64,000 nt of DNA from Pseudomonas sp. GM21. GTDB taxonomy: Bacteria > Pseudomonadota > Gammaproteobacteria > Pseudomonadales > Pseudomonadaceae. The stretch covers positions 1 through 64,000 of the forward strand of contig NZ_AKJS01000139.1 in assembly GCF_000282215.1 (NCBI RefSeq). The letters are read 5' to 3'. The translations under genes were made by a program, and so were the position numbers. The notes beneath the pieces are model-generated. The model ran no database searches. It was not told the DNA's origin and worked only from the letters and a program-made list of their open reading frames with translations. Shown one piece after another: positions 1 through 64,000 of this stretch (position 1 is the stretch's first letter; every line of letters begins with the position of its first letter).

Positions 1-26
1 ACAGCAGACCCGGCGCGGTGTGGAAA

Positions 27-1154
27 CTAAGTGGGAGCGTCCCCTAGCGGGTCGAGCGCGCGAACGTGTTCGACCTGCCAGCCAAGCGGTACCACGTCGC
101 CAACAGCCAGCGCGGGATCGAGCTCGGCAATCGGTTGTTTCACGAAGAAGTCGGTCTTGCCGCAGACCTCCAGGCGAACCCGGACGTGATCGCCCAGATA
201 GATGAATTCCGCCACCCTCCCTGAGAAGCGGTTGACGCATGACTCGCTGGAACCATTGAGGCTGATGCGCTCGGGACGAATCGACAGCGTGACCGGTTCG
301 CCGGTCTTGCCGACGTTGACCGCCAGGGCTTCAACTTTTTCGCCACGACCCAGCTCAACGATGCAGCGATCGCCGGTCTGGCTGTGCAGGCGGCCGTTGA
401 GGCGGTTGTTCTCGCCGATGAAGTTGGCGACGAAGGTATTTTTCGGCTCCTCGTAGAGGGTGCGCGGCGGCGCGATCTGCTGAATCTCGCCTTGATGGAA
501 CACCGCTACCCGGTCGGACATGGTCAGGGCTTCACCCTGGTCGTGGGTCACGTAAACCACGGTCACGCCGAGGCGTTGATGCAGGTGCTTGATCTCCATC
601 TGCATGTGTTCGCGCAGTTGTTTATCAAGCGCACCGAGCGGTTCGTCCATCAGCACCAATTGCGGCTCGAACACCAGTGCCCGGGCCAATGCCACACGCT
701 GCTGCTGACCGCCGGACAGTTGTGCCGGATAGCGCTGCGCAAAGGCGTCGAGCTGCACCATGCTCAGGACTTTTTTGACCTTGGCACTGACGTCGCTCTT
801 GTTCATGCCGCGCACGGTCAGCGGGAACGCGAGGTTCTCGGCGACCGTCATGTGCGGGAATAACGCGTAGTTCTGGAACACCATGCCGATGTCACGCTTG
901 TGAGGCGGCACGTTGTTGATGGAACGCCCGGCCAGCAGGATTTCGCCCGCGGTCGGTGTTTCAAAACCGGCGAGCATCATGAGGCTGGTGGTCTTGCCGG
1001 AGCCGGACGGCCCGAGCAAGGTGAGGAATTCGCCTTTGCGAATGTCCAGGTTGAGGTCTTTGACGATCAGGTTCTCGCCGTCGTAGCTTTTCTGCACTCC
1101 ACGAAAGCTGACCAGAATGTCGCTGGCCCCTGCGCTTGAATCGACCTGGCTCAT
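27..1154 (-). CDS. ABC transporter ATP-binding protein, PotA-like
   Basis: This 375-residue protein is the ATPase subunit of an ABC importer of the polyamine/iron type. The N-terminal nucleotide-binding domain has Walker A GPSGSGKT, the Q-loop (VFQNYALFPHMT), the signature LSGGQQQR, Walker B LVLMDEP and the H-loop THD. A C-terminal TOBE-like domain follows (about residues 240-375, with TLSIRPERISL), as in PotA. It would energise uptake at the inner membrane together with permease and binding-protein genes. Those partners are not upstream on this strand inside the window and presumably lie left of base 1. The ATG is preceded by GGTGCGGG. The substrate (spermidine, putrescine or a related amine) is inferred from family only. 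Confidence 0.88.
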   Translation of the reverse strand: MSQVDSSAGASDILVSFRGVQKSYDGENLIVKDLNLDIRKGEFLTLLGPSGSGKTTSLMMLAGFETPTAGEILLAGRSINNVPPHKRDIGMVFQNYALFPHMTVAENLAFPLTVRGMNKSDVSAKVKKVLSMVQLDAFAQRYPAQLSGGQQQRVALARALVFEPQLVLMDEPLGALDKQLREHMQMEIKHLHQRLGVTVVYVTHDQGEALTMSDRVAVFHQGEIQQIAPPRTLYEEPKNTFVANFIGENNRLNGRLHSQTGDRCIVELGRGEKVEALAVNVGKTGEPVTLSIRPERISLNGSSESCVNRFSGRVAEFIYLGDHVRVRLEVCGKTDFFVKQPIAELDPALAVGDVVPLGWQVEHVRALDPLGDAPT

Positions 1155-1402
1155 ACCCGCACCTTTGTTGTTGATAACTGCTGTGGACTAAGCCTAGTGG
1201 ACACTGCCGACCGCGCAAATCGGGGGGCAGGAGAGAATCGCCTCAGCCGGATGGAAGGTTGGGGGTAGGGATTGCCCTACAAGGATGGCGCGTTTTGACA
1301 AACGCAGCGGCAAGCTGTCCGCTGCAAGCCGCAAGAACAGCTGCAGGCGGCTGAAATGTACGTCGTTATTGGATATGCACACAGTCCCTCGTGGGAGGTG
1401 TG

Positions 1403-2044
1403 TCAGAGGAGTTTGTGTTCCATCGCGTACTTCACCAATTCCGCCAGCGAGGTGATGTTGAGCTTCTGCATCAAACGCGCTTTGTGGGTGCTGATGGTTT
1501 TGCTGCTCAACCCAAGTTGCTGAGCGATGTCATTGACGTTGACGCCTTGGGCCAGACGTTCGAACACCGAAAATTCGCGCTCCGACAGCAATGAGTGCAA
1601 CGGCCTTGAATCGGTCAAGCCGACTTCGAAAACCATGCGGTCGGCGAGGTCCGGGTCGATGTAGCGCCCACCCGCCGCCACTTTACGGATAGCGGTCAAC
1701 AGCAGTGCCGGATCACTGTCCTTGGTCGCGTAACCCGCAGCGCCGACTTTCAATGCCCGGGCGGCCATTTGCGCTTCGTCGTGCATCGACAACACGAGGA
1801 TGGCGGGCGGATTGTTCAGTGCACGAATCCGCGGAATTGCTTCCAGGCCATTCACGCCCGGCATGGAGATATCCAGCAATACCACCTCGCACGGCACATG
1901 CCGCAAGGTCTCGAGCAACTGCTCGCCATTGCTCGCCTCCCCCACCACCAGCAAATCCTTGGCCAGGCCAATCAATTGCTTGATGCCTTCGCGGACGATG
2001 GTGTGGTCTTCGGCTACCAGTACACGGATCACGTTCTTCTCCAT
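1403..2044 (-). CDS. NarL/LuxR-family response regulator
   Basis: This is a 213-residue two-component response regulator. The receiver domain (residues 5-120) has the acidic pocket AEDH and a phosphoacceptor Asp58 in VVLLDISMPG. The C-terminal LuxR-type helix-turn-helix (about 145-205) contains LSEREFSVFERLAQG and LSSKTISTHKARLMQKL. I chose the ATG at 2044 (MEKNVIRVLV) because it starts right at the receiver domain; an upstream in-frame start would add 20 unrelated residues. It lies 63 bp downstream of a histidine kinase gene on the same strand and is almost certainly its partner. Target genes are unknown. Confidence 0.9.
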   Translation of the reverse strand: MEKNVIRVLVAEDHTIVREGIKQLIGLAKDLLVVGEASNGEQLLETLRHVPCEVVLLDISMPGVNGLEAIPRIRALNNPPAILVLSMHDEAQMAARALKVGAAGYATKDSDPALLLTAIRKVAAGGRYIDPDLADRMVFEVGLTDSRPLHSLLSEREFSVFERLAQGVNVNDIAQQLGLSSKTISTHKARLMQKLNITSLAELVKYAMEHKLL

Positions 2045-2107
2045 TCTTTTTATTTCAGAGCCAGGATCTATCGCGGGCAAGTCGTCAGTACAGTCAACAC
2101 ACATTCT

Positions 2108-4504
2108 TCAGGCTGCATCCAGCGGCACACGAACACTCAACGTCGTGCCCTCCCCCGGCTCACTTTCAAGCGAAAGCTGCCCGCCCATGATCAACACCCG
2201 TTCACGCATGCCGACCACTCCGAAAGATGTTGCCCTACCGGTGGCGGGGACAAATCCTACGCCATCATCACTGACGGTCAGACACAACTCGTCGCCTTCC
2301 AGCGCCAAAGTGAGCTCAACAGTATGCGCCTGGGCATGGCGCATGACATTGGTCAGCGCTTCCTGAAGGATCCGAAACAAGCCGATGGCCATGGCATCGC
2401 TGAGCACCGGCAGATTGTCCGGCACCTGCACCAGACACGGAATCTGCGTGCGCGCCTCGAAACGCCGGGCCTGCCACTCGATGGCAGACGCGATCCCGGC
2501 GTCGAGAATCGGTGGTCGCAGCGCCGTGGCCACATCGCGCACCAGTTGAAACAGTTGAGCGATCAAGCGCTTCATGCTGTTCAAGCGCTCGTTCAGTCCA
2601 GGGTCGAGTTGGGCGTAGGTCAATTCGCACATGGACGTTTCCAGTTTGAGCACGGTCAGCATCTGGCCCAGTTCGTCATGAACTTCCCTGGCGATGCGCG
2701 CCTTTTCCTCTTCGCGCACGCTCTCCAGGTGCGCGGACAACTCACGCAGCTGTTCGCGGGAGCTGGCGAGTTCCAGCTCAATACGCTTGCTCTCGCTGAT
2801 GTCCCAGACGATACCGTCCCAAACGTAAGCGCCGTCTTCGAGTCGACGGGTGATGGCTTTGATCTCGGCCCAACGCTGTTCGCCCGAACGGGTCAAGATC
2901 CGCCCTTGCCAGGACCAGTCACTGTCGGTATCCAGCGCATGGTCCTGAGTCTGGTGATAGCTGGCCTTGTCGTCCGGGTGCACCAGACTGCGCAAACCTT
3001 TATCGCGATGGGCCAGGGTGGCCGGCGAGTACCCAACCAGGCTTTCACTGCCTTCACTAATGTAGGCAAAGTCGATCTGCCCGGTCACCGGTGCGCGCTC
3101 AAGGCGAAAGACCAGCCCTGGAACGTTGGCGGCAATCCCCTGCAACCGCGCCTCGCTTTCCTGCAACGCGGCCAGTGCGCGGCGGCGTTCGGTCACGTCG
3201 TTGAGATAAACAACCAGGTATTCGCCATCGCGAAACCGCAGGAAGCTCAACGACACATCCGTCGGCAAAATGCTGCCGTCAGCCCGCACGCAGTTAGTTT
3301 CGAAACTGAGCGGTCCCTCCTCACTGGCCCGCGCGCGTTTCCACAGATTCAGCCAGCGATCCATGTGCAAACCGGGCTCGAAGTCGATGAGCGGTCGCTC
3401 GATGATCCCGCCCGGCGGGTAGCCGAGCATGCTTTCGGCAGCGCGGTTGGCGTAACGTACATGGCTGTCCCAGTTGACCCAGAGAATGCCGACGGTGCTT
3501 TGATCGATGGAAAACTGCGTCAGGCGCAGCGCCTCTTCACTGGCTTCACGCAGCGCAATGTCTTCGCGCGCAGCCAACAGGCGTTGCTCCAGACTGTGCT
3601 GTTGCCGTCGCTGCCAGAACACGATGGCCATGCTGCTCAGCAGCATGACGGCAAACAGCAGGCAAAGGTTTTGCCAGAACCCCGGGGATTCGGAAAGCCT
3701 TGGGTATTTAGGCTGTAACCATTGGTTATGCAGTTGCTCCAAGTCCTTGGCCGGGATCGCCCGCAGCGCACTTTCGACAATGCCGGCCAGCTCCGGCCAA
3801 TCCCGGCGAGTGGCCACTCGCAGCAATTGCGGCAGGCCGATGTCGCCCACCACGACCAGTCCGGCGAACTCAGGCTCGGCGGATAATCGGCCCAGCTGGG
3901 CCTCATCGACCACGGCGTAACTGGCTTGCTGACTCAGCAACAATTGCAGCGCCTGACGCTCAATGGGCACGCCTTGCAGGTTCAAATGTGGATAGTTGCT
4001 GCGCAGATAATCGGCGGTCGCGCTGGGCATCCGCACCGCGACACGGGTCTGACTGTCGAGCTTCTCCAGTTCCACGACACCGGTGCCTTTCTGGTCGCTG
4101 ACCACCAGTTGCGGAACTCGCATGTACGGATCGGTAAATTGCCACAGGCGCAAACCGGCAGGGGTTTGCATCAGTCCCACAGCGATGTCGATTTCACCCG
4201 CACGTGCAGCGTCTTCCAGTTGCGCGCCATCCGGAAAATTGCGCCAGCTGAGCTCAACTTTGAGCGCATTGGCCAACCATTTCATCAGCTCGACGTTCAC
4301 CCCGGACAAGCGTTGCAAACGGCGATCGTATTGCGCATAAGGCGCCTGCAAGACCACACCGACCCGCAGTTCACCATGGGTTGCCAGCCATTGTTTTTGC
4401 TCGGGCGACAATGGCGCGGCATGCACCTGGGGCGCAGACGCCGCCCACCCCATCAAGGGAAACCACAAACAGCCGATAACCCACAGGCAGCGAAAAAACA
4501 TCAT
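2108..4504 (-). CDS. Sensor histidine kinase: periplasmic SBP domain, two PAS, HisKA_3
   Basis: This is a membrane sensor kinase of about 798 residues. It has a signal peptide, then a periplasmic domain like the bacterial extracellular solute-binding protein family 3 (about residues 30-265). One membrane segment follows (FAVMLLSSMAIVFW, about 280-300), then two PAS domains (about 320-440 and 450-575). The HisKA_3 dimerisation domain has phosphoacceptor His609 in REVHDELGQM, and the C-terminal HATPase has N-box EALTNVMRHA and G1 box DDGVGF. The HisKA_3 type pairs with NarL-like regulators, and such a gene is next downstream. The start is uncertain: ATG at 4504 gives a good signal peptide, while a TTG at 4525 adds seven residues. 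The ligand may be an amino acid or similar small molecule; this is inference. Confidence 0.88.
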   Translation of the reverse strand: MMFFRCLWVIGCLWFPLMGWAASAPQVHAAPLSPEQKQWLATHGELRVGVVLQAPYAQYDRRLQRLSGVNVELMKWLANALKVELSWRNFPDGAQLEDAARAGEIDIAVGLMQTPAGLRLWQFTDPYMRVPQLVVSDQKGTGVVELEKLDSQTRVAVRMPSATADYLRSNYPHLNLQGVPIERQALQLLLSQQASYAVVDEAQLGRLSAEPEFAGLVVVGDIGLPQLLRVATRRDWPELAGIVESALRAIPAKDLEQLHNQWLQPKYPRLSESPGFWQNLCLLFAVMLLSSMAIVFWQRRQQHSLEQRLLAAREDIALREASEEALRLTQFSIDQSTVGILWVNWDSHVRYANRAAESMLGYPPGGIIERPLIDFEPGLHMDRWLNLWKRARASEEGPLSFETNCVRADGSILPTDVSLSFLRFRDGEYLVVYLNDVTERRRALAALQESEARLQGIAANVPGLVFRLERAPVTGQIDFAYISEGSESLVGYSPATLAHRDKGLRSLVHPDDKASYHQTQDHALDTDSDWSWQGRILTRSGEQRWAEIKAITRRLEDGAYVWDGIVWDISESKRIELELASSREQLRELSAHLESVREEEKARIAREVHDELGQMLTVLKLETSMCELTYAQLDPGLNERLNSMKRLIAQLFQLVRDVATALRPPILDAGIASAIEWQARRFEARTQIPCLVQVPDNLPVLSDAMAIGLFRILQEALTNVMRHAQAHTVELTLALEGDELCLTVSDDGVGFVPATGRATSFGVVGMRERVLIMGGQLSLESEPGEGTTLSVRVPLDAA

Positions 4505-4577
4505 CGAAGTCTCACACACTGACAAACACTGACTAACCCATTAGGCTGCCGGAAACACTTCTGGCCTGGAATATCCG

Positions 4578-5573
4578 ATGCCCCCTGTCTACCGTCTGGC
4601 ACTGCCAGCATTGTGCCTGTCGCTGATCCTGCCTTGTGCCTTTTCTGCCGAGATCACCGACCCGGCGCCAGAAACTGCAGAAAAAACCACAGAAGAAAAA
4701 CCGGCCGAACGCCAGCCATTGCTTGAGCGTAGTCAGGAAGAAGCGACAGCACTTGAGCGAAAAATCCCTGTTCAGGAACAGCAACAGCTGCAAGCCGGCA
4801 CCGACACCTTTCTAGCCTTGTGGAAACCGGCCAATACCGCCGAGCCCAAGGGCGCGGTGATTATCATCCCCGGTGCTGGCGAAACCGCTGACTGGCCGCA
4901 AGCAATCGGCCCTTTGCGCCGCCAATTGCCAGACGCCCAGTGGAGCAGCCTGAGTATCACCTTGCCCGATCTGCAAAGCGACGCCATTGCGCCACGTAAC
5001 GTCGAAGTCGCACCCGCGCCAAAAGCACCGGATACCGCCAGCAAGGATTCCACCACCGCAGCGCCCATCGAACAGGCCGCCAGCGGTGAAGCGGAAGTGG
5101 TCGACAAGGTCATCGCCGAAACCAGCGAGGAGCAGGTAAAAGCCGACGCTGAACGCATCTTCGCGCGTATTGAGGCTGCCATTGCTTATGCCGAACAACA
5201 AAGCGCCCGCCGCATTGTCGTGCTAGGCCATGGCACTGGCGCTTACTGGGCCGCGCGCTACCTGAGTGAGAGACAACCCTCGCAAGTGGAGAAGTTCGTG
5301 ATGGTCGCAGCCCAGGCACCGGTTGCTGCAACGCCTGCGCTGGCCGAACTGACGCCGACGTTGAAGCTCGCGACGGCGGACCTTTTCTATATGGATAAGC
5401 CGCTGGATCGCAAAGCAGCGCTGGAGCGTTTGCAGGCCAGCAAGCGTTTGAAGACGTCGGCATTCAATCAGGTTTCGTTGAAAGCGCTGCCGGGGAATGC
5501 CAAGGCTGAGCAGGACCAGCTGGTACGCCGGGTGCGTGGCTGGTTGAATCCGCAGAATGTGGCGGACCGATAG
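4578..5573 (+). CDS. DUF3530 family protein, degenerate alpha/beta-hydrolase
   Basis: This 331-residue exported protein starts with a signal peptide (MPPVYRLALPALCLSLILP, cleaved near FSA-E). An acidic, low-complexity stretch rich in Glu/Ala/Thr follows (about residues 25-75 and 145-195). The core resembles an alpha/beta-hydrolase: GAVIIIPGAGETADWP for the oxyanion loop and VLGHGTGAYWAARYL at the nucleophile elbow. The elbow reads G-H-G-T-G at residues 217-221, so the usual nucleophilic Ser is Gly. This suggests a non-hydrolytic or otherwise altered role. The gene stands alone between the sensor kinase and a REP cluster. The family is recognised from memory and its function is unknown. Confidence 0.75.
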   Translation: MPPVYRLALPALCLSLILPCAFSAEITDPAPETAEKTTEEKPAERQPLLERSQEEATALERKIPVQEQQQLQAGTDTFLALWKPANTAEPKGAVIIIPGAGETADWPQAIGPLRRQLPDAQWSSLSITLPDLQSDAIAPRNVEVAPAPKAPDTASKDSTTAAPIEQAASGEAEVVDKVIAETSEEQVKADAERIFARIEAAIAYAEQQSARRIVVLGHGTGAYWAARYLSERQPSQVEKFVMVAAQAPVAATPALAELTPTLKLATADLFYMDKPLDRKAALERLQASKRLKTSAFNQVSLKALPGNAKAEQDQLVRRVRGWLNPQNVADR

Positions 5574-5587
5574 ACCGAGGTGCCCCA

Positions 5588-5697
5588 TTCGCGAGCAAGC
5601 CCGCTCCCACACTAGATCTTCAGTTGACACAGAATTCGTGTGCACCGAGATCAAATGTGGGAGCGGGCTTGCTCGTGGGAGCGGGCTTGCTCGCGAA
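5588..5697. repeat. REP cluster with a tandemly duplicated arm
   Basis: A left REP arm (5588-5611) is inverted relative to two right arms. The right side holds the 18-bp unit GTGGGAGCGGGCTTGCTC twice, head to tail without a gap (5657-5674 and 5675-5692), followed by GCGAA. The cluster lies between convergent genes (DUF3530 gene and djlA), the usual position for Pseudomonas REP elements. Confidence 0.9.
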
Positions 5698-5728
5698 GGC
5701 GTCCTCACAGGCGACACAACCCCTAGCC

Positions 5729-6496
5729 CTATCGAAAATCCCGCCGCTCACGAATCAACGTATAAGCCGTATGCAACTCGCGAGTCCTGTCCGTTGCCTC
5801 ACGCACCTGCAATGCCGTCGCCCCGCTGCCGGCAATCTTGTCCGGGTGGTGGCGACTCAGCAGGCGCCGATAAGCACGCTTGATCTGCTCCGGCTCGCTG
5901 GTTGCCGACACCCCCAAAAGCCGCAGCGCATCTTGATAGCTGATGGCGCCGCTGACCTTTGGCCGCCTGTGTTGCTCATAATCGGCGGCCAATGCCTGCA
6001 CCTGATGCGGCGTCCAGCCCAGCCACTTACCCCATTGGGCAATCAACTCGCGCTCACGACTACCGGCACGGCCATCGGCCCAGACCATCCGCCAACAGGC
6101 GCGCAACACACCTTCTGCGGCATGAGGCTGAGCACTCAAGCGCCGCAGATAGCCGCGTAATCGGTCATTACCCGATTTGCCGCGATTGAACGCGACAATG
6201 GCACGACGTTGCGCCGATTCCGTCATGTCCAAAGACCGCATTTCCTGACGGGCCTGCTGGATGTGGCCCTCCATCACCTGTCCATCACTCTTGGCCAACC
6301 GCCCCAACAACACGAAAAGCAGCTCATCATTGCGCAGCATCGGACGACCGCCGAGCTTTTCAATCAGATGCCCAAAGCTTTGCAAGTGCAAGCGCCGATC
6401 CAGCGCCTGCCCCAACAACGCGCCGAGCATGGCCCCCGGAATGCTGGCTATGGCATAGCCTGCTCCGGCTCCGATCAGAGTCCCTGGCCACAACAT
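5729..6496 (-). CDS. djlA: DjlA-type membrane-anchored J-domain co-chaperone
   Basis: This 255-residue protein has a hydrophobic Gly-rich N-terminal membrane anchor (GTLIGAGAGYAIASIPGAML), a central TerB-like helical domain (about residues 50-165, FVLLGRLAKSDGQV and ACWRMVWADG), and a C-terminal J-domain (about 188-255). The J-domain carries the diagnostic HPD motif in LLSRHHPDKIAG. Proteins of this layout stimulate DnaK ATPase at the inner membrane. The start lies 1 bp after the end of murU, so djlA is the last gene of an amgK-murU-djlA transcript. Length and order match the DjlA family. Confidence 0.9.
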   Translation of the reverse strand: MLWPGTLIGAGAGYAIASIPGAMLGALLGQALDRRLHLQSFGHLIEKLGGRPMLRNDELLFVLLGRLAKSDGQVMEGHIQQARQEMRSLDMTESAQRRAIVAFNRGKSGNDRLRGYLRRLSAQPHAAEGVLRACWRMVWADGRAGSRERELIAQWGKWLGWTPHQVQALAADYEQHRRPKVSGAISYQDALRLLGVSATSEPEQIKRAYRRLLSRHHPDKIAGSGATALQVREATDRTRELHTAYTLIRERRDFR

Positions 6497-6497
6497 C

Positions 6498-8185
<1,688 letters not shown>

Positions 8186-8315
8186 TGCAAGGGTCTCCGA
8201 CGGCGCTAGCCGTCAAGCGGGTCATGCTTTATTATCCAGCATCTTTTTCAGACCATCGAGAGGCGTGCGGCCCACACCGCGGGCAGATGGCACGCAGGAA
8301 GCCCGGACTAATAAG

Positions 8316-11108
8316 ATGGCATTGAAATCCCCCGCGTTTCGTAAAAAATTTCCGTTGTTGGTTACCGGCAGTTTGCTGGCCCTGCAACCCCTGGCTACTT
8401 CATTCGTGGTCGCCGCGGAACAGTATGACTGCTCAGCCTCCGCTTCGGGTGCCTGGAGCTGCGCGCCAAAAGCGACGACGGCGACATTACCACCGCGCCC
8501 TGTCCATGAAGACAGCGCAGTTTCCGCCACTGGCGAAACTGCAGTCCAGAGCGGTTCCAGCGAAGAGGCTGGCGCCAAGACTGTACTGGTTACCGAGTCC
8601 AACGGCCGCGGCCTGAAGTCCCGTAGCGAAGATTACAGCCACCTCGACTGGGTGCCACGCGAAAATCTCACTGCAGCACAGTTGGCCGAAACCGGCCCTT
8701 ACTGCGCGGGCGCCTATGTCGAACCGATTCGTCCTGGCATGAATGACAAGACGAACAAAAGTGACGCGCCTACCTTTATCGGCGCGAAAGCCTCGCGCTA
8801 CAACACTGAAGATCAGGTCGGCACGCTGGCCGGCGACGTCGTGTTGCGTCAGGGCAGCATGCAGGTCGAGTCCGACGAGGCCAGCCTGTATCAGGCCGAG
8901 AGCCGCGCCGAACTCAATGGCGACGTGCGTATCCGCGACAACGGCGCACTGATCGTGGGCGACCGTGCAGAAGTGCAACTGGACACTGGTGAAGCCAAGG
9001 TCGACAACGCCGAATACGTGATGCACAAATCCCGTATCCGCGGTAACGCGCTGTACGCCAAGCGTGCCGAAAACGCGATCATCCGCCTCAAGGATGGTAC
9101 GTACACCACGTGCGAACCGGACAGCAACGCCTGGCAGCTCAAGGGCAACAACATCACCCTGAACCCGGCGACCGGCTTCGGTACCGCGACCAACGTGACA
9201 TTGCGAGTCAAGGACATACCCGTCCTGTACACGCCGTACATCTACTTCCCGATCGATGACCGTCGCCAGTCCGGCTTCCTGCCGCCGACCATAGGCACCG
9301 GCACCGATACCGGCTTCATGCTGGTCACACCGTATTATTTCAACCTGGCACCGAACTACGATGCCACGTTGTACCCGCGTTACATGGAAAAGCATGGCTT
9401 GTTGATGGAAGGCGAATTCCGCTACCTCACCGAATCCAGCGAAGGTCAGTTCGGTGCTGCGTACCTCGACGACGAAGACACCCAGCGCAGCAAACAGACC
9501 GACTACCGCAAAGACCGCTACATGTATAACTGGCAGCACAAGGGTGGTCTTGATTCGCGCGTACTCACGCAAGTCGACTACACCAAGATCAGCGATCCTT
9601 ATTACTTCCAGGATCTTCAGACCGACCAGATTGGTGTGAAAAGCGCTGACTACGTGAATCAGCAAGGCTCGGTCAGCTACCGCGGTGACAGCTATGTGGC
9701 GCGCGTGAATGCTCAGGCATTTCAGTTGGGGACAGTTGCGAACGTCACCCCTTACGATCGCTTGCCACAGATCACCTTGGATGGTGCGCTGCCTTATCAG
9801 CCAGGTGGCCTGAATTTCAGCTACAACACTGAAATCGTGCGGTTTGATCGTGACCTGAAAAATGGCACGTTCACCGATGAAGACGGCAATGTGAGCCCTC
9901 AGCTGGACACCAACACTCAAGGTCTGGCGCGCGCTAACGGCGACCGCCTCAACCTGGCACCCGCCGTCAGCCTGCCGCTGGACTGGACTTATGGCTTCCT
10001 GAAGCCGACGCTCAAGTACCAATATACCCAGTACCAACTGGACCTGGACAGCATCGGCAAATCCCAGATTGACGCTCAGACCGCGGAGTCAGACAAACTC
10101 CTCGGTACCTTTGACAGCAACCAGAACCGTGGCGTACCAATCGCGAGCATCGACAGCGGTTTGTATTTCGATCGCAAAACCCAATGGTTCGGCAAGAATT
10201 ATCGCCAGACCCTTGAGCCGCGCCTTTACTACCTCTATGTACCAGAGGTAGATCAGGAAGACATTCCTGTTTTCGACACCAGCGAATACACCTTCAGCTA
10301 TGCATCGTTGTTCCGTGACAACCGTTTCTCCGGCTCCGACCGTGTCGGCGACGAGAACAAACTGTCGCTGGGCATCACCAACCGCTGGATCGAAGACAAC
10401 GGTTTTGAACGGCAACGCATCAGCGTAGGCCAGGCCTTTTACTTCCAGGATCGCAAAGTACAGATGCCAGGCATCGACAGTACCCGTGCCGATTCTACCG
10501 CCGACGTTTCGCCGTACGCCCTGGAATACGAATACCGCTGGAACCGCGACTGGCGCACCACGGCCGATTACAACTGGGACCCGGACAGCCGCAGCCCACG
10601 CTCGGGTAGCGCGATGTTCCACTACCAGCCTGAAGACAACCCGAACAAGATCGTCAACGCCGGCTATCGCTATCGCAACGACCAGGTGCTCTACAACCAG
10701 AACACCGGTAAGTGGCAGTTCGGAGGTGACTATGGCGTTGAGGGCCAGCCGGGTTTCGTGAAGGACTACTACAAGATCGTGCAGCACGACTTCTCGGTGA
10801 TCTGGCCGATCGTGCCTCAGTGGAACGCCATCAGCCGCTGGCAGTATGACTACAACCAAAACCGTACCCTGGAAGCCTTCGGTGGTTTCGAGTACGACAA
10901 TTGCTGCTGGAAACTGCGCTTGATCAACCGCTACTTCGTTGATTACGACGAGTTCAGCCAAGATGCTCCACAAAACGAAAAGGGCGACCACGGCGTCTTC
11001 CTCCAAATTGTTCTGAAGGGACTCGGCGGCCTCACCGGCTCAAAAGTAGAGAGCTTCCTCGACAAAGGCATCCAAGGTTATCGTGAACGTGAAAACCAAG
11101 CTTTCTGA
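8316..11108 (+). CDS. lptD: LPS-assembly outer-membrane protein LptD
   Basis: This 930-residue beta-barrel protein receives LPS from LptA and inserts it into the outer membrane with LptE. I chose ATG 8316 because it gives [15 protein letters not shown], the start expected for Pseudomonas LptD, followed by a signal peptide ending near VVAA-E. The Cys-containing N-terminal segment ([13 protein letters not shown]) is followed by the jellyroll OstA/LptA-like domain (about residues 130-270, with [16 protein letters not shown]), then a long Tyr-rich barrel. A C-terminal Cys pair (DNCCWKL) fits disulfide linkage between the two domains. It begins a co-directional run lptD-surA-pdxA-rsmA-apaG-apaH. 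Confidence 0.96.
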
Positions 11109-12405
11109 TTGTCTGCGCCCGCTACTGCTGGGCGCGCTGTTTCTGGGTACCGCGGCCAATGCCGCCGTACAGTCCATCGACAAAGTGGTGGCCATCGTCG
11201 ACAACGACGTAGTCATGCAGAGCCAACTGGACCAGCGCGTTCATGAAGTTCAGCAAACCATTGCCAAGCGTGGCTCTGCCGTGCCGCCAGCCAGCGTGCT
11301 GGAGCAGCAGGTGCTGGAGCGTTTAATCGTCGAAAACCTGCAATTGCAGATCGGCGAACGTTCGGGCATCCGCATTACCGATGAAGAACTGAACCAGGCG
11401 GTGGGCACCATTGCCCAGCGCAACAACATGTCGGTGGATCAATTCCGCGCCGCGCTGGCTCACGACGGTCTGTCTTACGACGACGCCCGTGAACAGATTC
11501 GCCGTGAAATGGTCATCAGCCGTGTGCGTCAGCGTCGCGTGGCAGAACGCATTCAGGTGTCCGAACAGGAAGTGAAGAACTTCCTCGCCTCCGACCTGGG
11601 CAAGATGCAATTGTCTCAAGAGTTTCGTCTGGCCAATATCCTGATTCCTACGCCGGAAAGCGCCAACTCCGAAGCGATTCAGAGTGCCGCCAAGCAGGCC
11701 GACGCGATTTACCAGCAACTCAAGCAAGGCGCTGATTTCGGTCAATTAGCCATGGCGAAGTCTGCCAGCGAAACCGCACTGGAAGGCGGCGACATGGGCT
11801 GGCGTAAAGCGGCTCAATTGCCACCTCCGTTCGATCGCATGTTGAGCTCCATGCCCGTAGGTGATGTCACCCAGCCAATGCGCACACCCGGCGGCTTCAT
11901 CATCCTCAAGATCCTCGACAAGCGCGGCGGTGAAACCCAGGTGCGCGACGAAGTGCACGTGCGTCACATCCTGGTCAAACCAAGCCCGATCCGCGACGAA
12001 GCAAAAACCAAGGCCCTGGCGCAGTCGCTCTACTCGCGTATCGAAGCGGGTGAAGACTTCAGCGAATTGGCCAAGAACTACTCGGAAGACCCGGGTTCTG
12101 CGCTCAATGGTGGCGACCTGAACTGGATCGACCCGAACGCACTGGTACCGGAATTCCGCGAAGTGATGGCCAGCACCCCGCAAGGCAAGCTGTCCAAGCC
12201 GTTCCAGACCCAGTATGGCTGGCACGTTCTGGAAGTACTTGGCCGTCGCGCCACCGACAGCACTGCCCAGGCTCGCGAGCAACAGGCCATGACCGTACTG
12301 CGTAACCGCAAATACGACGAAGAGCTGCAAACCTGGTTGCGTCAGATCCGTGACGAAGCGTACGTAGAAATCAAACTCCCTGGTGCAAGCCAGGCAGCAC
12401 AGTGA
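11089..12405 (+). CDS. surA: Periplasmic peptidyl-prolyl isomerase/chaperone SurA
   Basis: SurA (about 438 residues) escorts outer-membrane proteins, including LptD, across the periplasm. A signal peptide ([15 protein letters not shown]) is followed by the SurA N-terminal chaperone domain (about residues 25-170), two parvulin PPIase repeats (about 172-275 with [13 protein letters not shown], and 285-385 with VRHILVKPS and GGDLNWIDP), and a C-terminal helix. I prefer the GTG at 11089, which starts [13 protein letters not shown]; a GTG at 11083 is also in frame. Either start overlaps the end of lptD by 20-26 bp, implying translational coupling between chaperone and client. Confidence 0.94.
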
Positions 12406-13391
12406 AACCCAAGCGTTTCGCGCTGACACCCGGCGAACCGGCCGGCATAGGTCCAGACCTGTGCCTGCTGCTCGCCTCGCAAGCCCAGCCACATCCCCTG
12501 ATTGCCATTACCAGCGCCGACCTGCTCCTTGAGCGGGCCGTGCAGCTGGGCGTGGTTGTCAATCTGTTGCCGGTAACGCCAGACTGCTGGCCGGATGTTC
12601 CTGCACCCGCTAACAGTATGTATGTCTGGGATACGCCGCTCAATGCGCCGGTCTGCGCCGGTCAACTGGACAAGGCCAATGCCGCTTTCGTCCTGGAAAC
12701 CCTGACCCGTGCGGGTCAAGGCTGCCTGGACGGGCATTTCGCCGGCATGATCACCGCTCCCGTACACAAGGGCGTCATCAACGAGTCCGGGATAGCCTTC
12801 TCCGGGCACACCGAATTTCTTGCCGACCTGACCCATACCGCACAAGTGGTGATGATGCTGGCCACGCGTGGATTACGCGTGGCGCTGGTCACCACTCACC
12901 TGCCCCTTCGCGAGATTGCCGATGCGATCACGCCGGAGCGCCTGGAGCGGGTCACGCGAATCCTGTACGCCGACCTGCAAGAAAAATTCGGCATCGCCCA
13001 GCCACGCATCATGGTTTGCGGGCTCAACCCGCATGCCGGTGAAGGTGGACACCTGGGCCATGAAGAAATCGACATTATCGAACCTACATTAGAGCGCCTG
13101 CGCGGTGAAGGCATGGACCTTCGCGGCCCCCTGCCCGCCGACACTCTGTTTACCCCAAAATATCTGGAGCACTGCGACGCAGTGCTGGCGATGTACCACG
13201 ACCAGGGCTTGCCCGTGCTGAAGTACAAAGGTTTCGGCGCGGCAGTCAACGTGACCCTCGGCTTGCCGATCATCCGCACTTCAGTCGACCACGGCACCGC
13301 CCTGGACCTGGCCGGCAGCGGTAAAATCGACACCGGCAGCCTGCAAGTCGCCCTGGAAACCGCCTACCAGATGGCCGAGACCCGTTTATGA
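12402..13391 (+). CDS. pdxA: 4-hydroxythreonine-4-phosphate dehydrogenase
   Basis: This 329-residue enzyme oxidises 4-phosphohydroxy-L-threonine in pyridoxal-5'-phosphate synthesis. Recognisable segments are [16 protein letters not shown] at the N-terminus, GHTEFLADL, the metal-binding [16 protein letters not shown] and the C-terminal [15 protein letters not shown]. The GTG start overlaps the surA stop (GTGA), and its own stop overlaps rsmA by 4 bp. The surA-pdxA-rsmA-apaGH order is widely conserved in gammaproteobacteria. Confidence 0.96.
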
Positions 13392-14206
13392 CCGAGCATT
13401 ATCAACACAAGGCGCGCAAACGCTTTGGCCAGAACTTCCTGCACGATGCCGGCGTTATCGACCGTATCTTGCGCTCTATCCACGCCAAAACCGAAGACCG
13501 CGTGCTGGAAATCGGCCCGGGCCAGGGTGCTCTGACTCAAGGCTTGCTCAACAGTGGCGCGCAACTGGACGTGGTGGAGCTGGACAAGGACCTGGTCCCG
13601 ATCCTCAATCAGCAGTTCGCTGGCAAGAGTAATTTCAGTCTGCATCAGGGTGATGCGCTGAAATTCGACTTCACCAGCCTGAATGCCGCGCCGGGTAGCC
13701 TGCGTGTGGTCGGCAACCTGCCGTACAACATTTCCACGCCGCTAATTTTTCACCTGCTGCACAACGCCAGCCTGATCCGCGACATGCACTTCATGCTGCA
13801 AAAAGAAGTGGTCGAACGCATGGCAGCTGGCCCGGGGGGCGGTGACTGGGGTCGTCTGTCAATCATGGTTCAGTACCACTGCCGGGTCGAGCATCTGTTT
13901 AATGTCGGTCCGGGCGCGTTCAATCCGCCACCAAAGGTTGATTCGGCCATCGTGCGCCTGGTGCCCCACACGGTGCTGCCACACCCGGCCAAAGACCATA
14001 AATTGCTGGAGCGTGTCGTTCGCGAAGCCTTCAACCAGCGCCGCAAAACCCTGCGCAACACCCTCAAGTTGCTACTGAGCAATGCCGAAATCGAAGCCGC
14101 CGGCGTCGATGGCAGCCTGCGCCCCGAACAGCTCGACCTGGCCGCCTTCGTGCGCCTGGCCGACAAGCTCAGCGAACAAGCCTTGAACCCGCCCGCCGCC
14201 GACTGA
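13388..14206 (+). CDS. rsmA: 16S rRNA (A1518/A1519) dimethyltransferase KsgA
   Basis: This 272-residue SAM-dependent enzyme dimethylates the two adenines in helix 45 of 16S rRNA during 30S maturation. It has the KsgA N-terminus ([13 protein letters not shown]), SAM motif [15 protein letters not shown], the acidic VVELDKD, and the catalytic NLPYNIST. The C-terminal domain contains [15 protein letters not shown] overlap with pdxA indicates coupled translation. Length is normal. Confidence 0.97.
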
Positions 14207-14329
14207 CAGGTGACAAGCGTTATCGGGTAGGACGCCAGACGCGATGTCTGGTTTACTACCCGGTACTTGGCCTAGACTGATCTCCATCAGCTATGCCCCG
14301 CGTCCCGCTTCGTTTTTAAGGCCTCTTGC

Positions 14330-14710
14330 ATGTCCGATCCTCGTTATCAGGTCGACGTCAGCGTCGTCACCCGCTATCTGGCAGAACAATCGCAACCCGA
14401 GCAGAACCGCTTTGCCTTCGCTTACACGATTACCGTGCACAACAACGGCGAGCTACCGGCCAAATTGTTGTCGCGGCACTGGGTGATCACCGACGGTGAC
14501 GGGCATGTCGAGGAGGTTCGTGGCGCTGGCGTGGTTGGGCAGCAGCCGCTGATCGACGTGGGCCAGAGTCACACCTATAGCAGCGGCACGGTCATGACCT
14601 CCAAAGTCGGCACCATGCAAGGGACCTACCAGATGGTTGCCGATGACGGTAAGCATTTCGACGCCATCATCGCTCCATTCCGCCTGGCGGTGCCCGGAGT
14701 CTTGCACTAA
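14330..14710 (+). CDS. apaG: ApaG protein
   Basis: This 126-residue ApaG/DUF525 protein folds as an immunoglobulin-like domain and has no established catalytic activity. Family features visible are [36 protein letters not shown] and the Gly-rich RLAVPGVLH tail. Its last base is shared with the first base of apaH, as usual for this pair. A 123-bp gap from rsmA could hold a separate promoter, but no clear one was seen. Confidence 0.94.
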
Positions 14711-15591
14711 TGGCGACGTATGCCGTAGGCGACCTGCAAGGCTGCCTCGAGCCACTGCAGTGTCTGCTCAAGCAAGTCGCTTTTGATCCGGCCAAGGATC
14801 GCCTCTGGCTGGTGGGCGATCTGGTCAACCGGGGCCCGCAGTCGCTGGCAACCCTGCGCTTTCTTTATGACATTCGCGAATCGCTGGTGTGCGTACTGGG
14901 CAACCACGACCTGCACTTGCTAGCCGCCGGGCGTAACATCGAACGCCTGAAAAAAAATGACACCCTGCGCGAGATTCTCGAAGCACCCGATTGCGCGCAG
15001 CTGCTGGAGTGGTTGCGCCAGCAAAAGCTCATGCACTACGACCAACAGCGCGACATTGCCCTGGTGCATGCCGGCATTCCACCACAGTGGTCACTGCGCA
15101 AAGCCATGAAGTGCGCAGCTGAAGTTGAAGAAGTCCTGCGCGACGACAACCGTATCGCCCCGTACCTCGACGGCATGTATGGCAACGACCCGGCGAAATG
15201 GGACAACGATCTCAAGGGCGTTACGCGCCTGCGCGTCATCACCAACTATTTCACCCGCATGCGCTTCTGCACCAGCGAGGGCAAACTCGACCTCAAGAGC
15301 AAGGAAGGCGTCGGCACGGCGCTACCGGGCTATAAGCCATGGTTCACGTACAAGGAGCGCAAGACCAAGGGCCTGAAGATCATCTTTGGCCATTGGGCGG
15401 CCCTCGAAGGCCAATGTGACGAACCGGGGATCTTCGCGCTCGACTCCGGTTGTGTCTGGGGTGGAGCGATGACCCTGATGAACGTCGACACCTTTGAGCG
15501 CCTGCATTGCCAGTGCAACGATAAGGGCCACAGCGAACCCGCCGTCGCCCAAACCATTACCGAACAGCCCCCAGCCAGCGACCCGCGCTAG
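14710..15591 (+). CDS. apaH: Bis(5'-nucleosyl)-tetraphosphatase, symmetrical
   Basis: This 293-residue metallophosphatase splits Ap4A to two ADP. The phosphoesterase metal motifs are in order: [25 protein letters not shown], and HAGIPPQW, with FGHWAALEG and a final [10 protein letters not shown]. Ap4A accumulates in stress, and recent work ties ApaH to mRNA decapping of Np4-capped RNAs. The start overlaps the apaG stop by one base. Confidence 0.96.
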
Positions 15592-15624
15592 GCTGCTCTA
15601 TCAGCCAAGCCACAGGAGCCCGCC

Positions 15625-15954
15625 ATGAGCGAATTCAAACGTATCCCCCCGGAACAGGCCCAGGCCCTGCGTGAACAAGGCGCAGTGGTGGTCGATGTCC
15701 GTGATCCTGCCACCTTCGCCGCGCTGCACATCAGCGGCTCGAAACATCTGGACAACCATTCCCTGCATGCCTTTATTCAGGGCGCAGATCTGGACGCACC
15801 GACTGTAGTGGTTTGCTACCACGGCAACTCCAGCCAGGGTGCCGCGGCGTACCTGATCAGCCAGGGTTTCTCCGACGTCTACAGCATGGATGGTGGCTTT
15901 GAGCTGTGGCGCACGACGTATCCTGCGGAAACAGCTCAAGGTACCCCGGAATAA
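15625..15954 (+). CDS. glpE: Thiosulfate sulfurtransferase GlpE (single-domain rhodanese)
   Basis: This 109-residue cytoplasmic rhodanese has the active-site loop [16 protein letters not shown], with the persulfide-carrying Cys in CYHGNS, and the N-terminal [15 protein letters not shown]. It moves sulfur from thiosulfate to cyanide or thiols. A good ribosome site (AGGAG) sits eight bases before the ATG. The gene is 33 bp after apaH, so may be cotranscribed. Confidence 0.93.
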
Positions 15955-16250
15955 TTTTTTTGTAACGTGCAAGCCCCGCCCCCTGCGGGCTTGCGCGGTG
16001 GCAGACGAACGGTCTGCCACAACTAATTACGTATCTCGCCTTTACCTCCTGAATTCCCAACTATCCTTAAGCGCAGGCCATCCAAAACAGGGGAGAGCCG
16101 GTACACCGGCGCGCGGGTCATCGGGAGTAGCTTTCGGAGTGGTCAGCTCCGTGAGAGTTCTGGGGGGTAAACAGCGACCGCCTGTTCGGTTGCTGCCAGC
16201 ATCGACTGAGTGATCCGGCGTCGGCTCCACGTATCGAGCGAGGTGACGTC
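15955..16250. other. Intergenic region, glpE to prkA
   Basis: This 296-bp stretch holds no convincing gene. It contains a hairpin (GCAAGCCC at 15969-15976 against GGGCTTGC at 15987-15994) just after glpE and then the long 5' leader of prkA. I could not identify a promoter with confidence. The ribosome site for prkA is GAGGTG just before 16251. Confidence 0.6.
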
Positions 16251-18173
16251 ATGAGTATCTTTAGCCACTTCCAACAACGATTCGAGTCCACACGCCAGGA
16301 AGAACTCTCGCTGCAAGAGTATCTTGAACTGTGCAAGCAGGACCGCAGCGCCTACGCCTCCGCCGCCGAGCGTCTATTGCTGGCCATCGGAGAACCGGAG
16401 CTGCTCGACACCTCGACCAACTCGAGACTGTCGCGAATCTTTTCCAACAAAGTGATCCGCCGCTATCCGGCCTTTGAAGACTTCCACGGGATGGAAGAAT
16501 GCATCGACCAGATCGTGTCGTATTTCCGCCATGCCGCTCAGGGCCTGGAAGAGAAGAAACAGATCCTCTATCTGCTCGGCCCTGTCGGTGGCGGTAAGTC
16601 ATCCCTGGCCGAGAAGCTGAAACAGCTGATCGAAAAAGTGCCCTTCTACGCGATCAAGGGCTCTCCGGTATTCGAGTCGCCACTGGGTCTGTTCAACGCC
16701 ACTGAAGATGGCGCGATCCTCGAAGAAGACTTCGGTATCCAACGGCGCTACCTCAACACCATCATGTCGCCATGGGCCACCAAACGCCTGGCCGAATTCG
16801 GCGGTGACATCAGCCAGTTCCGGGTGGTGAAACTGTATCCGTCGATCCTCAATCAGATCGCCGTGGCCAAAACCGAACCGGGAGACGAGAACAACCAGGA
16901 CATCTCGGCCCTGGTGGGCAAGGTCGATATCCGCAAACTGGAAGAATATCCACAGAACGACGCCGATGCTTATAGCTACTCGGGCGCACTGTGCCGGGCC
17001 AACCAGGGCCTGATGGAATTCGTCGAAATGTTCAAGGCGCCGATCAAGGTGCTGCACCCATTACTGACGGCCACACAGGAAGGTAACTACAACAGTACCG
17101 AAGGCCTTGGCGCGATTCCGTTTACCGGGATCCTGCTGGCCCACTCCAACGAGTCGGAGTGGCACACCTTCCGTAACAACAAGAACAACGAAGCGTTCAT
17201 CGACCGGATCTACATCGTCAAAGTGCCGTACTGCCTGCGGGTCAGCGACGAAGTGAAGATCTACGACAAGCTGCTGTTCAACAGCTCTCTGGCCAAGGCC
17301 CATTGCGCGCCCGACACCTTGAAGATGCTTGCCCAGTTCACGGTGCTCTCACGCCTCAAGGAACCGGAAAACTCGAACATCTACTCCAAGATGCGTGTGT
17401 ACGACGGTGAAAACCTCAAGGACACCGATCCGAAAGCCAAGTCGATTCAGGAATACCGCGACAACGCCGGTGTCGACGAGGGCATGAACGGCCTGTCTAC
17501 CCGCTTCGCGTTCAAGATTCTGTCGAAGGTGTTCAACTTCGACCCGCACGAAATCGCCGCCAACCCGGTGCACTTGCTGTACGTGCTGGAACAACAGATC
17601 GAACAGGAACAGTTCCAGGCCGAAACACGTGAACGCTACCTGCGATTTCTCAAGGAATACCTGGCACCGCGCTACATCGAGTTCATCGGCAAGGAGATCC
17701 AGACCGCTTACCTCGAGTCGTACAGCGAGTACGGCCAGAACATCTTCGATCGCTACGTCCTGTACGCCGACTTCTGGATCCAGGACCAGGAATACCGCGA
17801 CCCGGAAACCGGGGAAATCCTCAACCGCGTCGCCCTGAACGAAGAACTGGAGAAAATCGAAAAACCGGCCGGCATCAGCAATCCGAAGGATTTCCGCAAC
17901 GAAATCGTCAACTTCGTGCTGCGCGCCCGGGCCAACAACAACGGCAAGAACCCGACCTGGCTCAGCTACGAAAAACTGCGGGTGGTCATCGAGAAGAAAA
18001 TGTTCTCCAACACCGAAGACCTGCTGCCGGTCATCAGCTTCAACGCCAAGGCCAGCAAAGAGGACCAGCAGAAGCACAACGACTTCGTCACACGGATGGT
18101 CGAGCGTGGTTACACCGACAAACAGGTACGGCTTCTTTCCGAATGGTACCTACGGGTCCGGAAGTCGCAGTGA
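16251..18173 (+). CDS. prkA: PrkA family serine protein kinase / AAA+ protein
   Basis: This 640-residue protein has an AAA+ core with Walker A GPVGGGKSSLAEKL (near residue 108) and a C-terminal PrkA kinase-like domain (about residues 380-640). The N-terminus (SIFSHFQQRFESTRQEELS) is typical of the family. PrkA homologues (E. coli YeaG) work with YeaH and act in stationary-phase and nitrogen-starvation adaptation. Whether the protein acts as a kinase or mainly as an AAA+ ATPase/protease is debated for the family. It leads the prkA-yeaH-spoVR module. Confidence 0.93.
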   Translation: MSIFSHFQQRFESTRQEELSLQEYLELCKQDRSAYASAAERLLLAIGEPELLDTSTNSRLSRIFSNKVIRRYPAFEDFHGMEECIDQIVSYFRHAAQGLEEKKQILYLLGPVGGGKSSLAEKLKQLIEKVPFYAIKGSPVFESPLGLFNATEDGAILEEDFGIQRRYLNTIMSPWATKRLAEFGGDISQFRVVKLYPSILNQIAVAKTEPGDENNQDISALVGKVDIRKLEEYPQNDADAYSYSGALCRANQGLMEFVEMFKAPIKVLHPLLTATQEGNYNSTEGLGAIPFTGILLAHSNESEWHTFRNNKNNEAFIDRIYIVKVPYCLRVSDEVKIYDKLLFNSSLAKAHCAPDTLKMLAQFTVLSRLKEPENSNIYSKMRVYDGENLKDTDPKAKSIQEYRDNAGVDEGMNGLSTRFAFKILSKVFNFDPHEIAANPVHLLYVLEQQIEQEQFQAETRERYLRFLKEYLAPRYIEFIGKEIQTAYLESYSEYGQNIFDRYVLYADFWIQDQEYRDPETGEILNRVALNEELEKIEKPAGISNPKDFRNEIVNFVLRARANNNGKNPTWLSYEKLRVVIEKKMFSNTEDLLPVISFNAKASKEDQQKHNDFVTRMVERGYTDKQVRLLSEWYLRVRKSQ

Positions 18174-18296
18174 AGCAGCTGCAAGCTTCTAGCTACAAGC
18201 TGCAAGAGAAAAGCGGGTAAACTCCCAATTCCGGGAGCTCACGGCGCTTTCGCTTGCAGCTTGAAGCTTACGACTTGAAGCTCCCCGGAGGGGCCT
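18174..18296. repeat. Dispersed AGCTGCAAG-type intergenic repeat
   Basis: The prkA-yeaH gap holds an imperfect inverted repeat built of AAGCTGCAAG (near 18200) and CTTGCAGCTT (near 18255), with an inner hairpin around CTCCCAATTCCGGGAG. Similar AAGCTGCAAG strings recur across Pseudomonas intergenic regions, to my knowledge. A related string (GCTGCAAGCCGCAAGAACAG) lies near 1320 upstream of the ABC gene. Confidence 0.6.
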
Positions 18297-19568
18297 ATGA
18301 GCTATGTGATCGACCGACGTCTCAATGGCAAGAACAAGAGCACGGTGAACCGTCAGCGGTTTCTGCGACGTTACCGTGATCACATCAAAAAGGCTGTCGA
18401 AGAGGCGGTCAGCCGGCGTTCCATCACCGATATGGAACACGGCGAACAGATCAGCATTCCCGGCCGCGACATCGACGAGCCGGTGCTTCATCACGGTCGC
18501 GGTGGCAAACAGACCGTCGTGCACCCGGGCAACAAGGAATTCACCAGCGGCGAGCACATTGCCCGTCCACCTGGCGGTGGCGGCGGCAGAGGCCCCGGCA
18601 AGGCGGGCAACTCGGGCGAGGGAATGGACGAATTCGTCTTCCAGATCACTCAGGAGGAATTTCTCGAGTTCATGTTCGAAGATCTCGAACTGCCGAACCT
18701 GGTCAAACGCAACCTGACTGGCACCGACACCTTCAAAACAGTGCGTGCAGGGATCAGCAACGAAGGCAACCCATCGCGGATCAACATCATTCGGACCTTG
18801 CGCTCGGCCCATGCGCGGCGCATTGCCCTGTCCGGCAGCAGCCGTGCAAAACTGCGCGAAGCCAAAGAGGAACTGCTGCGACTCAAGCAGGAAGAACCAG
18901 ACAATTTCGGCGATATCCAGAAAATCGAAGCAGAAATCGAAAAACTCAGTGCGCGGATTCATCGCGTGCCATTCCTGGACACGTTCGACCTCAAATACAA
19001 CCTGCTCATCAAGCAACCCAACCCCAGCTCCAAGGCGGTTATGTTCTGCCTGATGGACGTATCCGGCTCCATGACGCAGGCGACCAAGGACATCGCCAAG
19101 CGCTTCTTCATCCTGCTTTACCTGTTTCTCAAGCGTAACTACGACAAGATCGACGTCGTGTTCATTCGTCACCACACCAGTGCCCGGGAAGTGGATGAAG
19201 AAGAGTTCTTCTACTCACGCGAAACCGGCGGCACCATCGTGTCCAGCGCCTTGAAACTGATGCAGGAGATCATGGCCGAGCGCTATCCGAGCAACGAGTG
19301 GAACATCTATGCCGCCCAGGCGTCCGACGGCGATAACTGGAACGACGACTCGCCGATCTGCCGCGACATTCTGATCAATCAGATCATGCCGTTCGTGCAG
19401 TACTACACTTACGTTGAGATCACCCCGCGCGAACATCAGGCCCTGTGGTTCGAGTACGAACGCATCGCCGAAGCCTTCTCTGACACTTTTGCCCAGCAGC
19501 AACTGGTCTCGGCCGGGGATATCTACCCGGTCTTCCGTGAACTATTCCAGCGCAGGTTAGTGACATGA
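18297..19568 (+). CDS. yeaH: YeaH/YhbH family protein (DUF444)
   Basis: This 423-residue protein has the family N-terminus [20 protein letters not shown], a Gly-rich linker ([14 protein letters not shown], about residues 92-106), and a C-terminal von Willebrand A-like domain. That domain has the metal-site motif DVSGSM near residue 258. YeaH is the partner of the PrkA/YeaG kinase. Its last bases overlap the next gene (ATGA at 19565), so yeaH and spoVR are translationally coupled. A strong ribosome site (GGAGG) precedes the ATG. Confidence 0.92.
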
Positions 19569-21127
19569 CCGCCAAAGAGCAGAAGCGCCAACCCATTTCC
19601 ACCGGCTCCGAATGGACGTTCGAGCTGATCCAGGCCTACGACAAAGAGATCAGTCGTCTGGCGGCTCGCTACGCACTCGATACGTACCCCAACCAGATCG
19701 AAGTGATTACCGCCGAACAGATGATGGACGCCTACGCTTCCGTCGGCATGCCGCTGGGTTATCACCATTGGTCCTACGGCAAACACTTCCTCAGCACTGA
19801 AAAATCTTACAGTCGCGGGCAGATGGGGCTGGCCTACGAGATCGTGATCAACTCAGACCCATGCATCGCTTACCTGATGGAAGAAAACACCATCTGCATG
19901 CAGGCGCTGGTCGTGGCGCATGCCTGCTATGGGCACAACAGTTTCTTCAAAGGCAATTACCTGTTCCGCACCTGGACCGACGCCAGTTCGATCATCGATT
20001 ACCTGGTCTTCGCCAAGCAATACATCATGCAGTGCGAAGAGCGCCACGGTATCGACGCGGTCGAGGACCTGCTGGACTCTTGCCACGCCCTGATGAACTA
20101 TGGGGTCGATCGCTACAAACGCCCGTATCCGATTTCCGCCGAAGAAGAACGTCGCCGGCAAAAGGATCGGGAAGAGCATTTGCAGAAACAGATCAACGAT
20201 CTATGGCGGACCATTCCGAAAGGTGCGGACAAGTACAGCGACAAGGACAACGCGCGCTTCCCCGCCGAACCTCAGGAAAACATCCTGTACTTCATCGAAA
20301 AACACGCGCCACTACTGGAGCCTTGGCAGCGGGAAATCGTGCGGATCGTGCGCAAGATTGCTCAATACTTTTATCCTCAACGCCAGACCCAGGTGATGAA
20401 CGAAGGCTGGGCTACGTTCTGGCATTACACGCTGATGAACGACCTGTACGACGAAGGCCTGGTTACCGACGGGTTCATGATGGAGTTCCTGACGTCCCAC
20501 ACCAGCGTGGTCTTTCAGCCAGGCTTTGATAGCCCTTACTACAGCGGAATCAACCCTTACACCCTCGGGTTTGCCATGTACCGGGACATCCGGCGCATGT
20601 GCGAAGAACCCACCGAGGAAGATCGCCACTGGTTCCCGGAAATCGCCGGCACCGACTGGCTGTCGGCTATCAAGTTCGCCATGAGCAGCTTCAAGGACGA
20701 GAGCTTCATCCTGCAGTACCTGTCACCGAAAGTGATCCGCGACCTGAAGTTGTTCAGCATTCTCGATGACGACCAGAAGGACGACCTGCTGGTGCCAGCG
20801 ATCCACGATGAAGAGGGTTATCGCATCATCCGTGAAACCCTCGCGGCGCAATACAACCTGGGGAATCGCGAGCCTAACGTGCAGATTTACAGCATTGACC
20901 GGCGTGGCGACCGATCCCTGACCCTGCGGCACCAGCAACATGATCGCAAGCCGCTGGGAGAGTCCACCGAGGAAGTGCTCAAGCACCTGCACCGCCTGTG
21001 GGGTTTTGATATCCACCTGGAAACCTTGCAAGGGGATCAGGTGATGAAAACCCATCACGTCCCCCCCAGAAGTGAGCACAGCGAAGGAGATTACGGGCGG
21101 CTGGACTTGGCCGTCATTCATCTTTGA
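19565..21127 (+). CDS. SpoVR family protein (YcgB-like)
   Basis: This 520-residue protein matches the SpoVR/YcgB family through segments such as [38 protein letters not shown] and [15 protein letters not shown]. The conserved His/Glu/Cys residues suggest a metal-binding fold, but the biochemical role is unknown. It is named for a Bacillus cortex protein, yet Pseudomonas makes no spores. Genetic coupling to prkA and yeaH points to a shared stress role. Confidence 0.9.
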
Positions 21128-21190
21128 GCGGGTTTGAACCTCCGAAAGTTCGGCGCAACGGTTATTCTGTCGAGCTAACGGAGGTTTTTT

Positions 21191-22420
21191 ATGCAGATTT
21201 ATAAAGTCGGCGGTGCCGTACGTGATCGCCTGCTGGGCAAACCTGTCACCGATATCGACTGGGTGGTGGTGGGGGCCACGAGCGAAGAAATGCTCGCCAA
21301 AGGGTTTCGCCCGGTGGGCGCGGACTTCCCGGTATTCCTTCATCCAAAAAGCGGTGAGGAATACGCCCTTGCCCGCACAGAACGCAAAAGCGGACGCGGC
21401 TATGGCGGCTTTACCTTTCACGCCAGTCCCGAGGTCACCCTCGAAGAAGACTTGATCCGCCGCGACCTGACCATCAATGCCATGGCCGAAGATGATCAGC
21501 AGAACCTGACCGATCCTTACCATGGCCGGCGCGATCTTGAAGCTCGCCTGCTACGTCATGTTTCCCCCGCGTTCGCCGAAGATCCGCTCCGCGTCCTGCG
21601 CGTTGCCCGCTTTGCTGCGCGCTATGCAGCTTTGGGTTTTACCGTCGCACCAGAGACCATGGCGTTGATGCGTCAGCTCAGTGAATCCGGCGAACTGCAG
21701 GCCTTGACCGCAGAACGCAGCTGGAAAGAAATCTCCCGTGCGTTGATGGAAGATCAGCCGCAAGTATTCATTGAAGTGCTGCGCGCGTGCGATGCACTCA
21801 AAGTGCTGATGCCTGAAGTCGACGCACTGTTTGGCGTTCCACAGCCGGAAGCTCACCACCCGGAAATCGACACCGGCCTGCACACCTTGAGCGTGCTGGA
21901 GCAATCGGCACTACACAAACAACCACTGACTGTGCGCTGGGCGTGTCTGCTACACGACTTGGGAAAAGGACTGACACCCGAGGAAGATTGGCCCCGACAC
22001 ATTGCTCACGAGCACAAGGGCTTGAAGCTGATAAAAGCGGTCAACGAACGCTTCAAGGCGCCGAAGGATTGCCAGGAACTGGCGTTGCTGGTCGGTGAAT
22101 ATCACACCCATGGTCATCGCGCGCTGGAACTGAAGCCTTCGACGTTGCTGGAACTGCTGCAAAGCTTCGACGTATACCGCCGTCCGCAGCGCTTTGAGGA
22201 GTTTATTGCCGCGTGCGAAATGGATGCTCGCGGGCGTAAAGGGTTGGAACAGAGAAATTATCCACAGGCGGATTATTTGCGCGGGGCGGCGACGGCAGCA
22301 CGAAGCGTGGCGGTTCAGCCGTTGCTGGAGAAGGGATTCAAGGGGCCCGAACTGGGTGAGGCGATCAAGCGCGAACGACTCAAGGCGCTGAAGGCTTACA
22401 AGGAAGCGGCGTCTGTTTGA
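21191..22420 (+). CDS. cca: Multifunctional CCA-adding enzyme / HD phosphohydrolase
   Basis: This 409-residue class II tRNA nucleotidyltransferase adds or repairs the 3' CCA of tRNAs. The head domain has [10 protein letters not shown] and the catalytic [18 protein letters not shown] and the RVARFAARY helix follow, and the C-terminal HD domain has LLHDLGKG (about residues 255-262). The extra HD domain gives 2'-phosphatase/phosphodiesterase activity in this family. The start is clear, with AACGGAGG upstream. It is followed by a REP pair. Confidence 0.95.
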
Positions 22421-22425
22421 ACGCT

Positions 22426-22489
22426 ATCGCGGGCAAGCCCGCTCCCACAGGTACGATGCAACCCTTGTGGGAGCGGGCTTGCCCGCGAT
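22426..22489. repeat. Paired REP palindrome, GGGCAAGCCC type
   Basis: Two 24-bp arms (22426-22449 and 22466-22489) form a perfect inverted repeat around a 16-bp spacer. It lies between the convergent genes cca and folK. The core is the fluorescens-group REP variant with GCGGGCTTGCCCGC. Confidence 0.92.
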
Positions 22490-22502
22490 GACGTCAGTCA
22501 GA

Positions 22503-23021
22503 TCACAACAAATTAGAAGGGGTCAGCTGCTCCCCACGCCACTCAAAAGCCACCGGCGCCAACACTTGATCAATCTGCGCTTCGCCCCACAAGGTCGCAA
22601 AGCTCTTACCCTCGCCCGGATGCATACGATCCGGCGCAATCAGCGATAACGGCCATAACACGAAAGCATTCTTCAGAATCTCTGCCCGCGGCAGGATCAA
22701 TCCATCGAAATTGCCCACCAGATCACCAAACAACAGCACGTCGATATCCAGCGGCAAACCCTTGCGGTCCGGCGCATAACGACCATTGTCCGCTTCGATG
22801 AATTTCAATCGACGATCCAACTCCATCAGCGGCAGATCGGTGTATGCCGACACCACGAAATTGAAGAACGGCCCGCTCTTGATGCCCACTGGCTGGCTTT
22901 CAAACACGGCCGAACAGTGGATGTCCACCAAAAACGCCGCCAAGGCCTCCAGCCCCGCCTGCAAATGGGTTTCACGCTCGATATTGCTACCGAGCCCAAG
23001 GTACACCTGAGTCAGCGACAT
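22503..23021 (-). CDS. folK: HPPK-family 6-hydroxymethyl-dihydropterin pyrophosphokinase
   Basis: This 172-residue protein has the HPPK N-terminus [15 protein letters not shown] and the metal-binding PLDIDVLLFGD. It would transfer pyrophosphate from ATP to 6-hydroxymethyl-7,8-dihydropterin in folate synthesis. The canonical HPPK signature (GPRxLDLDI) reads KGLPLDIDV here, so the Arg is not conserved although both metal-binding Asp residues remain. It could be the second HPPK-like paralogue that Pseudomonas carries beside folB. It overlaps folB by 10 bp. Confidence 0.82.
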   Translation of the reverse strand: MSLTQVYLGLGSNIERETHLQAGLEALAAFLVDIHCSAVFESQPVGIKSGPFFNFVVSAYTDLPLMELDRRLKFIEADNGRYAPDRKGLPLDIDVLLFGDLVGNFDGLILPRAEILKNAFVLWPLSLIAPDRMHPGEGKSFATLWGEAQIDQVLAPVAFEWRGEQLTPSNLL

Positions 23022-23368
23022 CCGCGCTCGATCTCCACGCCCACACCGCCCCTGGCAGCTGGAATGGCACCTGGCTTGGTCAGCTTGAGGCGCATCCAGG
23101 TGATCTTGAATTCGCTCATCAGGACTTCAGCCAGACGCTCGGCGAAGGTTTCGACCAGTTGATACTGCGTCTGCTCGGCAAACGCCTGGATTCGCGATGA
23201 CACACTGGCGTAATCGAGCGCCAGGGTCAGGTCATCACCGGCTGCCGCCGGGCGATTGTCCCAGGCGAAGCTCAGGTCAAGACGCAGGCATTGCCGGATG
23301 CCTCGCTCCCAGTCGTAGGCACCAATTACGGTGTCGACTTCCAGCCCCTCGATAAACACTCTGTCCAA
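23012..23368 (-). CDS. folB: Dihydroneopterin aldolase FolB
   Basis: This enzyme of about 118 residues makes 6-hydroxymethyl-7,8-dihydropterin from dihydroneopterin. [20 protein letters not shown] carries the conserved substrate-binding Glu, and [10 protein letters not shown] the catalytic Lys. I chose the TTG at 23368: it gives the family N-terminus directly and has GGAGAAG seven bases upstream. An ATG further up (23392) would add eight atypical residues ahead of it. It is transcribed divergently from plsY and coupled to the HPPK gene downstream. Confidence 0.9.
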
Positions 23369-23442
23369 GCACTCTTCTCCACTGCACGACAAGGGCGCAA
23401 TGCGCCGTTAGAATCAAGGCGTCCTCGCCCGGAATAGTTAGC

Positions 23443-24012
23443 ATGTTTTGGTTATTGGCGATCCTCGCCTACCTGCTTGGCTCTCTGTCCTTCGCCATTT
23501 TGCTCAGCCGCCTGACCGGGAATCCCGATCCGCGAATGAGTGGCTCGGGTAATGCCGGTGCCACCAACATGCTGCGCCTGGCCGGCAAGAAACTCGCCAT
23601 CCTGACTTTGCTCGGCGACCTCTGCAAAGGCCTTTTGCCCGTGCTGATCGCCAGCCTTGCGGGTCTTTCGCTGCAAGATCAGGCCTGGATCGGCATCTGC
23701 GCGGTGATCGGCCATCTGTTTCCAGTGTACTTCCGATTTCGTGGCGGCAAAGGTGTCGCCACAGCTTTGGGCATGCTGCTGGGGCTTTACCCGCCCGCCG
23801 CACTACTGGCGGTCTGTGCCTGGCTGCTGACGTTCTACCTGACCCGCACCAGCTCGCTTGCCGCACTGATCGCCACACCACTGACCCTGCCATTGCTTGC
23901 CTGGCAGGAACCGGCGGCCTTGCTGCCCATGAGCGTGCTCACGGGACTGATTGTCTGGCGTCATCGCGGCAATCTACGCGACCTGTTTGCCGGGCGCGAA
24001 CGGCATTTTTAA
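23443..24012 (+). CDS. plsY: Acyl-phosphate:glycerol-3-phosphate acyltransferase
   Basis: This 189-residue inner-membrane protein has about five hydrophobic segments and the three PlsY motifs: [30 protein letters not shown], and the C-terminal RHRGNLRDL. It acylates glycerol-3-phosphate from acyl-phosphate, the first step of phospholipid synthesis. The start [18 protein letters not shown] opens straight into the first membrane segment. It lies divergent to folB and convergent to tsaD, as in other pseudomonads. Confidence 0.95.
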
Positions 24013-24035
24013 ATGCCGGGCGTGAGCGCCGCTCA

Positions 24036-25061
24036 TTACAGCGCCGACAATTGCTCCATCGGCCAACGTGCCTGCACGCTGATCGCCAGGCTTTCATGCT
24101 GGCCGGCCTGCAAGCGCTGACAACCGGCAAACGCAATCATCGCGCCATTGTCGGTGCAGAACTCCGGACGGGCGTAGAACACATCACCCTTCAAGTCACC
24201 GAGCATTCTCTCCAGCGAGGTGCGCAATGCCTTGTTGGCGCTGACGCCCCCAGCAATCACCAGGCGCTTCATGCCCGCTTGCTTGAGGGCTCGCTTGCAC
24301 TTGATGGTCAAAGTCTCCACCACGGCCTGCTGGAACGCCAGAGAGATGTCGCAACGGGCTTGCTCGCTGTCGTCCCCGGCGCTGACGCTCTGCTGCCAGG
24401 TGTTCAAGGCGAAGGTTTTCAAGCCACTGAAGCTGAATGCCAACCCCGGGCGGTCGCACATCGGACGCGGGAAAGTGAATCGTCCCGCAACGCCCTGCTC
24501 GGCCAGGCGCGCGATTTCCGGACCGCCCGGATAATTGAGCCCCATCATTTTCGCGGTCTTGTCGAAAGCCTCACCGGCAGCGTCGTCCAGAGTCTCACCC
24601 AACAACGTGTACTGACCGATCCCGTCGACCTGAACCAGCTGCGTGTGACCACCGGACACCAACAAAGCGACGAACGGAAATTCTGGCGGTTGCGCCTCCA
24701 GCATGGGTGCCAACAAGTGACCTTCCATGTGGTGTACGCCCAAGGCGGGAATACCCCAGGCAAAGGCCAGCGCCTGGGCGCATGAAGCGCCCACAAGCAA
24801 TGCACCGACCAGGCCAGGACCCGCGGTATAGGCGATGGCGTCGATTTCGGTCGGCACACAGTCAGCTTCGGCCAACACCTGACGAATCAAGGGCAGCATG
24901 CGTTTGACGTGGTCCCGCGAGGCCAGCTCCGGCACCACGCCACCATAGGCACGGTGCAGGTCGATCTGACTGAACAGTGCGTCGGCCAACAACCCGCGTT
25001 CACTGTCATATAATGCGACACCGGTTTCGTCGCAGGAGGTTTCTAATCCCAGTACTAGCAT
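24036..25061 (-). CDS. tsaD: tRNA threonylcarbamoyladenosine transferase TsaD
   Basis: This 341-residue ASKHA-fold protein transfers threonylcarbamoyl to A37 of tRNAs that read ANN codons. It starts [19 protein letters not shown]. The metal site is in [12 protein letters not shown], and [27 protein letters not shown] and the C-terminal [16 protein letters not shown] are family marks. It lies head-to-head with rpsU. The tsaD/rpsU divergence is conserved in gammaproteobacteria. Confidence 0.96.
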
Positions 25062-25148
25062 GGGTTTGCGCCTTGTTTAGGCTGAATTCGAAGGCGCGCA
25101 TAATAGTCGCCGCGAGATGCCCCGACCAGCGGTTTTCGATCAGAGGCT

Positions 25149-25177
25149 TTGCATTCCGAGCGATGAGGGGTTAACAT
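25149..25177 (+). promoter_or_regulatory. Candidate rpsU promoter
   Basis: A TTGCAT box (25149-25154), 17-bp spacer and TAACAT box (25172-25177) lie about 85 bp upstream of the rpsU start in the tsaD/rpsU intergenic region. Matches to the sigma70 consensus are partial (3/6 and 4/6). Confidence 0.3.
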
Positions 25178-25260
25178 CCGCAACCCTTAAAAACCGACGT
25201 CTTCAAGTGCTCTTTTGCCGCGAGGATGTTGACCCCGGTAATGAATGAAGGTAGCTCTGG

Positions 25261-25476
25261 ATGCCAGCCGTCAAAGTAAAAGAGAACGAACCCTTCGACG
25301 TAGCTCTGCGTCGTTTCAAGCGCTCCTGCGAAAAAGCCGGTGTACTGGCTGAAGTTCGTAGCCGCGAATTTTACGAGAAGCCAACTTCTGAGCGTAAGCG
25401 CAAGGCAGCAGCCGCTGTTAAGCGTCACGCGAAGAAAGTTCAGCGCGAACAGCGCCGCGCCGTTCGTCTGTACTAA
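25261..25476 (+). CDS. rpsU: 30S ribosomal protein S21
   Basis: This 71-residue, very basic protein is the complete S21: [20 protein letters not shown] at the start and [10 protein letters not shown] at the end. S21 helps 30S subunits pair with mRNA leaders during initiation. It is the first gene of the rpsU-dnaG-rpoD macromolecular synthesis group. A palindrome 30 bp after its stop may separate its high expression from dnaG. Confidence 0.98.
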
Positions 25477-25506
25477 TACACAGACGATCGTAGCAAGCTT
25501 CTGCCA

Positions 25507-25527
25507 AGCCCGGCCCTCAGCCGGGCT
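25507..25527 (+). terminator. Hairpin after rpsU, possible attenuator
   Basis: A perfect 8-bp stem (AGCCCGGC against GCCGGGCT, loop CCTCA) follows rpsU. It lacks a T-run, so it could be a partial terminator, a processing signal or an mRNA stabiliser. E. coli has a terminator at the equivalent position between rpsU and dnaG. Confidence 0.55.
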
Positions 25528-25957
25528 AATGGCATTTGCGTAAAACGCTTGATGCTTCACTGTCGACGCCGCAGACGCGACCGAGACAAATCTGCTTTAC
25601 AGCGTCAGACCTGGCTCTTTTGCCAGCGGTGCACGTCTTTTCTGACGAGCCTTCCAAGGCTACTGACGAGCACACCCACTGACTCCTCTAACGACGATCA
25701 GCCCAAGGCACCTGCTTGTGTGCCCGCTTATTGAGCTATCCGAGGCCATCGACTGGCCATAGCGGATTCAGCGCAACACTTTCAAACAGTCGATAACTGA
25801 TTGGTATTAACGTCAGTGGATTTTCGGCAGATACACTTCCCGACAGCGATTACGCAGACGACACCGGTCGAGCCGCACATTTTGCGCGCCTCCAACAACG
25901 ACCCGCGTTCGGCCGTTCTTCGTTTTGGACCCTTTCAGCGCAGATGACGAGAACGCC
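25528..25957. other. rpsU-dnaG intergenic region without a gene
   Basis: This 430-bp stretch has no convincing coding sequence. From memory, P. aeruginosa has a GatB/YqeY-domain gene here; translated frames show no such protein, so this locus follows the P. putida-like arrangement. No strong promoter was found. The dnaG ribosome site (GACGAG) lies near 25947. Confidence 0.6.
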
Positions 25958-27934
25958 ATGGCCGGGCTAATTCCCCAGAGCTTCATTGACGACCTTCTGA
26001 ACCGCACCGACATCGTCGATGTGGTCAGCTCGCGCCTGCAAATGAAAAAGGCTGGCAAGAACTACACCGCTTGCTGCCCGTTCCACAAAGAAAAAACCCC
26101 GTCTTTCAGCGTCAGCCCCGACAAACAGTTCTATTACTGCTTCGGTTGCGGTGCTGGCGGTAACGCCCTCGGCTTCATGATGGACCACGACAACCTGGAT
26201 TTCGTCCAGGCTGTCGAAGAACTGGCCAAAGCCGCCGGCATGGAAATCCCCCGCGAAGAAAGCGGCCGGCCGCACAAGCCGCGGCAACCGACCGATTCGC
26301 CGCTGTATCCGCTGCTCACCGCCGCCGCCGATTTTTACCGCCAGGCACTTAAAAGCCATCCATCGCGCAAAGCGGCGGTGGATTACTTGAAAGGTCGCGG
26401 ACTGACCGGCGAGATTGCCCGCGACTTCGGCCTCGGCTTTGCTCCGCCGGGCTGGGACAATCTGTTCAAACACTTGAGCAGCGACACCCTGCAACAAAAA
26501 GCCATGGTCGATGCCGGCCTGCTGATCGAGAACGCCGAAACCGGCAAACGCTATGATCGCTTCCGCGATCGCGTGATGTTCCCGATTCGCGATAGTCGTG
26601 GGCGCATCATCGCCTTCGGCGGGCGGGTACTGGGCGACGACAAGCCTAAATACCTGAACTCACCGGAAACCCCGGTATTCCATAAAGGCCAGGAGCTCTA
26701 CGGCCTTTATGAAGCACGCAAAAACAACCGCAACCTCGACGAAATCATCGTCGTCGAAGGCTATATGGACGTCATCGCTCTGGCCCAGCAAGGCCTGCGC
26801 AATGCCGTGGCGACCTTGGGCACAGCTACCAGCGAAGAGCACTTGAAACGACTGTTTCGCGTCGTACCCAACGTGCTGTTCTGTTTCGACGGCGACCAGG
26901 CTGGCCGCAACGCTGCCTGGCGAGCACTGGAGGCGACGCTACCCTGCCTGCAAGACGGCCGGCGTGCGCGCTTTCTGTTCCTTCCCGAAGGCGAAGACCC
27001 GGATACGCTGGTGCGCTCCGAAGGCACCGATGCTTTCCGGGCGCGGATCAACCAGCACGCCCAACCATTGGCGGATTATTTTTTCCAGCAGTTGACCGAA
27101 GAGTCGGATCCTCGCTCGCTCGAAGGCAAGGCCCACATGGCCACCCTCGCCGCACCACTGATCGACAAAGTTCCGGGTGCAAACCTGCGCATCCTGATGC
27201 GTCAGCGCCTGACTGAAATCACCGGCCTTAGCGGTGAAGCAGTCAGCCAACTGGTGCAAAGCGCTCCTCAGGACGCGCCACCGGCTTACGATCCGGGCAT
27301 CGATTACGACGCCATGCCCGATTACAGCGACTACCATCAGCCGCAGTCACAAGAGATGTATGTGCCGCAGCAGGAATGGACGCCGAAGAAACCCGGCGCT
27401 GGCGGCAAGAAGTGGGACAAGAAGCCGTGGGACAAGAATGGCAAGCGCGGCGATCGCGATCAACCGAGTTCCCCGCGCACACCGATTGCCGTAGAGGCTC
27501 CGACGCTGATCGCACTGCGCACCCTCATTCATCATCCGGATCTGGCTGGCCGGGTAGAAACTGCCAACCACTTTGCCAACGAGAGCAATACCTACGCACA
27601 ACTGCTCGTGGCCCTGATCGAGGCGGTGCAAAAAAATCCTAAGCTAAACTCAATTCAGCTAATGGCTCGCTGGCACGGGACCGAACAGGGACGATTGCTC
27701 AAAGCATTGGCAGAAAAGGAATGGCTGATTGCAGGCGATAACCTTGAACAACAGTTTTTAGACACCATTACTAGGTTATCGGCCGCTCAACACACAGATA
27801 GCCTGGAAGTGCTTATCAGGAAAGCCAGGCAGCCGGGATTGACCCCGGAGGAAGCAAATCAGATCGCAAATCAGATGCGCGACCTATTAAAACGCAATAT
27901 GGCTGTATCAAACCCGACCTCAACTGGCGCGTGA
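25958..27934 (+). CDS. dnaG: DNA primase
   Basis: DnaG (658 residues) makes RNA primers at the replication fork. I chose ATG 25958 (MAGLIPQSFIDDLLNRTDIV), the family N-terminus; the frame opens 11 codons earlier. The zinc-binding domain has CPFHKEKTPSFSVS and YYCFGCG (residues 40-64). The TOPRIM core has VVEGYMDV and CFDGDQAGR. A low-complexity Lys/Trp/Gly-rich linker (about 470-510) precedes the C-terminal helicase-binding domain. Its last part contains a sigma32-like promoter for rpoD. Confidence 0.97.
   Translation: MAGLIPQSFIDDLLNRTDIVDVVSSRLQMKKAGKNYTACCPFHKEKTPSFSVSPDKQFYYCFGCGAGGNALGFMMDHDNLDFVQAVEELAKAAGMEIPREESGRPHKPRQPTDSPLYPLLTAAADFYRQALKSHPSRKAAVDYLKGRGLTGEIARDFGLGFAPPGWDNLFKHLSSDTLQQKAMVDAGLLIENAETGKRYDRFRDRVMFPIRDSRGRIIAFGGRVLGDDKPKYLNSPETPVFHKGQELYGLYEARKNNRNLDEIIVVEGYMDVIALAQQGLRNAVATLGTATSEEHLKRLFRVVPNVLFCFDGDQAGRNAAWRALEATLPCLQDGRRARFLFLPEGEDPDTLVRSEGTDAFRARINQHAQPLADYFFQQLTEESDPRSLEGKAHMATLAAPLIDKVPGANLRILMRQRLTEITGLSGEAVSQLVQSAPQDAPPAYDPGIDYDAMPDYSDYHQPQSQEMYVPQQEWTPKKPGAGGKKWDKKPWDKNGKRGDRDQPSSPRTPIAVEAPTLIALRTLIHHPDLAGRVETANHFANESNTYAQLLVALIEAVQKNPKLNSIQLMARWHGTEQGRLLKALAEKEWLIAGDNLEQQFLDTITRLSAAQHTDSLEVLIRKARQPGLTPEEANQIANQMRDLLKRNMAVSNPTSTGA
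27743..27770 (+). promoter_or_regulatory. Sigma32-like heat-shock promoter inside dnaG
   Basis: CTTGAA (27743-27748), 14 bp, then CACCATTA (27763-27770) matches the sigma32 consensus CTTGAA-N13/17-CCCCATTA at all but one base. It lies about 230 bp before rpoD. In E. coli the heat-shock promoter of rpoD is also inside dnaG. Confidence 0.55.
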
Positions 27935-27948
27935 GGTCATAGCTCAGG

Positions 27949-27954
27949 TATAAT
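27949..27954 (+). promoter_or_regulatory. TATAAT box upstream of rpoD
   Basis: A perfect TATAAT lies 47 bp before the rpoD start in the short dnaG-rpoD gap. No good -35 is visible at 16-18 bp (TGGCGC is the nearest), so activity may be weak or need an activator. Confidence 0.4.
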
Positions 27955-28001
27955 CCTCGGCTTGTTTTTTGCCCGCCAAGACCTTCAGTGGATAGGGTGT
28001 T

Positions 28002-29849
<1,848 letters not shown>

Positions 29850-29855
29850 CAACAG

Positions 29856-29884
29856 AACCCCCGGCCCAGGCCGGGGGTTTTGCT
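29856..29884 (+). terminator. Rho-independent terminator of rpoD
   Basis: A GC-rich stem (AACCCCCGGCC against GGCCGGGGGTTT) starts 7 bp after the rpoD stop and runs into T-rich sequence. Confidence 0.93.
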
Positions 29885-29971
29885 TTATGCAGATTAAATC
29901 CCCCGCATACCCCTCCTGCCGTCCAGCCCGTCTACACTCGAAACATTCCTCCGAGCCATAACGAGACCGTT

Positions 29972-32900
29972 ATGCCCAGACTGCCGACCGTGCTTTTTTT
30001 GCTGTCGCTGATAACCTGGACCGCAATGGCTGGCGCGCTGACTCTGACCGACGACGAACGTAGCTGGCTGGCCGCACACCCGGATTTACACCTGAGTGTC
30101 GATGCCGCCTGGCCACCATTTGAGTTCCGCGACGAGCAAGGCCGGTATCAGGGCTTGGTGGAAGACTACGTCAATGCGATCCGTCACCGGCTGGGCATCA
30201 CGTTAACGCCCATCGAACCGGGCAGCTGGACCGCTCTGCTGGAACAGGCCAAGCAAGGCAAACTGGACGTTATACCCGGCATCATGTCGACCCCGGAGCG
30301 CCAGGCGTTCTTGTCGTTTAGCCGCCCCTATCTCGACTTTCCGATTGTCATCCTGGCCCACGTCGGAGGTGCCCAACCACACAAACTCGAAGATCTGTAC
30401 GGTCTGAAAATCGCCGTGGTGAAAAACTATGCGCCCCATGAACTGCTGCGTACCCACCACCCGGATCTGAGTCTGGTGCCAATGCCCAATGTGAGTTCGG
30501 CCTTGCAAGCACTGGCCAACGACGAAGTGGACGCCGTAGTGGGCGACCTCGCCTCAAGCGTCTGGAGCCTTCGCCAGCTCAAGCTCGCAGGGCTGTATAT
30601 CAGTGGCGAAACCCCCTATCGCTTTCAACTGGCAATGGCCGTGCCCCCCAACAACAAGGTGTTACTCGGCATCCTGGACAAAGCACTGGCGGACATGAGC
30701 CCGAGTGAAATCAGCGCAATTCAGCAGCGCTGGGTGGGCAATGTCCTGGATCAGCGAAATTTCTGGTCGGATGTGCTGATTTACGGCCTGCCAGGATTGC
30801 TGTTTCTGATGATCATGCTGGCCGTGGTGATCCGGATCAATCGCAGGCTGAGTTCTGAAATTGCGCGCAGGGTCGATCTCGAACAGGAGCTTCGCAGCAG
30901 CGAGTACCACTATCGCGGGCTGGTCGAGAGTCTGTCAGCCATCGCCTGGGAAGCACGGATGAGCGATAACACCTACAGCTACGTGTCGCCGCACGCCGAA
31001 GACCTGTTGGGGTACCCCCTGTCCCATTGGCTGATTCCGGGGTTCTGGCGCAATATCATCCACCCTGCGGATCTGACACGCGCCCAAACCTACTGCGATC
31101 ACGAAGTGCTGGCCGGGCGCGATTACAGCGTCGATTACCGGGTCATCACCGCCGATGGCCGCTGCCTGTGGGTGCGCGACATCGTCAGCCTGATAGAACA
31201 TGGTCATGAGCCGGTGTTGCGCGGGTTGATGATCGACATCAGCGACGCCAAGCGTACTGAAGAGGCATTGCGCCTCTCCGAGCAAAAATTCGCCTCGGTC
31301 TTCCAGCAAAACCCGGACATTCTGGTGATCGCACGACTGTCCGACGGTTGCCTGCTGGAAGTGAACAAAACGTTCGAAGAGCAAATCGGCCTCAAGTCCG
31401 AAGAAGTCATCGGCCAAACCGCGACTGACCTGAATATCTGGGGCATTCCCGGCGTTGGGCCGGGGCTGTTGCAGCGGTTGCAGGCCGGCAGCATCCGCAA
31501 CCTGGAAATGCCCTTTCGTCGCAGCAACGGCCAAGTGTTTACCGGACTGATTTCCGCCGAGCCTTTCGATCTAGACACCACTCCAGCCCTCGTGGTGGTG
31601 GTGCGCGATATCAGCCAGCTCAAAGAAACCCAGCAACAACTGCAAACCTCCGAAGAGAAATTCGCCAAGGCGTTCCACGCCTCCCCTGACGGTTTGTTGT
31701 TGTCGCGACAGAGCGATGGGTTGCTACTGGAGGTCAATGAAGGTTTCAGCCGCATTACCGGCTTCAACAGCGCGATGTCCATTGATCGATCCACCCTGGA
31801 CCTGGGCATATGGGTCAACCTCAATGAACGCAAACAGATGCTCGATCTGTTGCACAGGGATGGCTTCGTCCGTGATTTCAGTTGCCACATCCGCCGCAGC
31901 GACGGACAAATCCGTCTGTGCGAGGTGTCGAGCCGACCATTGCCGATCGGCGATGATGACTGCATGTTGACCATTGCCCGGGACATCACCGAGCGACACC
32001 TGATGCAGGAGAAGCTACAACAGGCCGCCACCGTGTTCGAAAGTACGGCCGAGGGCGTGTTGATCACTGACACACAACAGCACATCAGTGCGGTCAACCG
32101 CGCGTTTACGGAGATTACCGGCTACAGCGAGAGCGAAGCGTTGGGCCACACCCCTCGCCTGCTCGCTTCGGGCCTTCACGACAGCGCGTTTTACGCCGCA
32201 ATGTGGCACCAACTGACGGCCGAAGGTCATTGGCAAGGCGAGATTTCCAATCGCCGCAAGAATGGCGAGCTCTACCCGAGCTGGCTGACCATCAGCGCGG
32301 TACGCAACCGGGACAAGTTCATCACCCACTTCGTTGCAGTATTCGCGGACATTTCCAGCCTCAAACACGCCCAGGCCAAACTTGACTACCAGGCACACCA
32401 CGACCCGCTGACCGGCCTGCCAAACCGCACACTGTTCGAGAGCCGATTGCTGACCGCCCTTAACACCCAACAGGAAAATGGTGGCCAGGGTGCCGTGCTG
32501 TTCCTCGACCTGGACCGCTTCAAACACATCAATGACAGCCTCGGCCATCCGGTCGGTGATCTGCTGCTCAAAGGCATTGCCGTGCGCCTCAAGGAGCAGT
32601 TGCGCGATATCGATACCGTTGCGCGCCTGGGCGGTGACGAATTCATCATCCTGCTACCGGGCCTGCAACAAAACAGCGATGCCGACAACATCGCGATCAA
32701 GCTGCTCAATTGTTTCGCCGCGCCGTTCCAGGCGGGTGATCACGAGTTTTTCATCAGCGCCAGTATTGGCACTAGCCTTTACCCCAAGGATGGCTGCGAC
32801 GTCGCCACACTGGTCAAAAACGCCGACGCCGCGATGTACCGCTCCAAGGCCAAGGGCCGCAACCGGATTGAGCGCTACACCCGTGACCTCACCGCACAGG

Positions 32901-33718
32901 CCAGCGAACGCGTGGCGCTGGAACAAGAATTGCGGCGCGCCATCGAGCGCAACGAGCTAGCGCTGCACTACCAACCGAAAATCAGCCTTGATGACCATCG
33001 ACTGGTCGGTGCCGAAGCCCTGATTCGTTGGTATCACCCGACTTTCGGTACAGTACCGCCAGAGCACTTCATTCCCTTGGCCGAAGAAAACGGCATGATC
33101 CTGCAGATCGGCGACTGGGTACTTGAAACGGCCTGTCGCCAGATGCACGAGTGGGGTCAGGTATATGAATGCCTCGGCCCGCTCTCGGTCAACCTCGCTG
33201 GCGCCCAACTGCGCCAGCCAAACCTGCTGGGACGGATCGAGCAACTGCTCAAGGACAGCCATCTCCAGCCCGGACTTTTGCAACTGGAAATTACCGAAAA
33301 CTTCATCATGAGCCAGGCCGAAGAAGCGCTGGCGGTGCTGCATCAACTCAAACAGCTGGGCGTACAGTTGGCTATCGATGACTTCGGTACTGGTTACTCG
33401 TCCTTGAGCTACCTCAAGCGACTGCCACTGGATATTCTCAAGATCGATCAGTCGTTCGTCCGCGGCCTGCCTGACGATCCACATGATGCGGCCATCGTTC
33501 GAGCGATCATCGCGTTAGGCCGCAGCATGCAATTCACCGTCATCGCCGAGGGTGTCGAGACCCTGGCCCAACAGGAATTCCTCGCCGCCGAAGGCTGCGG
33601 GCAGATCCAGGGTTACATCGTCAGCCCGCCGCTTCCCGCCGAAGAATTCGCCGCGATGTTTCTTCGTATAGCCGTATCGGATTTTTCGGATAGCACAGCA
33701 GAGAAACCATCGCTATAA
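29972..33718 (+). CDS. Membrane sensor with SBP, PAS, GGDEF and EAL domains
   Basis: This 1248-residue protein is a cyclic-di-GMP enzyme. It has a signal peptide, then a periplasmic solute-binding-protein-3-like domain (about residues 30-258), and one membrane segment (LIYGLPGLLFLMIMLAVVI, about 270-290). Four PAS-type domains follow (about 310-430, 440-555, 565-690, 695-810). The GGDEF domain has an intact RLGGDEF motif near 887, and the EAL domain an intact EALIRW near 1014, with IDDFGTGYSSL and IAEGVET. Both synthesis and breakdown of c-di-GMP are therefore possible. The sensor half is of the same type as in the histidine kinase at 2108-4504. It stands alone after rpoD, and the tRNA promoter overlaps its end. 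Confidence 0.92.
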   Translation: MPRLPTVLFLLSLITWTAMAGALTLTDDERSWLAAHPDLHLSVDAAWPPFEFRDEQGRYQGLVEDYVNAIRHRLGITLTPIEPGSWTALLEQAKQGKLDVIPGIMSTPERQAFLSFSRPYLDFPIVILAHVGGAQPHKLEDLYGLKIAVVKNYAPHELLRTHHPDLSLVPMPNVSSALQALANDEVDAVVGDLASSVWSLRQLKLAGLYISGETPYRFQLAMAVPPNNKVLLGILDKALADMSPSEISAIQQRWVGNVLDQRNFWSDVLIYGLPGLLFLMIMLAVVIRINRRLSSEIARRVDLEQELRSSEYHYRGLVESLSAIAWEARMSDNTYSYVSPHAEDLLGYPLSHWLIPGFWRNIIHPADLTRAQTYCDHEVLAGRDYSVDYRVITADGRCLWVRDIVSLIEHGHEPVLRGLMIDISDAKRTEEALRLSEQKFASVFQQNPDILVIARLSDGCLLEVNKTFEEQIGLKSEEVIGQTATDLNIWGIPGVGPGLLQRLQAGSIRNLEMPFRRSNGQVFTGLISAEPFDLDTTPALVVVVRDISQLKETQQQLQTSEEKFAKAFHASPDGLLLSRQSDGLLLEVNEGFSRITGFNSAMSIDRSTLDLGIWVNLNERKQMLDLLHRDGFVRDFSCHIRRSDGQIRLCEVSSRPLPIGDDDCMLTIARDITERHLMQEKLQQAATVFESTAEGVLITDTQQHISAVNRAFTEITGYSESEALGHTPRLLASGLHDSAFYAAMWHQLTAEGHWQGEISNRRKNGELYPSWLTISAVRNRDKFITHFVAVFADISSLKHAQAKLDYQAHHDPLTGLPNRTLFESRLLTALNTQQENGGQGAVLFLDLDRFKHINDSLGHPVGDLLLKGIAVRLKEQLRDIDTVARLGGDEFIILLPGLQQNSDADNIAIKLLNCFAAPFQAGDHEFFISASIGTSLYPKDGCDVATLVKNADAAMYRSKAKGRNRIERYTRDLTAQASERVALEQELRRAIERNELALHYQPKISLDDHRLVGAEALIRWYHPTFGTVPPEHFIPLAEENGMILQIGDWVLETACRQMHEWGQVYECLGPLSVNLAGAQLRQPNLLGRIEQLLKDSHLQPGLLQLEITENFIMSQAEEALAVLHQLKQLGVQLAIDDFGTGYSSLSYLKRLPLDILKIDQSFVRGLPDDPHDAAIVRAIIALGRSMQFTVIAEGVETLAQQEFLAAEGCGQIQGYIVSPPLPAEEFAAMFLRIAVSDFSDSTAEKPSL

Positions 33719-33719
33719 T
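33714..33719 (+). promoter_or_regulatory. TATAAT box for the tRNA gene
   Basis: A perfect -10 hexamer overlaps the stop codon of the GGDEF-EAL gene and lies 15 bp before the mature tRNA 5' end. The -35 region is weak (TAGCAC at 17 bp spacing). Confidence 0.5.
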
Positions 33720-33733
33720 CCGCGACCTACTGA

Positions 33734-33810
33734 GGGCCTATAGCTCAGTTGGTTAGAGCAGAGGACTCATAATCCTTTGGTCCACGGTTCAAGTCCGTGT
33801 GGGCCCACCA
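33734..33810 (+). tRNA. tRNA-Ile2 with CAU anticodon (lysidine-modified type)
   Basis: A 77-nt tRNA with encoded CCA. The acceptor stem GGGCCTA pairs with TGGGCCC; the D arm has AGCTCAGTTGG and the T arm GGTTCAAGTCC. The anticodon CAT is at 33768-33770 in the loop CTCATAA. CAU reads as Met unless modified. The acceptor pairs C4-G69 and C5-G68 match the known determinants for lysidine synthase TilS in E. coli tRNA-Ile2 and differ from E. coli elongator tRNA-Met. I therefore call Ile2, which reads AUA; elongator Met is the alternative. Confidence 0.9.
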
Positions 33811-33814
33811 AACA

Positions 33815-33842
33815 AAAAAGCCGCGCAAATGCGCGGCTTTTT
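33815..33842 (+). terminator. Terminator after the tRNA gene
   Basis: A 12-bp perfect stem (AAAAAGCCGCGC against GCGCGGCTTTTT, loop AAAT) starts 5 bp after the tRNA. The identical stem recurs at 36498-36525. Confidence 0.9.
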
Positions 33843-34224
33843 CGTATGCGACGTGTTGGTTTTCTTTAAGTTGTATGTCGCAGCTATCAGATGACGCCCG
33901 CCAAGGTTGTAGGCAACATCTGAGAATCGTGTGATGGGTGCATTTGGGCACTTTGCTGCCTTGTTGCGCTTTTGTTCGACGGGATACTCTCCGGACGTCA
34001 CTGCCAATGCAGTGATCGGGCTTGGAAACCCGTCGAATCAAAACGTAACAGCGCCCCTGATTACGATTGCATCAGCTTATCTGCAATCCTGAGTTATGGC
34101 AGCTGTGCGCGGGACGTCTTAGGGCGTGCCGGTTCCTTGATTCCCGGTTTTCCAACCTGCGCACAGCTGCCACCCATTCGCTTGGAAACGAAAGTGGCAT
34201 CTCCTCAAATCAAGGAAGTTGACC
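33843..34224 (+). other. Structured leader region before the DUF3077 gene
   Basis: About 380 bp without a gene. It holds several hairpins in series: CACTGC/GCAGTG (33999-34014, loop CAAT), CGGG/CCCG (34017-34032), then the 76-nt element described separately. The string GCTTGGAAAC occurs twice, once within the second hairpin and once near 34182 just before the ribosome site AAGGAAG. The layout suggests a regulatory leader RNA. Confidence 0.6.
34097..34172 (+). ncRNA. C4-antisense-RNA-like structured element
   Basis: Perfect 14-bp inverted arms (TGGCAGCTGTGCGC at 34097-34110, GCGCACAGCTGCCA at 34159-34172) enclose two small hairpins. One is ACGTC/GGCGT with loop TTAG; the other is CCGG/CCGG around TTCCTTGATTC. 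The total of 76 nt and the fold (one closing stem, two inner hairpins) resemble the phage C4 antisense RNA family, which is about 77 nt and also sits just upstream of the gene it controls. The family name is an inference from memory. Confidence 0.5.
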
Positions 34225-34518
34225 ATGAACAACCAATCAGAACTAAAAACCATTGGCTTCACGCCGTTCATATACTGCTCGGACCAGGCGTTGTTCAACG
34301 TCCGCCCCGGCGTCCCCATCGTCGAAGCATTGGCACAGGCCTCCGATCTGCTATTCCTGGCCAAGGCATTTGCCAAGGATGCAGCCTACACAAAGAACAC
34401 CGACCGCCATGCTTGGGCCGCGCATTACCTGACGGCGATGAGCAAAGCGGTAATTGATGATGTGGTGAAAGTGCTGACACCTAGACCTCCTCGTACCGAA
34501 ATGGAATCAGAGGAGTAA
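34225..34518 (+). CDS. DUF3077 family small protein
   Basis: This is a 97-residue soluble protein. FNVRPGVPIVEALAQASDLLFLAKAFA matches the DUF3077 family as I remember it, common and often multicopy in Pseudomonas. ATG 34225 is preceded by AAGGAAG at good spacing. The ends are polar and the centre helical. No function is known. It is preceded by a structured leader and followed by a terminator, so is its own transcription unit. It lies in a block of lower GC than the flanking core genes. Confidence 0.75.
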   Translation: MNNQSELKTIGFTPFIYCSDQALFNVRPGVPIVEALAQASDLLFLAKAFAKDAAYTKNTDRHAWAAHYLTAMSKAVIDDVVKVLTPRPPRTEMESEE

Positions 34519-34590
34519 TGATGAGTCACCCATGATAGGCGCGCCGACTTTCGGGGCCGCTATTTACGACTGGGATTCCTTCTAGAAAGC

Positions 34591-34624
34591 AAAAAGTCCC
34601 GATACTTTTGCATCAGGGCTTTTT
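34591..34624 (+). terminator. Terminator after the DUF3077 gene
   Basis: AAAAAGTCCCGAT pairs with ATCAGGGCTTTTT (one mismatch) around an 8-nt loop and ends in a T-run. Confidence 0.8.
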
Positions 34625-34829
34625 GTAAACCAGAGCATCGGCGATTCCTTTCACGGTTCCCCGTCTATCCCACTCACTGACTAGGAAAGACGTTGGGCAC
34701 GGCCGCCGCTGCTTACAAGGATCCGGTCCGTACTGACGAGACGAAGATAACCTTCATAAACAAGAGCTATCGCTCACTAGTCGATTATTTTCTTCACATA
34801 CAGATCTAATCTACGCAATACCTCTAAAG

Positions 34830-34887
34830 AATCAGCTTAGGGCATGGTGCAGCAGGATCCAGACAAGTATCGTCTGGAAAGCTGATT
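34830..34887 (+). promoter_or_regulatory. Nested hairpin leader or operator before HipA-like gene
   Basis: A 9-bp perfect outer inverted repeat (AATCAGCTT at 34830-34838, AAGCTGATT at 34879-34887) encloses a 6-bp hairpin (CCAGAC at 34859-34864, GTCTGG at 34872-34877). It ends 4 bp before the ribosome site AAGGAAG of the gene starting at 34904. It could be an operator for autoregulation or an RNA structure gating translation. Confidence 0.5.
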
Positions 34888-34903
34888 TATAAGGAAGCCG
34901 GCG

Positions 34904-35647
34904 ATGGCCGTGGGTAATTACATAGAAGCGGTTGAGATTATCCGGCGTCTGGAGGGTGGCATTACGCGTCCCTTCCTGTGCCGTGCCAGCAATGACAAGC
35001 ACTATGTGACCAAAGGGTTGGAATTGCCGCCCAGCGAGCGTATTGCCGAGCTGCTTTGTGCTCGCCTCGCCGCCCAATTCGGCCTACCGATCCCCGAACA
35101 TGGCTACATCTACATTGACCCTGCTCTGCTGCGCTACAACTTAGAGGCACGCAACGATCTTGGTCCAGGAGACAGCTATGCTCTGGCCTATGTAGCGGAC
35201 GCTGCCGACCTGTTGTACTCACAAGCACAGCAGGTTCCGAGTAACCTGCAAAAAGCCGTTTTTATCTTTGATTACTGGGTAGGTAACAGTGATCGTCAGC
35301 TAGGACCATTCGGTGGTCGCCCCAACCTACTGATGTGTGGAATTGATAATCAGCTTCAGCTGATCGATCACAACCAGGCGTTCAAATGGCCTCTGGATGC
35401 CCAAAAATTCGCGGAAAGCCATGTGTTTGGTCCGAGTAATCGAACCTGGAAACTGGATATGGTCGACAGAGTTGAATACAGCCAGCGGATGCACGACACT
35501 GCCATGCGATTTCATGACCTATGCTTGGACATACCCGATGAATGGCGTGAATCCATTGGCAAACGGGGGCTCGACATTCTGCTCGAAGAAATCGAAAGTA
35601 ACCTGATGCACTGCCAATCGGACGAGTTCTGGAGCGTCCTGCAATGA
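34904..35647 (+). CDS. HipA-like kinase (HipA_2 type)
   Basis: This 247-residue protein is shorter than classical HipA (about 440) and keeps the kinase core. FIFDYWVGNSDR (Asp123, Asn128, catalytic-type Asp130) and LQLIDHNQAF (metal-type Asp155) correspond to the HipA catalytic and metal motifs; Lys37 in HYVTKGLE is a candidate ATP-binding lysine. HipA proteins phosphorylate targets such as Glu-tRNA synthetase. No HipB-like helix-turn-helix antitoxin is adjacent; instead the gene overlaps a DUF3037 gene by 4 bp (ATGA). The pair could be a toxin-antitoxin-like or defence unit. Function is unproven. Confidence 0.78.
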   Translation: MAVGNYIEAVEIIRRLEGGITRPFLCRASNDKHYVTKGLELPPSERIAELLCARLAAQFGLPIPEHGYIYIDPALLRYNLEARNDLGPGDSYALAYVADAADLLYSQAQQVPSNLQKAVFIFDYWVGNSDRQLGPFGGRPNLLMCGIDNQLQLIDHNQAFKWPLDAQKFAESHVFGPSNRTWKLDMVDRVEYSQRMHDTAMRFHDLCLDIPDEWRESIGKRGLDILLEEIESNLMHCQSDEFWSVLQ

Positions 35648-36453
35648 AATATACCTGCCTTTACAGCATCGTGCGCTTCGCGCCTTTTGCCGAAACCGAA
35701 GAGTTTGCCAACGTCGGCATCGTTCTTTCGGCACCAGCGATCGGACGCATGGAGTACAGACTCGCCCGTAAAAATCTGAAACGGGTCAATCACTTCTTCG
35801 AGTGCAACAACCTATTCGCCAAAGCTATGGAAATAGCCCAGAACGAACTGGATAGCGTTCGCCTCATGACAACAGAGGCTCAAGAATCGCAGATCGTTAA
35901 CCATTTTCGTTACCTGACCGAGCCGAAGGAATCACTGATTCGCTTCAGTCCCATGCGCTCGATCCTGGTGGAAAATTTTGACACGACTCTTGCAACGCTT
36001 TTTAGCCGCTATATCGAGCGCCAAGGTATTGAACGTGATCGTCGTGAAGAGATGATGGTTCGAGAAATTCGAACCATGTTCTTGGAAGCATCAATCCGTA
36101 ATTTCCGCGATGACACCCTGATTGGTGATCTGACCAAACTACACCTGCCGCTGGTTCACCGTAATGAGGTAGTGGCCGCTATCAAGCCCTTGGCTTTCGA
36201 TCAGCCTGAGCCAAGCGCGATACTCGACCACTGCGATCAGTGGCTGATGAAGTTCGTACGCGCTGAAAAGGAAGGGATTATCCAACTGAAAAACGTACTA
36301 ATCCCCGTATCCGCCCCATCTGAAAATGAATCACCCCGCCACCGTAGAGCGGTGCACATCGCGAAAGCGAGCATCCAGGAGCGCGGCCTGCAGTTGGTCG
36401 ACTTCCAGGCGACCCAAGTAATTGCCGCCTTCGCGCAGAACTACGCTCAGTAG
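35644..36453 (+). CDS. DUF3037 family protein
   Basis: This 269-residue protein has the DUF3037 N-terminus (YTCLYSIVRFAPFAETEEFANVGIVL). It continues as a mainly helical, charged protein without signal peptide or membrane segment. It is translationally coupled to the HipA-like kinase upstream, a pairing I recall from other bacteria. It may be a partner, substrate or neutraliser of the kinase. The domain has no assigned biochemical function. The transcript ends at the terminator at 36498. Confidence 0.75.
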   Translation: MKYTCLYSIVRFAPFAETEEFANVGIVLSAPAIGRMEYRLARKNLKRVNHFFECNNLFAKAMEIAQNELDSVRLMTTEAQESQIVNHFRYLTEPKESLIRFSPMRSILVENFDTTLATLFSRYIERQGIERDRREEMMVREIRTMFLEASIRNFRDDTLIGDLTKLHLPLVHRNEVVAAIKPLAFDQPEPSAILDHCDQWLMKFVRAEKEGIIQLKNVLIPVSAPSENESPRHRRAVHIAKASIQERGLQLVDFQATQVIAAFAQNYAQ

Positions 36454-36497
36454 TTTATCTAAGGTTCGGTCACTAGCCTTTCAGGCTCTCACAATGA

Positions 36498-36525
36498 AAA
36501 AAGCCGCGCTATTGCGCGGCTTTTT
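36498..36525 (+). terminator. Terminator after the DUF3037 gene
   Basis: A 12-bp stem (AAAAAGCCGCGC against GCGCGGCTTTTT, loop TATT) identical in both arms to the terminator after the tRNA at 33815. Confidence 0.92.
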
Positions 36526-36662
36526 CATGCCCGTGATTCAGCCGTCACTTGGGCAATGCCTATGCAATCACATAACCCCCAGTTCGAATTTCGACCACAA
36601 GCGCCCCGCCGAACGAGCCTGTAACATGCTCAGCCATTGTTCCACGCCACTGGAGACGCCCC

Positions 36663-37124
36663 TTGCCTGATACACGCCCGCCCGTTCTGGACGAGATCGA
36701 CCGCCAATTGATCGCAGCCCTGCAAATCAACGCCCGCGAGAGCGTGGCCATGCTGGCACGACAATTGGGTATCGCTCGTACGACCGTTACCTCGCGATTG
36801 GCGCGACTGGAAAAGTCCAGGATCATCACTGGTTACGGTGTTCGCCTCGGGCAACGTGTGGTGGATGGCGGGTTGCAGGCGTATGTCGGGATCACGGTGC
36901 AACCGCGCTCAGGCAAGGAAGTGCTTCGCCGGCTCAGTGCAATGGCGCAGGTTCAGCAGTTGTGTGCGGTGAGTGGCGAATTTGATTATGTGGCGTGGTT
37001 GCGTACGGACTCGCCAGAGCAGCTGGATCAGTTGCTGGATCAGATCGGGAGTGTGGATGGGGTGGAGAAGACCACGACCTCGATTATTTTGAGTAGCAAG
37101 ATTGATCGGGGGCAGCCGGTTTAG
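36663..37124 (+). CDS. Lrp/AsnC family transcriptional regulator
   Basis: This 153-residue regulator has an N-terminal winged helix (LDEIDRQLIAALQINARES, with IARTTVTSRLARLEKSRII as recognition part, residues 8-60). The C-terminal RAM ligand-binding domain (about 70-145) contains YVGITVQPRSGKEVLRRL and EFDYVAWLRTDSPEQL. The start is a TTG at 36663 with GGAGACG upstream; no ATG fits. It lies 228 bp upstream of davB on the same strand, so it is the likely lysine-responsive regulator of davBA. That role is inferred from position and family. Confidence 0.87.
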   Translation: MPDTRPPVLDEIDRQLIAALQINARESVAMLARQLGIARTTVTSRLARLEKSRIITGYGVRLGQRVVDGGLQAYVGITVQPRSGKEVLRRLSAMAQVQQLCAVSGEFDYVAWLRTDSPEQLDQLLDQIGSVDGVEKTTTSIILSSKIDRGQPV

Positions 37125-37160
37125 ACGCGGCTTGAGCGAATGGGTGGCGGATAAGGCCTC

Positions 37161-37184
37161 ATCGCGAGCAGACTCGCTCCCACA
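37161..37184. repeat. Single REP arm
   Basis: One unpaired 24-bp copy (ATCGCGAGCAGACTCGCTCC then CACA) sits between the Lrp gene and davB. The centre differs by one base from the paired copies at 47.7 and 59.6 kb, which weakens its palindrome. Confidence 0.75.
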
Positions 37185-37352
37185 GGGATGAGTTTCGTCA
37201 GGTTGAATCAAAATATCGTCATATTGATTGTTTAATTGGCAAAACGACGACACATTGCGTCTTATTAACGTGTTCTATGCTCACTAGAATGGCTGGCATC
37301 TTTTCCTATACTCAGACGCGCACTCCGCGTCGGGTCGCCAGCAAGGTCAGCC

Positions 37353-39035
37353 ATGAACAAGAATAATCGCCATCCTGCAGACGGTAAGAAACCCGTCACC
37401 ATTTTCGGCCCGGACTTTCCTTTCGCCTTCGACGACTGGATCGAGCACCCGGCTGGCCTGGGCAGCATTCCTGTGCACAACCACGGCGCCGAGGTGGCGA
37501 TTGTCGGTGCTGGCATCGCAGGCCTGGTGGCGGCTTACGAATTGATGAAGCTGGGCTTGAAACCGGTCGTCTACGAAGCCTCGAAAATGGGCGGTCGCCT
37601 GCGCTCGCAAGCGTTCAATGGCGCCGAAGGCATCATCGCCGAGCTCGGCGGCATGCGTTTTCCGGTCTCGTCCACCGCCTTCTATCACTATGTCGACAAA
37701 CTCGGACTTGAAACCAAACCCTTCCCGAACCCGCTGACACCCGCCTCGGGCAGCACCGTGATCGACCTGGAAGGCAAAACGCATTACGCACAGAAACTGG
37801 CGGATCTTCCTGCCTTGTTCCAGGAAGTGGCTGACGCTTGGGCCGATGCTCTGGAAGCCGGCTCGCAGTTCTCCGATATCCAGCAAGCGATTCGCGATCG
37901 CGACGTGCCACGCCTCAAAGAACTGTGGAACACCCTCGTGCCGCTGTGGGACGACCGCACCTTCTACGACTTCGTCGCCACCTCCAAAGCCTTCGCCAAG
38001 TTGTCGTTCCATCACCGTGAAGTATTTGGACAAGTCGGTTTCGGCACCGGCGGCTGGGACTCGGACTTCCCCAACTCGATGCTGGAAATCTTCCGCGTGG
38101 TCATGACCAACTGCGACGATCACCAGCACTTGGTGGTCGGTGGTGTGGAACAAGTACCACAGGGCATCTGGCGGCATGTACCCGAGCGTTGCGTGCATTG
38201 GCCTGAAGGCACCAGCCTCAGCTCGCTGCACAACGGTGCGCCGCGTACCGGGGTGAAAAAGATCGCCCACGCCGCCGATGGCCGTTTTGCCGTGACCGAC
38301 AACTGGGGCGACACCCGCGAGTACGCCGCCGTGTTGACCACCTGCCAGAGCTGGCTGCTGACCACGCAGATCGAATGCGACGAAACCCTGTTCTCGCAAA
38401 AGATGTGGATGGCCCTCGACCGCACCCGCTACATGCAATCGTCGAAGACCTTCGTGATGGTCGACCGCCCGTTCTGGAAGGACAAGGACCCGCAAACCGG
38501 TCGCGACCTGATGAGCATGACCCTCACCGACCGCCTGACCCGTGGCACTTATCTGTTCGACAACGGCGATGACAAGCCGGGGGTTATTTGCCTGTCGTAC
38601 TCGTGGATGAGCGACGCGCTGAAAATGCTCCCGCATCCGGTGGAAAAACGCGTAAAACTGGCACTGGACGCGCTGAAAAAGATCTACCCGAAAGTCGACA
38701 TCGCGGCGCGCATCATTGGCGATCCGATCACCGTGTCATGGGAAGCCGACCCGCACTTCCTCGGGGCCTTCAAAGGCGCCCTGCCCGGCCATTACCGATA
38801 CAACCAGCGCATGTACGCGCACTTCATGCAGGACGAAATGCCCGCCGAGCAGCGCGGGATTTTCATCGCCGGTGACGACGTTTCGTGGACACCGGCCTGG
38901 GTCGAAGGCGCGGTACAAACTTCGCTCAACGCGGTGTGGGGCATCATGAAACACTTCGGCGGTGAAACTCACGCCGAGAACCCGGGTCCAGGAGATGTGT
39001 TCAACGAGATCGGACCGATCGCCCTGCCTGAGTAA
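37353..39035 (+). CDS. davB: L-lysine 2-monooxygenase
   Basis: This 560-residue FAD enzyme converts L-lysine to 5-aminovaleramide with O2. The dinucleotide-binding motif VAIVGAGIAGLVAAYE is near residue 48, and GGRLRSQAF, AELGGMRFPVS and the C-terminal FIAGDDVSWTPAWVEGAVQT are amine-oxidase family marks. The sequence closely follows P. putida DavB as I remember it, and the amidase davA follows 12 bp later. Tryptophan or phenylalanine monooxygenases are relatives, but the DavA neighbour decides the call. An AT-rich stretch upstream (37205-37275) may bind the Lrp regulator. Confidence 0.93.
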   Translation: MNKNNRHPADGKKPVTIFGPDFPFAFDDWIEHPAGLGSIPVHNHGAEVAIVGAGIAGLVAAYELMKLGLKPVVYEASKMGGRLRSQAFNGAEGIIAELGGMRFPVSSTAFYHYVDKLGLETKPFPNPLTPASGSTVIDLEGKTHYAQKLADLPALFQEVADAWADALEAGSQFSDIQQAIRDRDVPRLKELWNTLVPLWDDRTFYDFVATSKAFAKLSFHHREVFGQVGFGTGGWDSDFPNSMLEIFRVVMTNCDDHQHLVVGGVEQVPQGIWRHVPERCVHWPEGTSLSSLHNGAPRTGVKKIAHAADGRFAVTDNWGDTREYAAVLTTCQSWLLTTQIECDETLFSQKMWMALDRTRYMQSSKTFVMVDRPFWKDKDPQTGRDLMSMTLTDRLTRGTYLFDNGDDKPGVICLSYSWMSDALKMLPHPVEKRVKLALDALKKIYPKVDIAARIIGDPITVSWEADPHFLGAFKGALPGHYRYNQRMYAHFMQDEMPAEQRGIFIAGDDVSWTPAWVEGAVQTSLNAVWGIMKHFGGETHAENPGPGDVFNEIGPIALPE

Positions 39036-39047
39036 GAGGAATCCGAA

Positions 39048-39842
39048 ATGCGTGTAGCCCTTTACCAATGTCCACCACTGCCCCTGGACGTCGCCGGCAA
39101 TCTGCAACGCCTGCATCAACTGGCGCTGGAGGCCAAAGGTGCCGACCTGTTGGTGGTGCCGGAGATGTTCCTGACCGGCTACAACATCGGCGTCGATGCC
39201 GTCAGTGTCCTCGCGGAGGTGAACAACGGTGAGTCGGCGCAGCAGATTGCACGCATTGCCAAGTCTGCCGGGATCGCCATTTTGTATGGCTACCCGGAGC
39301 GCACCGAGGATGGGCAGATCTACAACGCGGTGCAGTTGATCGACGCCAACGGCGAGCGGTTGTGCAACTACCGCAAGACTCACCTGTTTGGCGATCTCGA
39401 TCACTCGATGTTCAGCCCCGGCGCAGATGATTTTCCGCTGGTTGAACTCAACGGCTGGAAGCTGGGGTTCCTGATTTGCTACGACTTGGAGTTCCCGGAA
39501 AACGCCCGGCGTCTGGCCCTGGCCGGCGCCGAACTGATCCTGGTGCCGACGGCGAACATGATTCCCTACGACTTCATCGCTGACGTCACCGTCCGCGCCC
39601 GCGCTTTCGAGAACCAATGTTACGTGGCCTATGCCAACTTCTGCGGCCATGAAGACGAGATCCACTACTGCGGCCAGAGCAGCATCGCCGCGCCGGATGG
39701 CAGCCGCATCGCCCAGGCCGGCCTGGATGAAGCGCTGATTGTCGGCGAACTGGATCGTCAGTTGATGGAAGACTCGCGCGCCTCCAATCGTTACTTCCTC
39801 GACCGCCGTCCCGAGCTTTACGGCGACCTTAACAAGCGCTGA
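39048..39842 (+). CDS. davA: 5-aminovaleramide amidase
   Basis: This 264-residue nitrilase-superfamily hydrolase turns 5-aminovaleramide into 5-aminovalerate and ammonia. The catalytic triad is visible: Glu in VPEMFLTGYN, Lys in NYRKTHLFG and Cys in FLICYDLEFPENARR. It is the second step of the aminovalerate route, directly after davB with GAGGAA as ribosome site. The later steps (davT, davD) are not in the window. Confidence 0.93.
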   Translation: MRVALYQCPPLPLDVAGNLQRLHQLALEAKGADLLVVPEMFLTGYNIGVDAVSVLAEVNNGESAQQIARIAKSAGIAILYGYPERTEDGQIYNAVQLIDANGERLCNYRKTHLFGDLDHSMFSPGADDFPLVELNGWKLGFLICYDLEFPENARRLALAGAELILVPTANMIPYDFIADVTVRARAFENQCYVAYANFCGHEDEIHYCGQSSIAAPDGSRIAQAGLDEALIVGELDRQLMEDSRASNRYFLDRRPELYGDLNKR

Positions 39843-39890
39843 ACCCTCGATATCCGCTAGCATTAGCGCTTCTCTGTTCTGGAAGTGCTC

Positions 39891-42317
39891 ATGCCTGCGC
39901 TGAATCACCCTCGCCCCCACACTGAAACCCTGGCCAACGGCTTGCGGGTGACGCTGCGTCATGCCCCGAATATCAAGCGCTGTGCGGCGGTACTGCGGGT
40001 CGCGGCGGGCAGTCACGATGTGCCGCTGACCTGGCCGGGGCTGGCGCATTTTCTTGAGCATTTGCTGTTTCTTGGCACCGAGCGTTTTCCTGCTGGCCAA
40101 GGGCTGATGGCTTACGTTCAGAGTCACGGCGGTCAAGTCAACGCTCGGACCAATGAGCGCACCACCGACTTCTTTTTCGAACTGCCGACTCAGGCATTTG
40201 CTGGAGGACTGGAGCGTCTGTCAGACATGCTCGCTCATCCACGTATGAATCCGGACGAGCAGTTGCGGGAACGGGAAGTGCTGCACGCGGAATTTGTTGC
40301 CTGGTCACAGGATGCGGCGGCGCAACAGCAATTGGCGTTGTTCGAAGGACTTTCGCCCGCTCATCCCTTGCGTGGGTTTCATGCCGGAAACCGCGACAGC
40401 CTGCCCGTGCCGCAGCCTGAGTTTCAGCAAGCGTTGCAGGATTTCCATCAGTGGTTTTATCAGACCGGGCAGATGACATTGAGCTTGGCCGGGCCGCAGA
40501 GTCTCGATGAGTTGCGTGAGATGGCTCAGCGCTTTAGCGCCGAGATTCCTGCCGGGCAACGAGTCCCGCAACAAGCGCCTGCAGCACTGATGCATACCTC
40601 GGAAAAAACTTATCAACAGGCTGGCGAGCGGCGGCTCGATCTTCTGTTCGCGCTCGAAGCGTTGCCCAAGTCATCGCGTGAAGCGCTGGCGTTTCTGTGC
40701 CATTGGCTGAACGCCGCGAAACCAGGCGGTCTGATAGCGAAGCTGCGAGAACAGGGACTGGCTGACAGCCTGAAAGCCGAGCCGCTCTACCAGTTCGCCG
40801 GACAAGCCTTGCTGCACATCGAATTCACCACCACTCAACCGGGGAGCGTGATCCACGAGAAGTTACTCGACTGGCTGGGCTTTTTTGCCTCCCATCTAGA
40901 CTGGGCCGCCGTGCGCAAAGAATACGCTGCCCTCCTGCAACGCCGGCAACAAGTCAGCGGCGCCTTGCAATTAGCCCAACTGGACAGCGAACAGCTGGAA
41001 ACCGGCTTATCGGACCGAGGCGTTGCAGCCCTTAAGGACATCCTGATCAAAATCGGCGCTGTGGATAACTTCAGCGGCGATTGGCAACTGCCGACGCCTA
41101 ATCCGTTTTTACACACCGAAGCACCCGCGACCAATGCCGGACTGATTCGTGGACAGACCAGTAAACACCGTGGTCTACGCACGTTTGCCCAGGACCGTTC
41201 GCGCAGTCGTCGCGAAAACTCCCCGATGCAGTTCAGTCAGGCCTTGCCGGACAACACTGATGAAGGGGCGATTTACCTGCGCTGGCGACTCGACTTCAAA
41301 CCTCACGCCAGCCTTCAGTCGAACCTGGAAAACCAGTTGCAGCCATTGCGTGAAGACGCGCGTCAGGCCGGCGTCGACTTTTCCTTCAGCGCAGCAGGCA
41401 ATGAATGGCTGCTGAAAATGACGGGCCTACAGGCAGCGATGCCAATTGTCCTCGAACAGGCGTTGAAACAGCTGACAACAGCGGCGGCCGGATTCTCACA
41501 GGATGAACCGCCAGGCGTTGCGCTGATGCCGATCAAACAACTGCTGAAGGCGCTGCCTGATCATTGCCTTGAACCCGCCGCTGTCTCAGGGGATTTTCAG
41601 CTGCTTTGGTCAGGCGCGCGATGGGAGGGGCTGGCTGTTGGCTTGTCGCCACAGACCCAAGCGGCAATGGGCTTGGCACTGAGCCGCGTGCCCGGCGTTG
41701 CGGATCATCAACGGTCGCCGCCCGCTGCGATCAACTCCCGGCGTCTCTGGAGCACCCTCGACATCGATTCCAGCGAGCACGCGCTGTTGCTGTTCTGTCC
41801 GACCGCCACGCCGGACATCGCCGATGAAGCCGCCTGGCGCTTACTCGCGCACCTGTGCCAGACGCCGTTCTACCAGCGCCTGCGAGTGGACTTACAACTG
41901 GGCTATGCCGTGTTCAGCTCGTTGCGCCAGATTCATGGGCAGACCGGAATTCTGTTCGGCGTGCAATCACCAAGCGTTGCACCTGCCGGTTTGCTGGAGC
42001 ACATCGAACATTTTTTGAGTGAGTTGCCACAACTGATCGAAGGCATCGACGAGGCCACCTTCATCCATCAACGTCAGTCCCTGGTTGATCAATTCGACCT
42101 CAACGCCCTGCCCGTCCATCAGGCAGCCGAACTGCTCTGGCAGGGCAAGCTGGCTGGCCACTCGTCGGATTATCTGGAGCGTCTGCCTGAAGCAATGCTG
42201 ATGATCGATCACGAAGCGTTACTGGCCGCAACGCAACGATTGAATCAAGTGCTTGGCGGCTGGCGCTGTCTGGCCAGCTGCCCCGCCCCAAGTGAGATTT
42301 GGCAAGTGACAAAATGA
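39891..42317 (+). CDS. pqqF: PQQ biosynthesis metalloprotease PqqF
   Basis: This M16-family protein of about 808 residues has the inverted zinc motif HFLEH in LAHFLEHLLFLGTERFPAGQ (near residue 47) and the downstream Glu region ERTTDFFFEL. PqqF is thought to cut the PqqA precursor or its cross-linked product. ATG 39891 is used, with GGAAG six bases upstream; a GTG two codons earlier is also possible. In this cluster pqqF precedes pqqA, as in other fluorescens-group pseudomonads. It is 48 bp after davA but functionally separate. Confidence 0.93.
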   Translation: MPALNHPRPHTETLANGLRVTLRHAPNIKRCAAVLRVAAGSHDVPLTWPGLAHFLEHLLFLGTERFPAGQGLMAYVQSHGGQVNARTNERTTDFFFELPTQAFAGGLERLSDMLAHPRMNPDEQLREREVLHAEFVAWSQDAAAQQQLALFEGLSPAHPLRGFHAGNRDSLPVPQPEFQQALQDFHQWFYQTGQMTLSLAGPQSLDELREMAQRFSAEIPAGQRVPQQAPAALMHTSEKTYQQAGERRLDLLFALEALPKSSREALAFLCHWLNAAKPGGLIAKLREQGLADSLKAEPLYQFAGQALLHIEFTTTQPGSVIHEKLLDWLGFFASHLDWAAVRKEYAALLQRRQQVSGALQLAQLDSEQLETGLSDRGVAALKDILIKIGAVDNFSGDWQLPTPNPFLHTEAPATNAGLIRGQTSKHRGLRTFAQDRSRSRRENSPMQFSQALPDNTDEGAIYLRWRLDFKPHASLQSNLENQLQPLREDARQAGVDFSFSAAGNEWLLKMTGLQAAMPIVLEQALKQLTTAAAGFSQDEPPGVALMPIKQLLKALPDHCLEPAAVSGDFQLLWSGARWEGLAVGLSPQTQAAMGLALSRVPGVADHQRSPPAAINSRRLWSTLDIDSSEHALLLFCPTATPDIADEAAWRLLAHLCQTPFYQRLRVDLQLGYAVFSSLRQIHGQTGILFGVQSPSVAPAGLLEHIEHFLSELPQLIEGIDEATFIHQRQSLVDQFDLNALPVHQAAELLWQGKLAGHSSDYLERLPEAMLMIDHEALLAATQRLNQVLGGWRCLASCPAPSEIWQVTK

Positions 42318-42472
42318 TCATTACAGGCGGCGCAATTAGCTTTCTCAAAGTTTCATGGGCAACTTCATTGTAATTTTGAGTAACATAGCAACCTAACTAT
42401 CTGAACCATCTCCGGCTGGAGGTGGACTATATGTATAGATATCACCGTCCCGTCACCTGAAGGAGCACTCCC

Positions 42473-42547
42473 ATGTCCTGGTCCAAACCCGCTTACACCG
42501 ACCTGCGTATCGGCTTTGAAGTCACCATGTACTTCGCCAGCCGCTAA
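42473..42547 (+). CDS. pqqA: PQQ precursor peptide PqqA
   Basis: This 24-residue peptide, [20 protein letters not shown] followed by FASR, is the ribosomal precursor of pyrroloquinoline quinone. Glu16 and Tyr20, the two residues joined to form PQQ, sit in the conserved E-x3-Y motif EVTMY. A strong ribosome site (AAGGAGC) precedes the ATG. A stem-loop terminator follows 23 bp after the stop, which likely makes pqqA more abundant than pqqB-E. Confidence 0.98.
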
Positions 42548-42569
42548 TCTTTTTTGTATCGCAGTGCCA

Positions 42570-42600
42570 ACGCCTCGGCTCGCCGAGGCGTTTTTATTTT
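42570..42600 (+). terminator. Attenuator-type terminator between pqqA and pqqB
   Basis: A 9-bp stem (ACGCCTCGG against CCGAGGCGT, loop CTCG) with a T-rich tail. Since pqqB-E follow without another obvious promoter, readthrough is expected. Confidence 0.85.
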
Positions 42601-42623
42601 CAGTTTCGAACGATGGAGCGGCC

Positions 42624-43535
42624 ATGTTTGTCCAGATTCTAGGTTCCGCCGCCGGCGGTGGTTTCCCCCAGTGGAACTGTAACTGCGTGAACTGCGCCGG
42701 GTTTCGCAATGGCACCCTTAATGCCAAGGCGCGGACCCAGTCGTCCATCGCCATTTCCGACAACGGCGTGAACTGGGTGCTGTGCAACGCGTCACCGGAC
42801 ATCCGCGCCCAGCTCCAAAGCTTTGCCCCGATGCAACCGGGGCGCGCCCTGCGCGATACCGGCATCAGCGCGATCATCCTGATGGACAGTCAGATCGATC
42901 ACACCACCGGCCTGCTCAGCCTGCGCGAAGGCTGCCCACACCCAGTGTGGTGCACTGACATGGTCCATGAAGACTTGAGCACCGGTTTTCCGCTGTTCAC
43001 CATGTTGACCCACTGGAATGGCGGGCTGGACTGGAACCGGATCGAACTTGACCGCAGCTTCACCATTGCGGCCTGCCCGAGCCTGCGTTTCACGCCGCTG
43101 CCGTTGCGCAGCGCCGCACCACCCTATTCACCGCACCGCTTCGACCCGCACCCCGGCGACAACATCGGTCTGATCGTCGAAGACCTGAACACCGGCGGCA
43201 AACTGTTCTACGCGCCGGGATTGGGCAAGGTGGACGCGCCGCTGCTGGAGATCATGGCCGGCAGCGACTGCCTGCTGGTCGACGGCACGATGTGGGACGA
43301 CGATGAAATGCAGCGCCGTGGCGTCGGCACTCGCACCGGCCGGGAAATGGGCCATCTGGCACAGAATGGCCCCGGCGGCATGCTGGAAGTGCTGGAGCAA
43401 CTGCCGAAACAGCGCAAGGTGCTTATCCACATAAACAACACCAATCCGATCCTTGATGAAGATTCGCCGGAGCGTGCCGAGCTGATTCGGCGGGATATTG
43501 AAGTGGCGTATGACGGCATGAGTATTGTGTTGTAG
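42624..43535 (+). CDS. pqqB: PQQ biosynthesis protein PqqB
   Basis: This 303-residue metallo-beta-lactamase-fold protein begins [20 protein letters not shown]. Further marks are [20 protein letters not shown], the metal-type [17 protein letters not shown] and the C-terminal [13 protein letters not shown]. PqqB acts after cross-linking, probably as an oxygenase/hydroxylase on the Tyr part of the intermediate. ATG 42624 is chosen by the conserved N-terminus and the GATGGAG ribosome site. A REP pair separates it from pqqC. Confidence 0.97.
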
Positions 43536-43559
43536 GACATCGAGACCGCTGCGCGGTCT

Positions 43560-43623
43560 ATCGCCAGCAGGCTGGCTCCCACAGGGGAATGCGATCAACT
43601 GTGGGAGCCAGCCTGCTGGCGAT
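43560..43623. repeat. Paired REP palindrome between pqqB and pqqC
   Basis: Two 25-bp arms (43560-43584, 43599-43623) of the GCCAGCAGGCTGGC variant are perfectly inverted around 14 bp. The element lies inside the pqq operon, not between convergent genes. Confidence 0.92.
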
Positions 43624-43675
43624 GAGGCCGGTCCTGACACCAAAGAATCCACCGGTTGTTCCCCGGAGAACCACA

Positions 43676-44428
43676 ATGACTGACGCCCCAATGTCCCCCG
43701 CCGAATTCGAGGCCGCCCTGCGCGCCAAAGGTGCCTATTACCACATCCATCACCCCTACCACGTGGCGATGTATGAAGGCCGGGCGAGCCGCGAGCAGAT
43801 CCAGGGCTGGGTCGCCAACCGCTTCTACTATCAGGTGAACATCCCCCTGAAAGACGCTGCGATCCTCGCCAACTGCCCGGACCGCGAGATCCGTCGCGAG
43901 TGGATTCAGCGCCTGCTGGACCACGACGGCGCCCCCGGTGAAGACGGCGGTATCGAAGCCTGGCTGCGTCTGGGCCAGGCCGTTGGCCTCGCCCCGGATC
44001 AGTTGCGCTCGCAGGAACTGGTCCTGCCCGGCGTACGCTTCGCCGTCGACGCCTACGTCAACTTCGCCCGCCGGGCCCCTTGGCAGGAAGCCGCCAGCAG
44101 CTCGCTGACCGAGCTGTTCGCACCGCAGATCCACCAATCGCGCCTGGACAGTTGGCCACAGCATTACCCGTGGATCGACCCGGCCGGGTATGAATATTTC
44201 CGCACTCGCCTGGGTCAGGCGCGCCGTGATGTGGAACATGGTCTGACCATCACTTTGCAGCACTACACGACACGTGAAGGCCAGGAGCGCATGCTGGAAA
44301 TTCTCCAGTTCAAACTGGACATTCTTTGGAGCATGCTCGATGCCATGAGCATGGCCTACGAACTGAAACGTCCGCCGTATCACAGCGTGACCGAGCAACG
44401 GGTCTGGCACAAAGGAATCACCTTATGA
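43676..44428 (+). CDS. pqqC: PQQ synthase PqqC
   Basis: This 250-residue cofactorless oxidase carries out the final ring closure and eight-electron oxidation to PQQ. The TENA/THI-4-like helical fold shows as [18 protein letters not shown], the active-site-type [15 protein letters not shown] and FFRTRL-like helices ([14 protein letters not shown]). ATG 43676 follows CGGAGAA. The stop overlaps the pqqD start (ATGA). Confidence 0.97.
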
Positions 44429-44700
44429 GTTTCGACCGTAGCAAGACCCCGACCTGGCGTACCGGCTACCGTTTCCAGTACGAACCGGCACAGAAAGGCC
44501 ATGTGCTGCTCTACCCGGAAGGCATGATCAAACTCAATGAAAGCGCCGCGCTGATCGGCGGCTTGATCGACGGCGAGCGCGACGTGGCTGCGATCATTGC
44601 CGAACTGGATGCACAGTTCCCCGGCGTACCCGAGCTCGGTGAAGACATCGAGCAATTCATGGAGGTCGCGCGTGCTCAGCACTGGATCGAACTTGCCTGA
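44425..44700 (+). CDS. pqqD: PQQ peptide chaperone PqqD
   Basis: This 91-residue RRE-domain protein binds PqqA and presents it to PqqE. Family segments are [38 protein letters not shown] and a C-terminal helix [14 protein letters not shown]. It overlaps pqqC by 4 bp and pqqE by 29 bp, so the chaperone and its radical-SAM partner are tightly coupled. Confidence 0.97.
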
Positions 44701-45847
44701 TTCCCTGTCAGACAAGTTACCGCCCAAACCCGACATCGGCTTGCCGCTCTGGTTGCTCGCCGAGCTGACTTACCGCTGCCCGCTGCAATGCCCGTATTGT
44801 TCCAACCCACTGGACTTTGCCGAGCAAGGCAAAGAGTTGAGCACCGAGCAGTGGCTGAAAGTCTTCCGCGAAGCCCGGGAGATGGGCGCAGCGCAGTTGG
44901 GCTTTTCCGGTGGTGAACCGCTGGTGCGCCAAGACCTCGCCGAACTGATTGCCGAGGCGCGCAAGCTGGGTTTCTACACCAACCTGATCACCTCCGGCAT
45001 TGGCTTGACCGAGCAGAAAATCAGCGACTTCAAGAAGGCCGGTCTGGATCATATTCAGATCAGCTTTCAGGCCAGCGATGAGCAAGTGAACAACCTGCTG
45101 GCCGGTTCGAAAAAAGCCTTTGCGCAGAAGCTGGAAATGGCCCGTGCGGTGAAGGCTCACGGCTACCCGATGGTGCTTAACTTCGTGACCCATCGGCACA
45201 ACATCGACAAGATCGACCGGATCATTGAGCTGTGCATCGCTCTTGAGGCGGACTTCGTCGAACTCGCCACCTGCCAGTTTTACGGGTGGGCGCAACTCAA
45301 TCGCGTCGGCCTGTTGCCGACCCAAGAACAACTGGTCCGCGCCGAGCGCATCACCAACGAATACCGCGCCAAACTCGAAGCCGCAGGGCATCCGTGCAAA
45401 CTGATTTTCGTCACGCCGGACTATTACGAAGAGCGCCCGAAAGCCTGCATGAATGGCTGGGGCAGCATCTTTCTGACGGTCACGCCGGACGGCACCGCCC
45501 TGCCCTGTCACGGCGCCCGACAGCTGCCGGTGCAATTTCCCAATGTGCGCGACCACAGCATGCAGCACATCTGGTACGACTCGTTCGGCTTCAACCGCTT
45601 TCGCGGTTATGACTGGATGCCCGAACCGTGCCGCTCCTGCGACGAGAAAGAAAAAGACTTCGGCGGCTGTCGCTGCCAGGCGTTCATGCTCACGGGCGAT
45701 GCGAGCAACGCTGACCCGGTGTGCAGCAAGTCGTACCATCACGGCGTGATCCTCAAGGCCCGGGAAGAAGCCGAGCACGCGACCCAGACCATCGAACAAC
45801 TGGCCTTTCGCAATGAACGAAATTCACGACTCATCGCAAAAAGCTGA
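44672..45847 (+). CDS. pqqE: Radical SAM enzyme PqqE
   Basis: This enzyme of about 391 residues forms the C-C bond between Glu and Tyr of PqqA. The radical-SAM cluster motif Cx3Cx2C is in [12 protein letters not shown] (near residue 29-36). The SPASM domain at the C-terminus carries further Cys for auxiliary clusters ([36 protein letters not shown]). I chose the GTG at 44672 ([14 protein letters not shown]) with GGAG upstream; a TTG at 44693 is possible. Confidence 0.96.
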
Positions 45848-47645
45848 GCCCTTCAGCGCCGCTAAAGCCGTCGCTGCCGGTGTCGATTTTGCCGAACTGC
45901 AGGTCGGCCGACATGGCCTGTTCTGGAACGAATACCGTCCCGAAGATGCCGCCTGCCGGATCTGGCATTGGCGTGATGGCCAGGCGCATTGCCTGACACC
46001 CGCGGGCTTCAGTGTGCGCAGTCGGGTGTACGAATATGGCGGTGGCGCGTTTTGTCTGACCGATGACGGGGTTGTTTTCGTCAACGAGGCAGACCAGCAG
46101 TTGTATCGGCAGTCGCTGAAGGGTGAGACGCCTGAAGTGCTGACGTCAAGCGGGTACCGTTACGGCGATCTGCAATTCGCCAACGGACAGGTTTTGGCGG
46201 TTGAAGAGAACCGTGACCGGCATCGGTTGGTGGCGGTTGATCTGAATGACGGTGGGCGTCATCTGCTGGCAGAAGGTTCCGACTTCTACGCGGCGCCGAC
46301 CCTGAGCCCAGACTCGCAACGCCTCGCGTGGATCGAATGGAGCCGCCCGAATCAGCCCTGGACTGCAACTCGGCTGATGGTTGCCGAACGTCAGAGCAAT
46401 GGCGGATTTGCCTCACCTCGCTGTGTGGCCGGGGAGGATATTCAGGAGTCGCTGCAACAACCTCGATTCGATGACAGCGGCCGACTGGCTTGTCTGTCGG
46501 ATCGTGGCGGTTACTGGCAGCCATGGGTGGAGTCTTTTGACGGTTTGAGTCCGCTGCCAAGCGTCGCAGCGGATCATGGACCGGCGCCTTGGCAATTGGG
46601 CGGTTGCACCTGGCTGCCTCTGACTGAAAACAGTTACCTGGCCAGTTGGACCGAAGGTGGATTTGGCCGACTGGGTCTTTGTGGTGACACCCGTGACGAT
46701 TTCACCGGCGAATACAGCCGCTTCCGCCATCTCGCACTGGATGAGCAATTCATATACTGCATCGCCGCATCGCCGATCAGTTCGGCGGCAGTCATTGCCA
46801 TTGACCGTGATAACCGGCAGGTCAAGGTACTGGCCGGCGGCATTGCACCGTTACCCGCCGAGCAGATCAGCGTCCCGCAAACCCTGCGCTACCCCAGCGG
46901 CCGGGGTGAGGCCCATGGGTTTTTCTATCCGGCGATGAGCGGCGATGCGAAACCGCCGCTAGTGGTATTTATTCACGGAGGTCCGACATCGGCGTGCTAC
47001 CCGATACTCGACCCACGCATTCAATACTGGGCGCAACGCGGCTTTGCCGTGGCCGATCTCAACTATCGCGGCAGCAGCGGCTATGGCCGGGCTTATCGCC
47101 AGGCATTGCATTTGAGTTGGGGTGACGTGGATGTGGAGGATGCCTGCGCGGTCGTCGCGCACCTCGCCGAACGAGGCTTGATCGATGGCGACAAGGCGTT
47201 TATTCGCGGTGGCAGCGCCGGTGGCTACACCACCCTTTGTGCGCTGGCCTTTCACAACGTCTTCCGCGCCGGTGCCAGCCTTTATGGTGTCAGCGATCCC
47301 GTCGCCCTGGGCCGTGCCACTCACAAATTCGAAGGCGATTATCTGGACTGGCTGATCGGCGATCCGGTGCAGGATGCCGAGCGTTATGCCGCACGAACAC
47401 CGCTGCTGCATGCGGGCAACATCAGCGTGCCAGTGATTTTCTTTCAAGGTGAGCTGGACGCGGTGGTCGTGCCGCAACAGACCCGCGACATGGTCACGGC
47501 GTTGCAGGACAACGGCATTCTGGTCGAAGCGCATTACTACGCTGACGAACGCCACGGCTTTCGCAAGGCAGGCAATCAGGCCCATGCGTTGGAGCAGGAG
47601 TGGTTGTTTTATCGGCGGGTGATCGCGCTTGGGAACAATGCCTGA
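45813..47645 (+). CDS. S9 prolyl-oligopeptidase-family peptidase of the pqq cluster
   Basis: This 610-residue protein has an N-terminal beta-propeller-like part (about 1-360) and a C-terminal alpha/beta-hydrolase domain. The catalytic Ser is in [11 protein letters not shown], the Asp in [13 protein letters not shown], and the His in DERHGFRK. It overlaps pqqE by 35 bp, so is part of the pqq transcript. Fluorescens-group PQQ clusters are reported to end with such a peptidase, possibly trimming the precursor, but the role here is inference. No signal peptide is seen. Confidence 0.88.
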
Positions 47646-47659
47646 TTAGCGGCGCGTCC

Positions 47660-47733
47660 ATCGCGAGCAGGCTCGCTCCCACAGGGATTTCTGTACACCA
47701 TAGATCCAGTGTGGGAGCGAGCCTGCTCGCGAT
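47660..47733. repeat. Paired REP palindrome, GCGAGCAGGCTCGC type
   Basis: Two perfect 24-bp arms (47660-47683, 47710-47733) with a 26-bp spacer lie between the convergent S9 peptidase and Pmp3-like genes. Confidence 0.92.
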
Positions 47734-47758
47734 AGCGATCTAGCTGACGCTGCGAAAT

Positions 47759-47917
47759 TCAACGCTTGGCGATGATATAAACCGCATGCACGATCCCTGG
47801 AATGTACCCGCACAACGTCAGCAAAATATTCAGCCAGAACGCCCCGCCGAAACCGACTTGCAGAAATACACCCAATGGCGGCAACAGAATGGCGATGATG
47901 ATTCGAACAAAGTCCAT
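47759..47917 (-). CDS. YqaE/Pmp3 family small membrane protein
   Basis: This 52-residue peptide has two membrane segments: MDFVRIIIAILLPPLGVFLQ and the second part FWLNILLTLCGYIPGIVHAV, ending YIIAKR. This is the full Pmp3/YqaE proteolipid pattern, including LPPLGVFLQVGFG and NILLTLCGYIPG. Members are linked to cold, salt and membrane stress. AGGAG lies eight bases before the ATG. It appears monocistronic. Confidence 0.93.
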   Translation of the reverse strand: MDFVRIIIAILLPPLGVFLQVGFGGAFWLNILLTLCGYIPGIVHAVYIIAKR

Positions 47918-48001
47918 GGGGCAGCTCCTGATTTTAAGTAGGCTCGTGTAAGCACTATAGCTAATCGACCTGTGCCGTTCGTCAGGGTTCAGTGCAATGC
48001 C

Positions 48002-48085
48002 TCAGGCCAGTATTTCAAGGCCATGTTTTTGAACGATGCTCAGCAACTTCAGCGCCATGCCGCTGGGATGTTTGTAGCCCGATTT
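48002..48085 (-). pseudogene. C-terminal remnant of a HigA/NadS-like antitoxin
   Basis: Reading the minus strand gives KSGYKHPSGMALKLLSIVQK followed by HGLEILA and a stop. The pattern G-x-K/R-x-PSGxALKLL...LEILA is the typical C-terminus of helix-turn-helix antitoxins of the HigA/NadS type. A stop codon (TAG) lies directly upstream in frame, and no helix-turn-helix or toxin reading frame is found nearby. The rest of the gene is missing. Confidence 0.6.
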
Positions 48086-48173
48086 CTATTGGGAGGATGT
48101 GATGAAAGGGCCCGATGAACGCTTTAACCGCTCGAAAACCCTTACGGCCTGAGCTGATGACTTTTCTGCAGGC

Positions 48174-48198
48174 AAAAGAAAACCCCGCCGAAGCGGGG
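48174..48198 (-). terminator. Minus-strand terminator
   Basis: On the minus strand CCCCGC-TTCG-GCGGGG is followed by TTTTCTTTT. It lies about 190 bp after the stop of the acyl-CoA dehydrogenase gene at 48386 and may end that transcript. Confidence 0.8.
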
Positions 48199-48347
48199 CT
48201 TTGCAGACTGTTTCCCTGACATCCATTTCACTCCGCCGTCCTGGCAGAATCCTACGTGTCCGTGTTGTTGCTTTGCGCTTCCTGCGCGACGTCCGTGTAA
48301 TGAAGATTAACTGTGGATCCAATCTTCGCCTATGGGAGAACAGCAGC

Positions 48348-48377
48348 ACGTCATGTAAGAGATTGCTTACATGACGT
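48348..48377. repeat. 12-bp perfect inverted repeat
   Basis: ACGTCATGTAAG and CTTACATGACGT flank a 6-bp loop (AGATTG), followed on the plus strand by CATGTTTTT. It sits 9 bp after the end of the acyl-CoA dehydrogenase gene at 48386 (minus strand). It may be an operator or a plus-strand terminator. Confidence 0.7.
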
Positions 48378-48385
48378 CATGTTTT

Positions 48386-50164
48386 TCAGAACTGCGCAGC
48401 ATCCAGCAGGAACAGTGATTCACTACCGGCTTTCACCGACGCGCTCAACGAGTGAATGCGTGGCAGCAGGCGGGCGAAATAGAACCGCGCCGTACCCAAC
48501 TTGCTCGCGTAGAAATCGTCCTGCGTTTCTTTACCCAACGCGGCTTTGGCCATCAACGCCCACATGTAGGCGTAGGCGACGTAACCGAAGGTTTGCAGGT
48601 ACTCGACCGAAGCGGCGCCAATTTCATTCGGGTTGTTTTTCGCACGGTCCAGCACCCATGCAGTCAGTTCGTCGAGGGTGGTCACGGCGTCGTTCAGCGG
48701 CTTGGTGAACTCGGCGAGGCTGGCGTCGGCCGTCGCGGTGAAATGACGGATCTCGTCAGCGAACAGGTTGTAGAACGCCCCGCCGGTGCCGACGATCTTG
48801 CGCCCGACCAGGTCCAGCGCCTGAATGCCGTTGGTGCCTTCGTAGATCTGGGTGATACGCACGTCGCGCACCAGTTGCTCCTGGCCCCATTCACGGATGT
48901 AACCGTGGCCGCCGAACACTTGCTGGCCATGCACGGTGGTTTCCAGACCCAGGTCGGTCAGGAATGCCTTGGCTACCGGAGTCAGCAGCGCAACCAGGTC
49001 TTCTGCACGTTTGCGGGTGGTCGCGTCTTCGCTGAACTTGGCGGTGTCCAGCTGCATGGCCACGTAAGTCGAGAACGCACGGCCGCCTTCGTTCGAGGCT
49101 TTCATGGTCAACAGCATGCGACGCACGTCCGGGTGGACGATGATCGGGTCTGCGACTTTGTCTTTGTTTTGCGCGCCGGTCGGCGAACGGCTTTGCAGAC
49201 GGTCGCGAGCATATTCAACGGCGTTCTGATACGAGCGCTCGCCAGTCGCCAGGCCCTGGATACCGACACCCAGACGCTCGTAGTTCATCATGGTGAACAT
49301 CGCTGCCAGGCCTTTGTTCGGCTCGCCGACCAGGTAACCGACGGCTTCGTCGAAGTTCATCACACAGGTCGAAGATGCCTGGATGCCCATTTTGTGTTCG
49401 ATCGAACCGCAGTTCGCCGGGTTACGCGCGCCGAGGCTGCCATCGGCATTGACCATGAACTTCGGCACCAGGAACAGCGAAATGCCTTTCGGACCCGCAG
49501 GCGCGTCCGGCAGTTTGGCCAGCACCAGGTGAATGATGTTCTCGGTCAGGTCGTGCTCGCCACCGGTGATGAAGATCTTGGTGCCGCTGACTTTGTAGGA
49601 ACCGTCGGGCTGAGGTTCGGCCTTGGTGCGGATGATCCCAAGGTCAGTACCGGCGTGCGGCTCGGTCAGGCACATGGAACCGGCCCAGACGCCAGCGTAC
49701 ATGTTCGGCAGGTACGCGGCTTTCAGCTCTTCGCTGGCATGGGCGTTGATCGATAAGCAGGCGCCGGCGGTCAGCATCGGGTACAGACCGAACGACAGGC
49801 TGGCGGAGTTGACCATTTCTTCGACCTGCGCCGAAACAGCCTTGGGCATGCCCATGCCGCCGTAGGTCGGATCACCACCGACGCCAACCCAGCCACCTTC
49901 GGCATAAGTCTGATACGCCTGTGGGAAACCTGCCGGGGTGGTGACCGCACCGTCGGCCCAATGGCAACCTTCTTCGTCTGCCGCACGGCTCAAAGGTGCG
50001 ATGCTTTTGCTGGTGACCTTGCCGGCTTCTTCAAGAATGGCTTCGACGGTTTCCGCATCGACGGTATCGGCCAGTGCAGGCAGCTCGGCCCAGAGTTTGG
50101 CGACCTCGAAAACTTCATTGAGGACGAAGCGCATATCGCGCAGGGGAGCTTTGTAGTCAGCCAT
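48386..50164 (-). CDS. Acyl-CoA dehydrogenase, ~600-residue FadE type (copy A)
   Basis: This 592-residue flavoenzyme catalyses the first oxidation step of beta-oxidation. The family N-terminus [17 protein letters not shown] is followed by GVGGDPTYGGMGMP, the FAD/substrate region SMCLTEPHAGTDLG and [16 protein letters not shown]. The YEGTNGIQALDL motif holds the catalytic Glu, by analogy with medium-chain acyl-CoA dehydrogenase. It is the most divergent of three paralogues here (with 50354-52150 and 53703-55508). By position it would correspond to P. aeruginosa PA0508 (FadE2), from memory. Chain-length preference is unknown. Confidence 0.92.
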   Translation of the reverse strand: MADYKAPLRDMRFVLNEVFEVAKLWAELPALADTVDAETVEAILEEAGKVTSKSIAPLSRAADEEGCHWADGAVTTPAGFPQAYQTYAEGGWVGVGGDPTYGGMGMPKAVSAQVEEMVNSASLSFGLYPMLTAGACLSINAHASEELKAAYLPNMYAGVWAGSMCLTEPHAGTDLGIIRTKAEPQPDGSYKVSGTKIFITGGEHDLTENIIHLVLAKLPDAPAGPKGISLFLVPKFMVNADGSLGARNPANCGSIEHKMGIQASSTCVMNFDEAVGYLVGEPNKGLAAMFTMMNYERLGVGIQGLATGERSYQNAVEYARDRLQSRSPTGAQNKDKVADPIIVHPDVRRMLLTMKASNEGGRAFSTYVAMQLDTAKFSEDATTRKRAEDLVALLTPVAKAFLTDLGLETTVHGQQVFGGHGYIREWGQEQLVRDVRITQIYEGTNGIQALDLVGRKIVGTGGAFYNLFADEIRHFTATADASLAEFTKPLNDAVTTLDELTAWVLDRAKNNPNEIGAASVEYLQTFGYVAYAYMWALMAKAALGKETQDDFYASKLGTARFYFARLLPRIHSLSASVKAGSESLFLLDAAQF

Positions 50165-50310
50165 GGCAAACCTCGCAAGATCTAAACGGGTGATTCGTAG
50201 GAATGGTGTGTTCGTTGAGTCCGAGTGTAACCCAACAACTTTTGTGACACATAGGGTCAGCCCGTGACCATTTTGTAATGATTAGTCACCGACTATTCAG
50301 TCATTAAAAA

Positions 50311-50328
50311 ACTCGCAATTATGCGGGT
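50311..50328 (-). terminator. Weak terminator between acyl-CoA dehydrogenase copies B and A
   Basis: On the minus strand ACCCGC pairs with GCGAGT around ATAATT, followed by TTTTTAATG. It ends the 50354-52150 transcript. Confidence 0.65.
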
Positions 50329-50353
50329 CTCCTGTGTGACGGATTTTAAAAGA

Positions 50354-52150
50354 CTAAAGCGAAAACAACTCCGCTGGCAGCTTCATCAGACAATCGCTTC
50401 CCGCCTCGATGGCCGCCCGATGAGCGGCGGTGCGTGGCAGCAAACGCTTGAAGTAAAACTCGTTGGTCGCGAGCTTGCCCTGACAATAATCTGCATCAGC
50501 GCTACCCGCATCGAGCTGCGCCTGAGCCACCAGCGCCATGCGCAGCCACAGATAGCCGAGGATGATGTAACCGCTGTACATCAAATAATCCACGGATGCC
50601 GCACCGACTTCGTCGGCATTCTTCATCGCTGCCATGCCAACGTTGGTGGTCACCTCGCCCCACTGCTGATTCAGCGTGTTGAGTTGCGCCACGTAGCTGG
50701 CGAGCTGCGGGTGCCCGGCGTTCGCCGCGCAGAACTTATGCACGATTTTGGTGAAGCCGCGCAGCAGCTTGCCCTGACTGCCGAGCACTTTGCGTCCGAG
50801 CAAGTCCAGCGCCTGAATACCGTTGGTACCTTCGTAGATCGGGGCGATCCGGCAATCGCGAACCAACTGCTCCATGCCCCACTCACGTATGAACCCGTGC
50901 CCGCCAAACACCTGCATGCCGTGATTGGTCACTTCCAGCCCGGTGTCGGTCATGAAGGCTTTGCAGATCGGCGTCAGAAACGCCAACAGGTCTTCGGCGT
51001 CCTGACGCGCGGTTTCATCCGGACTCAGATGCGCCACGTCCAGCAGTTGCGCCGTGAAATAGGTCAGCGCGCGGTTGCCCTCGTTGAAGGCTTTCATGGT
51101 CAACAACATCCGGCGCACGTCAGGATGAACGATGATCGGGTCGGCGGCTTTTTCCGGCGCTTTCGCCCCGGTCAGCGAACGCATTTGCAGGCGGTCGTTG
51201 GCGTACTTGATCGCGCCCTGAAAGCTTGCTTCCCCAAGACACAGCCCTTGCATCCCGGTGCCAAGGCGCGCGTGGTTCATCATGGTGAACATGCAGTTCA
51301 AGCCCTTGTTCGGCTCACCGATCAAGAAACCTTTGGCGCTATCGAAGTTCAGTACGCAGGTCGCCGAAGCCTTGATGCCCATTTTGTGTTCGATCGAACC
51401 GCAGGAAACGCCATTGCGCTCGCCCGCCTCTCCCTCGGCATCGGGCAAGAACTTGGGCACGATAAACAGCGAAATGCCCTTGGTACCGGCCGGTGCGTCC
51501 GGCAGTTTTGCCAGCACCAGATGAATGATGTTGTCACTCATGTCGTGCTCGCCGGCCGAGATGAAAATCTTGCTGCCGGAGATTGCGTAGCTGCCATCGG
51601 CTGAAGGCACGGCGCGGGTCTTGATCATGCCCAGGTCGGTGCCGCAATGGGCTTCAGTCAGGCACATGGTGCCGGTCCATTGGCCGGCGGTGAGTTTGCT
51701 CAGGTAGGTGTTTTTCTGTTCTTCGGTGCCGTGGGCGTGGATCGCCGACATAGCGCCGTGGGTCAGCCCCGGATACATGCCCCAGGACGTGTTGCTGGAG
51801 CCGACCATCTCGCCGATCACCAGCCCCAGCGAACTCGGCAGGCCTTGGCCGCCGTACGTCGGATCCGCCGCCAGACCATGCCAGCCGCCCTCCACGTATT
51901 GTGCGAAAGCCTGTTTAAAACCTGTAGGCGTTGTCACCACGCCATTGTCGAAATGGCAGCCCTCTTCGTCACCGCTGCGATTCAGCGGGGCCAGAACGCT
52001 CTCACAGAATTTCGCGCCTTCTTCGAGGATCGCATTGACCATGTCCGGGCTGGCGTCAGTGGCGCCCAGCGCAGCATAGCTGCTGTGGAAATCAAAGACG
52101 TGGTCGATCAGAAAGCGCATGTCGCGCAGGGGAGCTTTGTACTCAGGCAT
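50354..52150 (-). CDS. Acyl-CoA dehydrogenase, ~600-residue FadE type (copy B)
   Basis: This 598-residue paralogue starts at ATG 52150 (MPEYKAPLRDMRFLIDHVFD); the open frame extends 19 codons upstream but the family start is clear. It has [46 protein letters not shown], and the catalytic-Glu motif [16 protein letters not shown]. It differs from copy C mainly at the C-terminus. It has its own terminator and lies downstream of the diguanylate cyclase gene with a 90-bp gap, so may be cotranscribed with it. Confidence 0.92.
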   Translation of the reverse strand: MPEYKAPLRDMRFLIDHVFDFHSSYAALGATDASPDMVNAILEEGAKFCESVLAPLNRSGDEEGCHFDNGVVTTPTGFKQAFAQYVEGGWHGLAADPTYGGQGLPSSLGLVIGEMVGSSNTSWGMYPGLTHGAMSAIHAHGTEEQKNTYLSKLTAGQWTGTMCLTEAHCGTDLGMIKTRAVPSADGSYAISGSKIFISAGEHDMSDNIIHLVLAKLPDAPAGTKGISLFIVPKFLPDAEGEAGERNGVSCGSIEHKMGIKASATCVLNFDSAKGFLIGEPNKGLNCMFTMMNHARLGTGMQGLCLGEASFQGAIKYANDRLQMRSLTGAKAPEKAADPIIVHPDVRRMLLTMKAFNEGNRALTYFTAQLLDVAHLSPDETARQDAEDLLAFLTPICKAFMTDTGLEVTNHGMQVFGGHGFIREWGMEQLVRDCRIAPIYEGTNGIQALDLLGRKVLGSQGKLLRGFTKIVHKFCAANAGHPQLASYVAQLNTLNQQWGEVTTNVGMAAMKNADEVGAASVDYLMYSGYIILGYLWLRMALVAQAQLDAGSADADYCQGKLATNEFYFKRLLPRTAAHRAAIEAGSDCLMKLPAELFSL

Positions 52151-52240
52151 GGTCGTTTCTCCGTCAGCAGATGCTTCAAACCTACTGCCGCCCACCACGC
52201 CCCACAATCACAGTCCAGACGCTGAATGCGCCATCATCAC

Positions 52241-53566
52241 TCAACCCGCGGCGGCCTCCATGCGCACCGCGCCACGGCGCGTCTTACCGAACGCCACCAC
52301 GCAGTTCCGCCCGGCGCCCTTGGCGTTGTAGAGCGCTTCGTCCGCAGACTTGAGGACTTTTTCGGGCGTCCGTTGCTCCATGCGTTCGGCGACACCGATG
52401 CTGACCGTGACCGACACACTGGATGCGCCCGCACCCGAGCGACGCTGGCGACCTTGCTGGTCGTCCTGAGGCCGGTTGTCCTGATTGCGCAGCTGAATAT
52501 TGTAGGTGGCGATGGATTCGCGGATGACTTCCAGGTGCGGCATACATTCTTCGAGTGTCTTGCCCGCGAACACCAGCGCAAACTCCTCACCGCCATAGCG
52601 ATACGCCCTACCGCCGCCGCCGATTTTCGACAGTTTGCTGGCGACCAGTCGCAGCACCTGGTCACCGACATCGTGACCGTGGGTGTCGTTGAATTTCTTG
52701 AAGTGATCGACGTCGCTCATGGCCAGCACATAATTGCGTCCCAACCGTTGCATCCGTTCGTTCAAGGCGCGACGGCCCGGCAAGCCGGTGAGTTCGTCGC
52801 GGAAGGCCATTTGATAGGCCTCGTGGGCGACCGCTGCAGCAATCATCAACATCACCTGACTGCACATGATGTTGAGGGTAAACGGAAGAATGAAGGTTTT
52901 CGGCAGCGCCCAGAACAACCCGAGCAAACCAACCAACTGAGCCGCATGCAACGGGCGCGGGTTGCGCCAGTATTGCCAACTCAACAGCAAGAAAGAAGCG
53001 ATGAACACCGGATAGGACAGCTGGATCAGGCTCATCCAGGCGCCATGCAGCGCCGGCCAGCGGATTTCCGACAGCCACACCAACAAAGCCTGTGGGTAAC
53101 TTTGCTCCAGCGCCAGCGCCACACTGCCAACGGCCAACAACACAGCGAAGCGCGCCACCATGTCCTGAAACAGGTGGGTGCGTTCTTGCCAGGCGGCGAA
53201 CACGCCGAACATCAGCGGCAGCAACAGGCAACACAAATGGAACACCACGGCGGCGTCATCACGGACTTTGCCGTTGTCGCGGTAATAATCAGTCTGGGTA
53301 TCGAGCAAAAAGTAGGCGATGTACACCGTGGCCATCAGAAACAGCTCTCGCTGCCGTCGGTACACCGCGCAGTACGCACCGCCGAGCAATAGCACCAGCG
53401 TCGGTAGCACGTTGAACAGCGAGGTGAAGAAAACGTTGAGGTCCTTGATGTAGGCAGCCGCAAGTCCCGCAAGTAAGAGCAGTAACGACGGTAGGAAATG
53501 GCTGAAACGTACAGCGGAAGAACGCGGCAAGGGTAAAGCTCCGACCGTCATGACAATAGATGGCAT
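52241..53566 (-). CDS. Membrane diguanylate cyclase (GGDEF)
   Basis: This protein of about 441 residues has an N-terminal half with seven or eight hydrophobic segments (for example FLPSLLLLLAGLAAAYI, LFNVLPTLVLLLGGAYC and LLLPLMFGVFAAW). The C-terminal GGDEF domain has the intact active motif YRYGGEEFALVF. ELTGLPGRRALNERM begins the domain and AMSDVDHFKKFNDTHGHDVG holds the metal site. It makes c-di-GMP. I chose ATG 53566 (MPSIVMTV) with TAGGTGG upstream; GTG 53575 and ATG 53551 are alternatives. No EAL domain is present. It is inserted between two acyl-CoA dehydrogenase genes. Confidence 0.9.
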   Translation of the reverse strand: MPSIVMTVGALPLPRSSAVRFSHFLPSLLLLLAGLAAAYIKDLNVFFTSLFNVLPTLVLLLGGAYCAVYRRQRELFLMATVYIAYFLLDTQTDYYRDNGKVRDDAAVVFHLCCLLLPLMFGVFAAWQERTHLFQDMVARFAVLLAVGSVALALEQSYPQALLVWLSEIRWPALHGAWMSLIQLSYPVFIASFLLLSWQYWRNPRPLHAAQLVGLLGLFWALPKTFILPFTLNIMCSQVMLMIAAAVAHEAYQMAFRDELTGLPGRRALNERMQRLGRNYVLAMSDVDHFKKFNDTHGHDVGDQVLRLVASKLSKIGGGGRAYRYGGEEFALVFAGKTLEECMPHLEVIRESIATYNIQLRNQDNRPQDDQQGRQRRSGAGASSVSVTVSIGVAERMEQRTPEKVLKSADEALYNAKGAGRNCVVAFGKTRRGAVRMEAAAG

Positions 53567-53648
53567 TGTGCCCACCTACTGTAACGGCAGAAACTCCGAC
53601 TTACTGAGCGTTTTGGCAGGTTTTTTTAGCGGTTGCAGTAAAGCAAAA

Positions 53649-53684
53649 AAAAAACCGCCACTCCCCAAGGAGCAGCGGTTTTTT
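53649..53684 (-). terminator. Terminator after acyl-CoA dehydrogenase copy C
   Basis: AAAACCGC and CTCC pair with GGAG and GCGGTTTT (loop CCAA), with T-runs on both strands. It ends the 53703-55508 transcript ahead of the cyclase promoter region. Confidence 0.85.
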
Positions 53685-53702
53685 GAAGGACTGCGTTAAG
53701 GC

Positions 53703-55508
53703 TTAGTAGCCCAGGTCGAAGTTTTCTTCTTTCATGTCCATCAGGTTGTTGGCGCCCGACAGCATGGTTGCAACGTGAGTACGGGTACGCGGCAGGATGC
53801 GCTGGAAGTAGAAACGCGCAGTCTGCAACTTGGCGGTGTAGAACGCCTCTTCGGAAGTGCCGGCAGCCAGTTTTTCGGCTGCCAGACGCGCCATGTCAGC
53901 CCAGAAGTAGGCCAGGCAGGCGTAACCGGAGTACATCAGGTAATCCACGGAGGCCGCGCCGACTTCTTCGCGGTCTTTCATGGCAGCCATACCGACCTTC
54001 ATGGTCAGTTCGCCCCATTCTTTGTTCAGTGCAGCCAACGGTGCGACGAATTCTTGAACGCCTTCGTTGCCTTCGTTGGTCTGGCAGAACTTGTGGACGA
54101 TCTTGGTGAAGCCTTTCAAAGCTTCGCCTTGAGTCATCAACACTTTACGGCCCAGCAGGTCGAGTGCCTGAATACCGGTAGTGCCTTCGTACAGCATCGA
54201 AATGCGGCTATCGCGAACGTTCTGCTCCATGCCCCACTCGGCGATGAAGCCGTGGCCACCGTAGATTTGTACGCCGTGGTTGGCGGACTCAAAACCGACT
54301 TCAGTCATGAAGGCTTTGGCGATTGGTGTCATGAAGGCCAGCAGTGCATCGGCTTTCTTCTTCTCTTCTTCGTCCACGCCGTACTTGACGATGTCAACTT
54401 GCTTGGCCGTGAAGTAAACCATCGCACGGTTGCCTTCGGCGAATGCCTTCATGGTCAACAGCATGCGACGTACGTCTGGGTGAACGATGATCGGGTCAGC
54501 TGCCTTTTCCGGCGCTTTCGGGCCAGTCAGCGAACGCATTTGCAGGCGATCACGAGCGTATTTCAGGCCGCCCTGGAAGCCGATTTCAGCGTGAGCCAGG
54601 CCTTGCAGCGCGGTGCCCAGACGTGCGGTGTTCATAAAGGTGAACATGCAGTTCAGGCCTTTGTTCGCCGGGCCGATCAGGAAACCGGTGGCCGCGTCGA
54701 AGTTCATCACGCAAGTGGCGTTACCGTGGATGCCCATCTTGTGTTCCAGGGAACCACAGCTCACAGCGTTGCGTGCGCCGATCGAACCGTCCGCGTTCGG
54801 CATGAACTTCGGCACGATGAACAGCGAAATGCCTTTGGTGCCAGCCGGAGCATCCGGCAGGCGGGCCAGTACGATGTGGACGATGTTGTCGGCCATGTCG
54901 TGTTCGCCGGCCGAGATGAAGATCTTGGTGCCGGAGACTTTGTAGGAGCCGTCAGCCTGAGGCTCGGCCTTGGTGCGCAACATGCCCAGGTCAGTGCCGC
55001 AGTGCGGTTCGGTCAGGCACATGGTGCCGGTCCACTCACCGGAAACCAGTTTGGTCAGGTAAGCCTCTTGCTGCTCAGGCGTACCGTGCTCGGAAATGGT
55101 GTTCATCGCGCCATGGGACAGGCCTGGGTACATGCCCCACGACCAGTTGGCTTCGCCAACCATTTCGCTGACTGCCAGACCCAGAGACTCCGGCAGGCCT
55201 TGGCCACCGTGCTCTACGTCGTGGGCCAGGCTTGGCCAGCCGCCTTCAACGAATTGCTTGTAGGCTTCTTTGAAGCCAGTCGGGGTTTTAACACCGGACT
55301 CGCTCCAGGTGCAGCCTTCGGTGTCACCCACGCGGTTCAGCGGGGCCAGTACCTGCTCACAAAACTTGGCGCCTTCCTCAAGGATGGCGTCAACCATGTC
55401 TGGAGTTGCGTCCGCGCAAGCCGGAAGGCTCTGATAATGCGCTTCGTAGCCGAGCAATTCGTCACGAACGAAGCGAATATCACGCAAGGGGGCCTTGTAG
55501 TCAGGCAT
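53703..55508 (-). CDS. Acyl-CoA dehydrogenase, ~600-residue FadE type (copy C)
   Basis: This 601-residue enzyme has [20 protein letters not shown] at the start, [53 protein letters not shown] and the catalytic-Glu motif [16 protein letters not shown]. It is next to the bio cluster, matching the position of P. aeruginosa PA0506 (FadE1, long-chain), from memory. Its promoter region carries two PsrA-type boxes, so fatty-acid-responsive repression is likely. A terminator follows. Confidence 0.93.
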
Positions 55509-55569
55509 AGCGAAAAACCTCTGCTGATGTAACCGGGGATGAACGACCGCGTCGAATTGTCGCTGCGAT

Positions 55570-55613
55570 CAAACAGTTGTTTGAAACATACGTTTACGCC
55601 CAAATCTTGTCAA
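55570..55613 (-). promoter_or_regulatory. Promoter with tandem PsrA-type boxes for acyl-CoA dehydrogenase C
   Basis: On the minus strand TTGACA (55613-55608), a 17-bp spacer and TATGTT (55590-55585) form a good sigma70 promoter 77 bp before the ATG. CAAAC-AGTT-GTTTG (55570-55583) is a perfect match to the published PsrA motif (G/C)AAAC-N2/4-GTTT(G/C). GAAAC-ATAC-GTTTA (55583-55596) matches with one mismatch and covers the -10. Confidence 0.65.
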
Positions 55614-55734
55614 GCATCGATCTTTAGCCGTTTGTCATCACCTCACCGATCTATCGGACACGCAGCAGTACACCACCGTTGAACAAACAAGGTGCTGTGT
55701 AGAAAAGATTAGTTGAGGGATAAGGACTTACACA

Positions 55735-55761
55735 GAAAAACGCCGCGAACAGTCGCGGCGT
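55735..55761 (-). terminator. Terminator of the small motility-like gene
   Basis: On the minus strand ACGCCGCGA pairs with TCGCGGCGT around a 4-nt loop and runs into TTTTT, 23 bp after the stop at 55784. Confidence 0.92.
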
Positions 55762-55783
55762 CAATGGAGCATTCAGCGAGGGT

Positions 55784-56080
55784 TCAAGCGAATGTGTCGA
55801 TCAACGTTCCGAGCATTTCATCCGAAGCCTTGGCCACTTTGGCACCCGCTTCAATCTGAAGTTTACCTTGGGCCATGTCGATTACATGGCTGGCCAAGTC
55901 GGATAGCTGACTGCGGTCAACCGAACGCAAGCGATCCACCTGAGCCTCGGAAGACTGGCTGGTCACTGATCGCTCGATGGTAATGTTGGCGATCTGCCCG
56001 GACGCTTGATCAACGCGGTTCTGCCCTGAATGAATAGTACTCAGACCAGCATAAAAAGCGGTGTTTCCTGAGATTTGCAT
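55784..56080 (-). CDS. Small putative motility protein (YjfB-like)
   Basis: This 98-residue protein begins MQISGNTAFYAGLSTIHSGQ and continues NRVDQASGQIANITI, which resembles the N-terminal helix of flagellar rod/hook-type proteins. A heptad-rich second half (VDRLRSVDRSQLSDLASHVI) follows. It has no signal peptide. The family is known as putative motility protein YjfB; similar genes lie between bioD and the acyl-CoA dehydrogenase genes in other pseudomonads. Function is unknown, and it is not near flagellar genes here. Confidence 0.65.
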   Translation of the reverse strand: MQISGNTAFYAGLSTIHSGQNRVDQASGQIANITIERSVTSQSSEAQVDRLRSVDRSQLSDLASHVIDMAQGKLQIEAGAKVAKASDEMLGTLIDTFA

Positions 56081-56184
56081 GGGAAGAGACGTCCTGGAGG
56101 ATCAATAGTGAGCATTGAATCAGACATGATGGCAAAAGGCCCGTCAAAAACACTAATGGCATAGTGCCTTGCCATAGAGAAAAC

Positions 56185-56865
56185 CTAGTCCAGCAAATCC
56201 AGCTGCAAATGTTCCGCCACGGATTCTGCCGTCACCAATTTGAGTTTCGGTACGCGCCCAAGGCAGGGCGCTGGAATACGCTCGGCGAGCGTCGCAAGGT
56301 TCTCTTCCAGGCGCGAAGTCTTGGGATCAATGATATTGGCGACCCAGCCTGCCAACTGTAGTCCATCCCGGGCAATTGCCTCGGCCGTCAACAGAGCATG
56401 GTTGATGCAGCCCAACCGCACACCGACCACCAGAATCACCGGCAAACCCAGCGCTATCGCCAGGTCAGACAGATTGGCCTGATCCGCCAATGGCACGCGC
56501 CAGCCGCCCGCCCCTTCGATCAAGGTGAAATCCGCCTGCAAATCGAGAATCTCGCGCATGGGCGCCAACAGTGATTGCACCGTCAATGCCACTCCGGCCT
56601 CCCTCGCGGCCAGGTGCGGGGCGATGGCCGGCTCGAACGCGACCGGGTTGACCTGGGCATACGTCAACGGCAGTGAGCACTCGGCCAACAGCGCCAGCGC
56701 ATCGGCGTTACGCAACCCCTTGGGTGTCACATCGCAGCCAGAGGCCACCGGTTTTCCCGCCGCCGTGCTCAAACCCGCCGAGCGCGCGGCATGCAACAAA
56801 CCAGCGGCAACGGTGGTCTTGCCGACGTCAGTGTCAGTCCCGGTGATGAAATAGGCTGCGCTCAT
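56185..56865 (-). CDS. bioD: Dethiobiotin synthetase
   Basis: This 226-residue ATP-dependent carboxylase closes the ureido ring of dethiobiotin. It has [21 protein letters not shown] (Walker A) and the conserved Lys of [18 protein letters not shown] is the second signature. It is the last gene of bioB-F-H-C-D, with 4-bp overlap with bioC. Confidence 0.95.
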
Positions 56866-57674
56866 ATAGGTTTCTCCAACACGGCGTAAACCACCTGGTA
56901 AGTCGCTGGCAATCCCTCGGCCTGACGAAATTGCTCATAAGACTCGATCAAGCCAAGGATCCGCGCCCGCCCCGTCAAACCACCCGGTCGTCCAGGGTTC
57001 AGGTTGTGCGCACCCAATGCCTTGAGTTCATGAGTCAGGCTACGCACATCCGGGTAGTGCAACACATGTGGATGCGTTTGCAGGCTGAGAGTTCTCAAGC
57101 CACTGGCCGCACATAATTGCTGATAAACACCCAACTCGCGGAAACGGTTGACGTGCACCATGCCATCCACCTGACGCCAACTGTCACGCAACTCAAACAA
57201 CGTCCCTACACATAGACTAGCAAACGCGAAAATCCCGCCCGGTTTCAGCACCCGATACGCTTCGCTAAGCACCGATTCAAAATCCGCACACCACTGCACG
57301 GCAAGGCTGGAGAAGATCAAATCGCAGGTCGAATCCTGCAGCGGCAGCCGCTCCGCATCGCCCGCGATGAAATGGTTGGCACCACCCAATGGACGGGCGT
57401 GATTGAGCATGCCTTCGGCGATGTCGAGGGCGACACCTTGACCGGTCGGAAAACGTTCACCCAGCGCGCGACTGAAATAGCCGGTGCCGCAGCCCAGGTC
57501 CAGCCAGCGACCGGGGACAAAATCAGCCGGCAAACGACTCAACAACTGGCTGCCGACATCACGCTGCAATTCAGCGACGCTGTCGTAACTCGCCGCTGCG
57601 CGAGAAAAGGACGCGGCCACCTGGCGCTTGTCGGGCAAACCGCCAGGCAAGTTGGGAAGGGATAAATCAGTCAT
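56862..57674 (-). CDS. bioC: Malonyl-ACP O-methyltransferase BioC
   Basis: This 270-residue SAM methyltransferase methylates malonyl-ACP to start pimeloyl synthesis. The SAM motif [15 protein letters not shown] and post-motif [10 protein letters not shown] are visible. ATG 57674 ([20 protein letters not shown]) is chosen since it lies in the 8-bp overlap with bioH; the frame opens 28 codons earlier inside bioH. It is coupled to bioH and bioD. Confidence 0.94.
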
Positions 57675-58398
57675 CACCGGACTCGTGCAAAAAGGCCTGA
57701 ATCGCCCCCGCCACACCGTGGGGGTCTTCCAGAAGAAACGCGTGACCGGCCTGTTCAATCAGACCGATTTCGACATCAGGCAGCAACGCCAGCAAGTCCC
57801 CTGCCGCTTCGGCCGGGACCAGGCCGTCAAGGCCGGCGAACAGATGCAGTTGCGGACCGCGGAACGCCTGCAAGGCTTGGCGAGTGTCCAGTTGTGCAAG
57901 CACTTCCAGTCCACTCATCAACACGGACACAGAAGCCTGAGGCGCCCCACCGAGCAATAGCCGCGACAACCCGCGCGGGTCCTGCGCGCCTTGGGCACAC
58001 AGCAACGAAAACCGCTTCAACGTCATACGTGGATCAGCCTTGCAGCCGGCCAGAAACGCATCGAAGGTCTCGGCGGGCATCGCGTTTGGCCATTGCTCAT
58101 GGGCAACAAAAGAGGCACTACTCGCCAGGGTCAGCAAGCCGCAGCAACGATCACCCCGACGTGCCGCCAACTCGGTCGCCAGCATGCCGCCCAAGGACCA
58201 GCCACCGAGCCAGGCATCCTGCGGCACTGTCGAATCGAGCTCTTCGAGCCACTCTTGGGGATCGCTCGACTCCAGTTCCGGCAACGGCTCGATCTCGACT
58301 CGCAGATGCTCATCCAGTCCCTGCAAGGCCGCCGCCAAAGGTTCCAGCGGCGAAATCCCGAGACCCCAACCGGGCAACAGAATCAGTCGATCACGCAT
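57667..58398 (-). CDS. bioH: Pimeloyl-ACP methyl ester esterase BioH
   Basis: This 243-residue alpha/beta-hydrolase removes the methyl group placed by BioC once pimeloyl-ACP is complete. The nucleophile Ser is in [12 protein letters not shown], the Asp in [12 protein letters not shown] and the His in [20 protein letters not shown] forms the oxyanion loop. It is somewhat shorter than E. coli BioH (256). It overlaps bioF by 8 bp and bioC by 8 bp. Confidence 0.93.
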
Positions 58399-59569
58399 GG
58401 CTTGGCTCCGGTTTCAGCTGGGCGAAACAATCGGCCAAGCCGTTTAGCAACAGATGCACCTGTGCCTCGCTGTGAGCGGCGGTCAGGGTCACTCGCAAGC
58501 GGGCGCTGCCAGCCGGCACGGTCGGCGGGCGGATCGCCGTCACCATCAGCCCACGCTCGCGCAACATCTGCGACAGGCGAACCGCACGCCCGGCATCGCC
58601 GATCATGATCGGCTGAATCGGCGTGAAACTGTCCATCAGCTCCAGACCGATTTGCTCGGCGCCTTGGCGGAACTGGCGGATCAGCGTCTTCAGATGCTCA
58701 CGGCGCCAATGTTCGGTGCGCAGCAGTTCGAGGCTTTTCAGCGTCGCGCAGGCCAGCGCCGGTGGCTGGCTGGTGGTGTAGATATAGGGACGAGCGAACT
58801 GGATCAGGCTTTCGATCAACTCTTCGCTGCCAGCGACAAAGGCTCCGGCGGTACCGAAAGCCTTGCCCAGTGTGCCGACCAACACCGGCACGTCTTCCTG
58901 ACTCAGGCCGAAATGCTCGACGATCCCGCCGCCATTGGCACCCAGCGGGCCAAAACCGTGAGCGTCATCGACCATCAGCCATGCGCCTTTGGCCTTGGCT
59001 TCACGCGCCAGCGCCGGCAGGTCGGCAATGTCACCGTCCATGCTGAACACGCCGTCGGTGACCACCAGCGTATTACCGGTGGCTTTCTCCAGGCGCTTGG
59101 CCAGACTCACCGCATCGTTGTGCAGATAGCGATTGAAGCGCGCGCCCGACAGCAAACCGGCATCCAGCAACGAGGCATGATTGAGCCGGTCTTCCAGCAC
59201 CGTATCGCCCTGCCCGACCAACGCCGTGACCGCGCCGAGATTGGCCATGTAACCGGTGGTGAACAACAGCGCACGCGGGCGGCCGGTGAGATCAGCCAAG
59301 GCTTCTTCCAGCGCGTGATGGGGTGTGCTGTGGCCGATGACCAAGTGCGACGCCCCGCCGCCCACGCCCCAACGAGCAGCGCCGGCGCGCCACGCTTCGA
59401 TCACTTGGGGGTGATTGGCCAGGCCGAGGTAATCGTTGTTACAGAACGCGAGCAACGGTTGGCCATCGACCACCACTTCCGGGCCCTGAGGGCTGTCGAG
59501 CAGCGGGCGCTGGCGGTAGAGGTTTTCGGCACGACGGGCAGCAAGGCGTGCGGCGAGATCGAAAGACAT
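58391..59569 (-). CDS. bioF: 8-amino-7-oxononanoate synthase
   Basis: This 392-residue PLP enzyme condenses pimeloyl-ACP/CoA with alanine. The PLP lysine is in [17 protein letters not shown], and the aspartate is in [25 protein letters not shown] at the N-terminus is typical. It follows bioB across a 137-bp gap filled by a REP pair. Confidence 0.96.
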
Positions 59570-59603
59570 GCAGGCCTCAACTAAGGAATGTCAGATATTC
59601 CAT

Positions 59604-59690
59604 GTGGGAGCGAGCCTGCTCGCGATTGCGGATTCACAGCCAACATTGATGTGACTGGAAGGTCGCAATCGCGAGCAGGCTCGCTCCCAC
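59604..59690. repeat. Paired REP palindrome between bioB and bioF
   Basis: Two arms of 27 bp (59604-59630, 59664-59690) form a perfect inverted repeat with a 33-bp spacer. It lies inside the bio operon, where it could protect the bioB mRNA or reduce readthrough to bioF. Confidence 0.93.
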
Positions 59691-59706
59691 AGGGGATCAG
59701 CGTCGA

Positions 59707-60762
59707 TTAAACAGCAGCGTTGTAGAACTGCTCGCTGCTCTTCTGCTCAACCAGTGCCTGCTCAATGGCAGCCTGATGCACCTCGTCCGCGTGCTCTTCG
59801 CGCGCTTCCGGCAGAATCCCCAGGCGCGAGAACAGCTGCATGTCCTTGTCGGCCTGCGGGTTGGCGGTGGTCAGCAGTTTTTCGCCGTAGAAAATCGAGT
59901 TGGCGCCGGCGAAGAATGCCAGGGCCTGCATCTGTTCGTTCATCGCTTCGCGGCCAGCGGAAAGGCGCACGTGGGATTTCGGCATCAGGATGCGCGCAAC
60001 GGCGAGCATGCGGATGAAGTCGAATGGATCGATGTCTTCGGCATTTTCCAGCGGCGTACCAGCGACTTTCACCAGCATGTTGATCGGCACCGACTCCGGA
60101 TGCTCCGGCAGGTTGGCCAGCTGGATCAGCAGGTTGGCACGGTCATCGAGGGACTCGCCCATGCCAAGGATGCCGCCGGAGCAGATCTTCATCCCCGATT
60201 CACGCACGTAGGCCAGCGTTTGCAGGCGCTCGCTGTAGGTGCGGGTGGTGATGATGCTGCCGTAGAACTCAGGCGACGTATCGAGGTTGTGGTTGTAGTA
60301 GTCGAGGCCGGCGTCGGCCAGAGCAACGGTCTGGTCCTGATCCAGGCGACCGAGGGTCATGCAGGTTTCCAGGCCCATGGCTTTCACGCCTTTGACCATT
60401 TCCAGCACGTACGGCATGTCTTTGGCCGACGGGTGTTTCCACGCCGCGCCCATGCAGAAACGGGTCGAACCGATGGCCTTGGCGCGAGCGGCCTCTTCGA
60501 GGACCTTCTGCACTTCCATCAGCTTTTCTTTTTCCAGACCGGTGTTGTAGTGACCGGACTGCGGGCAATATTTGCAATCTTCCGGGCAGGCGCCGGTTTT
60601 GATCGAGAGCAGCGTGGAAACCTGGACGCGGTTGGCGTCGAAATGCGCGCGGTGCACCGTCTGTGCCTGGAACAACAGGTCGTTGAATGGCTGAACGAAG
60701 AGTGCTTTGACTTCGGCCAAAGACCAGTCATGACGCAGGGTTGCAGAGGTGCTGGCGCTCAT
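59707..60762 (-). CDS. bioB: Biotin synthase
   Basis: This 351-residue radical-SAM enzyme inserts sulfur into dethiobiotin. The Cx3Cx2C cluster motif is in [13 protein letters not shown] (near residue 56-63). Conserved Cys for the second cluster appear in [12 protein letters not shown] and METCMTLG-like segments. [14 protein letters not shown] and [12 protein letters not shown] are family marks. Ribosome site AAAGGAAA precedes the ATG. It is the first gene of the bio operon, divergent from comF. Confidence 0.97.
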
Positions 60763-60837
60763 GGGCGTTTCCTTTGTTTTATGCTTGGCAAGCGGCTGGG
60801 AGGTGGAATACCCACAGACGCGACACGGATGTTCGGC

Positions 60838-60866
60838 ATATTTAAGGAAGACTCATGCGCTGTCAA
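60838..60866 (-). promoter_or_regulatory. bioB promoter
   Basis: On the minus strand TTGACA (60866-60861), 17 bp, then AAATAT (60843-60838), about 75 bp before the bioB ATG. The -35 lies inside the first codons of comF on the other strand and overlaps a BirA-type operator. Confidence 0.6.
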
Positions 60867-61595
60867 CCACGTTACGATAGACCGGTTTACATCTGGTTAA
60901 AAAACAAACAGCGCTGTCTGCTCTGTGCAGAACCGGCCGATGGACAGGTTCCGATCTGCATGCCCTGCGAAACAGAGTTGCCCTGGCTTGGGGATCACTG
61001 CCAAACCTGTGCCCTGCCCTTACCAGGCGCCGGTCTGACCTGCGGCCAGTGCCTGAATCAACCACCCGCGTTCGAGCAAGTCGCCGCACCGTGGACTTAC
61101 AGCTTCCCGGTGGACACCCTGATCACTCGTTTCAAGCACTCTGCAAAGTGGCCGTTTGGCCGGCTACTCGGTGAACTCCTCGCGCAATTCCTGCAACATC
61201 GCTTCGACGAAGACCTGCATCGTCCCGACGCGCTCGTTCCGGTGCCGCTGGCCTCTGAACGCCTGCGCCAACGGGGTTTCAATCAAGCCGCCATGCTCGC
61301 CCGCTGGCTCGGCACTTGTCTGGATATTCCTTGCGACGAAACGCTGCTGTTGAGGACGCTAGATACCAGCGCGCAGCAGGACTTGAATGCCGAGGCCCGC
61401 AAAAAGAACCTGCGCAACGCCTTCGCCCTGACGCCCGGCGCGCGCATCAAGGGCCGGCATTTGGCCTTGGTGGACGACGTGCTGACCACCGGTGCCACGG
61501 CGCAAGCGCTCGCCCGGCTGTTAATGGACGCAGGTGCTGCGCGGGTTGACGTGTACTGTCTGGCCCGTACACCAAAACCCGGCGAAATGGCCTGA
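60855..61595 (+). CDS. ComF family phosphoribosyltransferase-like protein
   Basis: This 246-residue protein has two zinc-ribbon-like Cys clusters at the N-terminus (CLLCAEPADG, ICMPCETELP, and HCQTCALPLPG with TCGQC). The C-terminal type I phosphoribosyltransferase fold has the PRPP motif ALVDDVLTTGATAQALA (near residue 205). ComF is needed for DNA uptake in competent bacteria and contacts primosome proteins in some. The start is 92 bp from bioB on the opposite strand, and the first codons contain the biotin operator. Confidence 0.92.
   Translation: MRCQPRYDRPVYIWLKNKQRCLLCAEPADGQVPICMPCETELPWLGDHCQTCALPLPGAGLTCGQCLNQPPAFEQVAAPWTYSFPVDTLITRFKHSAKWPFGRLLGELLAQFLQHRFDEDLHRPDALVPVPLASERLRQRGFNQAAMLARWLGTCLDIPCDETLLLRTLDTSAQQDLNAEARKKNLRNAFALTPGARIKGRHLALVDDVLTTGATAQALARLLMDAGAARVDVYCLARTPKPGEMA
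60861..60891. promoter_or_regulatory. BirA-type biotin operator
   Basis: TGTCAACC (60861-60868), 15 bp, GGTTTACA (60884-60891). This matches the BirA operator TGTAAACC-N15-GGTTTACA at 15 of 16 half-site bases (C for A in the left half) with the same spacing as E. coli bioO. It overlaps the bioB -35 and codons 3-13 of comF. Confidence 0.7.
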
Positions 61596-61658
61596 CTTGA
61601 CTCCCACTGCCCAAGCGGCCAACGTCTTACCCATTGTCACCGCCCAAAGCACCTCGCC

Positions 61659-62423
61659 ATGTCCTTGCCAACGTTGTTATCCCAGCACATTGTTCGTCGT
61701 CCGCAGCGCATTGCGTTGCTGCAACACATCGCCGAGCAAGGCTCGATCACCCGTGCCGCAAAAAGCGCGGGCCTGAGCTACAAGGCCGCGTGGGATGCCA
61801 TCGACGAGCTGAACAACCTGGCGCAGAAGCCGCTGGTGGAACGCAGCGTCGGCGGCAAGGGCGGCGGTGGCGCCAGACTCTCCAGCGAAGGCCAGCGCGT
61901 GTTGCGCCTGTATCAAAAGCTGCAAGTCTTGCAGGCTCAGGTGTTGGAGGCGGCCGAAGAGGCCAGCGATCTGGACCTGCTCGGTCGCCTGATGCTGCGC
62001 ACCAGCGCGCGCAATCAACTGCACGGCACAGTGGCAGGGATCGAAGCTCAGGGGCGCAATGACCGAATCCGTCTTGAACTGGCCGAAGGATTGACCATCG
62101 ATGCGCAGATCACCCACGACAGTACCTTGCGCCTGGAGCTGGAAACAGGCACTGAAGTGGTGGCGTTGATCAAGGCCGGTTGGCTTGAATTGTTGGGTAT
62201 TGATCAACAAGCAACACCCGGCAATAACTTTCTGAAAGGCATCATCGAAGACATTCTCGACGCCGACGACGGCCCCAGCGAAGTGCGCATCGGCCTGCCC
62301 AATGGCCAGACGCTGTGCGCCTTGGCTGAGCCGCTGCATTTGCGAACGCTGGGGCTTGCCGCTGACAAACCGGTGCGGGTGCAGTTCGCGCCCTCCAACG
62401 TGTTGCTCGGTACACCGCTCTGA
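61659..62423 (+). CDS. ModE-type molybdate-responsive regulator
   Basis: This 254-residue protein has an N-terminal LysR-like winged helix (RIALLQHIAEQGSITRAAKSAG, with LSYKAAWDAIDELNNL, residues 18-60) and GGKGGGGARLS typical of ModE. Two TOBE (MopI-like) domains follow (about 125-190 and 195-254), with ARNQLHGTVAGIEAQGRND and PSEVRIGLPNGQTLCALAE. Such proteins bind molybdate and repress molybdate transport. No mod transporter genes are in the window. Confidence 0.88.
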   Translation: MSLPTLLSQHIVRRPQRIALLQHIAEQGSITRAAKSAGLSYKAAWDAIDELNNLAQKPLVERSVGGKGGGGARLSSEGQRVLRLYQKLQVLQAQVLEAAEEASDLDLLGRLMLRTSARNQLHGTVAGIEAQGRNDRIRLELAEGLTIDAQITHDSTLRLELETGTEVVALIKAGWLELLGIDQQATPGNNFLKGIIEDILDADDGPSEVRIGLPNGQTLCALAEPLHLRTLGLAADKPVRVQFAPSNVLLGTPL

Positions 62424-62481
62424 AACAAAAGCTTCATCGATGCTCTTTATGGTGACTGCAAAAACCCGCAGGGAGCCTGAT

Positions 62482-64000
62482 GTGAGCCTATTAGAAGAAA
62501 ACCAGTCCACCGACCTCGAAAAGATGGTCGGCCTCAGCCGTCGTGGGTTCATCAGCGCCGGAGCCCTCTGCGGTGCCGCCATGTTTCTCGGTGGCAACCT
62601 GCTGAGCCGCAGCGTGCTGGCCGCGAGTGTCAGCGCCGGTACCAGCAAGTTGTTGGGTTTTGAAAGTATCCCCGCCGCCACCAGCGACGCCATTACCTTG
62701 CCAGCAGGCTACAAATCCTCGGTGCTGATCAGCTGGGGCCAGCCCCTGCAAAACAACGGCCCGGCGTTCGACCCCACTGGCAACGGCACCGCTGAGCAAC
62801 AGGAAGTCCAGTTCGGCGACAACAATGACGGCATGAGCCTGTTCGAGTTTCCCGATGAAAAAGACCGGGCGCTGATGGCGATCAACAACGAATACACCAA
62901 CTATCGCTACCTCTACCCGCATGGCGGCATGCCGCAGTCCGCCGAAGAAGTGCGCAAGGCGCTGGCGTGCGAAGGCGTGACGGTCATCGAAGTGCAGCGC
63001 AAGAACGGCCATTGGCAGTTCGTCCAGGGCTCGCGCTACAACCGGCGTATTCACGGCAACGCACCGATCAGCTTGAGTGGCCCAGCCGCCGGCCATGAAC
63101 TGCTGAAAACCAGCACCGACCCGCACGGAAAAAATGTCCTCGGTACCTTCCAGAACTGCGCCAACGGCAAGACGCCGTGGGGCACCTACCTGACCTGCGA
63201 AGAGAACTTCACCGATTGCTTCGGCAGCAGCAATGCCGAGCAGAAATTCGACGCTGCGCAGAAACGCTACGGCGCAGTGGCGACCAGTAAAGAGATCAAC
63301 TGGCATCAGCACGACGAGCGATTCGACCTGGCGAAGAACCCCAACGAACTCAACCGTCACGGCTGGGTAGTGGAGATCGACCCGTTCGATCCGCAATCGA
63401 CCCCGGTCAAACGCACGGCCCTTGGACGTTTCAAGCATGAAAACGCAGCACTCGCCGAAACTCATGATGGCCACGCCGTGGTGTACATGGGCGACGATGA
63501 GCGGGGTGAGTTCATCTACAAGTTCGTCAGCCGCGACAAGATCAACCACAAAAACCCCAAGGCCAACCGCGACCTGCTGGATCACGGCACCTTGTATGTA
63601 GCGCGCTTTGACGCTGGCGACGGCAATGCCGATCACCCGAAAGGCCAAGGCGAGTGGGTCGAACTGACCCACGGCAAAAACGGCCTCGACGCCAGCAGCG
63701 GTTTTGCCGACCAGGCCGAAGTGCTGATCCACGCGCGCCTCGCCGCCAGCGTAGTGAAAGCAACGCGCATGGACCGTCCGGAATGGATCGTCGTCAGCCC
63801 CAAGGATGGCCAGGTGTATTGCACCCTGACCAACAACGCCAAGCGCGGTGAAGAAGGTCAACCGGTGGGCGGGCCAAACCCGCGCGAGAAGAACGTCTAC
63901 GGGCAGATTCTGCGCTGGCGCACCGACCGCGATGATCACGCCTCGAAAAGCTTTGCCTGGGACCTGTTTGTGGTCGCCGGCAACCCGGGTGTTCACGCTG
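62482..64000 (+). CDS. PhoX-family (DUF839) phosphatase, partial at window end
   Basis: At least 506 residues, running off the right edge. A twin-arginine signal (LSRRGFISAGALCGAAMFLG) directs the folded protein to the periplasm. Family segments include GWGQP-like SWGQPLQNNGPAFDP, NNEYTNYRYLYP, RIHGNAPI, TYLTCEENFTD, HGWVVEIDPFDP and AETHDGHAVVYMGDDERGEF. PhoX enzymes are Ca/Fe-dependent alkaline phosphatases. GTG 62482 is chosen by GGGAG seven bases upstream; in-frame ATGs at 62440 and 62449 are possible. No clear Pho box is seen upstream. Confidence 0.87.
   Translation, partial: MSLLEENQSTDLEKMVGLSRRGFISAGALCGAAMFLGGNLLSRSVLAASVSAGTSKLLGFESIPAATSDAITLPAGYKSSVLISWGQPLQNNGPAFDPTGNGTAEQQEVQFGDNNDGMSLFEFPDEKDRALMAINNEYTNYRYLYPHGGMPQSAEEVRKALACEGVTVIEVQRKNGHWQFVQGSRYNRRIHGNAPISLSGPAAGHELLKTSTDPHGKNVLGTFQNCANGKTPWGTYLTCEENFTDCFGSSNAEQKFDAAQKRYGAVATSKEINWHQHDERFDLAKNPNELNRHGWVVEIDPFDPQSTPVKRTALGRFKHENAALAETHDGHAVVYMGDDERGEFIYKFVSRDKINHKNPKANRDLLDHGTLYVARFDAGDGNADHPKGQGEWVELTHGKNGLDASSGFADQAEVLIHARLAASVVKATRMDRPEWIVVSPKDGQVYCTLTNNAKRGEEGQPVGGPNPREKNVYGQILRWRTDRDDHASKSFAWDLFVVAGNPGVHA

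Follow-up and report, generated by a model that had tools for sequence, protein, structure and literature searches.

In phage P1, icd-ant comprises a short leader ORF that overlaps the main ORF, and in phage P4 the CI RNA, a short processed leader RNA, pairs with sites in its own transcript and acts on transcription termination. The C4 RNA represses Ant in phage, according to the portions of two reports that we consulted (PMC8546580, PMC12197685), and the c4-a1b1 motif (RF03163) was described by Weinberg et al. 2010 (PMC2864571) as the upstream a1 and b1 targets of C4. On a bacterial chromosome, Weiss et al. 2016 (PMC5320573) reported 21 C4-like RNAs, the Group 1 sRNAs of Acinetobacter baumannii, 15 of them full-length, with a GGW processing site and with RNA-seq evidence that they are cut from a longer transcript; in the sections consulted, the targets of these RNAs are left open. 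The literature searched, in the portions available to us, holds no account of C4 units in Pseudomonas, although some of the C4 sites may already appear in the supplement to Weinberg et al. 2010. The C4 RNA with a DUF3077 target that we describe here is real, and what is new is the existence of dozens of self-contained, nearly insulated C4 switches with predicted small-protein targets.

The window analyzed here is a stretch of 64,000 nt from Pseudomonas sp. GM21 (contig NZ_AKJS01000139.1 of assembly GCF_000282215.1), and all features of the unit lie on its plus strand. An earlier note, made from the letters alone, had pointed to a 76-nt element with perfect 14-bp arms, small hairpins and a repeated string, all of which are indeed present in the sequence, and had proposed that it is a C4-like RNA. 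The Rfam covariance model bears this out, as RF01695 matched at 34092-34177 above its gathering threshold (86.5 bits, cut-off 45, E 1e-15 over the whole window). The core of the element (34097-34172, 76 nt) has stems P1, P2 and P3; stem P1 is formed by 14 perfect pairs at its base followed by one G-U and two G-C pairs, for a total of 17 bp, and encloses two small hairpins. The fold of this core, at -46.6 kcal/mol (z = -6.3), was equalled by none of 200 dinucleotide shuffles. Upstream of it, a pair of hairpins at about 33998-34032 belongs to an RF03163 match at 33984-34036, which exceeds its cut-off of 46.7 by about 1 bit (47.7 bits). This c4-a1b1 element carries loop a1 (TTGGAAA, 34022-34028), with b1 (GAATCAA) at 34035-34041, and a putative sigma-70 promoter at 33961-33990 is predicted from a consensus match, with TTGTTG at 33961-33966 and the -10-like TACTCT at 33985-33990; its placement matches that in the 37 units with an a1b1 match described below. 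Within the C4 RNA, the single-stranded a' segment (TTTCCAA, 34149-34155) can pair through 7 bp (-10.5 kcal/mol) both with a1 and with a2 (TTGGAAA, 34182-34188), a short way past the core. Loop b' (TTCCTTGATTC, 34133-34143) can form 7 bp with b1 (-9.8 kcal/mol) and, over 34133-34142, 10 bp with b2 (AATCAAGGAA, 34208-34217; -16.0 kcal/mol), and b2 contains the Shine-Dalgarno-like sequence of the DUF3077 gene. The complementarity of b' to the ribosome site had gone unnoticed earlier. The repeated string, GCTTGGAAAC, occurs as exact copies at 34020-34029 and 34180-34189 because each copy contains one of the two targets of a'. The gene itself (34225-34518; PF11275, 112 bits against a cut-off of 21, E 1.3e-32) encodes 97 amino acids from an ATG at 34225, 52 nt past the C4 core. 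Judged by sequence, both membership in the C4 family and the anatomy of the unit are thus established.

With immI (c4-icd-ant) of phages P1 and P7 this locus shares the Rfam C4 fold, the a' and b' loops, the a1b1 element upstream and the a2 and b2 sites at the ribosome site. The target, however, differs: in immI, C4 controls the antirepressor gene ant, whereas the gene behind the C4 in the window encodes a DUF3077 protein, and Bro-N domains are found in only two of the 41 sister units described below. The Pseudomonas set is also chromosomal, with about 40 copies per genome, and its targets are DUF6124, DUF3077 and other small proteins. With Acinetobacter, Pseudomonas shares the presence of many chromosomal C4-like RNAs per genome; their targets are left open in the sections consulted on Acinetobacter, whereas complementarity and covariation here point each C4 to its own adjacent target. 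As for P4 CI, its pairing acts on transcription termination, whereas the target predicted from sequence for the Pseudomonas C4 is a ribosome site.

The covariation evidence comes from a protein search with DUF3077 in a species-genome collection, from which we took the best 80 of 142 relatives, all titled Pseudomonas. A C4 lies directly 5' of the DUF3077 gene in 78 of these 80 loci (four of the 78 were placed by eye) and was not found at L111 and L119; at L119, an a1-like hairpin upstream of 3001 sits directly before the ribosome site, as if the C4 had been deleted. The leaders were aligned with MAFFT as 69 distinct rows, the window and 68 others, leaving out 12 of the 80 loci (6 without a cleanly placed C4 and 6 identical duplicates). 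The proposed structure pairs 95.6% of the cells, compared to 36-46% when partners are slid by 1-3 columns, and changes on both sides of a pair were seen in 151 cells versus 45 in shuffles, a value reached by none of 500. Covariation was scored with five measures, two of which were weaker than the others, namely the number of pairs changed on both sides (13 versus 9.9, reached by 7 of 500 shuffles) and that of further pair types (39 versus 37.1, reached by 76 of 500). The three-stem structure of RF01695 is seen with compensatory changes: stem P1 is 99.1% paired, with both-side changes in 2 of its 17 pairs, P2 is 100% paired with such changes in 4 of 5, and P3 is 100% paired but invariant. The helix between a' and a2 is 99.4% paired and includes a switch from U-A to A-U in 28 sequences at one pair and from A-U to C-G in 19 at another, while the b'-b2 helix reaches only 82%, partly because MAFFT splits the loop. 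When pairing was measured without an alignment, each leader's own b' target gave 8.96 bp versus 7.10 bp for swapped targets (maximum of 5000 permutations, 7.80), and a' gave 7.03 versus 5.54 bp (permutation maximum, 6.23); these values are base-pair counts only, and they agree with the energy-based results. The proposal that a C4-type RNA is aimed at the ribosome site of the DUF3077 gene is therefore strongly supported by the covariance-model match, by complementarity, and by the compensatory changes that the earlier note had suggested looking for in related leaders.

What did not hold is the view of this C4 as a single element, as it is one of at least 41 above the cut-off in the same genome (6.6 Mb in 210 contigs), a count that is a lower bound given that 150 of 1766 first-look candidates were scored. 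Behind all 41 C4s there is a sequence resembling a ribosome site, and a start codon comes 39-57 nt past the end of the match. Pfam searches (E up to 0.01) assigned the main ORFs to DUF6124 in 25 cases, DUF3077 in four and Bro-N in two, and found no family match for the other 10. The genome has 33 DUF6124 matches against these 25 C4-linked ORFs, and some DUF6124 genes may therefore lack a C4; a fifth, weaker DUF3077 match (37 bits, G000:C112:53089-53271) coincides with none of the listed C4 sites. In three units (L009, L029, L011), the controlled ORF is by eye a short leader whose stop overlaps the start of the main ORF, an arrangement like that of icd-ant, and two units are broken, L026 by a frameshift and L041 by truncation. 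Stem P1 begins with (T/C)GG in 41 of 41 elements, and CCACC is found at the 3' end in 38; both are sequence signs that would fit a 77-nt RNA processed by an RNase P cut where P1 begins. The genome also contains 39 c4-a1b1 matches, 18 over and 21 under the cut-off, 37 of which sit 25-64 nt upstream of a C4. Two sub-cut-off matches (G000:C101:22051-22102 and C192:33652-33707) have no listed C4 adjoining them and could be decayed units or chance. The conserved start of the a1b1 motif coincides in Pseudomonas with a -10-like element, a difference from the motif as described, with T, A and T at places 1, 2 and 6 in 31, 37 and 31 of 37 units, and a -35-like box lies about 17-18 nt further upstream, its T being present in 36 of the 37. 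Based on these elements, the transcript should start at the a1b1 hairpins. Also seen 5' of the a1b1 region, in 17 of the 41 units, is a TGTTTAAACA-like palindrome (0-2 occurrences in one shuffled set), possibly a site for a shared regulator or a trace of duplication.

Bro-N-like proteins are encoded by two C4 units per genome, L014 and L043 here (by Pfam) and those at G005:C1:2521054 and 3201382 in a second genome (by similarity). L014 matches phage anti-repressor PHROGs. The L043 protein has a DUF6124-style start, MIKVTPNPPE, ahead of its Bro-N domain, as though a module made up of C4, ribosome site and initial codons had become joined to different proteins. Among ten neighbouring genes searched with Pfam, chosen from the 36 units with a long downstream ORF in a way that favoured recognizable ones, we found SAICAR synthetase, TerC, RlmJ, a LysR regulator, Hcp and a VgrG-like protein, and only one of the ten had no match; at least these units, then, adjoin ordinary genes. 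Type VI secretion genes adjoin three units, namely Hcp at L022 and a VgrG-like GPD domain at L039, both by Pfam, and L041 by eye.

Each of the 41 units has its strongest a' helix (6-9 bp) immediately past the C4 and its strongest b' helix (6-12 bp) close to the ribosome site. The combined a' and b' energy averages -27.1 kcal/mol for own targets and -17.7 kcal/mol for swapped ones, and the own mean was reached by none of 20,000 permutations, the best of which gave -19.9. A C4's own target ranked first in 31 of 41 rows and not first in ten. With a two-helix threshold that was set after the own-pair values had been seen, 33 of 41 own pairs pass, eight fail, and only 9 of 1640 cross pairs pass, so that at the sequence level matching between units is rare. 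Pairing with upstream a1 and b1 shows the same preference (own -25.9, swapped -20.1; no permutation out of 20,000 did as well, and the own target led in 19 of 41 rows). These energies refer to gap-free helices on the loops only, with stacking values that are approximate in the tests of both genomes and of the viral targets discussed below (some G-U stacks were approximated, with a default of -1.0); as the minimum-energy fold differs from the C4 fold for several elements, P3 was first fixed in the interval from P2 to the 3' arm of P1, and the loops were read off from there. RNAduplex, run on pieces that contain the stems, gave no own-target signal downstream (own first in 3 of 41), a result that we ascribe to the weight of long gaps and of stem bases rich in G and C.

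A second, complete genome (G005) behaves alike. It contains 42 C4s, 39 of them over the cut-off, and the 40 fetched for the pairing test gave -26.9 for own and -15.5 for swapped targets, the own mean being reached by none of 20,000 permutations, with the own target first in 34 of 40; 29 of 40 own pairs but only 13 of 1560 cross pairs pass the threshold. Between the two genomes, 17 and 18 of 1640 pairs pass, orthologues included. At G005:C1:3628832-3630617, three C4 units stand in tandem about 850 nt apart, the first two sharing a' and b' and the third differing in both. Ten unit pairs of the two genomes were tested for synteny. In eight of them the flank matches on one side or both, and these were compared at single-base level; L023 and L021 matched only over the unit itself and were left out. 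Alignment extends over the full 6.1 kb at L032 and over 5.7 kb at L014, is patchier in the flanks of L012 and L016, and covers one side at L039. Across these eight pairs the C4 scaffold is largely conserved. In five of them (L014, L032, L043, L035, L012), b' and its partner at the ribosome site were, by eye, clearly replaced together; the b' code is partly changed in L016 and L039 and unchanged in L046. Such turnover is to be expected of a code whose two sides have to fit each other inside a unit, whereas from one unit to the next the code can differ freely or is even driven to do so. The proteins, on the other hand, are conserved, since all 29 protein pairs of at least 70% identity from the two genomes have a dN/dS below 1 (median 0.11; the pairs are not independent, as several share a partner), and on this measure the C4-linked ORFs are under purifying selection.

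We are therefore highly confident that the window element is a true C4-family RNA within a compact, probably self-silencing unit, one of at least 41 with private codes. From the order of the unit, which runs promoter, a1b1, C4, a2 and b2 with the ribosome site, and small ORF (DUF3077 in this case), we infer how it might be transcribed and processed, how it might repress, and what a1b1 and the protein might do. A single transcript would begin just 5' of a1b1, and the C4 part would be excised from it, with RNase P as the probable enzyme cutting where P1 begins. The 7 nt of a' would then dock on a2 of further copies of the same mRNA, the 10 nt of the b' loop would cover their ribosome site, and the protein would stay off unless C4 is titrated, unprocessed or absent. 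The 5'-terminal a1b1 element probably serves as a decoy and thereby determines the threshold. Each unit's private a'/b' code would address its own gene, and a code that changes fast on both sides around a conserved protein is what would be expected if units silence themselves and not each other. More tentatively, and with somewhat less than an even chance in our estimation, resident units might silence only themselves, with codes selected to diverge, whereas an incoming unit whose code is foreign would come on, so that the genome would hold dozens of insulated switches working as a self/non-self code. If this were true, an immunity RNA of phages would have been turned into a rapidly changing self/non-self code that controls a large family of uncharacterized small proteins. 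At any rate, a known phage immunity RNA recurs on a single bacterial chromosome in about forty copies, each with its private code and a target next to it; DUF3077 and DUF6124 gain a candidate regulator and a testable logic, and the set supplies dozens of naturally occurring, nearly orthogonal RNA-RNA pairs in which to study how antisense specificity evolves without cross-talk.

A layout in which an RNA silences a small ORF, repeated in many paralogues with rare cross-matching and placed beside ordinary genes, would also suit modules with an RNA antitoxin, similar to type I toxin-antitoxin systems, where the small proteins are harmful and each C4 is a private antidote. We regard this explanation as rather unlikely, a one-in-several prospect. 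In type I systems the antidote is transcribed independently, whereas the C4 in the window lies in cis, inside the leader of its own target; moreover, two units encode Bro-N proteins, which are antirepressor-like rather than toxin-like, and PADLOC returned nothing for six of the C4-linked proteins. Structure neither names nor excludes a toxin, as AF2 models DUF3077, with modest confidence (mean pLDDT 69, residues 1-26 below 50), as a hairpin of two helices that has no PDB match at E below 1. Against NCBIfam, DUF3077 produced only FabZ noise below the cut-off, and five other proteins produced no match. Profile comparison of DUF3077 with DUF6124 gave E 0.0009 and a probability of 23%, which is only suggestive of relatedness, and a third group of proteins resembles neither of the two by the same method; DUF6124 is not named in the literature searched.

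It is also conceivable that chromosomal C4s serve as immunity banks that silence incoming phage or satellite mRNAs carrying matching a2 and b2 sites, one of two ideas put forward for Acinetobacter in the consulted sections of Weiss et al. 2016 (PMC5320573). Pseudomonas phage records do carry C4 units. In three of them a ribosome site and a short ORF come after a C4; in phiAH14b and Phipami28 this ORF, translated by eye, resembles the L011 leader, and in vB_Pae_U10 the C4 unit is part of a 10-kb record with annotated integrase, excisionase and primase. Viral contigs were sampled with a single pattern for the C4 arms, which identified 69 loci with 67 complete C4s, 62 of them distinct, whose first ORFs are mostly short leaders (about 17-38 or 48-66 aa), the others being DUF3077, DUF6124 or unassigned. 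When the 41 chromosomal C4s were compared with these 62 viral targets, however, 19 of 2542 pairs passed (0.75%), versus 9 of 1640 (0.55%) among chromosomal units, and 33 of the 41 C4s matched no viral target. As viral targets are matched about as rarely as chromosomal ones, a general immunity bank is not favoured, and every C4 has in addition a well-placed target beside itself; we therefore consider this role improbable. Fourteen of the 19 matches come from three C4s (window 6, L014 4, L029 4), so that these few units, on complementarity grounds, may cross-react with units in viral contigs. When viral contigs were scanned with a spaced pattern for the window C4 target, the matches listed seem to be mostly due to chance, and they were left unused.

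Whether DUF3077 is a domesticated phage-type gene, as the earlier note had it, receives mixed answers. In its favour, two PHROGs, neither with a known function, match the DUF3077 protein (best E 4e-11), and Bro-N proteins are encoded behind two sister C4s. Against it, tblastn with two DUF3077 proteins retrieved nothing from 50,697 phage records, and two DUF3077-bearing viral contigs whose ORFs were inspected (L308, L265) contain by eye host-like as well as phage-like genes, so that they do not prove DUF3077 to be a phage gene. The L014 Bro-N protein had no relative in the viral contigs searched, and a 52-aa leader had no tblastn match in phages.

Outside this strain, RF01695 exceeds its cut-off in 109 of 119 sampled Pseudomonas genomes, with a median of 13 copies, at least 10 in 73 genomes and at least 33 in 17, while among other genomes of the class 11 of 228 carry 1-4 copies. 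DUF6124 counts track those of C4 (Spearman 0.88 in 59 genomes), and the family is absent from all five C4-less genomes among these 59. In P. putida KT2440, the DUF3077 gene PP_RS01475 is annotated as a pseudogene, and its frame was regained in furfural-evolved strains, as described in the portion of the source consulted (PMC9630843). That the units were left behind by prophages or satellites as dead remnants that play no role today, as this pseudogene, the frameshifted L026, the truncated L041 and the tRNA-linked variable site of the window might suggest, is very improbable in the face of the joint replacement of both code sides, the dN/dS values below 1 in all 29 (non-independent) pairs, and the ten or more copies in 73 of 119 genomes.

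The site in question is defined by a tRNA gene (33734-33807) that directly precedes the C4-DUF3077 unit of the window. It is variable in nine relatives (L129-L137), with a C4-DUF3077 unit nearby in G005 and G011 and a DUF3077 gene about 3 kb further on in G002; in the remaining relatives no C4-DUF3077 unit was seen, or the tRNA was missed by the pattern. On the 3' side, the unit is followed by genes for a HipA_2-like kinase and a DUF3037 protein (34904-36453), and the window also contains the small RNA RsmY on the minus strand (48179-48296, 124 bits).
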